Source: an uncultured Oscillospiraceae bacterium
GTDB taxonomy: Bacteria; Bacillota; Clostridia; Oscillospirales; Oscillospiraceae
Direction of reading: 5' to 3'
DNA length: 40,384 nt
Assembly (NCBI GenBank): GCA_947629795.1
Contig: CANRFC010000026.1
Location: 1 to 40,384, forward strand
Position 1 is the first letter of the stretch; the number at the start of each line of letters is the position of its first letter. Below the pieces are notes generated by a model. It saw only the letters and a list, made by a program, of their open reading frames with translations. It searched no databases and was not told where the DNA came from. Below, one piece after another: positions 1 to 40,384 of the stretch. The translations under genes were made by a program, and so were the position numbers.

Positions 1-305
1 ACGGAGGTGAAGCCGCCGTCGATACAGGCCTTGCAGGTCTCGAAGTCGGGGCCGTGGTCCAGATGCAGCACGATGGGGATCTCGGGGCACTCGATGACGG
101 CGGCCTCCACCAGCTTCACCAGATAGGTGTGGTTGGCGTAGGCGCGGGCGCCCTTGGACACCTGAAGGATGACGGGAGCGTGCTCCTCCTTGCAGGCCTC
201 GGTAATGCCCTGTACGATCTCCATGTTGTTGACGTTGAAAGCGCCGATGGCGTAACCGCCGTCGTAGGCCTTCTTGAACATTTCGGTAGAAGTGACCAGA
301 GGCAT
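1..305 (-). CDS. fba: Class II fructose-1,6-bisphosphate aldolase, N-terminal part (runs off the window)
   Basis: This enzyme cleaves fructose-1,6-bisphosphate to dihydroxyacetone phosphate and glyceraldehyde-3-phosphate in glycolysis. Reading the minus strand from the ATG at 305 gives MPLVTSTEMFKKAYDGGYAI, followed by GAFNVNNMEI and then VLHLDHG. The last motif carries the catalytic Asp and a zinc-binding His of class II aldolases. About 101 residues are visible, roughly a third of the usual length; the rest lies beyond position 1. The start is supported by an AAAGGAG ribosome site about 9 nt upstream. A good sigma-A promoter lies at 338-366. The gene is divergent from the PPi-dependent phosphofructokinase that makes its substrate, which suggests joint control of two consecutive glycolytic steps. 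The family call is confident from the N-terminal third alone. Confidence 0.93.
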   Translation of the reverse strand, partial: MPLVTSTEMFKKAYDGGYAIGAFNVNNMEIVQGITEACKEEHAPVILQVSKGARAYANHTYLVKLVEAAVIECPEIPIVLHLDHGPDFETCKACIDGGFTS

Positions 306-324
306 GGGTATCAACTCCTTTATT

Positions 325-338
325 TTATTGCGCAATAA
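325..338. promoter_or_regulatory. Perfect 14-bp palindrome at the fba start point (candidate operator)
   Basis: TTATTGCGCAATAA is a perfect inverted repeat touching the fba -10 box and lying over the expected transcription start. A second, interrupted palindrome, TTGC-GAAAT-GCAA, covers 354-366 and both -35 boxes. Both contain TTGC/GCAA arms, as a dimeric repressor site would. The binding protein is unknown. Confidence 0.45.
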
Positions 339-366
339 TTTTACCAGTTATGATTGCGAAATGCAA
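338..366 (-). promoter_or_regulatory. fba promoter
   Basis: On the minus strand, TTGCAT (361-366), a 17-bp spacer and TAAAAT (338-343), with a TGG extended -10. It is followed by a short leader and the fba ribosome site. The -35 box abuts that of the opposing promoter. Confidence 0.7.
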
Positions 367-382
367 GAGAATGTGCTATTCT
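354..382 (+). promoter_or_regulatory. Promoter of the PPi-phosphofructokinase gene
   Basis: TTGCGA (354-359), a 17-bp spacer and TATTCT (377-382), with a TGC extended -10. It predicts a start near 389 and a leader of about 70 nt. The leader also holds the small inverted repeat GAAAAT-CTC-ATTTTC at 420-434. Confidence 0.6.
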
Positions 383-458
383 AATTGGGTAAATTTTTCA
401 CAAACTTTTCCCCAGCATCGAAAATCTCATTTTCACACCTGAAAGGGAGGAAAACAAC

Positions 459-1694
459 ATGAGTGAACTGAAAGGCGCGTGCATCATCGGACAGTCCGGC
501 GGCCCCACCGCCGTCATCAACGCCAGTGCCTTGGGCGTCATCCGCACCGCCCTGGACACCGACTGCATCACCCAGGTCCTGGGCGCCGCCAACGGCATCA
601 AGGGCGTGCTGGACGACAAGCTCTATGATATGGGCAAGGAGGACCCCGCCGAGCTGGACCTGCTGAAGTATACCCCCTCCTCCGCCCTGGGCTCCTGCCG
701 GTATAAGCTCTCCGATCCCGACGTGGACGACACCGACTATAAGCGCATCCTGGAGATCTTCCAGAAGCACAATGTCCGCTACTTCTTCTACAACGGCGGC
801 AACGACTCCATGGACACCTGCAACAAGATCTCCAAGTATATGCAGAAGATGGGCTACGAGTGCCGGGTCATGGGCGTGCCCAAGACCATCGACAACGACC
901 TCAACGGCACCGACCACTGCCCCGGCTTTGCCAGCGCTGCCAAGTTCATCGCCACCTCCTGCATGGAGGTCCACCGGGACGCCCACGTCTACGACACCGG
1001 AATGATCACCATCATCGAGATCATGGGCCGCCACGCCGGCTGGCTGGCGGGCTCCGCCGCCCTGGCCACCTGGGCCGGCTTCGGTCCCGACCTGGTCTAT
1101 CTCCCCGAGACCGACTTTGACATGGACAAGTTCCTGGCCGATGTGAAGGCCATCTACGACAAGACCGGCAAGTGCATGGTGGCGGTCTCCGAGGGCATCC
1201 ACTATGCTGACGGTACCTTCGTCTCCGAGGCCAAGGCCTCCGCCACCGACGGCTTCGGCCACGCTCAGCTGGGCGGCCTGGCTGCCATGCTGGCCGATAT
1301 CGTGAAGAAGGAGACCGGCGCCAAGGTCCGGGGCATCGAGCTCTCCCTGCTCCAGCGCTGCGGCTCTCATGTGGCCTCCAAGACCGACATCGACGAGGCC
1401 TTTATGGCCGGCAAGACCGCCGTGGAGGCCGCCGTGTCCGGCGTCACTGACAAGATGGTGGCCTTCCAGTGCACCCGGGAGGGCGGCTACAAGTGCGAGT
1501 ACGTACTGGAGCCCCTGGATATCGTGGCCAACATCGAGAAGAAGGTCCCCCGGGAGTGGATCAACGCCGCCGGAAACGGCGTGGAGCAGCCCTTCATTGA
1601 CTACGTCCTGCCCCTCATCCAGGGCGAGGCCAACGCCCCCAAGGAGCACGCCCTTCCCCGCTTCGCCAAGCTCAAGAAGGTCTTGGCCGAGTAA
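459..1694 (+). CDS. Pyrophosphate-type 6-phosphofructokinase (411 aa)
   Basis: Phosphorylates fructose-6-phosphate, most likely with pyrophosphate rather than ATP, reversibly, in the cytoplasm. The PFK fold is clear: GQSGGPTAVIN at 11-21, the phosphoryl-donor loop GGNDSMDT at 113-120, PKTIDND at 141-147 and the sugar-phosphate motif MGRHAGW at 189-195. Two positions set the donor. Asp116 stands where ATP enzymes have Gly (GGDG), and Lys142 replaces the Gly of PGTIDND. Both are known hallmarks of PPi-dependent PFKs. GGGAGG lies 8 nt before the ATG. It is transcribed alone and divergently from fba. An ATP-type PFK is encoded nearby at 2737-3720, so the cell appears able to use either donor. Donor specificity is inferred from residues. 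Confidence 0.92.
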   Translation: MSELKGACIIGQSGGPTAVINASALGVIRTALDTDCITQVLGAANGIKGVLDDKLYDMGKEDPAELDLLKYTPSSALGSCRYKLSDPDVDDTDYKRILEIFQKHNVRYFFYNGGNDSMDTCNKISKYMQKMGYECRVMGVPKTIDNDLNGTDHCPGFASAAKFIATSCMEVHRDAHVYDTGMITIIEIMGRHAGWLAGSAALATWAGFGPDLVYLPETDFDMDKFLADVKAIYDKTGKCMVAVSEGIHYADGTFVSEAKASATDGFGHAQLGGLAAMLADIVKKETGAKVRGIELSLLQRCGSHVASKTDIDEAFMAGKTAVEAAVSGVTDKMVAFQCTREGGYKCEYVLEPLDIVANIEKKVPREWINAAGNGVEQPFIDYVLPLIQGEANAPKEHALPRFAKLKKVLAE

Positions 1695-1762
1695 GGCGTT
1701 CTTCGGAAAAACACGCGGCCGGGCCGTACAGGCCGGCATCACGAATCGATCCTCACAGTAAA

Positions 1763-1797
1763 AGGCGGGAAAGAGGCCAACGGTCTCTTTCCCGCCT
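1763..1797 (-). terminator. Intrinsic terminator of the XRE regulator gene
   Basis: A perfect 13-bp stem, AGGCGGGAAAGAG with CTCTTTCCCGCCT, around a 9-nt loop. On the minus strand it is followed by TTTTA, so it mainly serves the minus-strand gene; it may also end the PFK transcript, which has no other hairpin with a U-tract. Confidence 0.75.
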
Positions 1798-1816
1798 GAT
1801 CTATGTCCTGAAATGA

Positions 1817-2488
1817 TCATTTTTGCCTGTCAGAATTCCTTTTGTTGAAGAGCGTTACTCCGATCCCGGTCAGGAGGAATACGGCCAGGATGGTGAGGAC
1901 GCAGTAGTAAACCCCGATGATGCCGTAATTGTGATAGGTCCCTCCGCCAAAAAACAGGATCAGCAAGAGGATATTGCCTGTGATGAGCCCGATGAACGCG
2001 GCCAGCAGACAGTTCAGGCAGCCATCGATCCTCCGGTTGGCCCGGAAGCAGAGCATTCCGGCGGAGTACAAGACACCTGCAAGAGAGAACACCAGCACGA
2101 TAAAACCAACTGTGACGCTGTCCATAAATCGGAGCATCACAGCAAAGGAGATCCCCCAGGCGGCACAGCCCGCCACAACGATGAGGATCAGCTTTTTGAG
2201 CAGAGCCCGCTCCCTCAGACTGCTGTAATCGGCAGCTTTTTTCAGGGTCTCGATCCGTTCCTTTTCCATATTTTCCCGTTTCCTTTCTCCATCAAGGATC
2301 TCCCGGATGTCAACGGCGTAATAGTCTGAAAGCAGGAGCAAGATGTCTAAATCAGGCATGTTGGACCCGGTCTCCCACCGGGAAACTGTCCGTCCGGACA
2401 CGTTCAGATGTTCCGCGAGCTGCTCTTGGGTGAGTCCCTTTTCTCCACGCAGCTCCTTTAAAAAGGCCCCGATCTTTTTCAATTCCAT
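1817..2488 (-). CDS. XRE-family HTH regulator with a C-terminal membrane domain (223 aa)
   Basis: The N-terminal 65 residues form a Cro/C1-type helix-turn-helix: IGAFLKELRGEKGLTQEQLA, then VSGRTVSRWETGSNMPDL. A short charged linker (about 66-95) follows, then four hydrophobic segments at about 99-118, 124-145, 155-178 and 186-208. This is a known architecture of small Clostridia regulators that bind DNA at the membrane; their signals are mostly unknown. The ATG at 2488 is chosen over upstream codons because GGAGGG lies just before it. A weak promoter, TGTTCC-N17-TATGCT with an extended TG, may lie at 2511-2539. It is monocistronic, somewhat AT-richer than its neighbours, and stands between two phosphofructokinase genes with no evident link to them. 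Confidence 0.85.
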   Translation of the reverse strand: MELKKIGAFLKELRGEKGLTQEQLAEHLNVSGRTVSRWETGSNMPDLDILLLLSDYYAVDIREILDGERKRENMEKERIETLKKAADYSSLRERALLKKLILIVVAGCAAWGISFAVMLRFMDSVTVGFIVLVFSLAGVLYSAGMLCFRANRRIDGCLNCLLAAFIGLITGNILLLILFFGGGTYHNYGIIGVYYCVLTILAVFLLTGIGVTLFNKRNSDRQK

Positions 2489-2611
2489 GGGCACCCTCCT
2501 TTCAATGAGGAGCATAACAGAGTGATGGAGAAAGGAACAGGACACAAAACGGGAATCGTCAAGATCTTCTGTCGGACATGGAAAGCGTATGCGTCCCCCG
2601 GTACGATATAG

Positions 2612-2661
2612 AAATCCTCCCTATGCTATCAGCGGCACAGCAATAGCATAGGGAGGAATTT
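2612..2661. terminator. Long near-perfect hairpin downstream of pfkA
   Basis: The arms AAATCCTCCCTATGCTAT (2612-2629) and ATAGCATAGGGAGGAATTT (2643-2661) pair over about 18 bp with one bulge, around a 13-nt loop. Both flanks are modestly T-rich. The simplest reading is a terminator for the minus-strand pfkA operon, but it lies 75 nt beyond the stop and its U-tract is weak. A dispersed repeat element is the alternative. Nothing else is seen between 2489 and 2736. Confidence 0.55.
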
Positions 2662-2736
2662 CTTATGCACTCCGGGATCAAGGGTGAAAACCGAAACGTC
2701 CCGCCTCCCTGTCCCCTTTCGACTGATTGACAGGTC

Positions 2737-3720
2737 TCAGCCGATGCCGGTGAGGGCACGCATGACGGTGTAGGTCTGGGGGTCCAGGCTCTTCTTCATC
2801 TGAAGGGCCTCGGTGATATCGTAATCCACGTACTCGTCCCCCTTCATGGCCACCACCCGGCAGGTCTTGCCCTCGGCCAGGAGACGGACTGCCTCGTAGC
2901 CCATGTAGGTGGCGGCCACCCGGTCCCGGAGGGTGGGTGCGCCACCCCGCTGGATGTGCCCCAGGATGGTGACCCGGGTATCCACCGAAGTCTCCTGGCG
3001 GATGTGCTGGGCCACCTCGTAGGCGCCTCCGGCCACCCCCTCGGCCACAATGACCATGAAGTGGGTCCGGCCGGTGAGCCGGGAGCGGCGGATGGGCTCG
3101 ATGATATCCTTCTCGTAATCCACCGGTTTTTCAGGCACCAGCACCGTGGTGGCGCCGCAGGCCACACCCACGTTAAGGGCCAGATAGCCCGCCCGGTGGC
3201 CCATGACCTCCACCACCGAGCAGCGCTCGTGAGACTGCATGGTGTCCCGGAGCTTGTCGATGCACTCCAGGGCGGTGTTGCAGGCGGTGTCGTAGCCAAT
3301 GGTATAGGTGGAACAGGCGATGTCGTTGTCGATGGTACCGGGGATCCCGATAACCGACAATCCTTGCTTGGCAAGGCAGAGAAGGCCGTTGAAGGTGCCG
3401 TCCCCGCCGATGCCCACCAGGGCGTCAAGCCCCAGCAGCTTGCAGGTGGCGGCTGCCCGGTCCTGGCCTTGCTTGGCCTTGAAGTCCTCGCTGCGGGCGG
3501 AGTAGAGCATGGTGCCGCCCCGGCGGGACAGGCCGCTGACGCTCTCAAAATCCAGTTGGACAAAGTCCCCGTTGATCAGGCCGTGATAACCCCGGCGGAT
3601 GCCGATGCACTCGATGCCCATGTGCATACAGGTACGCACCACCGAACGGATGGCGGCATTCATGCCAGGGGCATCGCCGCCGCTGGTAAAGACTCCGATC
3701 CTTCGAACCGCGCTTGCCAT
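2737..3720 (-). CDS. pfkA: ATP-dependent 6-phosphofructokinase (327 aa)
   Basis: Commits fructose-6-phosphate to glycolysis with ATP. Motifs in order: GVFTSGGDAPGMNAAIR (9-25), the ATP-type donor loop GGDGT (105-109), the catalytic loop PGTIDND (127-133), MGHRAGY (173-179) and HIQRGGAPTLRDR near the C-terminus. Gly replaces the Asp and Lys found in the PPi enzyme at 459-1694. Length fits bacterial tetrameric PfkA. The ATG at 3720 has GGGAGG about 8 nt upstream; the open frame extends further but only through the end of purB. It starts 22 nt after purB and is the third gene of the aspartate aminotransferase-purB-pfkA operon. No pyruvate kinase gene follows, unlike the pfkA-pyk pairing common in Firmicutes. 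Confidence 0.95.
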   Translation of the reverse strand: MASAVRRIGVFTSGGDAPGMNAAIRSVVRTCMHMGIECIGIRRGYHGLINGDFVQLDFESVSGLSRRGGTMLYSARSEDFKAKQGQDRAAATCKLLGLDALVGIGGDGTFNGLLCLAKQGLSVIGIPGTIDNDIACSTYTIGYDTACNTALECIDKLRDTMQSHERCSVVEVMGHRAGYLALNVGVACGATTVLVPEKPVDYEKDIIEPIRRSRLTGRTHFMVIVAEGVAGGAYEVAQHIRQETSVDTRVTILGHIQRGGAPTLRDRVAATYMGYEAVRLLAEGKTCRVVAMKGDEYVDYDITEALQMKKSLDPQTYTVMRALTGIG

Positions 3721-3742
3721 AATGGGTCCTCCCTTCCTTTTG

Positions 3743-5179
3743 TCAGACTGTAAGTTCCGCGTCCTTTTCCTGCAAAGCCGAGGCGTACCGCTCCAGCACC
3801 GGACGGACTTCCCGGGCCAGGAAGCCATCCACCTGCTGGGGGCAGCGGCCGATGTAACGCTTGGGGTCCAGATGGGCCTGGATCTCCTCCAAAGTCAGGC
3901 CGAACATGGGGTCGGCAGCGATGCGCTCCGCCAGGTCGTTGGGTTTGCCCTCTTCCTTCACGGTGTGGCCGGCCTCCAGAGAGAGCTGGCGGATACGCTC
4001 GTGGAGTTGCTGGCGGTCGCCGCCCCGTTTCACCGCGTCCATCATGATGTTCTCGGTGGCCATAAAGGGCAGCTCCTCCTGGACGTGTTTGGCAATGACC
4101 TTCTCGTGGACCACCAGACCGGAGGCCACGTTGGCGTAAATGTTCAGGATGGCGTCCACCGCCAGGAAAGCCTCAGGCACGCTGAGGCGCTTGTTGGCCG
4201 AATCGTCCAGGGTGCGCTCGAACCACTGAGTGGCGGCGGTGATGGTGGGGTTCATCACGTCGGCCATCACGTACCGGGCCAGACCGCAGATACGCTCGCA
4301 CCGCATGGGATTTCGCTTGTAGGGCATGGCCGAGGAACCGATCTGGCTCTTCTCAAAGGGCTCCTCCACCTCCTTCAGGTGGCACAGCAGCCGCAGGTCG
4401 GTGGCAAACTTGCTGGCAGACTGGGCGATACCCGAGAGGGTGGCAAGCACCGCGGCGTCCACCTTCCGGGAATAGGTCTGCCCCGACACCGGCGCCACCT
4501 TGGAAAAGCCCATCTCGGCGGCGATCTTTTCCTCCAGGGCCTCGACCTTCCCGTGGTCGCCGTCAAAGAGCTCCAGGAAGCTGGCCTGGGTGCCGGTGGT
4601 GCCCTTGGAGCCCAGCAAAGCCAGGTTTTCGATGCGGAATTCCACTTCGCTCAGGTCCAGAAGCAGATCGTTCATCCAAAGGGTGGCCCGCTTCCCCACC
4701 GTCACGAGCTGAGCGGCCTGGAAGTGAGTAAATCCAAGGGTAGGCATGGATTTATACTTGTCGGCAAACTCTCCCAAATAGGAGAGAACCTTGACCAGGC
4801 GATTTCTGACAAGGGAAAGCCCTTCACGCATCAGGATAATGTCGGTGTTGTCCCCAACATAGCAGCTTGTGGCCCCCAGGTGGATGATGGGCATGGCCTT
4901 GGGACACTGCTCGCCGTAGGCATGGATGTGGGCCATCACATCGTGGCGAAGCTCCTTTTCCCAGCGCTGGGCGGCATCGTAATTGATGTCGTTGACATGC
5001 TCCTCCAGCTCGTTGACCTGCTCCTGGGTGACGGGCAGGCCCAGCTCCATCTCTCCTCTGGCCAGGGCCACCCAAAGGCGGCGCCAGGTGGAGAATTTTT
5101 TATCCGGGGAAAAGATGTATTGCATCTCGGCGCTGGCGTACCGGGACGACAGCGGGGACTGATATCGGTCGTTGGGCAT
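3743..5179 (-). CDS. purB: Adenylosuccinate lyase (478 aa)
   Basis: Releases fumarate at two steps of purine synthesis: SAICAR to AICAR, and adenylosuccinate to AMP. The fumarase/aspartase-superfamily signature [11 protein letters not shown] sits at 282-292 and holds the flexible catalytic loop. THFQAAQ (151-157) supplies the conserved His, and [10 protein letters not shown] (102-111) a substrate-binding loop. The length matches the longer AdSL subgroup (about 475 aa) rather than the 430-residue Bacillus type. The ATG at 5179 is preceded by GAAAGGAAG; the upstream extension of the frame lies inside the aminotransferase gene. It begins 16 nt after that gene and is followed 22 nt later by pfkA. 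Confidence 0.95.
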
Positions 5180-5195
5180 GGGTTTTCTTCCTTTC

Positions 5196-6386
5196 TCAGC
5201 CGTTGAGGAACTCTTCCAGGCGGTCAAGGCCCTTTTGGATGTTCTCCATGGAGTTGGCGTAGGACCAGCGGACAAAACCGGGGGCAAAGAAGCCCTCACC
5301 GGGAACGGTGGCCACCATGGCCTTCTGCAGAAGGGCGGTGGAGAAGTCGGTGCCGGACCGGATCGCGGTCCCGCCCACCGTCTTTCCCAGTAGGTCTTTG
5401 ATGTTCATCATTACATAGAAGGCTCCCTCAGGCTTCAGGCAGGAGATCCCCTGCATGGCGTTCATCCGGGTGACCATGTAGTTCCGCCGCTCCTCAAAGG
5501 CCCGGCGCATGGTCTCCACCTCCTCCTGGGAGGCGTCCAGGGCGGCCATGGCCGCCTTCTGGGAAATGGCGCAGGGGGAGCCGGTGGAGTGGCTGACATA
5601 GTTGGACATGATCCTGGTAATGTTCTCAGGGGCCAGGGCGTAGCCGATCCGCCAGCCGGTCATGGCGTAGGATTTGGACACGCCGTTGATGAGGATGGTC
5701 CGCTCCTTGACCGCCTCCCCCAAGGAGGCCACAGAGGTAAAGGAGCCCCCGTCATAGATGAGGCTGCAATAGATCTCATCGGAGATGATGTAGAGGTCGT
5801 GCTTGACGCACACGTCAGCCAGGGCCTGGAGCTGTGCTCGGTCGTAGACCATGCCGGTGGGGTTGGAGGGGTTATTGAGGATGATGGCTTTGGTTTTGGT
5901 AGTGATGGCCCCCTCCAGCTTAGCCGGCGAGAGCTTGAACTCCTCGGCCTCCGAGGCGGAAACGGTCACCGGGACCCCGCCCGTCATCCGGATGAGCTCG
6001 TAGTAGCTCACCCACGCGGGAGTGGGCAGGATGACCTCGTCGCCGGGGTTTACGATGGCCCGGAGAGCCAGGTAGACCATGTGCTTGGCACCGCTGGAGA
6101 CCACCGTCTGACCCGGCTGGTAGTCCAGCCCCCAGTCGGCCTTCATCCGGCGGCAGATGGCCTGCTTGAGCTCCGGAGCGCCCGAGGCCGCGGTGTACTT
6201 GGTATAGTTGGTCTCGATGGCCTGGATGCCGGCGTCCTTGATATGCCGGGGCGTGGGAAAGTCAGGTTCGCCGGCGGCAAAGCCCAGCACATCGCGGCCC
6301 TCGGCTTTCATCTGCTTGTAGAGCGCGTCGATGGCCATGGTGGAGGAAGCCTGGACATCCATCGCGATCCTGGAGAGTTCTTTCAT
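5196..6386 (-). CDS. Pyridoxal-phosphate aminotransferase class I, probable aspartate aminotransferase (396 aa)
   Basis: Most likely moves an amino group between aspartate/glutamate and their keto acids in the cytoplasm. Visible fold-type I motifs: NNPSNPTG (171-178) with the cofactor-contacting Asn, SDEIY (202-206) with the Asp that pairs with the PLP ring nitrogen, and [13 protein letters not shown] (237-249) in which Lys238 is the Schiff-base lysine. FVRWSYANS near the C-terminus carries the Arg that binds the substrate alpha-carboxylate. The length is typical of the Bacillus/Thermus-type AspAT subgroup; a broader-range transaminase or prephenate activity cannot be excluded. The start has GAGGGGGAT upstream and a near-consensus promoter at 6424-6452. 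Its product aspartate is the amino donor used just before both PurB reactions, which fits the operon with purB. Confidence 0.9.
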
Positions 6387-6423
6387 CTATGATCCCCCTC
6401 AAATAGCGTTAAAGACCAGTCAC

Positions 6424-6452
6424 ATTATAGTAAGCGCCGGGGCAAAATGCAA
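6424..6452 (-). promoter_or_regulatory. Promoter of the aminotransferase-purB-pfkA operon
   Basis: Minus strand TTGCAT (6447-6452), a 17-bp spacer and TATAAT (6424-6429), 38 nt before the aminotransferase start. The surrounding CTTGCATTT is shared with the fba promoter. Confidence 0.8.
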
Positions 6453-6469
6453 GGCTTCCACGGGATTTT

Positions 6470-7261
6470 TCACGGTTTGTCCCGATGTTTTCCCTGGGTA
6501 TTTTTTTGATAGAGGAGATAGAGGCCATCCAGCAGCAGGTCCGGGTCCCGGATCAGGTCCCTGCGGCAGTAAGGCAGCACATCGTCCATCACCGCCCCGG
6601 TGGCCACCACTGCGGCGGCGGGGCCGATGGCCTCCTCCATCCGGAGCAGCACGCCCTCCACCAGGCCGGCGTTTCCATATACCACTCCCGCGCGCATGGC
6701 GTCCTCGGTATTGTGGCCCAGGATGTCGACCGCGGGCTTCGCCAGGGAGATGTGGGGCAGCTCGGCAGCCCGGCGGGACAGAGCCTCCAGCCCGACCCGG
6801 ACGCCGGGAGCGATGACGCAGCCCTCATACACGTTGCCCTTCAGGGCCGAGAAGGTAACGGCAGTGCCGAAGTCCACCACGATCACCGGGGAGGGGTACT
6901 TGTCCACCGCCGCCACGCAGTAGGCCACGATATCGGCGCCCAACTGGGTGTGGAGGTCGGCCTTGATATTGAGCCCGGTCCTGAGACCCGCCCCTACGAT
7001 GAGAGGCGCGCGGCCGATGAGCCGTTCCACCGCCCCCGCCAGAGAGGCGGTCACCGGCGGGACCACGCTGGCCAGGATCCCCCCCGTGATCTGCCGGGGG
7101 TCCACATGATAGAGCTGAAAGACCGAGAAGAGGGTAACGGCAAACTGGTCCTGGGTGGCATGGGCGTCGGTGGAGACGCAGGCTCGCATCGCAAGTCTGC
7201 CCTCCTCATCAAACAGTGCTACCGTGGTCACCGAATTTCCAATGTCGGCAGCCAAGATCAT
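6470..7261 (-). CDS. coaX: Type III pantothenate kinase (263 aa)
   Basis: Phosphorylates pantothenate, the first step of coenzyme A synthesis. It belongs to the ASKHA actin-like fold: ADIGNSVT (5-12) is the N-terminal phosphate loop, LGADIVAYC (107-115) carries the catalytic Asp, and VDFGTAVTF (129-137) is the second nucleotide-binding loop. GLRTGLNI (92-99) matches the substrate-site region of the family. The length is standard. GGGGAGAGG lies directly upstream of the ATG. It has its own strong promoter and is separated from the aminotransferase by about 80 nt containing that operon's promoter, so it is probably monocistronic. Confidence 0.93.
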   Translation of the reverse strand: MILAADIGNSVTTVALFDEEGRLAMRACVSTDAHATQDQFAVTLFSVFQLYHVDPRQITGGILASVVPPVTASLAGAVERLIGRAPLIVGAGLRTGLNIKADLHTQLGADIVAYCVAAVDKYPSPVIVVDFGTAVTFSALKGNVYEGCVIAPGVRVGLEALSRRAAELPHISLAKPAVDILGHNTEDAMRAGVVYGNAGLVEGVLLRMEEAIGPAAAVVATGAVMDDVLPYCRRDLIRDPDLLLDGLYLLYQKNTQGKHRDKP

Positions 7262-7311
7262 ATTCCTCTCCCCTTCCCAAATCTGAGCCGCAATTTGGCA
7301 TCTTTGCGACT

Positions 7312-7340
7312 ATTATAAACGAGTGAACACCAGAATTCAA
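7312..7340 (-). promoter_or_regulatory. coaX promoter
   Basis: Minus strand TTGAAT (7335-7340), a 17-bp spacer and TATAAT (7312-7317), about 50 nt before the start codon. Confidence 0.8.
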
Positions 7341-7485
7341 GGTTGTCATTCTCTCCCGGAACATACTGCATCGTTTTGCGAAAGCACAGGAGACGACATC
7401 CGGGGAATCGATATGCGTGGTGAGTATGTTTCCGGCGAACCCTCACAGCCGTTCTCTCCGCGGCGGACCTTTTGGCCTATTATGT

Positions 7486-7591
7486 GCTGAAATAAAGCTG
7501 AAATTAAGCTGAAGGAATGTTTTTTCGGCTCAAAATGTTGCAGAATGTTCATACATTTTTTCAGCTTCACTTTAGCTTTTTGCCGTATAAT
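7486..7591 (+). promoter_or_regulatory. Activator-type promoter region of the VTC operon with 11-bp-phased repeats
   Basis: The 382-nt gap 7262-7643 holds the coaX promoter on one side and this element on the other. GCTGAA occurs at 7486, 7497 and 7508, exactly 11 bp apart. The inverted form occurs as TTCAGC at 7560 and TTTAGC at 7571, again 11 bp apart. The two flanking 20-mers (7494-7513 and 7560-7579) are inverted repeats with 17 of 20 matches. A consensus TATAAT lies at 7586-7591 but has no recognisable -35 at 16-18 bp; TTCAGC/TTTAGC occupy that place. Direct repeats spaced by one helical turn over the -35 are the known pattern of OmpR/PhoB-family activators. The regulator's identity is not known. 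Confidence 0.65.
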
Positions 7592-7643
7592 GGGCCATGT
7601 TTTCCAAGGCGATATTTGATTCTAAAAGCGAAGAAGGAGAGAA

Positions 7644-8321
7644 ATGCCTATGGACTATCGGCACGAGTGGAAGCATGAGGTCAACTATTCTGACCTGATG
7701 CTTCTGCGTCAGCGGCTGCGGGCGATCATGGCACCCGATCCACACGCTGTGGATGGAAGGTACGTGATCCGAAGCCTTTACTTCGACACCCCCACAGACA
7801 AGGCCCTGCGGGAAAAACTGGATGGAGTGGACCGAAGAGAAAAATTTCGCATCCGCTACTATAACCGGGACACTTCCATGATCCATTTGGAAAAGAAGAG
7901 TAAGCTGGGTGGTTTGGGAAATAAGCAAAGCGCCGCGCTGACAGCGCGGCAGGCCCAGTGCATCGTGGACGGTGATCTGCATTGGATGGAGACCCATGAG
8001 CATGGTCTGGTCCGTGAGCTGTATGCGAAAATGCGGGTCCAGGGGCTGCGGCCCAGAACCATTGTGGATTACACACGGGAACCCTTCGTGTTCGCTCCCG
8101 GCAATGTCCGGGTCACTTTGGACTACGATATCCGCACCGGGCTCTATTCCACCGATTTTCTGGACCCCGACTGTATCACCATCCCTGCCGGGGACGCCCC
8201 CATGATCTTAGAGGTCAAATGGGACAACTTTCTGCCGGACATCATCCGGGACGCTGTCCGGCTTCCCGGACGGCGCGTCTCTGCCTTTTCCAAATATGCC
8301 CAAAGTCGGATCTACGGCTGA
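7644..8321 (+). CDS. VTC-domain polyphosphate polymerase-like protein (225 aa)
   Basis: A single VTC/CYTH-fold domain, related to the catalytic core of yeast Vtc4, which makes polyphosphate from ATP inside a basic tunnel. Tunnel-lining residues are recognisable: WKHEVNY (9-15), RYVIRSLYFDT (39-49), KFRIRYYN (67-74), HLEKKSK (81-87), DYTRE (142-146), VTLDYDIRTG (157-166) and MILEVKW (187-193), ending in FSKYAQSRIYG. The whole protein is the domain, without membrane segments, so it is cytosolic unless tethered by the DUF4956 partner encoded 21 nt downstream. ATG 7644 and ATG 7650 are both possible; AAGGAG at 7634-7639 is better spaced for 7650. Polymerase activity is inferred from fold and residues; bacterial members are little studied. 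Confidence 0.9.
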   Translation: MPMDYRHEWKHEVNYSDLMLLRQRLRAIMAPDPHAVDGRYVIRSLYFDTPTDKALREKLDGVDRREKFRIRYYNRDTSMIHLEKKSKLGGLGNKQSAALTARQAQCIVDGDLHWMETHEHGLVRELYAKMRVQGLRPRTIVDYTREPFVFAPGNVRVTLDYDIRTGLYSTDFLDPDCITIPAGDAPMILEVKWDNFLPDIIRDAVRLPGRRVSAFSKYAQSRIYG

Positions 8322-8342
8322 TATCGAAAGGAGAAAAACAAC

Positions 8343-9017
8343 ATGCTGACCTTCAACGACATTTTCAAGTCCAGCTTTCTGGAGAATGTGACTGCCATCA
8401 GCATTCTGGACATGGTGCTGGCCCTGACCCTGGCCTTTGGCCTGGGATCGTTCATCTTCCTGGTATACAAAAAGACCTATCAGGGGGTCATGTACTCCTC
8501 CAGTTTTGGGGTCACCCTCATCGCCCTGACCATGATCACCACCTTGGTGATCCTGGCCGTGACCTCCAACATCGTACTCTCCCTTGGTATGGTGGGTGCC
8601 CTGTCCATTGTCCGCTTCCGCACTGCCATCAAGGAACCGCTGGACATTGCCTTCCTTTTCTGGTCCATCGCCGTAGGTATCGTATTGGCGGCCGGGCTCA
8701 TTCCCCTGGCAGTTATCGGCAGCGTGGTCATCGGGGTGATCCTGCTCGTCTTCGTCAATCGCAGATCCCACTGCGACCCTTACATTCTGGTCCTGCAATG
8801 CAGCGGGCATGACAGTGAGGCTGCGGTCCGGGAATATCTGGAGACTGTGACCCAGCGGTGCGTAGTCAAGAGTAAATCGGCCCGGGTCGGCAGCGTGGAA
8901 GTCACTTTTGAGATCCGCCTGAAGGACGACAACACCGATTTTGTCAACACCTTGTCCGAGACCCACGGGGTGGAAAGCGCGGTGCTGGTAAGCTACAACG
9001 GCGATTACATGGGATGA
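8343..9017 (+). CDS. DUF4956 membrane protein (224 aa)
   Basis: The family is uncharacterised. Hydrophobic stretches at about 19-41, 54-76 and 102-140 give roughly four membrane segments. They frame the highly conserved loop SLGMVGALSIVRFRTAIKEP, the family hallmark, which contains Arg residues within a partly buried region. A soluble C-terminal domain (about 145-224) has alternating strands and helices and probably lies in the cytoplasm. Known genomic context for this family is a VTC-domain gene, often with CotH or Cthe_2159-type surface proteins, as here. A role as membrane anchor or conduit for polyphosphate made by the VTC protein is an inference. AGGAG precedes the ATG, and the next gene starts 10 nt after the stop. 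Confidence 0.88.
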   Translation: MLTFNDIFKSSFLENVTAISILDMVLALTLAFGLGSFIFLVYKKTYQGVMYSSSFGVTLIALTMITTLVILAVTSNIVLSLGMVGALSIVRFRTAIKEPLDIAFLFWSIAVGIVLAAGLIPLAVIGSVVIGVILLVFVNRRSHCDPYILVLQCSGHDSEAAVREYLETVTQRCVVKSKSARVGSVEVTFEIRLKDDNTDFVNTLSETHGVESAVLVSYNGDYMG

Positions 9018-9027
9018 GGAGGCCGCT

Positions 9028-10977
9028 ATGTCAACCAGCAAACACATTGATAAGATCTGCCTTGCTGCCGCCCTCTTCTCCATTGTTCTGACTTTTCTGT
9101 TTATAAACGGGACTGCCCTGGGGATCGCAGCCGTCACAGACGGCGATGCCGGGGACGATTGGTTTACGCAGAACGACCTGACCGCCGACTGGGACACCGC
9201 CGGTGCTACCCGGATCACCCTTGCTGGAGAGGACGGCACCGTCCGGGGCAACGGCGCTTACATCACCGATGGGGACGTCCATATCCTCTATGCCGGTAAG
9301 TATATCCTCTCCGGGGAGCTGACAGACGGCAGCGTCATCATAGATGCCGATGGGGATGACAAGATCTGGCTGCTGCTGGACGGAGTCTCTCTCCACTGTG
9401 AGGATGACGCTGCACTGCGGGTCGAACAGGCGGCAAAGGTCTTTCTCACCCTGGCCGAAGGGAGCGAAAACACGATCTCCGCCGGCGAATCTTACAGCGA
9501 AGCCGCTACGGCTGCCGGAGTAGACGGCGCCATCTACTCCAGAGACGACCTGACCATCAACGGAAACGGTAATCTGACCGTGACTGCCCGGTACCAGCAC
9601 GGTATCGTCTGCAACGATGATCTTGCCATCACCGGGGGCACCCTTGCCATCACTGCCCCGGAGGATGGTATCCACGCCAACGACAGTGCCCGCTTTACCG
9701 GAGCCAATGTGACCATCTGCGCCGGAGACGACGGTGTGACGGTCTCCAATGATGAGAACACCGGTTATATCTATATTGCTTCGGGCGTTCTCTCCATCCC
9801 CTCCTGCTACGAGGGTCTGGAGGCCATCACCATTACCATCGACGGCGGGACCATCGACATTGCTCCCACCGATGACGGCATCAACGCCGGCGGTCAGGGG
9901 GGTGAACCCGCCATTGTCATCCATGGCGGCGATATCACTATCATCAACACCGACGGTCGGGACGCCGATGGCCTGGACTCCAACGGCAGTATTGAGATCA
10001 CCGGCGGACGGCTGTTCATCAGCGTTTCCAACAGTGGAGGCAGCTGCGCCATCGACTACGGCAGCGAAAATGGCGGGACATGTACCATCAGCGGCGGCAC
10101 TGTCATCGCCTGCGGTAGCAGCACCATGGCCGAAGGCTTTGACTCCGCATCGGAGCAGGCCTTCCTTATGTGTGCCGCCTCCGCATCGGCGGGGACAGCG
10201 GTCACCCTGACCGACGCCGACGGTACGGTGCTCCTTTCCGAGACCATACCCTGTGCCTTCTCCTCTGTTCTGCTCAGCACGCCTGAGCTGGTGCTGGGAG
10301 AAACCTACACCGTCACTGAAGGTGATAACATCACCCAAGTGCTTGCCGACAATTCCTCTGCCGGCGGTTTTGGCGCTGCCGGTATGTTTGGAGGCAACAA
10401 GATGTCCGGCGGTGGCCGGGGCAATCGAGGCAACATGGACTGGAGTCAAGAAGATGGCATGTCCACAGGGCAGATCGGCCAGCCGGAAATGCCTGCGAGG
10501 GGGCAGGAGCAGTACGTCAAACAGGAAAATTCGGACCGGGACTCCTCTGCTGCGCCCAGCCTGAGTGAAGGCTCGGAGAGCTCTGACGGACAGGCGTCCG
10601 TTCAGGAGGATGACAGCCAAAGCATCGACAGTCAGCTGCCTGATCGGGGAGGTATCCGTCAAGACTCCGATGAACAGCTACCCGATGACTGGGGCCAGGA
10701 ACAGCAAGCGCCCCGCGGCGGATCACCCGAGCGTCAAGTCCCGGAGGGTGCGCCGACAGACGAAGACTTCTCTGCTATGGTCGGACAATTCCATGATCAT
10801 GCGGCGGACGGCGCGGACAGGCCAACCGGTGGCCGTTTTCAGATGATGGGGAATGAAGAAAACCCTGTCGCTTCCGAGAACGAGCCCGCGATCTCCTCCT
10901 CCGCACTGGCACTGGTAGGGATTTCAGCCCTGGTCCTTCTGATGGGCCTCCTATTTGCGGTAAAGATCAAACATTGA
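9028..10977 (+). CDS. Cthe_2159-type beta-helix surface protein with two membrane segments (649 aa)
   Basis: Residues about 10-33 form an uncleaved signal-anchor or signal peptide. A right-handed beta-helix region follows (about 60-400) with many short TINGNG / ITGGTLAI / GGTIDIAPTDDG turns rich in Asp and Gly. DKIWLLLDGVSLHCEDDAAL and KVFLTLAEGSENTISAG match the repeat style of the Cthe_2159 carbohydrate-binding family (Pfam PF14262), whose founding member binds polygalacturonate and cellulose and contains calcium. A Gly-rich stretch and a long acidic, Gln/Ser/Pro-rich tail (about 430-620) lead to a C-terminal helix at about 625-645 ending KIKH, so the protein is probably held in the membrane rather than by sortase; no LPXTG is present. 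GAGGAGG lies 5 nt before the ATG. It is the last gene of the VTC operon. The ligand here is unknown. Confidence 0.85.
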   Translation: MSTSKHIDKICLAAALFSIVLTFLFINGTALGIAAVTDGDAGDDWFTQNDLTADWDTAGATRITLAGEDGTVRGNGAYITDGDVHILYAGKYILSGELTDGSVIIDADGDDKIWLLLDGVSLHCEDDAALRVEQAAKVFLTLAEGSENTISAGESYSEAATAAGVDGAIYSRDDLTINGNGNLTVTARYQHGIVCNDDLAITGGTLAITAPEDGIHANDSARFTGANVTICAGDDGVTVSNDENTGYIYIASGVLSIPSCYEGLEAITITIDGGTIDIAPTDDGINAGGQGGEPAIVIHGGDITIINTDGRDADGLDSNGSIEITGGRLFISVSNSGGSCAIDYGSENGGTCTISGGTVIACGSSTMAEGFDSASEQAFLMCAASASAGTAVTLTDADGTVLLSETIPCAFSSVLLSTPELVLGETYTVTEGDNITQVLADNSSAGGFGAAGMFGGNKMSGGGRGNRGNMDWSQEDGMSTGQIGQPEMPARGQEQYVKQENSDRDSSAAPSLSEGSESSDGQASVQEDDSQSIDSQLPDRGGIRQDSDEQLPDDWGQEQQAPRGGSPERQVPEGAPTDEDFSAMVGQFHDHAADGADRPTGGRFQMMGNEENPVASENEPAISSSALALVGISALVLLMGLLFAVKIKH

Positions 10978-11229
10978 GCATTGGGTGGAAAGCTGTGCAG
11001 CCTTGGATCACAGCGGATACCGCCCGGTTATCCTCCTCTTCTTCTCCACTCTTGATTTCCTCATTTCTTCCAGCTTTTTCCAAAAAGCAGCATCCAGTTT
11101 CCGTTCCTTTCCGCCGGTCCCCGAGGCCAAGCGAATCCTTCGTCAGGACGAGTTAGAACAAAATGAGGACCGCTGGCTTTTTTGCCGTGAGTATTACCTG
11201 AAAAGGATCCGGCTGTCCTACAAAAGGGA
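10978..11229. other. Intergenic stretch after the VTC operon, no supported gene
   Basis: The sequence changes from GC-rich to mixed composition here. GGATACC-GCCC-GGTTATCC at about 11017-11035 is a small bulged hairpin followed by a pyrimidine run and may end the VTC operon transcript. A plus-strand open frame of 96 codons from 10985 has no ribosome site and resembles nothing I recognise. Confidence 0.4.
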
Positions 11230-11261
11230 AAAGCCCTGTACCTGTCGCGGTACAAGGCTTT
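11230..11261 (-). terminator. Terminator of the minus-strand DUF5688 / YgjP-remnant transcript
   Basis: AAAGCCCTGTACC and GGTACAAGGCTTT pair over 13 bp with one mismatch around a 6-nt loop. On the minus strand the stem runs into GGCTTTTCCCTTTT. Confidence 0.65.
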
Positions 11262-11289
11262 CCTGGTTGCCGTAATGCGTTAAAGGAGC

Positions 11290-11480
11290 TCTCAAAAAAT
11301 AGCCAGGGATAATGGACACATGCTGCTTCGGCCAGGAGGCAGTTGAAGGTCAGGTTGCCTTTGGCGCTGCAGCCGCCCCAACGCGTTCTTTGATTGCGGA
11401 TCGTGATTTGTCCATAGGTGACGCCGAGCTGCAGAGATCTATATCGTAGGTTCTGACTCCCTCGCCTCGTTTTTTGAGCC
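11290..11480 (-). pseudogene. Remnant of a YgjP-like (DUF45) metallopeptidase
   Basis: The minus-strand translation contains LGVTYGQITIRNQRTRWGGC followed by SAKGNLTFNCLLAEA. This is the conserved core of the YgjP/WLM-like metallopeptidases, normally GVxYGxITIRxQxTRWGSCSxxGNLxFN. In intact members it is soon followed by a YVVxHELCH zinc motif. Here the frame continues as CVHYPWLFF and unrelated residues, and no HExxH appears in any of the three minus-strand frames just downstream, so the catalytic half is missing. The N-terminal part is also absent: the frame begins inside the end of the DUF5688 gene. The fragment is therefore broken at both ends. A very short derived protein is the less likely alternative. 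Confidence 0.6.
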
Positions 11481-11486
11481 GATTTA

Positions 11487-12506
11487 TTACAAATCAGGCG
11501 AAACTGCTTCCAGTTCCTTTTTGATCCCATGATACCGATATATTTGCCGGGAAAGGACTTCCTCTCTTTTGTTCATTTTCCGATTTGTTTCATTCAGGAG
11601 CTCCTGCATCTTTCTCACGGTTATAAAACCATCTGTTGGGTGGATATGAACATCATAAATGCTCGTAAATACCAGATAAAAGTCCCCGCCGATCATTTGG
11701 TAGAGCCGCTCCTGTGCTTCCGGATAAAATGCGGCAATCGCACCATTTACCTCCTGCGTGGTTGTGAGTGTCGGCGCAAGCGAACTGTGAAAGTCTAATT
11801 TTACATCTTCTTCTAGAATTTTATAACGTTTCAACTGAAAACGGGTCGCACTTGTCAGCTGACACAAAACAGGTGCCTGCAAACGCATCGTATTCTCCAG
11901 CGCCTGGTCCAGGATCTCCGCCTCACCGACGTCCCAGATCTGGAATAATTCTCTGGAGACCATCGTACTCAAAACGTCTTTTGATGTTTCATTTTCAGAA
12001 GTTCCTAAGCTGATATACAGGACCAGTGCTATGTCCCCGATCCTGCGATAGATGCCCTTGCTTAGGACCGTATCATTGTTGTCATAGTTCAGTGGCCGGA
12101 GGATCAACCGCTCCCGGATCGCATCCAGATCATGGAACTTTTTGAGTAGCTCAGCTCTCCCATACGCACTGTCCCGCAGCTGCTTCAACGTCGCCGTAAC
12201 CTCTGCCAGTACAGGCTGGAGGCCGTTTCTCCGGTAATTTCTATATAGATCTCCCACAGAAAGACTGAGATACTCGACACTGCCGCTCACGGGCAATTGA
12301 ACAATCAGGAGACTGTTACGTATGATATTGGAATCCGTATTATAATGTCTCGCATTTTTCCATTTGATATGGTCGTCCAAGCATTCATCATCCGCCGCGG
12401 TTGTCCCCTTCTCGTAAAACCGCACATCCTTGTCATCCAGTTTCAAGTCCTCACAGTCCAATAATCCCTCGATCAGTTCGATTATAAAATCCTGTAATGC
12501 CATCAT
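11487..12506 (-). CDS. DUF5688 family protein, unknown function (339 aa)
   Basis: I recognise the overall pattern of DUF5688 proteins, known mainly from gut Clostridia and without assigned function. It opens with an acidic region (about 1-50), then a mostly helical and strand-mixed body with repeated substrate-like phrases such as RLILRPLNYDNNDTVL, YRRIGDIALVLYISLG and AAFYPEAQERLYQMIGGDFYLVFTSIYDVHIHP, the last being conserved in the family. There is no signal peptide or membrane helix, so it is cytosolic. Start codons at 12506 and 12503 follow GGGGGCGAG. Base composition and codon use are visibly AT-richer than in surrounding genes, suggesting acquisition. A good promoter lies at 12544-12572. 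It shares its transcript direction and terminator with the YgjP remnant. Confidence 0.75.
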   Translation of the reverse strand: MMALQDFIIELIEGLLDCEDLKLDDKDVRFYEKGTTAADDECLDDHIKWKNARHYNTDSNIIRNSLLIVQLPVSGSVEYLSLSVGDLYRNYRRNGLQPVLAEVTATLKQLRDSAYGRAELLKKFHDLDAIRERLILRPLNYDNNDTVLSKGIYRRIGDIALVLYISLGTSENETSKDVLSTMVSRELFQIWDVGEAEILDQALENTMRLQAPVLCQLTSATRFQLKRYKILEEDVKLDFHSSLAPTLTTTQEVNGAIAAFYPEAQERLYQMIGGDFYLVFTSIYDVHIHPTDGFITVRKMQELLNETNRKMNKREEVLSRQIYRYHGIKKELEAVSPDL

Positions 12507-12543
12507 CTCGCCCCCGTTTCATATGACTCAAACTTTTTTAAAC

Positions 12544-12572
12544 AGTATATCACAGCCTGCTCAAACTGTCGA
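12544..12572 (-). promoter_or_regulatory. DUF5688 gene promoter
   Basis: Minus strand TCGACA (12567-12572), a 17-bp spacer and TATACT (12544-12549) with a TGA extended -10, about 38 nt before the start. Confidence 0.7.
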
Positions 12573-12632
12573 GAAAAAGCCCTTAGAAAAATGACGTACC
12601 GAAACACGAAGCGTTGCAACCCTTGCAGCGCA

Positions 12633-12675
12633 AGGAAAAATCCCCTGAACCGCAATGGTTCAGGGGATTTTTCCT
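12633..12675 (-). terminator. Terminator of tRNA-Pro
   Basis: A perfect 19-bp stem, AGGAAAAATCCCCTGAACC with its complement, around the 5-nt loop GCAAT. On the minus strand it ends in TTTTTCCTT and lies 2 nt after the tRNA CCA end. It is symmetric and could also stop plus-strand transcription. Confidence 0.9.
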
Positions 12676-12677
12676 TA

Positions 12678-12753
12678 TGGTCCGAGTGGCGGGATTTGAA
12701 CCCACGGCCTCATGGTCCCGAACCATGCGCGCTACCAACTGCGCTACACCCGG
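12678..12753 (-). tRNA. tRNA-Pro, anticodon CGG, CCA encoded
   Basis: On the minus strand the 76-nt gene starts CCGGGTGTAGCGCAG and ends CACTCGGACCA. The acceptor stem CCGGGTG/CACTCGG pairs fully with one G-T wobble. The D arm is GCGC...GCGC. The anticodon arm is CATGG-TTCGGGA-CCATG, giving anticodon CGG, which reads CCG proline codons, common in this GC-rich genome. The T arm is GTGGG-TTCAAAT-CCCGC. A consensus promoter lies upstream and a strong terminator immediately downstream. Confidence 0.97.
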
Positions 12754-12794
12754 ATATTCGATCAGAAAACAAGCCCCATAAAAAGGCAAGATGT

Positions 12795-12823
12795 ATTATA
12801 GCGGCATTTGGCTGGAATGTCAA
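12795..12823 (-). promoter_or_regulatory. tRNA-Pro promoter, full consensus
   Basis: Minus strand TTGACA (12818-12823), a 17-bp spacer and TATAAT (12795-12800), both hexamers perfect, about 42 nt before the mature 5' end. Confidence 0.9.
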
Positions 12824-12860
12824 GTCCCGCAAGGCAAGCACGCGGAACGGAAAATTTTCC

Positions 12861-12889
12861 TTTTCACCTGTAAGGACCTGTGATATACT
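12861..12889 (+). promoter_or_regulatory. Promoter of the aromatic-acid-exporter-like gene
   Basis: TTTTCA (12861-12866), a 17-bp spacer and TATACT (12884-12889) with a TGA extended -10. The core TGTGATATACTG is identical to that of the DUF5688 promoter. Confidence 0.5.
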
Positions 12890-12946
12890 GGTAAAAAGCA
12901 GTTTGCCTCTCCCCCACTGGTTTTTAGAACGAAATGAGGAATTTTC

Positions 12947-13489
12947 ATGCGAGATGAGCATCGCCCCATCCACGCTCCCATTCCCGGCCTGGGACTGCGG
13001 AGTCTCAAGACCGCCTTTTCCTGTCTGCTGACCGCCCTGCTTTATGCCTTCCTGCCCAGCCGCAACCCCACCTTTGCCTGCATCGGCGCCATCTTCGGCA
13101 TGGGCAGCGACATGGGGGAATCTCGTCTCAACGGAGGAAACCGCTTCTTCGGCACCATCATCGGCGGCTTCATCGGCCTGGCCCTCTACGCCCTGGAGCA
13201 CGCCCTTTTCCCCGAGGGCAGCTATTGGCTCCGCCTGCCTCTGATTGCCGTGGGTGTGGTGCTCCTGGTGGTGTTGTGCGTACTCTTTCACTGGCCGGGC
13301 GGGGTCCAGCCAGGGGGTGTGGTGCTGTGCATCATCCTCTTCAATACCCCTCCGCATCACTTTGATTACGCCATCGACCGAATGATCGACACAGGCGTTG
13401 GCGTGCTCATCTCCCTGGCCGTCAACTGGCTTTTGCCCCGGGATCGGCTGGAAAAATGGCTCCATATGAGCCCGACGGAAGCCCAATAG
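12947..13489 (+). CDS. Aromatic acid exporter / FUSC-like membrane protein (180 aa)
   Basis: A small integral membrane protein with hydrophobic segments at about 20-35, 40-52, 66-86, 98-113, 118-132 and 150-163. The motif LNGGNRFFGTIIGGFIGLAL (about 61-80) matches the N-R-x-x-GT-x-x-G signature of the ArAE_1/FUSC transmembrane module. It corresponds to the membrane half only; the soluble C-terminal domain of full-length aromatic acid exporters is absent and the protein ends shortly after WLLPRDRLEKWL. Such short versions are common in Firmicutes and their substrates are unknown. The ATG is 6 nt after GAGGA. Transcribed alone between tRNA-Pro and gdhA, and closed by a shared terminator. Confidence 0.8.
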   Translation: MRDEHRPIHAPIPGLGLRSLKTAFSCLLTALLYAFLPSRNPTFACIGAIFGMGSDMGESRLNGGNRFFGTIIGGFIGLALYALEHALFPEGSYWLRLPLIAVGVVLLVVLCVLFHWPGGVQPGGVVLCIILFNTPPHHFDYAIDRMIDTGVGVLISLAVNWLLPRDRLEKWLHMSPTEAQ

Positions 13490-13500
13490 AAAAAGCACAA

Positions 13501-13545
13501 AACATCCGCCTCCTGGAAGGATTTCCAAGAGGCGGATGTTTTTTG
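13501..13545. terminator. Bidirectional terminator between the exporter-like gene and gdhA
   Basis: AACATCCGCCTC (13501-13512) pairs with GAGGCGGATGTT (13529-13540), followed by a T-run. The loop contains a second small stem, GGAA/TTCC. The left flank is A-rich, so it can also serve minus-strand gdhA, whose stop is at 13562. Confidence 0.85.
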
Positions 13546-13561
13546 ATAAGCAAGGACGGTA

Positions 13562-14908
<1,347 letters not shown>

Positions 14909-15008
14909 TTAGACCAAACTCCTTTGTCTGGGGCGGGGTGCTCCCCCGCCGGGTCTCAAAATGTCCATCCCGCACAGGCCGCCGCCGGCGCCCCACGGAA
15001 TTTTCCTT

Positions 15009-15037
15009 ATTATACACTTCACCCTTTTAAAGTGCAA
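15009..15037 (-). promoter_or_regulatory. gdhA promoter
   Basis: Minus strand TTGCAC (15032-15037), a 17-bp spacer and TATAAT (15009-15014). CTCTTGCA around the -35 matches the fba promoter. Confidence 0.8.
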
Positions 15038-15065
15038 GAGAAAATTGGAGAACTTGCAAAAAAGA

Positions 15066-15090
15066 TGAAACGGCGAAGCGCCGAAGCGTG
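15066..15090 (+). promoter_or_regulatory. Candidate self-recognised ECF promoter
   Basis: TGAAAC (15066-15071), a 15-bp spacer and CGTG (15087-15090). This resembles ECF promoters such as the SigW type (TGAAAC about 16 bp from CGTA), one base short in spacing. The spacer contains CGGCG-AAG-CGCCG. No sigma-A promoter with a 16-18 bp spacer is seen here. Confidence 0.4.
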
Positions 15091-15130
15091 ATATGATAGG
15101 TGAAGGCGCTTTCAAATCGACAGACCGGAG

Positions 15131-15691
15131 GTGGTGGGTACGGAGGAGCGCAAGCTGCTGCGCCGCCTGATTCAAAGGGACCCGGCGGCCCTGGCGGCTC
15201 TGATAGACCGATACGGCTCCTATGTTGCTGCTGTGGTCTGGGCCATCCTCAAGGGCGTTATGTCCCCGGAGGACGCCGAGGAGGTGGTCTCCGACGTGTT
15301 CCTGGCCGCCTGGGACCAGTCCGGCGACCTGCAGCCCGGAAAAGCAAAGGCCTGGCTGGGAGCGGTGGCCCGGAACAAGGCCAGGAACAAGCTGCGGGAA
15401 CTCTCGCCTGCCCTCCCCTTGGAGGACGACGTCCTGGAGCTTCCCCAGCCGGACAGCTTTACTCTTCTTCTGGAACAGGAAGAGTCCGACAAGCTGGTCC
15501 GGGAGGCCGTGGATTCCCTTCCCGGTCAGGACCGGGAGATCTTCCTGCGGCACTACTTCCTCTTTCAGAGCGTGGGGCGCATCGCCGCCGACCTGGGCCT
15601 GAAAGAGGCCACCGTCCGCACCCGGCTCTACCGGGGGCGGGAAAAGCTGAAAACATTTTTGACAAGGGAGGGTTTCGTCTATGAAGCATAG
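15131..15691 (+). CDS. ECF-type RNA polymerase sigma factor (186 aa)
   Basis: A sigma-70 family group 4 factor with only regions 2 and 4. Region 2 (about 15-80) includes DRYGSYVAAVVWAIL and AEEVVSDVFLAAWDQ, the core-binding and -10-binding helices. Region 4 (about 128-180) includes SLPGQDREIFLRHYF and IAADLGLKEATVRTRLYRGREKLK, the -35-binding helix-turn-helix. No ATG is available: the frame is closed by TGA at 15101, so the start must be GTG 15131 or GTG 15134. GGAGG at 15127-15131 is too close for either to be ideal, so initiation may be weak or leaderless-like. Its 3' end overlaps the DUF4179 gene by 11 nt, the usual layout for a sigma factor and its membrane regulator. Confidence 0.9.
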   Translation: MVGTEERKLLRRLIQRDPAALAALIDRYGSYVAAVVWAILKGVMSPEDAEEVVSDVFLAAWDQSGDLQPGKAKAWLGAVARNKARNKLRELSPALPLEDDVLELPQPDSFTLLLEQEESDKLVREAVDSLPGQDREIFLRHYFLFQSVGRIAADLGLKEATVRTRLYRGREKLKTFLTREGFVYEA

Positions 15692-16862
15692 GATCTCTGA
15701 CCTGCTGGACAGCTATGTCCCCGAGGACCTGGCGGAGGATACTCCCCTCTCCCTGTCCCGGATCAAGGAGTTGACTATGAACAAATTGGAGCAAGAGAGC
15801 AAGACCACCCGCCGCTTCCCCCTGCGGGCCCTGGCAGTGGCCGCCGTCGCAGCCGCCCTGTGCGGTTCCGCCCTGGCCGCAGGCCATATACTGGGCGCCG
15901 GCGACCTGTTTGCCAACTACTTCACCCCCAAGGAGGATGCGCTTTCTCAGGGGCAGATCCAGATCATCGACCAACTTGGCCTGACCGCCGAAGAGGAGGG
16001 CTCCCTTCCCGCCGCCGTCACCAGCGGCGGCGCCACCATTACCCCTGTGGCCGCCCTGGCCGACGAGAACGTCTATTACCTCCGCCTGCGGGTGGAGGCC
16101 CCGGAGGGGACGGTGCTGCCCGACCTGGACCCGGAGGGAGCCTGCTATCAGGTCTCCGGAGAGGGAGCGGAAAACGCCCTGTCCCTCACCTGCGCAGAGG
16201 ATGCCTATGATAGTTTCGGCTGGAACCTCTCCACCCAGGTCCTGCCTGACGCCGACCCCACCGACAACGTGAAGGACCTGGTCCTGCGCTGGACAGCCCA
16301 GTGCGATGGCATGGACTTCAACGACGGGGTGTCCAAGCTCCTGACCATCCATGGTCTGTGGATCCAGTCGGCGGATAAGGAGTATACCCCCGTCTTTACC
16401 GGCGAGTTCACCTTTGACATTGGCCTGCACTTCCAGAGCCGGCTGGAGACTTTGGACTGCAGCGGAGCCCGGCTGACCTGGACCGCTCAGGGAGAGACCT
16501 ATACCGATACCCTGGAAGCGCTGACCCTCTCCCCTCTCAGCCTTGCCTACACCATCTCCACCGACCTGCCTGCCAACCCCTGGGTAGGCGTGGGCTCAGC
16601 CTTGAAGGTGGTTATGAAGGACGGCTCGGTCTTCCTGGACAACGACACGGACGATAGGATGGTAGATGAGTACCTGGCCTCCGTGGGCAAGACCCTTCCC
16701 CCTCCCGGCGGAGCGGCCACTGCCGACAGCCTTCTCCCCCCGCCCAATGGCACGGTCAGCGGGGACCGGATCTCTGCCTTCTGCGTCTTCGACGAGCCCC
16801 TGGACCTGGACCAGGTGGACTATATCCAGTACGGCGAGACCAGGCTCTACCTGGAAAAATAG
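15681..16862 (+). CDS. DUF4179-type membrane protein, probable regulator of the adjacent sigma factor (393 aa)
   Basis: A short cytoplasmic N-terminus (1-44) contains SLSRIKELTMNKLEQE, the helix typical of Firmicutes anti-sigma-like DUF4179 proteins. A single membrane helix follows at about 46-67 (LRALAVAAVAAALCGSALAA). The long extracytoplasmic part starts with AGDLFANYFTPKEDALSQGQ and is beta-rich, without a recognised enzyme motif. Overlap with the sigma gene implies translational coupling and a matched ratio. By analogy with known ECF/anti-sigma pairs it would hold the sigma factor at the membrane and release it on an envelope signal; this is inference. GGGAGG precedes the ATG. A strong terminator ends the pair at 16891-16927. 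Confidence 0.82.
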   Translation: MKHRISDLLDSYVPEDLAEDTPLSLSRIKELTMNKLEQESKTTRRFPLRALAVAAVAAALCGSALAAGHILGAGDLFANYFTPKEDALSQGQIQIIDQLGLTAEEEGSLPAAVTSGGATITPVAALADENVYYLRLRVEAPEGTVLPDLDPEGACYQVSGEGAENALSLTCAEDAYDSFGWNLSTQVLPDADPTDNVKDLVLRWTAQCDGMDFNDGVSKLLTIHGLWIQSADKEYTPVFTGEFTFDIGLHFQSRLETLDCSGARLTWTAQGETYTDTLEALTLSPLSLAYTISTDLPANPWVGVGSALKVVMKDGSVFLDNDTDDRMVDEYLASVGKTLPPPGGAATADSLLPPPNGTVSGDRISAFCVFDEPLDLDQVDYIQYGETRLYLEK

Positions 16863-16890
16863 AGCAAAATATGCCGTCTCTACCCCCTAT

Positions 16891-16927
16891 AAAAAGTCCC
16901 CGGTGGGTCTTCCACCGGGGACTTTTT
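16891..16927. terminator. Bidirectional terminator between the sigma operon and the radical SAM gene
   Basis: A perfect 16-bp stem, AAAAAGTCCCCGGTGG with its complement, around GTCTT. A and T runs on both sides allow it to act for both converging transcripts. Confidence 0.92.
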
Positions 16928-16956
16928 GCGCGTGTTGAGGGGCCTCTTCGGCCTTG

Positions 16957-18327
16957 TTATTTTGCCGCGGCCTTCTCCTTCTCCTCCACGGTCTCGCTCC
17001 ACAGCTTTTCCGCCGTGGGGGTCCAGCACTGGGCATACCGCTCGCACTTGGCGCACAGGTGTTCCGGGGTCTCGGGGGACTGGAGATCGGTGGAGTGGGC
17101 GCCGGTGGCGTGGACCAGCTCGGTGATCTTTCCGGGATTCTCCAGCATGGGGCAGGGCCGGAGCATGTTGTCGTTGAAGGGCTGGTTGTCGTGATAGGCC
17201 ATGAACAGCGGGCTCTTCAGGGCCTCCAGAAGGGTGCAGTCGTGGATGTTGCAGTTGGAGAAGTGGATGAACACACAGGGATCCACGTCGCCGTTGGCGT
17301 TGATGTGCAGATACCGCCGGCCGCCGGCGATGCATCCGCCCACGTACTCGGCGTCGTTCTGGAAGTCCATGGCAAAGATGGCCTTGCTCTTGCGGTACTC
17401 CCGGATGCGGTGATACATCATCTCCCGCTGCTCGGGGGAGCACATAAGCTCGGGGACGGCGTCGTTGCCCACAGGCATGTAGTGGAAGAACCAGATGAAC
17501 AGGGCCCCCAGGTCGATGATCTTGTCGTAAAACTCCTCGCTGCTGATGTCGCCGCAGTTGACGCTGGTGTAGCAGGCCGAGATGCCGAAGGGCAGCTTGT
17601 GGGCCTTGAGCAGCTCCATGGCGTGGGTGACCTTCTGATAGACCCCATCCCCTCTCCGGGAATCGTTGGCCTCTTCAAAGCCCTCCAGCGAGATGGCCGG
17701 GACGAAGTTCTTCACCCGGAGCAGCTCCTGGCAGAAGGCCTCGTCAATGAGGGTGGCGTTGGTAAAGGAGAGGAACTCGCAGTCGGGGTGCATCTCACAC
17801 AGCTTCATCAGGTCGGCCTTGCGCACCAGAGGCTCGCCGCCGGTGTAGATGTACATGTAGGTGCCCAGCTTCTTGCCTTGGGTGATGATGGAGTCGATGT
17901 CCTCCAGGGTGAGGTTGAGCTTGTTGCCGTACTCGGCGGCCCAGCAGCCGGTGCAGTGGAGGTTGCAGGCCGAGGTGGGGTCCAGGAGAATGGCCCAGGG
18001 CACGTTGCAGTTCTCCTTGGCGGAGATGTCGTCCTGGATAGCGGAACCGTTGAGACTGGCATTGACGATGAAGTTGCGGAAAAAGACGTCCCGCACGCCG
18101 GGGTCCAGGTCATAGACCCGCATGATGAGCTGATACCAGTTGTCCTTGTTGGCGATGGCGTCGCGGATAGCCCCCCGCTGGCCCTCATACCAACCCTCGG
18201 GAGAGAACTTGTCTACCAGGTCCATGACCTTGGGGATGTTCTGCTCCGGGTCCTTGGAAAGGTACTCCAGGGCCTGATTGACGGCAGCGGCCATGGCGGC
18301 CCGCTTTGCCTTGTCCATAACTCCCAT
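16957..18327 (-). CDS. Radical SAM/SPASM-type protein, unknown substrate (456 aa)
   Basis: A helical N-terminal domain (1-105) precedes the radical SAM core, whose cluster motif CNLHCTGC places the iron-sulfur ligands at Cys121, 125 and 128. YIYTGGEPLVRKADLM is the SAM-binding GGE strand, and SLEGFEEANDSRRGDG a conserved core loop. The C-terminal part carries extra cysteines in SPASM-like order: GGCIAGGRRYLHINANGDVD followed by PCVFIHFSNCNIHDC, CPML and CAKCERYAQC, enough for one or two auxiliary clusters. Such proteins modify peptides or proteins or act as maturases. No small precursor-peptide gene is seen beside it, so the substrate is unknown. The start at 18327 is favoured by GGAG about 10 nt upstream. 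A charged tail, EEKEKAAAK, ends the protein. Confidence 0.88.
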   Translation of the reverse strand: MGVMDKAKRAAMAAAVNQALEYLSKDPEQNIPKVMDLVDKFSPEGWYEGQRGAIRDAIANKDNWYQLIMRVYDLDPGVRDVFFRNFIVNASLNGSAIQDDISAKENCNVPWAILLDPTSACNLHCTGCWAAEYGNKLNLTLEDIDSIITQGKKLGTYMYIYTGGEPLVRKADLMKLCEMHPDCEFLSFTNATLIDEAFCQELLRVKNFVPAISLEGFEEANDSRRGDGVYQKVTHAMELLKAHKLPFGISACYTSVNCGDISSEEFYDKIIDLGALFIWFFHYMPVGNDAVPELMCSPEQREMMYHRIREYRKSKAIFAMDFQNDAEYVGGCIAGGRRYLHINANGDVDPCVFIHFSNCNIHDCTLLEALKSPLFMAYHDNQPFNDNMLRPCPMLENPGKITELVHATGAHSTDLQSPETPEHLCAKCERYAQCWTPTAEKLWSETVEEKEKAAAK

Positions 18328-18409
18328 ACGTAATACACTCCATTTCTATTCATAATTTTGTAAAATCTATCTTCTGCTGTCGAAAATTGTCTTTGCCTGT
18401 CTTGGGCCA

Positions 18410-18437
18410 ATTATATCACCGAATCTGCAAAAAACAA
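18410..18437 (-). promoter_or_regulatory. Promoter of the radical SAM gene
   Basis: Minus strand TTGTTT (18432-18437), a 16-bp spacer and TATAAT (18410-18415) with a TGA extended -10. The leader is about 75 nt. Confidence 0.65.
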
Positions 18438-18481
18438 CGAATTGAGATCAGAATTCATTTTCCTTCATATTCTGCCGGTCG

Positions 18482-18510
18482 TTGCGCACCATGGGGTTTT
18501 GTGATAAACT
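18482..18510 (+). promoter_or_regulatory. Promoter of the FAD-dependent dehydrogenase gene
   Basis: TTGCGC (18482-18487), a 17-bp spacer and TAAACT (18505-18510) with a TGA extended -10. The start point would lie only about 10 nt before the ATG at 18527. Confidence 0.45.
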
Positions 18511-18526
18511 ATTCTGGGTGATCTCT

Positions 18527-20104
18527 ATGCTGAAAATACAAAATCTATCCCTCCCCCTGGAGTACGGCTCCGGCGAGCTGCGGCGCAAGGCCGCCAAGGT
18601 CCTGGGGCTCGATCCCGCCTCCCTGGGGGCGGTACGGCTGCTGAAGCAGAGCGTGGACGCCCGGAAAAAGGACCAGGTGCGCTATATCTGCACCCTGGGA
18701 GTGGAGGTGGAGGACGAAAAGGCCCTTCTCTCCCGGCGGCATGACCCCTCTGTGAGCCTTTACACCCACGAAGCCTATGCCTTCCCGGCAGTGTGCCGGC
18801 GCTCCTCCCTGCCCCCGGTGGTGGTGGGCATGGGCCCGGCGGGGCTCTTTGCCGCCCTGTTTCTCGCCCGCAGCGGCATCCCCTCCATTGTCCTGGAGCG
18901 GGGCCGGGACGTGGACGAGCGCGCCGGGGATGTGGAACACTTCTGGAAAACAGGTCAACTGTCCAACACCTCCAACGTCCAGTTCGGCGAGGGGGGCGCG
19001 GGGACCTTCTCCGATGGCAAGCTCAACACCGGCACCCACGATAGGCGCATCACCGCCGTGCTGGAGGAATTCGTCCGCCACGGCGCACCGGAGGACATCC
19101 TCTGGCAGCAGAAGCCCCATGTGGGCACCGACCTGCTGCGGGGGGTGGTGAAGTCCATCCGGCAGGAGCTCATCGCCCTGGGCTGCGACGTGCGCTTTGA
19201 GCACCAGCTTGCCGGGCTCCACAGCCAGGATGGTCGGCTCACCGGCATCACAGTGATGACCGAGACCGGCCCCTATGAACTGCCCTGTGACGCCCTTATC
19301 CTGGCCCCCGGCCACTCGGCCCGGGACACCTTCCGGATGCTTGCAGGCTCCGGTGTCCCCATGGAGGCCAAGAGCTTCGCCATCGGCTGCCGCATCGAGC
19401 ACCCCCAGGCCCTCATCTCCCAAGCCCAGTACGGCCCCGCCTGGGAAAAGCTCCCCCCGGCGGACTACAAGCTCTCCTGCCACCTCTCCAACGGCCGCAG
19501 CGCCTTCACCTTCTGTGTCTGCCCCGGCGGGCAGGTGGTGGCGGCAGCAAGCGGTTACGGCCAGGTGGTGACCAACGGCATGAGCCTCCGGGCCCGGGGC
19601 GGCGGGAACATCAACGGCGGCTTCCTGGTGGGGGTCTCCCCCGCCGACTTCGGCCCCGGCGTCCTGGACGGCGTGGCCTTTCAGGAGAAGTGGGAGCGCG
19701 CCGCCTGGGACCTGGGCGGCTCTTCCTTCCACGCTCCGGCTCAGACGGTAGGCGATTTCCTGGCCGGCCGGGCCTCCACCGCCCTGACAGGGGTGAGGCC
19801 CACCTACCGTCCCGGCGTGACCCCCGCCAGCCTGGAGGACTGTCTGCCAACCTATGTGACGGAGACCCTCCGGGGCGCCCTCCCCCTCTTTGACCGCAAG
19901 CTCCACGGCTTTGCCGACGGCGGCGCCCTTCTCACGGGCGTGGAGACCCGCTCCTCCTCTCCGGTGCGCATCCTCCGGGATGAGGGCTTCCAGTCCGCCC
20001 TTCGGGGGCTCTACCCTTGCGGCGAAGGTGCGGGCTATGCCGGGGGCATCACCTCGGCGGCGGTGGACGGCATCCGAGTGGCCGAAGCTGTGGCAGGCGG
20101 ATAA
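18527..20104 (+). CDS. NAD(P)/FAD-dependent oxidoreductase, COG2509-like (525 aa)
   Basis: Family known as uncharacterised FAD-dependent dehydrogenases. An N-terminal domain of about 90 residues begins MLKIQNLSLPLEYGSGELRR. The FAD Rossmann loop VVVGMGPAGLFAALFLARSG comes next (about 97-116), with LERGRDVDERA closing the ribose-binding strand. VQFGEGGAGTFSDGKLNTG is a family-specific FAD-binding stretch, ILAPGHSARDTF the second dinucleotide-contact segment, and LYPCGEGAGYAGGITSAAVDG the C-terminal FAD motif. Length is normal. ATG 18527 is chosen because it begins the conserved N-terminus; a GGGTGAT weakly resembles a ribosome site. The reaction is unknown. It is divergent from the radical SAM gene and ends at a strong terminator shared with tmcAL. 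Confidence 0.88.
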   Translation: MLKIQNLSLPLEYGSGELRRKAAKVLGLDPASLGAVRLLKQSVDARKKDQVRYICTLGVEVEDEKALLSRRHDPSVSLYTHEAYAFPAVCRRSSLPPVVVGMGPAGLFAALFLARSGIPSIVLERGRDVDERAGDVEHFWKTGQLSNTSNVQFGEGGAGTFSDGKLNTGTHDRRITAVLEEFVRHGAPEDILWQQKPHVGTDLLRGVVKSIRQELIALGCDVRFEHQLAGLHSQDGRLTGITVMTETGPYELPCDALILAPGHSARDTFRMLAGSGVPMEAKSFAIGCRIEHPQALISQAQYGPAWEKLPPADYKLSCHLSNGRSAFTFCVCPGGQVVAAASGYGQVVTNGMSLRARGGGNINGGFLVGVSPADFGPGVLDGVAFQEKWERAAWDLGGSSFHAPAQTVGDFLAGRASTALTGVRPTYRPGVTPASLEDCLPTYVTETLRGALPLFDRKLHGFADGGALLTGVETRSSSPVRILRDEGFQSALRGLYPCGEGAGYAGGITSAAVDGIRVAEAVAGG

Positions 20105-20110
20105 AATAGG

Positions 20111-20146
20111 AAACGGCCCCGGTCAAACGACCGGGGCCCCGTTTTT
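20111..20146. terminator. Bidirectional terminator
   Basis: GGCCCCGGTC-AAAC-GACCGGGGCC with A-rich left and T-rich right flanks. It ends the dehydrogenase gene and lies 3 nt beyond the stop of the converging tmcAL gene. Confidence 0.88.
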
Positions 20147-20148
20147 GT

Positions 20149-21333
20149 TCAGTTGAAAACCACCGGCGAGGTGGTCAGGTCCAGCCCTCCCGGCTTCACC
20201 TCCGGGAAGCAGAGCCCGTAAAGGTCTGTCGCCTTACACTCCATGGCAAAGAGCTGCCGGGCCTCCGGCCCCAGCTTTTTCACATGGGCGCTCTTGGTGA
20301 GGATGGGCAGCGCCGCCCGCGTTTTCATCTCCCGCAGAAGGGCCTGCCCCCGGCCGTTCATCCCCAGCACCCGCAGATATGCCGGAGCCTGGGGGCGATT
20401 GGCGGCGGTGAGCCCCAGGAAGGCCCACAGGGCCAGCCGGCGGATGCGGGCGTGGGCATACCGCCTGGTCTTGGCCAGGGCGTAGAACTCCTCCAGCGCA
20501 GAGGCATTCTTTGCGGCGCGTACCAGCCGATCCGGCAGGCCCTCCCCCACTCCGCCGTCGGGCAGCGCGGCAAAGTCGGCCTCGGTCATGGCCCGCAGCC
20601 GGGACAGGATGGCCCGCTCCACATATTTCATATCGGCGATCCCCGCCTGCTGCAGGACCTCGGCGGTCCCGGCGGGGGTCCACTTTTCCACCCCCGCCCA
20701 CTTGCCGGAGTGGGCCAGCTCCCGCACCAGAGATGCCGAGGCAAATCCCTCAGTGGGAGTATGGCTGTCATGGGAAACACCTTTCCGGAGTACTGCCACC
20801 GCGTTCAGGTCATCCCCCGCCGCCCGGAGGTATTCCACCGCCAGGTTGTCGTTGGCCCCCCGCAGGCACTCCGCCTGCTTTCCCACCGTTTTAAGAGCGG
20901 CCCTCTGTCGGGCGTCTGCAAAGGAATATCCCTTGTCAAGCTCTTCCCGGAGAGCCTTTTGATAGGGCTCCCCCTCCAAGCCCCCCGCCACCTGCGAAAG
21001 CGCCTCAAGCTGCCCGCTTTCACTCCCGAAGGAAAGGGTGTCAACTACTCCCGCGGCCTTGAGGAGGGAGACCGCTCCATGGGCAAAGCCCTCCGCCGAG
21101 GAGACCGCCCAGGGCAGGGGCAGCTCCAGCACCAGGTCGGCCCCGCCCCTCAGGGCCAGCGCGGCCCGGGTCCACTTGTCCGTCAGGGCGCACTCCCCCC
21201 GCTGGACCCAGCTCCCCGACATGACACAGACCACAGGCCGGTCCTTCCCCAAAAGCCGCCGGGTCTCGGCGATATGCCAGGCGTGGCCGGTATGAAACGG
21301 ATTGTACTCGGCGACGATGCCCACCGCGCCCAT
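20149..21333 (-). CDS. tmcAL: tRNA(Met) cytidine acetate ligase (394 aa)
   Basis: Forms N4-acetylcytidine at the wobble base of elongator tRNA-Met, using acetate and ATP through acetyl-AMP. The N-terminus MGAVGIVAEYNPFHTGHAWH holds the nucleotidyltransferase HxGH motif at 14-17. CVMSGSWVQRGECALTDKW and LVLELPLPWAVSSAEGFA are the next conserved blocks of the YlbM/TmcAL family, and SFGSESGQ follows. Length matches Bacillus YlbM (about 400 aa). ATG 21333 is chosen over an upstream frame extension because the family starts here and GGGGGAAGAG precedes it. It is divergent from acetate kinase, whose metabolites connect directly with its substrate acetate. Confidence 0.92.
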   Translation of the reverse strand: MGAVGIVAEYNPFHTGHAWHIAETRRLLGKDRPVVCVMSGSWVQRGECALTDKWTRAALALRGGADLVLELPLPWAVSSAEGFAHGAVSLLKAAGVVDTLSFGSESGQLEALSQVAGGLEGEPYQKALREELDKGYSFADARQRAALKTVGKQAECLRGANDNLAVEYLRAAGDDLNAVAVLRKGVSHDSHTPTEGFASASLVRELAHSGKWAGVEKWTPAGTAEVLQQAGIADMKYVERAILSRLRAMTEADFAALPDGGVGEGLPDRLVRAAKNASALEEFYALAKTRRYAHARIRRLALWAFLGLTAANRPQAPAYLRVLGMNGRGQALLREMKTRAALPILTKSAHVKKLGPEARQLFAMECKATDLYGLCFPEVKPGGLDLTTSPVVFN

Positions 21334-21446
21334 GGCTCTTCCCCCAAATCTTCTCAAAAATATGCAAAAAACAGTTGTCCTTTGGAGGAAAAAGTTATAC
21401 AATAATTGCGATAGCCTTTGTCCTCACTGTGAAGAATTTAACACAT

Positions 21447-21475
21447 TTGAGGGCATATGACAAGTATTCTAAAAT
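21447..21475 (+). promoter_or_regulatory. ackA promoter
   Basis: TTGAGG (21447-21452), a 17-bp spacer and TAAAAT (21470-21475), about 27 nt before the start codon. Confidence 0.6.
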
Positions 21476-21502
21476 TTTTGTTTTGAAGGAGAGAGTCCAT
21501 CC

Positions 21503-22699
21503 ATGAAAGTCCTCGTCATCAACGCCGGCAGTTCCTCCCTGAAGTACCAGCTCATGGACCCCAGCACCCAGGAGGTCTTTGCCAAGGGCCTTTGCGAGCG
21601 CATCGGCATTGACGGCCGTCTGACCCACAAGGTCCCCGCCAAGGACCTGAAGAAGGAGTTCGAGATCCCCATGCCCACCCATGCCGAGGCCATCCAGTCT
21701 GTGCTGGACGCCCTGGTCTCCCCCGAGCACGGGGTCATCGGCGACGTCAAGGAGATCGACGCCGTCGGCCACCGGGTGGTCCATGGCGGCGAGGCGTTCA
21801 ACAAGTCGGTGCTCATCACCGACGATGTGATGAAGGCCATCGAGGACTGCATCCCCCTGGCCCCCCTCCATAACCCCGCCAACCTCACCGGTATCCGGGC
21901 CTGCCAGAAGGTGATGCCCGGCGTGCCCATGGTGGCCGTGTTCGACACCGCCTTCCACCAGACCATGCCCGAGAAGGCCTATCTCTACGCCCTTCCCTAT
22001 GAGTACTACGAGAAGGACAAGGTCCGCCGCTACGGCTTCCACGGCACCTCCCACCGCTACGTCTCCGCCCGGGCCGCCGCCATGCTGGGCAAGCCCATCG
22101 AGGAGCTGAAGATCATCACCTGCCACCTGGGCAACGGCTCCTCCATCGCTGCCGTGGACCACGGCAAGAGCGTGGACACCTCCATGGGCTTCACCCCCCT
22201 GGCCGGCCTGCCCATGGGCACCCGCTCCGGCGACCTGGACGCCGGCATCCTCCAGTACCTGATGAACAAGTACGGCTGGAACATTGACGAGTGCCTGAAC
22301 GTGCTCAACAAGAAGTCCGGCGTGCTGGGCATCTCCGGGGTCTCCTCCGACTTCCGGGACATTGAGAGCGCCTCCAAGGAGGGCAATCACCGGGCAGAGG
22401 TGGCTCTGGAGGCCTTCCAGTACGGGGTAAAGAAGCTCATCGGCGCTTATGCCGCCGCCATGGGCGGGGTGGACGCCATCGTCTTCACCGCCGGCGTGGG
22501 CGAAAACGACGCCAAGACCCGCATGGCAGCCGCCTCCGGCCTGGAGTACATGGGGGTCAAGATGGACGAGGCCGCCAACAACGTCCGGGGCAAGGAGGCC
22601 GTCATCTCCGCCGCCGACTCCAAGGTCAAGGTCCTCCTCATCCCCACCGACGAGGAGCTCATGATCGCCATGGACACCGCCGAGATCGTCAACGGCTGA
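21503..22699 (+). CDS. ackA: Acetate kinase (398 aa)
   Basis: Interconverts acetyl phosphate plus ADP with acetate plus ATP, the main energy-yielding end step of acetate fermentation. The ASKHA signature opens the protein: [19 protein letters not shown] with Asn7 and the phosphate loop. [11 protein letters not shown] carries the substrate-site Arg, [10 protein letters not shown] and [13 protein letters not shown] supply the catalytic Asp and His, and [20 protein letters not shown] and FTAGVGEND are nucleotide-binding loops. Length is standard. AAGGAGAGAG precedes the ATG. It is transcribed alone; no phosphotransacetylase gene is in the window. Confidence 0.97.
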
Positions 22700-22715
22700 G
22701 CCCAAAAGGAACTAT

Positions 22716-22752
22716 AAAAATGACGCCATCCCGCGGGATGGCGCCATTTTTT
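22716..22752. terminator. Bidirectional terminator between ackA and nrdR
   Basis: AAAAATGACGCCATCCC and GGGATGGCGCCATTTTTT form a long stem with one A-C mismatch. T-runs on both strands suit the converging genes. Confidence 0.88.
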
Positions 22753-22793
22753 GCGTCCAAAAGCAACTTTAAGGACTACCGGCCGGGCCGTAT

Positions 22794-23249
22794 TTACTTT
22801 TCCTCCAGCAGCTTGTTCAGCTCGGCCATGAAGGTGCTGATATCCTTGAACTGCCGGTACACCGAGGCAAAGCGGACATAGGCCACCTCGTCCACATCCT
22901 TGAGCCGCTCCATGACCATCTCGCCGATGCGGCTGGAGGGGACCTCCCGATTCATCTCGTTCTGGAGAGACTGCTCGATCTCCTCGGCGATCTTCTCCAG
23001 GGTATCAAAGGACACCGGCCGCTTCTCACAGGCCCGGATCATCCCGTTGAGGAGCTTGCTGCGGTCAAAGGCCTGGCGGCTGCCGTCCTTCTTGATGACC
23101 ACCACGGGCAGAGACTCCATGATCTCGAAGGTGGTAAAACGCTTGTGACACTCCAGGCACTCCCGGCGGCGGCGGATGCTGGTGCCGTCCTCGGCAGGCC
23201 GGGAGTCCACGACCTTGCTGTCGATGTAACCGCAAAAGGGACATTTCAT
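22794..23249 (-). CDS. nrdR: Transcriptional repressor NrdR (151 aa)
   Basis: Senses dATP/ATP and represses ribonucleotide reductase genes. An N-terminal zinc ribbon uses Cys3, Cys6, Cys31 and Cys34 (MKCPFCGY ... ECLECHKRF). [17 protein letters not shown] provides the DNA-contacting basic stretch. The ATP-cone follows from about residue 45 ([20 protein letters not shown]) to the end. Start choice: a GTG at 23258 would lie only 1 nt after AGGAG, whereas ATG 23249 is about 10 nt from it and gives the family's usual MKCPFC start. No NrdR box was recognised in the window, so the targets lie elsewhere. It follows folD after about 105 nt and may have its own promoter. Confidence 0.95.
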
Positions 23250-23319
23250 GCTGTCCACACTCCTATGTATGGGATAAGTTCCTGCCGCGCGGCTGCTGTC
23301 CAGCCGCCGACGACAGATT

Positions 23320-23348
23320 ATTTTATCACAAGATCCGAAATTTGAACA
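23320..23348 (-). promoter_or_regulatory. Possible nrdR promoter
   Basis: Minus strand TAAAAT (23320-23325) with a TGA extended -10. The -35 at 17 bp is a poor TGTTCA. It lies against the end of folD. Confidence 0.4.
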
Positions 23349-23353
23349 GACCC

Positions 23354-24196
23354 TTAGCGAAGATTTTGCCGCCTTTTTGCCGAGAGAAGGGTATTTTCCA
23401 TCAGCATGGCCCTTGTCATGGGCCCCACCCCGCCGGGAACCGGCGTGATATACGCCGCCCTGGCCGCGGCCGCCTCAAAGTCGCAGTCCCCGTGGAGCTT
23501 TCCGGCCTCATCCCGGTTGATGGACACATCCACCACCGCCGCCCCGGGCTTTACCATCTCGCCGGTGATGAGCCCCCGCCGCCCTGCGGCAGTGACCAGG
23601 ATGTCGGCCTGGGCGCATATCTGGGCCAGGTCCCGGGTCCGGGAGTGGCACACGGTCACCGTGGCGCTGCGCTCCAGGAGCATCAGGGCCATGGGTTTGC
23701 CCACGATGTTGGACCGCCCCACCACCACCGCCCGCTTGCCGGCGGGGTCGATGCCGTACTCGTCCAGCAGCGCCATCACCCCGGCGGGGGTGCAGGGCCG
23801 GAAGCCGGGCCGGCCCAGGAGCAGATTGCCCACGTTGACGGCGTGGAAGCCGTCCACATCCTTCTCCGGGGAAATGGCGGAGAGCAGCCGCTCCTCATTG
23901 AGCTGCCCCGGCAGCGGCAGCTGGATCAGGATGCCGTCAATATCCGGGCGGCCATTGAGCTCCTCCACCAGGGACAACACTTCCCCCTGGCCGATCGCTG
24001 CGGGCAGGGCATATTCTTCGCTGTAAAATCCGCAGGCCGCGCAGTCCTTGCGCTTGCCGTTGACATAGATGCGGGAGGCCGGGTCCTCCCCCACCAAAAT
24101 GACCGCCAGGCCGGGCTTTCTGGGCAGCTCCGCCGCCTCCCGGGCCACCCGGTCCTTCACCTTGGCCGCCAGGGCCTTTCCGTCAAGAAGGATCAT
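23354..24196 (-). CDS. folD: Bifunctional methylene-tetrahydrofolate dehydrogenase / cyclohydrolase (280 aa)
   Basis: Oxidises 5,10-methylene-THF with NADP+ and hydrolyses methenyl-THF to 10-formyl-THF, supplying purine and formyl-methionine synthesis. The Tyr44/Lys48 pair in [12 protein letters not shown] is the cyclohydrolase centre. [27 protein letters not shown] and FRPCTPAGV are folate-site motifs. [19 protein letters not shown] binds NADP, and [18 protein letters not shown] is the C-terminal signature. The ATG at 24196 has GAGGGAGGAGG upstream and lies inside the end of lgt, overlapping it by 14 nt. It is the last gene of the M16-M16-lgt-folD operon. Confidence 0.96.
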
Positions 24197-25202
24197 GTGG
24201 GACCTCCTCCCTCTCGGTCTCCTCTTCCTGTTCCACACAGGTCTCCGTGGGGACCTCCACAGGGGTCTTTTCGGTCTCATCGGCGCCCTTCAAGGTCTCG
24301 TCAGCGCTCTCCTGCTCGGCAATCCTGGCCGCCGCCGCGGCGTCGGAGCGGGCCTTGACCTGATTGACCCAAAGCTCCTCCGGGGAATGGGGCCGGCGGG
24401 ACTTGATCACCAGGGCCGCCACGCCGACCACAAACAGGGCCGCCGCCAGAAGCTGGGAAACCCGGATGCCGGTGCCGGGGAGATAGAGGCTGTCGGTGCG
24501 CAGGCCCTCGATCCAGGCCCGACCCAGGCCGTACCAGGCCATGTAGCTCCAGAAGATCTGTCCCTCAAACTTCCTCCGCTTGGCCACCACCAGGGCCAGG
24601 AGAAGGAATCCAGCCAGATTCCACAGGGATTCATACAGGAAGGTGGGGTGGACCTCCATGTACTGGAGGGTGCCGTCCACCGTCTCGTAGATTCCCATGC
24701 GCCAGGGCAGATCCGTGGGACCGCCGTAGGCCTCCACGTTGACGAAGTTTCCCCACCGGCCCACCAGCTGCCCGATGAGCATCCCGAAGGAGCCCATGTC
24801 GGCAAAGGCGTAGAAGGGGATCTTTCTCAGCTTACAGAACACCGCCACCACAAGGATGGCCATGATCACCGCGCCGTAGATGGCCAGCCCGCCGTCCCAG
24901 ATGCGGCACATCTTGGCAAAGTCCAGGCTCCCGTCGCTCCTGCGGTAGAGGTCCAGATAGAAGATGACATAGTAGAGCCGGGCCCCGATGATGCACAGGG
25001 GGACCGCCCAGATGAGCAGATCCAGGATATCGTCCTCCCTGATGCCGTACCGGGGGGCCTTCCGGGTGCAGTACCACACCGCCAGCAGAAAGCCGGCGGC
25101 AATGATGATTCCGTACCAGTGGATGGGCCAGCCAAAGACCCGGAAGGCGATCTGCTTGACGTTGACGGTAAAGCCCAGGCCGGGGAAAATGACGGTGCTC
25201 AT
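24183..25202 (-). CDS. lgt: Prolipoprotein diacylglyceryl transferase (339 aa)
   Basis: Transfers diacylglycerol from phosphatidylglycerol to the lipobox Cys of prolipoproteins in the membrane. It shows the usual seven hydrophobic segments. The Lgt signature GQLVGRWGNFVNVEAYG (about 143-159) holds the essential Arg. IWDGGLAIYGA matches the Firmicutes form of the conserved GGL loop, and GLGRAWIEGLRTDSLYLPG sits before the last helix. After residue about 270 the protein has an atypical hydrophilic tail of roughly 70 residues, rich in Glu, Ala and Thr, that lies in the cytoplasm and is absent from most Lgt proteins. The start overlaps the preceding M16 gene by 4 nt and the end overlaps folD. Confidence 0.95.
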   Translation of the reverse strand: MSTVIFPGLGFTVNVKQIAFRVFGWPIHWYGIIIAAGFLLAVWYCTRKAPRYGIREDDILDLLIWAVPLCIIGARLYYVIFYLDLYRRSDGSLDFAKMCRIWDGGLAIYGAVIMAILVVAVFCKLRKIPFYAFADMGSFGMLIGQLVGRWGNFVNVEAYGGPTDLPWRMGIYETVDGTLQYMEVHPTFLYESLWNLAGFLLLALVVAKRRKFEGQIFWSYMAWYGLGRAWIEGLRTDSLYLPGTGIRVSQLLAAALFVVGVAALVIKSRRPHSPEELWVNQVKARSDAAAAARIAEQESADETLKGADETEKTPVEVPTETCVEQEEETEREEVPHDPS

Positions 25203-26482
25203 GCCCTCGCCTCCTTGGGCCGGATGACGGCCAAAGTGGTCCTCTCTCTGGTGACCGCCCGGCGGAGCAGTTCCTCCACGTCGGCCTTGCTCACGCTGTC
25301 ATAGACCTCCGGGAAGGAGAGGTATTCATAGCTCTGGAAATGGCCCATGGCCTGGTTGACGCAGATGTTCTCAAAGGAGTTGAGCCCCCGCACCGCGTTG
25401 CCGTAGGCCGCACGCTTGAGCCGCTGGAAGAGGGCCTCATCCAGCCCCTCCTGGGCGATGCGCGTCCCCTCGGCCAGCACGGCCTCCCGCACCGCCTCCG
25501 GGTCCCGGCTCTCCCCGCCGGCACACAGGAAGGCCGCGCCGGGATAGGCCTCGCAGCCATAGCCAAAGCTCTCGTTGATCAGCCCCTGGGCATAGAGCCG
25601 GGCGTAAAGGGGGCTGGAATTGCCCAACAGCGCCTCGCAGGCCAGCTGTCCCGTGAGGTTCCAGCGCAGCCACTCCCCGCCCTTCTGAGGGGGCGTATCC
25701 TTAAAGCCCAACTGGAAGATGGGGGTAGATACCGCCATCTCCTTCTCCCAGAGGGCCTTGGCCGCCTGGGGGGGCTCGGCCTCGCCGTAGTCCCGCTCCA
25801 CCGGGGCGCGGCCCTCCCGGGGCAGGACCTCCCGGGCGATCTCCGCCACCCGCTCCGGGTCCACGTCTCCCGCCACGCACAGGACCATATTGGCCGGCTC
25901 ATAGAAGGCCCGGTGGCAGAGGTTCAGGGTCTCGGCGGTGATGTGGGAGATGGACTCCACCGTGCCGGCGATATTCACCTGGATGGGATTGTGGGCGTAA
26001 AGCCCCTCCAGCATCCCGTAAAAGACCTGGGTCTCGGGCTCGTCGTCCCCCATGCGGATCTCCTGCCCGATGATGCCCTGTTCCTTGTCCACACTCTCCT
26101 GGGTGTAATAGGGCACGCTGACAAAGGACAGGAGGATGCGCAGATTCTCCTCAAATTTCTCGGTGCTCTCAAAGTAGTAGCCGGTGATGGAGGTGGAGGT
26201 GAAGGCGTTGGGGCTGGCGCCGTTGGCCGCCAGGTCCTGGAGGGCGTTGCCGTCCTCGGTGTCGAAGGTCTTGTGCTCCAGGTAGTGGGCCACCCCGGCG
26301 GGGGTGTCGTGCCACACTCCGTCCAGCTTGAAACGCATATCCATCCCGCCGTAGTTGGTGGCGAAGAAGGCGTAGCTCTTCTGGAACCCGGGCTTTTTGT
26401 CCACGTAGATGGAAAGGCCGTTGGGGAGCACGCAGCGGTGCAGGGTCTCCCCCACCCGTTCGTATCTGATCTGGTCCATCAC
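25199..26482 (-). CDS. M16 family metallopeptidase, YmfH-like, catalytic type (427 aa)
   Basis: A cytosolic pitrilysin/insulinase-clan protein made of two M16 half-barrel domains. The inverted zinc motif HxxEH is intact as HYLEH (66-70) within GVAHYLEHKTF, and QGIIGQEIRMGDDEPE carries the third ligand region. It resembles Bacillus YmfH, which is encoded next to a non-catalytic paralogue, as here; NCBI names link that pair to EF-P 5-aminopentanol modification, a point I recall but cannot check. GTG 26482 and ATG 26479 both follow GGAGG; with the GTG the gene overlaps its upstream partner by 4 nt. Substrate unknown. Confidence 0.88.
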   Translation of the reverse strand: MMDQIRYERVGETLHRCVLPNGLSIYVDKKPGFQKSYAFFATNYGGMDMRFKLDGVWHDTPAGVAHYLEHKTFDTEDGNALQDLAANGASPNAFTSTSITGYYFESTEKFEENLRILLSFVSVPYYTQESVDKEQGIIGQEIRMGDDEPETQVFYGMLEGLYAHNPIQVNIAGTVESISHITAETLNLCHRAFYEPANMVLCVAGDVDPERVAEIAREVLPREGRAPVERDYGEAEPPQAAKALWEKEMAVSTPIFQLGFKDTPPQKGGEWLRWNLTGQLACEALLGNSSPLYARLYAQGLINESFGYGCEAYPGAAFLCAGGESRDPEAVREAVLAEGTRIAQEGLDEALFQRLKRAAYGNAVRGLNSFENICVNQAMGHFQSYEYLSFPEVYDSVSKADVEELLRRAVTRERTTLAVIRPKEARA

Positions 26483-27759
26483 GCCTCCACTCCCTTCAAA
26501 AAGTACACGGTATCCAGGCTCAGGGCTTTGGCGGCGGCCACGGCCTGGTCCAGGGCAACGCTCTCCACTCTCTCTGCCAGCTCTTGGGGGCCCTCAGTGA
26601 GGCCGGCGGCAGCCTGGCCCAGCCACCAGTCCTCCTGACGGCCCTGGCTGTCCAGAATGGTCAGCAGGCTGCTGACGGTGTTCCGCCGGGCGCCCTCCAC
26701 TTCCCAGGGCTCAAATTCTCCCCGGCGGCAGGCCTCCAACTGGGCCAGGATCTCATCCTCGGCCTTTTTCTGGTTGGCAAACTCCACTCCGGAGGAGACC
26801 ATCAGGAATCCCTTGTACTTCTGGACCATGGAGCTGGCATAGTAGCACAGGGACAGTTTTTCCCGCACGTTGAGGAAGAGCTTGGAGGTGGTGGTCCCTC
26901 CATAGAGGGCGTTGCAGAGCATCAGGGCGGGGTACTCCGGCGAGGCCGCCGTGATCCCCCCGGTGCGGAAACCCATGGTCAGCTTGCCCTGGGCCACGTC
27001 CAGGGTCTCCGCCACCCGCCGGGGCTCAGCGGCAGAGGGGACGACCACGGTCTCGGGCAGGTCGTAGCCGCCCTCCCGGGGCAGGCCGGTCAGGGCCTTC
27101 TGGAAGACGAAACACACCCGGTCGGTCTGGGCCGAGCCGCAGTAGTAGAGCTCCAGCCGGCTGTGGGCAAGCAGCTCCTGGTACCGGGCCCAGAGAGAGG
27201 CCGGGGTCAGGCCCTCCACGTCCTCCTCCCGGCCCAGGCGGTTCACGCCGTAGGGCTCCCCGGCGCACATCTCCTCCACCAGGCGGTTGGCGGCGTACTG
27301 CCGCTTGTCGTTGACCTCGGCGCGGATGCGGTCCAGAAGGTTGCCCTTCTCCTGGCGGGTGTAGTCAGGACAGAAAGCCCCCTCCCGGGTATAGGGACGC
27401 AGCAGGAGCTCTCCCATGAGCGCGGCGGCCCGGTCCAGAACGGTGGTGCCGTCCAGGCTGTAGGCATCGTCCAGGAAGCTCCCGGTAAAGCCCAGGGCCT
27501 GAGCGTCCCCCTTCTTGCGGACCATGGGCTCGATGGAACCGCCGTAGAGCTGGTCCAGGGCCGCCGAGATGGAGGAGAGGTCGGGATGGGCCTCGCTGCC
27601 CCGCCGGAGGAGGTAGGGCAGGATGGCGTTGGCCGTGGCGGTATCCGCCCTCAGGGGGGTCAGTAAGGTCATGGAAAGCACCGAGGATTTGAATTTCTGG
27701 GTGTGGACCGAGGTCAAAAAGACGCCCGGCATCAATTGTGTTCGAGTCACAGGAGCCAT
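26479..27759 (-). CDS. M16 family protein, YmfF-like, lacking the zinc motif (426 aa)
   Basis: The partner half of a two-gene M16B pair. The first-domain region reads ILPYLLRRGSEAHPDLSSIS where a catalytic subunit would have HxxEH, so this protein should not bind zinc there. Its second domain retains the conserved YGGTTTSKLFLNVREKLSLCYY stretch (about 290-311), including the Arg-Glu-Lys and Tyr-Tyr residues that contact substrate in heterodimeric M16B enzymes. It presumably forms a heterodimer with the 427-residue catalytic protein that follows. ATG 27759 is preceded by AGGAAGG. An ATG at 27870 in the same frame lies only about 9 nt after the promoter -10 and would add 37 unconserved residues. 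Confidence 0.85.
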   Translation of the reverse strand: MAPVTRTQLMPGVFLTSVHTQKFKSSVLSMTLLTPLRADTATANAILPYLLRRGSEAHPDLSSISAALDQLYGGSIEPMVRKKGDAQALGFTGSFLDDAYSLDGTTVLDRAAALMGELLLRPYTREGAFCPDYTRQEKGNLLDRIRAEVNDKRQYAANRLVEEMCAGEPYGVNRLGREEDVEGLTPASLWARYQELLAHSRLELYYCGSAQTDRVCFVFQKALTGLPREGGYDLPETVVVPSAAEPRRVAETLDVAQGKLTMGFRTGGITAASPEYPALMLCNALYGGTTTSKLFLNVREKLSLCYYASSMVQKYKGFLMVSSGVEFANQKKAEDEILAQLEACRRGEFEPWEVEGARRNTVSSLLTILDSQGRQEDWWLGQAAAGLTEGPQELAERVESVALDQAVAAAKALSLDTVYFLKGVEA

Positions 27760-27878
27760 GGGGCCACCTTCCTTTCCTTCGTAACCTGGCGAAGAGCGCA
27801 TGCCCCGGAATGTCCAGCTCCAAAGCCCTTGACTCTGGCAGAGACTTCCAAATTGGTCTCCCCTCGCCATGATTGGCT

Positions 27879-27907
27879 ATTATACATCATTCTCCGCACT
27901 TTTGAAA
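27879..27907 (-). promoter_or_regulatory. Promoter of the M16-M16-lgt-folD operon
   Basis: Minus strand TTTCAA (27902-27907), a 17-bp spacer and TATAAT (27879-27884). The leader is about 110 nt, with no recognised riboswitch. It lies between the stop of the giant glucan synthase gene and the first M16 gene. Confidence 0.6.
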
Positions 27908-27920
27908 GCCCCTTGCCGTT

Positions 27921-30900
27921 TTATTCGCAGACGGTAACTTCCAGGATGTGCTCCCCCTCCAGGTCGTCCAGGGGCACGGAGGGCACAGGGCGGCCGTCCA
28001 GGCGCATCCCGGCCTTCTTTCCCCGGGAAATGCGGATATCCAGGGTCCAGCCCCGGCCCTTCCAGCCCAGGGAGCAGCCCGGCCAGGCGGCCGGGATGGA
28101 CGGTCTGACTGTAAGGTGTCCTTCCCTTACTTCCGCGCCAAATAAGGCGTTGAAGGCGGTCTGGAAGTACCAGCCCGCCGCGCCGGTGTACCAGGTCCAG
28201 CCGGCGCGGCCAAAATGCTGGGGATTGGCACAGACGTCGGCGGGAAGGACATAGGGCTCAGCCTTGTAGACGGTCCGGTTGTGGGTCTCGGGAAGAAGGT
28301 TTTTGAGAATTTCGTACCCGTTTTCCGGCATTTTGGCCCGAAACAGGGCCAAGGCGAGCCAAAGCGCGGCGTGGGTGTACTGACCGCCGTTCTCCCGGAC
28401 GCCGGGGGGATAGGCCCGGATATAGCCGGGGTCCTCGGCTCCGTCGAAGGGTGGAGAGAGAACTTTTACCAGAAATTGGGCCTGCTCTACCCCGCTGTCT
28501 TTTGTCTCTACCAGGCGCTTTTGGGCCGCAAGGAGGGCCTCCTGCACCCGGTCTGGGGAACCCATCCCGGAGAGGGCCGCCCAGCTTTGGGCGATGGAGT
28601 CGATCCGGCACTCCTGGCAGGTATGGCTGCCCAGGGGGGCGCCGTCGTCATACCAGCCCCGGAGATACCACTTCCCGTCCCAGGCATTTTCGGCGGCCTC
28701 ACCCAGGGCGGCGGCCCAGTCCCGGCAGAGGCCGGCGGCCTCGGCGTCCCCCACCCGTCGGGCCAGGGGAATGAAGCAGGTGAGAGTGGTGGCGGTGAAC
28801 CAGGTCAGCCACACGCTCTCCCCCTGTCCCCGGACGCCCACCCGGTCCATGCCGTCGTTCCAGTCCCCGGCGCCCATTTTCATCAGGCCGTGGTCCCCTA
28901 CCCCTCGCTCCAGGGCGCAGCGGATGGCGTTGAGGGCATGGCCGTAGACCGTATTGCCCTCGGGGGAAGTCCCGGCGGAAAAGTAGCGCTGGAGCTCTCC
29001 GTCCTCCAGGGGGGCGCCGGAGAGATAGGGGACCTGGACGTCCAGGAGGGCGTAGTCCCCCCAGGTCTCCACATATTGGGCCAGGACATAGGGCAGCCAG
29101 AGCAGGTCGTCGGAGATACGGGTGCGCACCCCCCGGGCCCTTTCCTCCCCCACCTCGTGCCACCAGTGCTGGACATCCCCCTGGGGAAACTGGTGGGCGC
29201 AGCAGCGCAGGATGTGCTCCCGGGTCCGCTCCGGGGAGGTCCAGCGCAGGGCCAGTACGTCCTGGAGCTGATCCCGGAAGCCGTAGGCCCCTCCGTTCTG
29301 ATACCGGGAGGTGCGTCCCAGCAGGCGGCAGGCCATGACCTGATAGAGACACCAGCCGTTGAGATAGTGGTCCAGGGCGGGGTCGGGGGTCTCCACCCGC
29401 AAGGGCTGGACCAGCTCCCGCCAGCGGCTCTGGGTGAGGGCAAGGCCGTCCTCCTCCCCCAGGTCCTCAGGGGACAGGGCTCCGGTCCCCCGGGGGTCGG
29501 TGACCAGGAGGAGCCTGCCGGAGAAGGGAAAGCGGGTCTCGGTCCGGCCGTCTATACTGTAAAGGAGTTCTCCTTTTCCCTTACCTTCGATCAAAAGAAG
29601 GCGGCGCTCCCCTTCCCAGGGGACCCAGGCGGTGACGGTGACAGGGCCCGCCGGCCAGGTCCGCTCCCAGCGGGCCCAGCCGAAGCCGTAGGTCACTACG
29701 GTGGGCAGGCCGTCTCCATCGGCAAAAAGGCTGTGGGTCTCCCCCGCCAGGGTGAGCAGAAAGCGCTCCGGACCGCCGATGGCCAGGGGGTCGTTGTTCC
29801 AGGGCGTGAGCTGGCCCTCCCGGGCGTTCTCCCGCCAGAGGTGGCCGCAGCCGGTCTCGTCGGTGAGCCAGCCGAAGCGGGGATTCACCAGGTAATGGCT
29901 CCAACCCACGGCAGGCAGATCGCCGGATAGGTGTAAAGCAAATTCACCTTTCGGTCGGAAGGACCACCGGGGCGGGCCCTCATTGAGCTGAAGGGGCAGA
30001 AGAGGCGGCTGGGCGGGGGATAAGTCCCGGCGGTCCTCCCAACGGCCTGCGCTGTCCAGCTCGGCCGCCGCCCAGGCGCGGAGGACGGCGGCGGTCTCGG
30101 GAGAGGCGTCCACCAGGTGGATGCCCCCCTTCTTGCCCAGGAAGGGCTCCAGGCCCAGGTCCTTGAGGGCGCGGGTCAGGGCGGCGCGCTGGGGACGGCG
30201 GTAATCTCCGCCATCCCGCAGAAGGAAGACCAGATCAAAGAGAAAACCGCACCGGGTCAGAAGGGCATAGAACTTTAAGGGCTGTGTGTCAAGGTCTTCT
30301 CCTTGCCGGTTTCCATGGGCCAGTGCGATGGGATGATCCCCCGAGATGCCGTAGGGCCAGAGAGCAGACTGGGGAACTTCTCCCTGGCGTTTCCCAGGAA
30401 ATGCCAGGATCGAGAGAAGGTCCATGGCCCGCAGCCCCTCTGCGGCGGTCATCTGGAGCGCCCGAAGCTGCCCGTCCAGCCCGCCGATGGACTGCTGCGG
30501 AGCCCTGAGAGCCCGCTGGGCGGTCCGCTCTGCCAGAGGGGCGTTTTCCTCAAAGCCCAGGGCCAGTCTGAGCCGAAAGCGGTCCCGGTCCACCGGGAAG
30601 CGGACCAGCAGACAGGGATCGACCACCGCCCCCTGGGTCCCCAGGGACGGCCCAATCAGGCTTTGGGACAGGCGGCGCAGTCCGCCCCGGCCCAGGGCGG
30701 TCTCCCGCGACGTATCCCATCCCGAGGGATGGCCGTCCCAGGCTACCGCCAGGGCGGGAGAGCGCTCCTCCCTCCCCGGCCGGCGTGTAAAGGTAATTCC
30801 CCTGTCGGATTCAGTGCTCTGGATGGCCTGCTTGGCGTAGGCAGGATGGGCCTGATAGTCGGCTTTTTTCAGCAGGACCGGCTCCAGGTATGCCACCAGT

Positions 30901-33900
30901 TCATACCCCCGCAGCCCTTGCAGTTCCAGGCTCCAGAGGGCCCCCCGCTCTCCCGCGGGCAGATGGAACCGAAGAGCGGCTGTAAAGGTCTCTTCCTTTA
31001 GGGCCCACTCCGCTCCGGCGCCGTCAAAGCCCCAGGCTCCGTTCCAGTTCTCCGGATAGAACGGGGCGGCGGTGAGGCTCTTCAGCGCCCCGTCGGGCCC
31101 CCGAAGGAAAAAGAGGGCTCCCGCCGGGGCGTACCGCTCCCGAAAACAAGTGAGCACCGGGGTCTCTCCCCTGTCGTCGGTGAGCTCTGCCGCCCCGGCA
31201 TCGGTACACAGGGCGGTGACCAGGCCGTTGGTGAGCAGGTGACAGGCGGGGCGGGCCAGGCCGAAGCCCTCCCCTGTCCGGCGGAGCTGGCTGCGGCGGG
31301 CGGGGCCTTGCCGCTGGGGCTGGACCTCCCCCTGGATGCGGCGGATGGGCTCCCCCACCGGGACCTTCTCCTGGAGCAGCTCCCGGAAGGCCCCCAGGGC
31401 ACTCTCCCGAAGGAAGCGCTCCTGCATGATCCCGCCCCGGAGGACGTTGTCAATGGCCAGCAGGCTCATGCCCAGGTGGTGGACCATGAAGGACCAGACC
31501 GGGGCGAAGGGCTCCCCCTGGTGGAGACGCTGGGGGGTAAAGTCGGCGGCCTCGCACAGGCCGTAGGTCCCCTCCAGGCCCAGGTCCCGGAGACGGCGGA
31601 GGTTCCGGGCGGCGCTGCGGGGCGCCAGAAGGAGGGCCAGGAAGGAGGCGTAGGGCGCCACCACCAGCTCGTCGTCCAGCCCTCGCTTCAGGCCCAGGGA
31701 CTGGACGCCGTGGGCCTTGTACTGGTAGGCCATGCCGGGGTCGAAGGCAAAAAAGCCCGATTCGGAGATCCCCCAGGGGACCCCGGCCTTGGCCCCCCGG
31801 CGCTTCTGGGCGTAGACGCAGAAGGCCAGGGACTCGTACATCAGGCTCCCCTCCTCACTGGGCAGGAGAAGGTTGGGCATGAAGTACTCGAACATGGTCC
31901 CCGACCAGGAGACCATGCCGCAGTAGTCGTTCTCCCCCGCCAGCATCCGGCCCGGCCGCCGCCAGTGGCGGGGCTCCACCTCCCCCAGGGCCACGGCGAG
32001 GTAGCTGGTGAGCCGGGCCTCGCTGGCCATCAGGTCATACCAGCCGGGGGTGAAGGAGCCCTGTTCCGCGTCAAAGCCGATATAAAAGAGTTTGCGACCC
32101 TTGTCGTAGAGGGCCGAGAGGTCCATGGCCCCGGCAAGGGCCCCGGCCCGGCGGGCCAGGTCCTCCTCCCCCCACTCCAGAAGGGCGGCCTTGAGGGCGA
32201 AGAGACAGCCCCGGAGGTTGCCGCTGTCCACGGTGGAGACGTACCGGGGCCAAAGAGGCTTGGCCAAGGCGGTGTCGTACCAGTTGTAGAGGTGGCCCTT
32301 CCACTTCTCCAGGGATTCGATGGAGGTGAGGATGCGGCCGATGAGAGCGGCGGCCTTTTTCCGGCCGGTGAGCTCCAGGTCGGCGGCGGCCACGCAGCTC
32401 AGAAGAGCCATGCCCATGTTGGTGGGAGAGGTGCGGCGGGCGGGGCCCAGGGCGGGCTTTTCCTGGACGTTGTCCGGGGGAAGCCAGTGGTCCTCAGGGC
32501 GGAGCCAGTCTTCAAAATAGCGCCAGATGAGGCCGGCCTGGTGGAGGAGAAAGGGACGGTCGGCGGCGGGGGCCTCCCAGCGCCGCCGGACGGGCTTGGA
32601 CAGGCTCCAGGCAAAGGCGGGCGAGGCCGCCCAGATGAGCCCCAGGGCGTTTCCCGCCGGAAAGCCGGCGAGGGCCATACAGAGGCACCCCACCGCCACC
32701 GCGCTCCACTGGGCGCGGAAATTGGCCCAGAGACTGTCGGTCTTTCGCTCCGCGTCCGCCGCTGTCACCCACTCCAGCAGCCTGCGGTGGCTCACCAGGC
32801 TCCGCCACAGGGCGGTGAGGATGGCCGAGAGGCAGATCCAGGCCTGGTAGGGCAGGAACAGGAGCTGGAGCAGGGTCTGGAGCAGGGTACCGCCCAGGCC
32901 GGCCACCACGGTGGAGTGGTAGCGGCGCTTGGCTCCCACCCCGCCCCGAAAGGCCAGGCCCGCTCCGGAGAGAAGGAGGTTGGACCAGGCTGAGAGCACC
33001 GCCAGGGTCCCCGCCGCCGTGAAGGCGGGGGTGGAGGAACACATGCCCAGGATAAGGGCGGTGAGGGTAAAGATGGGGGAAAGGCTGCGGCGGAGGTTGT
33101 CCAGTATCTTCCACTTGTCCATGGGTGAAATGGGGTTGGGAACCTTCTCCCCTCCCTCGTCCCGGACCCGGCGGCCCAGCCAGGGCAGGAGCTGCCAGTC
33201 TCCCCGCACCCAGCGGTGGAGACGGGAAAAGTAGCTTGAGACTTTGTATGGGTAGCCGTCGGTGAGCTCCACGTCGCCCAGGAGGCCGGCGTGGAGGTAG
33301 GCTCCCTCCAGCAGGTCGTGGGAGAGGATGCGCCCATCGGGAAAGCGGCCGTCCAGACACCGGGCAAAGGCCTCCACGTCAAAGATGCCCTTGCCGGTGT
33401 AGCTGCCCCGGTCGAAGAGGTCGTGGTAGACGTCGCTGCAGGCCCCGCCGTAGGGGTCGATCCCCCCCAGGCCGGCAAAGACCCGGGCGAACTGGGAGCG
33501 GTTGGCGGCGCGCAGCTCCACCCCGATGCGGGGCTGGAGCAGTCCGTAGCCCTGGGTCACCACCCGGCGGCGCCGGTCCACCACCGGACGGTTGAGGGGG
33601 TGGAGCATGGCGCCGATGAGCTCCCGGGCAGAGCCTACGTTCAGACTGGTGTCCGAGTCCAGGGTGATGACGTATTTGGTGCCGGCGAGGGCCCTGGCCT
33701 CCCCGGAGAGCACCCGGAGACTTGTGGCCCGGCGGCGGAGCAGGCGGGTGAGCTCGATGAGGGCGCCCCGCTTCCGCTCCCAGCCCACGTAGCGCTCGTC
33801 CCCGGTCTGGAAGACGGGAGAGCGGAAGAAGAGGTAGAAACCCCCGCCGTACTTGGCGTTGAGGGCGTCGATGGCCTTTTGGGCCCCCTTGACCCAGCGG

Positions 33901-35054
33901 CGGTCGCTCTCCCCCATGGGGCGGGCGCTGTCCCGCAGGTCGGCCAGCAGGCCGAAGCTGAGCTCCTCCCCGGCATCCCGGTTGGCCAGACGGTAGCGCT
34001 CCAACAGGGCGGCGTACTGCCCACCGCTGTCCTCCCCGGTGAGCAGGCCGCAGATGACGCACAGGGTCCTGCCCTGGGGCGGGACCCCCTCCTTCAGGGC
34101 CATTTTTGCCACCGGGCGGGGGTGGACCAGGCGCAGAGCCAGAAAGTCTGCCACATTCTTGCACAGGTCGGAGGCAGGCAGAAGCAGGAGGAAAAAGAGG
34201 GCGGGGCTGTTCAGCTGGAAGCCCAGCCACAGGGCCAGGACCAGGGTGGGCAAAAGGATGGCCCCCACGTAGAGGGCCCCGGCGGCCTTTCGTTCCTCCC
34301 TGCCCAGAGGCTTTCGGAAGAGAAACCAACCCACATGCCGCTCCGGACCTTCCCCGGCCTGGGCAAGGGCCAGAGCCCGCTGGGCGGTCTCCTGCTCTCC
34401 CAGGCCCTCCCGCCGGGCAAGAACGCAGACCTGACGGCGGTAGTGGGCGCGGGTCTCCTCGGCCATTTGGGGGTAGATCCCCGCCGGGTCCCGGCTCAGG
34501 ACGGTCTCCACCGCACTGGCCCGCTCCAGCATGGGGCCCAGATTGGCGCCGGAGAGGGTCCGCAAGGCGGTGAAGACCTCCTCAAAGGGACCCGGCGCCT
34601 CCTCACCGGCTATGCAGAGCTGTGCCAGGCGGCTGCACAGGGCGCCTTTGAGAGCGGGTATGAAGAGGGAGAGCTCCATTTCGGTCAGGGGCTGTTCCCC
34701 CTGGACCCCGGCCAGGAAGGCGGAGAGTTCCTCTGGGATGCAGAGAGGACATTCCGCCCTGACCCGGAGGGCCAACGCCTCCACATAGAGAAGGCCGCCG
34801 CATTGCCGCAGGCGCTTCCCCCGCCGCAGGTCGGACTGAGCCTGACCGCCCTCCCGCTGAGCCAGCCAGGCGTTGTCCAGCAGCCACTCCCCGGCGGGAG
34901 TCTCTCCCTGGGCTGGAGCGGCGGCCAGCCTCGCCCGGGCACGCTCCACCTGAGCCAGAGAGCGGCGGAGACGGTGGGCGGCGGCACGGCCGGAGCAGCT
35001 TCCCACCGGGGAAAGCTCCTTGGCCGCCTGACGTCCCGCTTGAAAATGGTCCAT
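27921..35054 (-). CDS. Cyclic beta-1,2-glucan synthase-like protein, giant membrane enzyme (2377 aa)
   Basis: Related to NdvB/Cgs. Order of parts: an N-terminal helical region (1-240); membrane segments at about 255-295; a GT84-type glycosyltransferase domain (about 320-640) with LDSDTS near 465 as the metal/nucleotide-sugar site and RLHRWVRGDWQLLPWL near 618; further membrane helices at about 658-700, 725-753 and 785-815; a glucoamylase-like domain (about 850-1230) with HQGEPFAPVWSFMVHHLGMS near 1185; and a GH94 phosphorylase module (about 1250-2377) with GAGDWNDGMDRVG near 2064, whose Asp is the catalytic acid. In Brucella Cgs these parts polymerise, cyclise and trim glucan. It is some 400-500 residues shorter than those proteins. 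ATG 35054 has a GGGGGGAG site; the GTG at 35075 does not. Monocistronic. The product in this organism is unproven. Confidence 0.85.
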   Translation of the reverse strand: MDHFQAGRQAAKELSPVGSCSGRAAAHRLRRSLAQVERARARLAAAPAQGETPAGEWLLDNAWLAQREGGQAQSDLRRGKRLRQCGGLLYVEALALRVRAECPLCIPEELSAFLAGVQGEQPLTEMELSLFIPALKGALCSRLAQLCIAGEEAPGPFEEVFTALRTLSGANLGPMLERASAVETVLSRDPAGIYPQMAEETRAHYRRQVCVLARREGLGEQETAQRALALAQAGEGPERHVGWFLFRKPLGREERKAAGALYVGAILLPTLVLALWLGFQLNSPALFFLLLLPASDLCKNVADFLALRLVHPRPVAKMALKEGVPPQGRTLCVICGLLTGEDSGGQYAALLERYRLANRDAGEELSFGLLADLRDSARPMGESDRRWVKGAQKAIDALNAKYGGGFYLFFRSPVFQTGDERYVGWERKRGALIELTRLLRRRATSLRVLSGEARALAGTKYVITLDSDTSLNVGSARELIGAMLHPLNRPVVDRRRRVVTQGYGLLQPRIGVELRAANRSQFARVFAGLGGIDPYGGACSDVYHDLFDRGSYTGKGIFDVEAFARCLDGRFPDGRILSHDLLEGAYLHAGLLGDVELTDGYPYKVSSYFSRLHRWVRGDWQLLPWLGRRVRDEGGEKVPNPISPMDKWKILDNLRRSLSPIFTLTALILGMCSSTPAFTAAGTLAVLSAWSNLLLSGAGLAFRGGVGAKRRYHSTVVAGLGGTLLQTLLQLLFLPYQAWICLSAILTALWRSLVSHRRLLEWVTAADAERKTDSLWANFRAQWSAVAVGCLCMALAGFPAGNALGLIWAASPAFAWSLSKPVRRRWEAPAADRPFLLHQAGLIWRYFEDWLRPEDHWLPPDNVQEKPALGPARRTSPTNMGMALLSCVAAADLELTGRKKAAALIGRILTSIESLEKWKGHLYNWYDTALAKPLWPRYVSTVDSGNLRGCLFALKAALLEWGEEDLARRAGALAGAMDLSALYDKGRKLFYIGFDAEQGSFTPGWYDLMASEARLTSYLAVALGEVEPRHWRRPGRMLAGENDYCGMVSWSGTMFEYFMPNLLLPSEEGSLMYESLAFCVYAQKRRGAKAGVPWGISESGFFAFDPGMAYQYKAHGVQSLGLKRGLDDELVVAPYASFLALLLAPRSAARNLRRLRDLGLEGTYGLCEAADFTPQRLHQGEPFAPVWSFMVHHLGMSLLAIDNVLRGGIMQERFLRESALGAFRELLQEKVPVGEPIRRIQGEVQPQRQGPARRSQLRRTGEGFGLARPACHLLTNGLVTALCTDAGAAELTDDRGETPVLTCFRERYAPAGALFFLRGPDGALKSLTAAPFYPENWNGAWGFDGAGAEWALKEETFTAALRFHLPAGERGALWSLELQGLRGYELVAYLEPVLLKKADYQAHPAYAKQAIQSTESDRGITFTRRPGREERSPALAVAWDGHPSGWDTSRETALGRGGLRRLSQSLIGPSLGTQGAVVDPCLLVRFPVDRDRFRLRLALGFEENAPLAERTAQRALRAPQQSIGGLDGQLRALQMTAAEGLRAMDLLSILAFPGKRQGEVPQSALWPYGISGDHPIALAHGNRQGEDLDTQPLKFYALLTRCGFLFDLVFLLRDGGDYRRPQRAALTRALKDLGLEPFLGKKGGIHLVDASPETAAVLRAWAAAELDSAGRWEDRRDLSPAQPPLLPLQLNEGPPRWSFRPKGEFALHLSGDLPAVGWSHYLVNPRFGWLTDETGCGHLWRENAREGQLTPWNNDPLAIGGPERFLLTLAGETHSLFADGDGLPTVVTYGFGWARWERTWPAGPVTVTAWVPWEGERRLLLIEGKGKGELLYSIDGRTETRFPFSGRLLLVTDPRGTGALSPEDLGEEDGLALTQSRWRELVQPLRVETPDPALDHYLNGWCLYQVMACRLLGRTSRYQNGGAYGFRDQLQDVLALRWTSPERTREHILRCCAHQFPQGDVQHWWHEVGEERARGVRTRISDDLLWLPYVLAQYVETWGDYALLDVQVPYLSGAPLEDGELQRYFSAGTSPEGNTVYGHALNAIRCALERGVGDHGLMKMGAGDWNDGMDRVGVRGQGESVWLTWFTATTLTCFIPLARRVGDAEAAGLCRDWAAALGEAAENAWDGKWYLRGWYDDGAPLGSHTCQECRIDSIAQSWAALSGMGSPDRVQEALLAAQKRLVETKDSGVEQAQFLVKVLSPPFDGAEDPGYIRAYPPGVRENGGQYTHAALWLALALFRAKMPENGYEILKNLLPETHNRTVYKAEPYVLPADVCANPQHFGRAGWTWYTGAAGWYFQTAFNALFGAEVREGHLTVRPSIPAAWPGCSLGWKGRGWTLDIRISRGKKAGMRLDGRPVPSVPLDDLEGEHILEVTVCE

Positions 35055-35123
35055 TTTTCTCCCCCCTATGGTCACTTCTTCCCATTTTTCCCAGAAAAAT
35101 GGCTTTCATGCACGGGGAATCCC

Positions 35124-35152
35124 TTGCGCTTTTGGCCGAAATGTACTATTCT
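35124..35152 (+). promoter_or_regulatory. comEC-xth promoter
   Basis: TTGCGC (35124-35129), a 17-bp spacer and TATTCT (35147-35152). Both boxes resemble those of the PPi-phosphofructokinase promoter. Confidence 0.6.
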
Positions 35153-35212
35153 TTACACATGTGGATCCGGTCTTAACATGGGGAAAAACGACGCGGGGAA
35201 GGGGAAATCAGG

Positions 35213-37504
35213 ATGCCGAAGCTGCTGGCCCTCTCTCTGGGCTTTTCCACGGCGGTCTTTGCTCTGGTCTGCCTGCCCGGCGGCCAGTGGCCGGCGACGG
35301 TGGGACTGGCCTGCGCGCTGATGGCCCTGTTCCTCCGGGAACGGCGGGACTGGCGGACCTCCGCCGCCTTGCTGGCTGCGGGCCTGGTCCTGGGGCTGCT
35401 CTATACCGGGCTCTACGGCGCTCTGTTCCGCTCTCCCGCCGAGGCCCTGGCCAGTGAGGAACGGCAGGAAGTGACCTGCACCGTTCTGGACTACCCTGCG
35501 GAGACCTCCTACGGCGTCCGGCTGTCGGTGAAGCTCTCCCTCCCCCACGCCCCCGACCCCAAGGTGGTCCTCTATGCTGACAGCGAGGCCGGCGGTCTGC
35601 TGCCGGGGGATGTGATCACCACCTCCGCCGTTCTGCGTCCGGCGGGGATCTACCGGGGTGAGAGCTCGGACTACTATCCCTCCCGGGGCATTTACCTCAC
35701 GGGCTACGCCGGGGAAGTCACCCTTTCGGAGCGGCCGGAACACATTCCGGTGAACCGCTGGCCCCAGGTGGCGGCCAAGGCCTTGCGGGACTCGGTCCGG
35801 GCAAATTTCCCCGCCGATATCGCGGGCTTTGTCACCGCCCTCATCACTGGGGATAAAAGTACCATGCCCACCGGGCTCTACGCCGCCTTCCGCCGCGCGG
35901 GTCTCTCCCATGTGGTGGCGGTGTCCGGTCTCCATGTGAACTTTCTTGTGGCTCTGCTCACCCTCCTGTTGGGCAGGCGGAGCAGGCTCTCCGCCGGAGT
36001 CGGCATGGCTCTGGTGTTCTTCTTCGCCGCAGTGGCGGGGAACACCCCGTCCGTTCTCCGGGCCTCCCTCATGGAGGGGCTACTCCTCCTGGCGCCTTTG
36101 GTGGGGCGGGAGGAGGACCGGCCCACCAACTTCTTCGGGGTACTGGCCTTTCTTCTGCTGCTGTGCCCCTACTCCGCCGCCAGTGTGGGGCTCCAGCTCT
36201 CCTTCGCGGCGGTGGGCGGGATCTATCTCCTCACCGGGCCCCTGTGCCAGGGGTGGCTCAAGCTCATACCCAAGGCAGAGAGACCCCAGGGAAGGTTTTT
36301 CCGGAAGGCGGCCGTTTTCCTGCTGTCCGCCCTGGCCACCACCCTGGGCGCCCTCCTCTTCACCACGCCCCTGGTGGCCTGGTATTACCGCTCGGTGTCC
36401 CTGGCCGGCGTCCTCACCAACCTGCTCACCCTGTGGGCGGTGTCGGTCACCTTTATGGGCTCCCTCATCGCCGCAGTGGCAGGAATTTGGCTGCCGGGAG
36501 TGGGACAGGCCCTGGCCTGGGTGATCGCCTGGCCGGCCAGATGGGTATGCCTGACAGCAAGGGCGGTGGCCAGGCTGCCCTTCGCCGCCCTGTCCCTGAG
36601 CTCGGTCTATCTGGTGGTGTGGTTCCTCTTCGCCTACGGGGTGGCCCTGATGTGCTTCTTCTTCCGGAAAAAGGGCGTCCGGCCGGTGATTCCCGTGTGT
36701 TCCTGCCTGCTCACCCTCTGCGCTGCCATTCTCATGACGGCCTACCCCGTCCTCACGGGGACCCTCACCGTCTCGGTGCTGGATGTGGGTCAGGGGGCCT
36801 CCGCCCTGTTCACCTCCAAGGGCCACTCTGTGCTGGTGGACTGTGGCGGCAACAGCGCCGACGACCCCGGCGACATCGCCGCCGACGCCGTCCAGGCCCT
36901 GGGCACCTCCCACCTGGATGCCCTGGTCCTCACCCACTGCCACACTGACCACGCCGGCGGGGTCCCAGAGCTGCTGGGACGGCTGGACGTGGACCTGCTC
37001 TTTCTCCCCGAGAGCGATTTAGACGACCCGCTGCGGCTGGAGATCCTGGCCTTGGCCAAAGAACATGGGTGTAAAGTCACTTCCCTTTCCAATGATGCCT
37101 GCCTCACCTTTGGCGACGCGACCATGGAGCTCTATGCCCCCTTGGGCGGCGGCAGCACCAACGAGGCCGGTCTGTCGGTGCTTTGCGAGGCTGAGGGTTT
37201 CAAGGTCCTGGTCACGGGGGACATGGACCAGGCGGTGGAAAAGAGGCTTGTAAAGTATAAGAACTTGCCAGATATCGACTTGCTTCTGGTAGGGCATCAC
37301 GGCTCCAAGGACTCCACCGGTGAGGCGCTGCTGCTGGAGACCACCCCGGAGATGGCAGCCATCTCCTCGGGCTGGAATTCCTACGGGCATCCCAGCGAGG
37401 AGACCCTGGAGCGGCTGGGGGCCGCGGGATGCGAGATCTACCTGACCAAAGGCATGGGCACCGTTACCTTTACCTACAAGGGACCTGCAAAGGAGAGAAA
37501 CTGA
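35213..37504 (+). CDS. comEC: ComEC/Rec2 DNA-uptake channel protein (763 aa)
   Basis: Forms the membrane channel that brings single-stranded DNA into the cell. All three expected parts are present. An N-terminal OB-like region (about 75-170) lies between the first hydrophobic segments. The competence domain (about 195-500) starts [15 protein letters not shown] and contains [20 protein letters not shown] plus many membrane helices. A C-terminal metallo-beta-lactamase-like domain (about 515-763) contains [12 protein letters not shown] and [11 protein letters not shown], a metal-binding motif near residue 573, and [12 protein letters not shown]. Length is normal. The start follows AAGGGGAAA and a promoter at 35124-35152. 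Other competence genes are not in the window, so whether the cell is transformable cannot be judged. Confidence 0.94.
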
Positions 37505-38259
37505 TGAAATTCGTATCGTGGAACGTCAACGGCCTGCGGGCCTGTCTGGGCAAGGGGTTTCTGGATGCCTTCGCCGCCCTGGACGCCGACGTCTTCTGTC
37601 TTCAGGAGACCAAGATGCAGCCGGGGCAGGCTGAGCTGGCCCTTCCCGGACACTATCGGGAGTTCTGGAACTCTGCCGAGAAGAAGGGCTACTCGGGCAC
37701 CGCCATCTTCACCCGGGCGGAGCCCCTGTCGGTGGCCTATGACATTGGGGACGAGGCCCACGTGGGCGAGGGGCGGTCCATCACGCTGGAGTTTGCGGAC
37801 TACTACCTGGTGACCGTCTACACCCCCAACGCCCAGGACGGGCTGAAGCGGCTGGACTACCGTATGGCCTGGGAGGACGCCTTCCGGGCCTATCTCCTGT
37901 CCCTGGACGGGAAAAAACCGGTGGTGGTGTGCGGGGACCTGAATGTGGCCCATGAGGAGATCGACCTGAAGAATCCCAAGTCCAACCACATGAATCCCGG
38001 CTTCTCCGACCAGGAGCGGGGCAAGTTCAGCGAGCTTCTCTCGGCGGGTTTCACCGACACCTTCCGCTATCTCAACCCGGACCTGACCGGGGCCTATTCC
38101 TGGTGGAGCTACCGCTTCCACGCCAGGGAGAACAACGCAGGCTGGCGCATCGACTATTTCCTGGTCTCGGACCGGCTCCGGGAGCGGATCGAAGGGGCTG
38201 CCATCCATGCCGACGTCTTTGGCAGCGACCACTGCCCGGTGTCACTGACGCTGAAATGA
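37504..38259 (+). CDS. xth: Exodeoxyribonuclease III / AP endonuclease (251 aa)
   Basis: Cuts DNA at abasic sites and degrades 3' ends during base-excision repair. The EEP-fold motifs are complete: [15 protein letters not shown] at the start, CLQETKMQ with the metal-binding Glu, [23 protein letters not shown] with the catalytic Asp/Asn, [22 protein letters not shown] and the C-terminal GSDHCPVSL with catalytic Asp-His. Length is that of bacterial ExoA/Xth. The start overlaps the comEC stop by one base (TGATG), with AAAGGAGAG just upstream, so it is translationally coupled to comEC. Confidence 0.95.
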
Positions 38260-38288
38260 CCTTTTTGGAAAAATGACAAATCAATGAC

Positions 38289-38323
38289 AAAACGCCCGCC
38301 GGCATTGTGCCGGGGGGCGTTTT
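38289..38323 (+). terminator. Terminator of comEC-xth
   Basis: AAAACGCCCGCCGGCA and TGCCGGGGGGCGTTTT pair with one G-G mismatch around a short loop, followed by T-rich sequence. The loop and right arm overlap the probable promoter of the next gene. Confidence 0.85.
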
Positions 38324-38333
38324 GCATTAAAAT
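38305..38333 (+). promoter_or_regulatory. Probable promoter of the S41 protease gene
   Basis: TTGTGC (38305-38310), a 17-bp spacer and TAAAAT (38328-38333). The -35 lies within the xth terminator hairpin. The start point near 38340 leaves a leader of about 24 nt. Confidence 0.45.
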
Positions 38334-38363
38334 AGGGATAACCTTGTAACGGAGGAAAACCCT

Positions 38364-40292
38364 ATGAGACGAAACCTCTTTTCCCGGCTGACCGCCTCTG
38401 CTCTGGCCCTGTCCCTGCTGGCCCTGCCGGCGGCCCAGGCCCTGACGCCCAGCCAGGCCGGGACCCTTTTGGAGCGCTATTATGTGGACGACGTGCCTCC
38501 GGCCGTTTTGGAAAAGGAGACCATCCCGGAGATGCTGGAGACTCTGGGAGACCCTTACACTGAGTATTTCACTCCCCAGGAGTACAGCGACTTCCTGGCC
38601 AGCATGTCGGACACCCGGCTGGTGGGCATTGGCATCTCCTATCTCAATCTGGAGGACGGCCTTCATGTCAGCGAGGTGTTTTCCGGCTCCCCCGCCCAGC
38701 AGGGCGGGCTCCAGGCCGGGGATATCATCATCGCCGTGGAGGGGGTCTCGGTGGTGGGTGAGAGCACGGAATTCTCCTCGGGGCTCATCCAGGGTGAGGA
38801 AGGCACCGATGTGTCGGTGACCTTCCTTCGGGACGGAAAGGAGCGCACCGTCACTCTGCAAAGAGCCCAGGTCACCGTCCCCGCCACCACGGGAGAGCTC
38901 ATCGACGGGCACATCGGCTACATCCGCTGCACCACCTTCGGCCAGGAGACCGTGGGACATTTTGAGGAGCTCATCGACCAGATGGAGGGCGACGCCACGG
39001 TGTGGATCGTGGACCTGCAATCCAACTCCGGCGGCATCACCAACGCTGCCGCCGACGCCGCCGGGCTCTTTGCCGGACGGGGAGAGATGGTCTACTTCCG
39101 GGACGGCCAGGACCAGTATTCCTGCGTGCGCCACGAGGAGAACAGCCGGACCCTCTACCCCGTCATCGTGCTGGTGGACGGCCTGACGGCCAGCGCCTCG
39201 GAGATCTTTGCCTCAGCTATCCGGGAGTACGGCTGCGGCATTGTGGTGGGCACCCGGACCTTTGGCAAGGGGGTGGCCCAAAGCGTTCTGGACAAGGACT
39301 CCATGCCCCTCTTCTTCCCCGACGGGGACGCACTGAAGATCACCTCTTACCGCTTCTTCTCCCCCGATGGCAACTCTACCGACCAAGTGGGCGTCATCCC
39401 CGATCTGCTGGTGCCGGCAGACTACACCGCCGATGTAGCTTATCTTCTGGCCGGAGAGGATCCCGGGAAGGACAATAGCAACACTCTCCGGGCCGACTTG
39501 GGGGTGGATTTCCCCTGGCGGTGGTTCATTGACCTGGACACCGCCTCCAGCGATGAATACAAGGACACCTTTGAGGTCCTCCTGAGCGCCATTCCCTCCA
39601 CCATGAACCTCTCTCTGGGCACCGGCGCGGCGGAAGGGTGGGTCCGTACCTCCCACGAGGAGGTGGCCGAGCGCTGCGGGGTCAGCTATACCGAACCTGA
39701 GTTCAATGACCACGGAGATACCCGTCACGGCTTGGCGCTGAGCATTTTGAAGACTTATGGATTGATCCACGGCACTGATGACGGCGGGTTCCATCCCCAG
39801 GACTCCCTGACCCGGGCAGAGCTGTGCCAGATGCTGGCGGTGGCGCTCAACTGCACGGTGCCCACCAATCCCTGCCCCTTCACGGATGTGCCAGAGGATG
39901 CCTGGTACCGGGATGCAGTCACCGCCATGAGCAATATGGGGCTGGTCCAGGGAATGGGCGACGGCACCTTCCACCCCGGAGATCCCATCGACCACCAGCA
40001 GTTCATCACGGTGATGGGCCGGCTGGGGCAGAAGCTCAACCGCCACCTCTATGATACCGCCTCCACCGCCCCGGAACCCCTGAAGTATATTGTGGGGGTC
40101 ATGGAGTACGAACCCTGGGCCCAGCTTTCAGTATGGCTGCTGTGCTACGGCCAGCAGGACATTCTGGGCCGCACGATAAACTTCCTGTGGGACGACTCGG
40201 ATAAGATCGAGCCCACCGCCCCCACCACCCGAGATGAGGCGGCCTATACCTTCTACCGCCTGCTCTCCTATACCGGCATCCTGCCGGCATGA
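38364..40292 (+). CDS. S41 C-terminal-processing-type serine protease with PDZ and SLH regions (642 aa)
   Basis: An exported protease. Residues 1-26 are a signal peptide (SRLTASALALSLLALPAAQA). A short helical region with GDPYTEYFTPQEY leads into a PDZ domain (about 84-170) containing VSEVFSGSPAQQGGLQAGD. The S41 core (about 172-420) has LQSNSGGITNAA, the nucleophile region DGLTASASEIFASA (272-285) and FGKGVAQS (300-307) with catalytic Lys302. The last third (about 460-642) holds S-layer-homology repeats: GLIHGTDDGGFHPQDSLTRA and FTDVPEDAWYRDAVTAMSNM are clear, and a third is degenerate near EPTAPTTRDEAAYTFYRLL. SLH repeats bind pyruvylated wall polymer, so the enzyme is probably held on the cell wall. 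GGAGG precedes the ATG by 8 nt. Confidence 0.92.
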   Translation: MRRNLFSRLTASALALSLLALPAAQALTPSQAGTLLERYYVDDVPPAVLEKETIPEMLETLGDPYTEYFTPQEYSDFLASMSDTRLVGIGISYLNLEDGLHVSEVFSGSPAQQGGLQAGDIIIAVEGVSVVGESTEFSSGLIQGEEGTDVSVTFLRDGKERTVTLQRAQVTVPATTGELIDGHIGYIRCTTFGQETVGHFEELIDQMEGDATVWIVDLQSNSGGITNAAADAAGLFAGRGEMVYFRDGQDQYSCVRHEENSRTLYPVIVLVDGLTASASEIFASAIREYGCGIVVGTRTFGKGVAQSVLDKDSMPLFFPDGDALKITSYRFFSPDGNSTDQVGVIPDLLVPADYTADVAYLLAGEDPGKDNSNTLRADLGVDFPWRWFIDLDTASSDEYKDTFEVLLSAIPSTMNLSLGTGAAEGWVRTSHEEVAERCGVSYTEPEFNDHGDTRHGLALSILKTYGLIHGTDDGGFHPQDSLTRAELCQMLAVALNCTVPTNPCPFTDVPEDAWYRDAVTAMSNMGLVQGMGDGTFHPGDPIDHQQFITVMGRLGQKLNRHLYDTASTAPEPLKYIVGVMEYEPWAQLSVWLLCYGQQDILGRTINFLWDDSDKIEPTAPTTRDEAAYTFYRLLSYTGILPA

Positions 40293-40308
40293 ACCCACCT
40301 TGAATGAC

Positions 40309-40354
40309 AAAAGGGAGCGTTGCAGAATGAGAAATTTTGCAACGCTCCCTTTTT
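40309..40354 (+). terminator. Terminator of the S41 protease gene
   Basis: AAAAGGGAGCGTTGCA and TGCAACGCTCCCTTTT form a perfect 16-bp stem around a 13-nt loop, ending in a T-run. Confidence 0.92.
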
Positions 40355-40372
40355 GCCAGCAACGGGGGATGC

Positions 40373-40384
40373 GGGAGGAAAACA
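40373..40384 (+). promoter_or_regulatory. Ribosome-binding site of a gene beginning beyond the window
   Basis: GGGAGGAAAACA at the very end closely matches the GGGAGGAAAACAAC that precedes the ATG at 459. A start codon would fall just past position 40384. Neither its promoter nor its identity can be seen. Confidence 0.5.

Follow-up and report, generated by a model that had tools for sequence, protein, structure and literature searches.

What might a soluble VTC-family enzyme, a DUF4956 membrane protein and an anchored beta-helix protein be doing together at the bacterial cell envelope? This question is raised by three consecutive genes in a 40,384-nt stretch of DNA from an uncultured Oscillospiraceae bacterium (contig CANRFC010000026.1; hereafter, the window), the host of the unit being a gut bacterium. 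The annotation given to bacterial VTC proteins is polyphosphate polymerase, and the papers that we consulted show a product for none of them. The reading that we prefer, tentatively and with somewhat less than even confidence, is that the operon encodes bacterial polyphosphate machinery serving the cell surface, consisting of a VTC polymerase, a DUF4956 membrane partner and a client with an exchangeable core.

The tight spacing claimed in the first-pass annotation is as described, with gaps of 21 nt between the VTC and DUF4956 genes and 10 nt between the DUF4956 and Cthe_2159 genes (Table 1). Its family identities are borne out by Pfam (PF09359, 3.5e-39; PF16316, 1.5e-12, 48 bits against a curated cut-off of 30.6; PF14262, 1.6e-62, 211.6 bits against a cut-off of 25.8), and hydrophobic segments read at the N- and C-terminal ends of the third protein agree with the membrane anchoring that it proposed. 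It was silent on the CotH-type chassis of the surface protein and on the published CotH form of the operon.

Table 1. Features of the operon and its upstream region (window coordinates)
Feature	Position	Strand	Basis
Operator-like array with GCTGAA three times at 11-bp intervals (minus strand: TTCAGC)	7486..7513	-	read from sequence
Operator-like pair TTCAGCTT...TTTAGCTT with 11-bp spacing, which overlaps the -35 position	7560..7578	+	
TATAAT, the likely -10 element of the promoter	7586..7591	+	read from sequence
VTC-family tunnel enzyme, putative polyphosphate polymerase (225 aa)	7644..8321	+	Pfam PF09359, model
DUF4956 membrane protein, MgtC-like C-terminal domain (224 aa)	8343..9017	+	Pfam; weak NCBIfam MgtC match; fold match
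Surface client, CotH-type chassis with Cthe_2159 beta-helix core (649 aa)	9028..10977	+	Pfam, PDB 4peu, chassis comparison
Chassis N-terminal segment, residues 1-36 (MST.KHIDKIC and first membrane segment)	9028..9135	+	
Cthe_2159 core, residues 81-335	9268..10032	+	Pfam PF14262, core tree
C-terminal end of the chassis with membrane anchor and basic tail, residues 610-649	10855..10974	+	CotH similarity

The same annotation had made its proposal depend on linkage of the families across genomes, and such linkage is evident and very strong. In a comparison of 199 genomes from the phylum, the same 27 have both VTC and DUF4956 and the others have neither, and DUF4956 adjoins 32 of the 33 VTC genes on the same strand, so that the linkage is not due to chance and the pairing can be called near-obligate. 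The third partner is a CotH kinase or a Cthe_2159 protein, at least one of which is encoded in all 27 VTC genomes compared to 7 of the 172 others. In a set of 81 loci (80 fetched and the window), natural VTC-DUF4956 fusions were absent. No DUF4956 was found beside VTC at L099 and L114, where at least 3 kb of contig follows VTC, nor at L173, nor at L123, which lies 1.8 kb from its contig start. Two other readings of the distribution were rejected. VTC is no replacement for PPK1, since VTC genomes carry PPK1 more often (9 of 27) than the rest do (20 of 172); carriage on mobile elements was likewise dismissed, with matches in 3 of 72,556 plasmid and 3 of 50,697 phage records, all below 60% identity.

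The VTC domain spans residues 6-221 and is the sole Pfam domain of the protein, and the predicted model is a tunnel domain throughout, in keeping with the soluble enzyme described earlier. Its triphosphate tunnel fold is closest to Vtc proteins, with yeast Vtc4 as the best structural match and Vtc proteins as the best sequence matches. The expected tunnel residues (K10, R69, R71, K85, R145, E190 and K217) are present, identical in 81 of 81 VTC proteins, and fall in stretches aligned with Vtc4. The roles of the Vtc4 tunnel residues matched to these invariant positions are presumed by us, apart from those of R264, R266 and E426. The latter three are active-site residues of Vtc4 (PMC9911596). Could the enzyme instead be a triphosphatase or a phosphotransferase that makes no polymer? 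Triphosphatases have an acidic second, hydrolytic metal site, described in PMC4641920. At the three mapped positions of its four (all but AtTTM3 Glu-90), two glutamates are replaced by near-invariant basic residues (R6 and K192), and because of these the protein leans towards a polymerase; the third position is acidic (E8) in 80 of 81 VTC proteins and points the opposite way. Thus, of the earlier view of VTC as a polymerase, the fold and two of the three mapped residues are in favour and E8 is opposed. Given the basic residues and the best matches to Vtc proteins, we consider an enzyme without a polymer product quite unlikely.

The DUF4956 protein is less easily placed. Its predicted model is middling (mean pLDDT 65, pTM 0.43) and weak in the membrane part, for which a fold search returned no match, while the C-terminal domain matches the C-terminal domain of MgtC (2lqj, E 3.4e-4). 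Profile searches gave a weak NCBIfam MgtC match (23.7 bits vs a cut-off of 214), no match of the window protein to MgtC PF02308 at E up to 0.1, matches of PF02308 to 5 of 74 relatives at the same limit (best 0.039), and no match of the DUF4956 profile to PDB sequences at E up to 1. DUF4956 of the Pel loci, made up of four membrane segments plus ACT, goes by the name of an MgtC domain in PMC12345266. DUF4956 nevertheless differs from MgtC in being a near-obligate VTC neighbour and in lacking the MgtC Pfam match. An R91-F92-R93 (RFR) motif is invariant in 76 of 76 DUF4956 proteins.

The resemblance to MgtC leaves room for a regulatory role, fitting a regulator as well as a channel. In such a scheme, VTC would make a cytoplasmic polyphosphate or phosphate signal and DUF4956 would act as MgtC does, adjusting a sensor kinase, ATP synthase or the uptake of phosphate, with the surface protein merely co-regulated. 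In 36 of the 81 loci, a gene from a response-regulator or histidine-kinase cluster lies no more than 6 kb away, which would suit this scheme. A merely co-regulated partner is, however, hard to square with a third gene kind present in 27 of 27 genomes, or with the match between client kind and VTC lineage in the broad set, and we regard this scheme as rather improbable.

The client itself is composite. Its core aligns with the Cthe_2159 structure (PDB 4peu) over residues 75-277 (E 7e-32, a sequence match), and its likeness to the CotH proteins of sister operons is limited to the N-terminal ~36 residues and the C-terminal anchor, the outer core alone being Cthe_2159. Residues 1-42 match the CotH protein of locus L140 at z 23.4, whereas the best other Cthe-labelled ORF reaches z 2.0, in a comparison set of 49 Cthe-labelled ORFs, 11 of them later judged false. 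The C-terminal anchor matches CotH proteins at z up to 9.9 (L140: 7.8) against 2.6 for the best Cthe-labelled ORF. A later chassis comparison used 47 Cthe-labelled ORFs, 10 of them later judged false. The 11 false ORFs (SLH-domain and other proteins, drawn in by an iterated profile) were removed before the client recount: one, an S41/SLH protein also encoded in the window, by Pfam, and the other ten by the lack of a BLAST match to Cthe_2159 seeds together with a reading of their ends.

The third-gene slot was readable in 73 of the 80 closest relatives, and 72 of these carry the same N-terminal chassis, bearing a Cthe_2159 core in 48 and a CotH core in 24; CotH itself had no match in the window genome. 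The VTC-DUF4956 tree requires at least 7 switches between the two kinds of core. Whichever core it bears, the chassis N-terminus tracks how closely the VTC-DUF4956 pairs are related (r 0.268, a value reached in 5 of 5000 permutations), which also argues against a surface protein that is merely co-regulated. In the broad set, similarity to the N-terminus of the window protein reaches z of at least 8 for only 5 of the 29 CotH proteins, so the chassis is particular to this lineage and not to CotH partners at large. A charge test of the N-terminal anchor gave mixed results on the inner side, which scored positive for 5 of 49 Cthe clients and for 11 of 24 CotH clients. Judged from sequence, the surface protein appears to be a graft onto the chassis of a CotH protein, in which the outer part was exchanged and both anchors were kept; we found no paper describing such an exchange. 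The relatives are mostly metagenome-assembled or uncultured genomes, so an artefact of assembly or annotation has to be weighed, but the combination of chassis and Cthe_2159 core recurs in 48 relatives, including one recorded as a named strain, Atopobium sp. oral taxon 199 str. F0494 (L215). In a core tree built by a quick method from 82 of 92 rows, the 48 chassis-type Cthe_2159 cores, with that of the window among them, group as a single clade. An artefact is therefore highly improbable.

The CotH form of the operon is already known. The cotH-polyphosphate polymerase-DUF4956 trio of Pel loci, exemplified by SIR_1594-1593-1592 of Streptococcus intermedius, is described in PMC7112168 and PMC12345266; in the latter, the trio is reported as not found outside Pel loci, and a VTC deletion mutant still aggregated, with no change reported for it. 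The window unit shares with it the adjacency of VTC, DUF4956 and a secreted third partner, and differs in that this partner is a Cthe_2159 core on a CotH-type chassis. The Pel setting suggests that the unit might modify, phosphorylate or anchor a surface polysaccharide, polyphosphate being a mere phosphate source or irrelevant. Consistent with this, a Pseudobutyrivibrio plasmid carries CotH-VTC-DUF4956 among glycosyltransferase and pyruvyl transferase genes, a cluster 8 gene (the one tested member being a family-2 glycosyltransferase) occurs in 8 of the 81 loci, one of the three VTC loci of genome G099 lies within 5 kb of PelG, and cellulose and polygalacturonic acid are ligands of the Cthe_2159 founder (PMC6712302). 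We nonetheless find it unlikely: the scanned operon neighbours are unrelated genes with no polysaccharide-synthesis gene among them, and PelG is present in just 2 of the 27 VTC-DUF4956 genomes and had no match in the window genome (98.6% complete).

Other known systems are partly similar. In the Clostridium perfringens NELoc-2 cluster, given in PMC2879425 as VTC-'tubulin'-resolvase-VTC-'tubulin'-CotH, the VTC genes adjoin a membrane protein of 222-226 aa and CotH; we infer from size, place and predicted location that the 'tubulin/FtsZ' label stands for DUF4956. This cluster differs in having CotH instead of Cthe_2159 and in its other neighbours. The eukaryotic VTC complex (Vtc4/Vtc3/Vtc1; PMC9911596) resembles the window unit in its tunnel polymerase fold, its active-site residues and a membrane partner with conserved basic residues, whereas the window enzyme has neither an SPX domain nor an attached membrane domain, and its partner is DUF4956, with an MgtC-like C-terminal domain. 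Cthe_2159 itself shares the core, which in the window is flanked by CotH-type membrane anchors and encoded after VTC-DUF4956.

Under the preferred reading of a surface polyphosphate machine, the cytoplasmic VTC enzyme would polymerise phosphate from ATP, as its fold and residues suggest. DUF4956 may take the chain and pass or hold it at the membrane, where the RFR motif could contact the polyanion, in analogy to the basic residues lining the polyphosphate channel of the yeast VTC complex. The double-anchored client would then present its outer domain to the product. Its chassis stays constant while the core can be exchanged, some species having a CotH kinase there and others, the window genome included, a Cthe_2159 beta-helix. 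For a CotH core, exported polyphosphate could serve as the source of phosphate or as its acceptor in places lacking ATP; a Cthe_2159 core could retain the chain or link it to polysaccharide at the surface, the family founder binding an acidic polymer. A bolder version, in which the VTC-DUF4956 complex exports polyphosphate as a phosphate or energy source for surface proteins generally and heads are swapped on the two-anchor chassis, seems doubtful to us.

The replacement of a kinase core by a beta-helix core with both anchors retained amounts to a natural domain-swap experiment: anything that the two cores equally require has to reach them via the parts they have in common. The unit gives a direct means of asking what VTC-like enzymes contribute to the cell surface. 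The near-obligate pairing likewise gives a concrete two-subunit hypothesis for DUF4956, a family of unknown function. The ATP source for CotH on the spore surface is listed as an unanswered question in PMC7821199; an exported phosphate polymer would be one answer, and the bolder version, if true, would explain where CotH-type kinases outside the cytoplasm obtain phosphate.

Upstream of the operon, a scan for sigma-70 promoters found none and did not list the TATAAT. This hexamer follows two copies of TTNAGCTT, at 7560 and 7571, and TTCAGCTTNNNTTNAGCTT with at most one mismatch occurs in only two places in the 2.86-Mb genome, both at this promoter. A shared operator motif was rejected, as TTNAGCTT-type repeats lie upstream of VTC only in the window and 5 of 79 relatives. 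What the upstream regions have in common is the 11-bp spacing: exact 7-mers repeated at 11 bp occur in 30 of 80 (79 relatives and the window) vs 1.8 in shuffles. Through such repeats, an OmpR-type response regulator probably switches the operon on. GCTGAA recurs at the same spacing at 7486, 7497 and 7508, and the interval of the first-pass annotation begins exactly at the first of these repeats.

The first-pass annotation had read three tightly spaced genes as an operon, and this is borne out by their coordinates, by the gaps of 21 nt (VTC/DUF4956) and 10 nt (DUF4956/Cthe_2159) and by the VTC, DUF4956 and Cthe_2159 domain matches (see table). The gene upstream of the operon, on the opposite strand, encodes a type III pantothenate kinase; the downstream side, also on the opposite strand, has a YgjP-like piece that is truncated and a DUF5688 gene.

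Operon genes and other features of the window
Feature	Position	Strand	Match or remark
VTC-domain protein gene	7644-8321	+	VTC match 3.5e-39
DUF4956 protein gene	8343-9017	+	DUF4956 match 1.5e-12
Cthe_2159 protein gene	9028-10977	+	Cthe_2159 match 1.6e-62
Truncated YgjP-like remnant, 125-aa ORF adjoining the operon	11153-11530	-	Matches profile positions 124-162 of 207 only
2384-aa protein with GH94 and glucoamylase-like domains	27921-35075	-	
S41 peptidase with PDZ and SLH domains	38364-40292	+	False match of a drifting Cthe_2159 profile

The survey of gene neighbourhoods suggested in the same annotation shows that the families do co-occur. Among 199 evenly drawn phylum genomes (at least 90% complete, each family searched), VTC and DUF4956 each occupy 33 places in 27 genomes, and the two genome sets are identical; of 14 named control genomes, the identical three were positive for both. 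DUF4956 lies within 2 kb on the same strand at 32 of the 33 VTC places; the remaining one is in genome G058, whose two matches are on separate contigs, VTC beginning at base 150 and DUF4956 at base 307. CotH was detected in 27 genomes (23 with VTC) and Cthe_2159 in 19 (16 with VTC), so that one or the other is present in all 27 VTC genomes versus 7 of the 172 non-VTC genomes, two of these seven (G160 and G075) being below curated cut-offs. The proposal that VTC replaces PPK1 was rejected, PPK1 being found in 9 of the 27 VTC genomes versus 20 of the 172 others. Searches of the window's own genome (98.6% complete) for PPK1, PPK2, Ppx/GppA, CotH and PelG found none. The family survey gave 77 of 150 genomes with VTC; two other genomes of the window's genus were drawn, and VTC was found in neither.

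We compared the neighbourhoods of 81 VTC genes, namely that of the window and those in 80 fetched stretches, which cover the 32 other phylum places and 48 of 98 further family places (phylum places and window excluded), the 48 being drawn from the better-scoring half. A DUF4956 ORF is present at 76 of these loci, always on the same strand, following VTC in 70 and preceding it in 6. Of the five others, contig edges cut off L086 and L098, the contig of L123 starts 1.8 kb away, and tblastn found no DUF4956 at L099 and L114 despite at least 3 kb of contig beyond VTC. The third partner (the client) was counted within 5 kb on either strand, with 11 false Cthe ORFs excluded and clusters named by the Pfam assignment of one representative each. 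In the CotH-type VTC clade (35 loci), it is CotH at 27, an LRR/LTD protein at 6, absent at 1 and Cthe_2159 only at the window. Among the 46 loci of the other clade, Cthe_2159 is the client at 34 (at one of these together with CotH, at one with a metallo-beta-lactamase-fold protein), the metallo-beta-lactamase-fold protein stands alone at 3, and 9 have no client. Client kind tracks VTC lineage across the broad set, so that the window looked exceptional.

The metallo-beta-lactamase-fold protein, assigned by Pfam on the L100 member (L100:6333-7253) and also seen at L110, L117 and L133, has a hydrophobic N-terminus and adjoins VTC-DUF4956 in some Cthe-type loci; it may be another client. L073, L081, L083, L086, L088 and L092 form a separate VTC clade in which the third partner is an LRR and lamin-tail-domain protein; DUF4956 precedes VTC in all but L086, whose start is a contig end; none was seen there. 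On a Pseudobutyrivibrio plasmid (L224, NZ_CP043029.1), CotH-VTC-DUF4956 stands amid glycosyltransferase and pyruvyl transferase genes.

The two ends of the window's client resemble those of CotH proteins. Its N-terminus, MSTSKHIDKICLAAALFSIVLTFLFINGTALGI, can be set beside that of the CotH protein of locus L140, MSTHKHIDKICLVAALLAIVLCALFMNGEAFGL: residues 1-42 score z 23.4 against the latter versus at most 2.0 against 48 other Cthe-labelled ORFs (37 true Cthe_2159), and for residues 610-649 the highest z is 9.9 with CotH proteins (7.8 with L140) versus 2.6 with Cthe-labelled ORFs. A C-terminal hydrophobic segment occurs in 1 of 49 Cthe-labelled ORFs versus 13 of 29 CotH proteins of the broad set, only 5 of which have an N-terminal z of at least 8 with the window; this chassis of N-terminal segment and C-terminal anchor is therefore a property of the window's lineage.

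With one genome taken per species (84,980 species), the window VTC has at least 580 relatives, of which the best 80, 67-81% identical, were retained. Among these best 80, the client slot is readable in 73, with Cthe_2159 in 49 and CotH in 24; two clients matching both profiles hold the Cthe_2159 domain alone by Pfam (8 of the 49 scanned). Six of the seven unreadable relatives are cut by contig ends, and the seventh is L173, where DUF4956 was looked for and not found. Clients of both kinds have a common N-terminus, MSThKHIDrIC..a..L.LlLT.LFmNGeALG in the CotH form and MSTHK.ID.ICvaVlvltLllT.LFMNGE.LGI in the Cthe form. The chassis N-terminus score, high partly by construction because its reference is the consensus of these same 74 clients (window included), is at least 76 in 73 of them (exception L176, 34), and at most 34 in 47 other Cthe-labelled ORFs, 33 in nine cluster-7 CotH ORFs and 43 in 906 others. 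Among complete clients, 34 of 44 with a Cthe core and 17 of 22 with a CotH core have the C-terminal segment, the two double-matching clients being entered once, as Cthe; a basic tail follows it in 33 of 35 and 17 of 17, respectively (window included). On the outer side of the N-terminal anchor, the charge is negative in all 49 Cthe clients and in 14 of the 24 CotH clients; the inner side gives no clear picture, being positive in 5 of the 49 and 11 of the 24.

Sequence comparison shows the client to be a chassis that carries exchangeable cores, which extends the earlier interpretation. That interpretation, in which VTC makes a polyanion that DUF4956 passes or anchors for use with the surface protein, stands in part: the comparisons also show VTC-DUF4956 pairing and the choice of partner, whereas the polymer, its export and its use at the surface are what we infer.

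A VTC + DUF4956 tree of 82 rows (73 relatives, the window, five CotH loci, one of which, L140, is identical in sequence to L158, and three outgroup rows) has 9 changes of the Cthe label versus a shuffled mean of 25.6, at least 7 of the 9 being forced by well-supported branches, with the bootstrap still short of full convergence. CotH is probably the older core state, since it is found at two of the three outgroup loci and in the basal rows. In a quick tree of 82 cores, the 48 Cthe cores borne on the chassis group together as a single clade (SH-aLRT 100), and one founding graft followed by later exchanges therefore fits best. When clients that differ in core are paired, their chassis N-terminus still tracks VTC-DUF4956 relatedness (r 0.268, a value reached in 5 of 5000 permutations), suggesting that at least some exchanges involved breaks within the client gene; same-core pairs are slightly more alike at this N-terminus in every identity bin, so whole-gene exchange is likely as well.

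Across 76 divergent DUF4956 proteins, full invariance is limited to G85, R91, F92 and R93, and R91-R93 are flanked by two hydrophobic stretches. The yeast polyP channel is described as lined by basic residues (PMC9911596), which the RFR motif may, by analogy, resemble. The DUF4956 structure model is weak overall (pLDDT 65.3, pTM 0.43) and better across most of the C-terminal domain (block values of 71 to 87), whose top PDB match, and the sole one below 0.001, is the MgtC C-terminal domain (E 3.4e-4).

The operon promoter carries 11-bp-spaced repeats on both strands preceding TATAAT, which are unique to the operon within the window's genome. Among 80 VTC upstream regions (79 close relatives and the window), an exact 7-mer is repeated at 11 bp in 30, against 1.8 in shuffles, and at no other spacing (6 to 40) in more than 6. 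A response-regulator or histidine-kinase cluster gene lies within 6 kb in 36 of the 81 loci; none was found within 6 kb of VTC in the window. An OmpR-type activator likely controls the operon.

According to one published account, Pel clusters have accessory genes for CotH, polyphosphate polymerase and DUF4956 (PMC7112168). In S. intermedius, deletion mutants of DUF4956 and CotH are described as altered in aggregation and Pel level and the VTC mutant as retaining aggregation, and the authors state that they found no such trio outside Pel loci (PMC12345266). The VTC-DUF4956 pair surveyed here is mostly in genomes without PelG (25 of 27). PelG was found in 7 of the 199 genomes, one below cut-off; two of the seven have VTC. 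In G099, one of the three VTC genes has PelG within 5 kb, and in G125 the two are on different contigs. A literature search, mostly of titles and abstract openings, recognised no work joining Cthe_2159 with VTC or DUF4956, and none demonstrating what a bacterial VTC protein makes.

Elsewhere in the window, the 2384-aa protein resembles a cyclic glucan synthase. Another contig of the same genome carries a second Cthe_2159 match (G000:C9:2526-3443, minus strand) in a 779-aa open frame.
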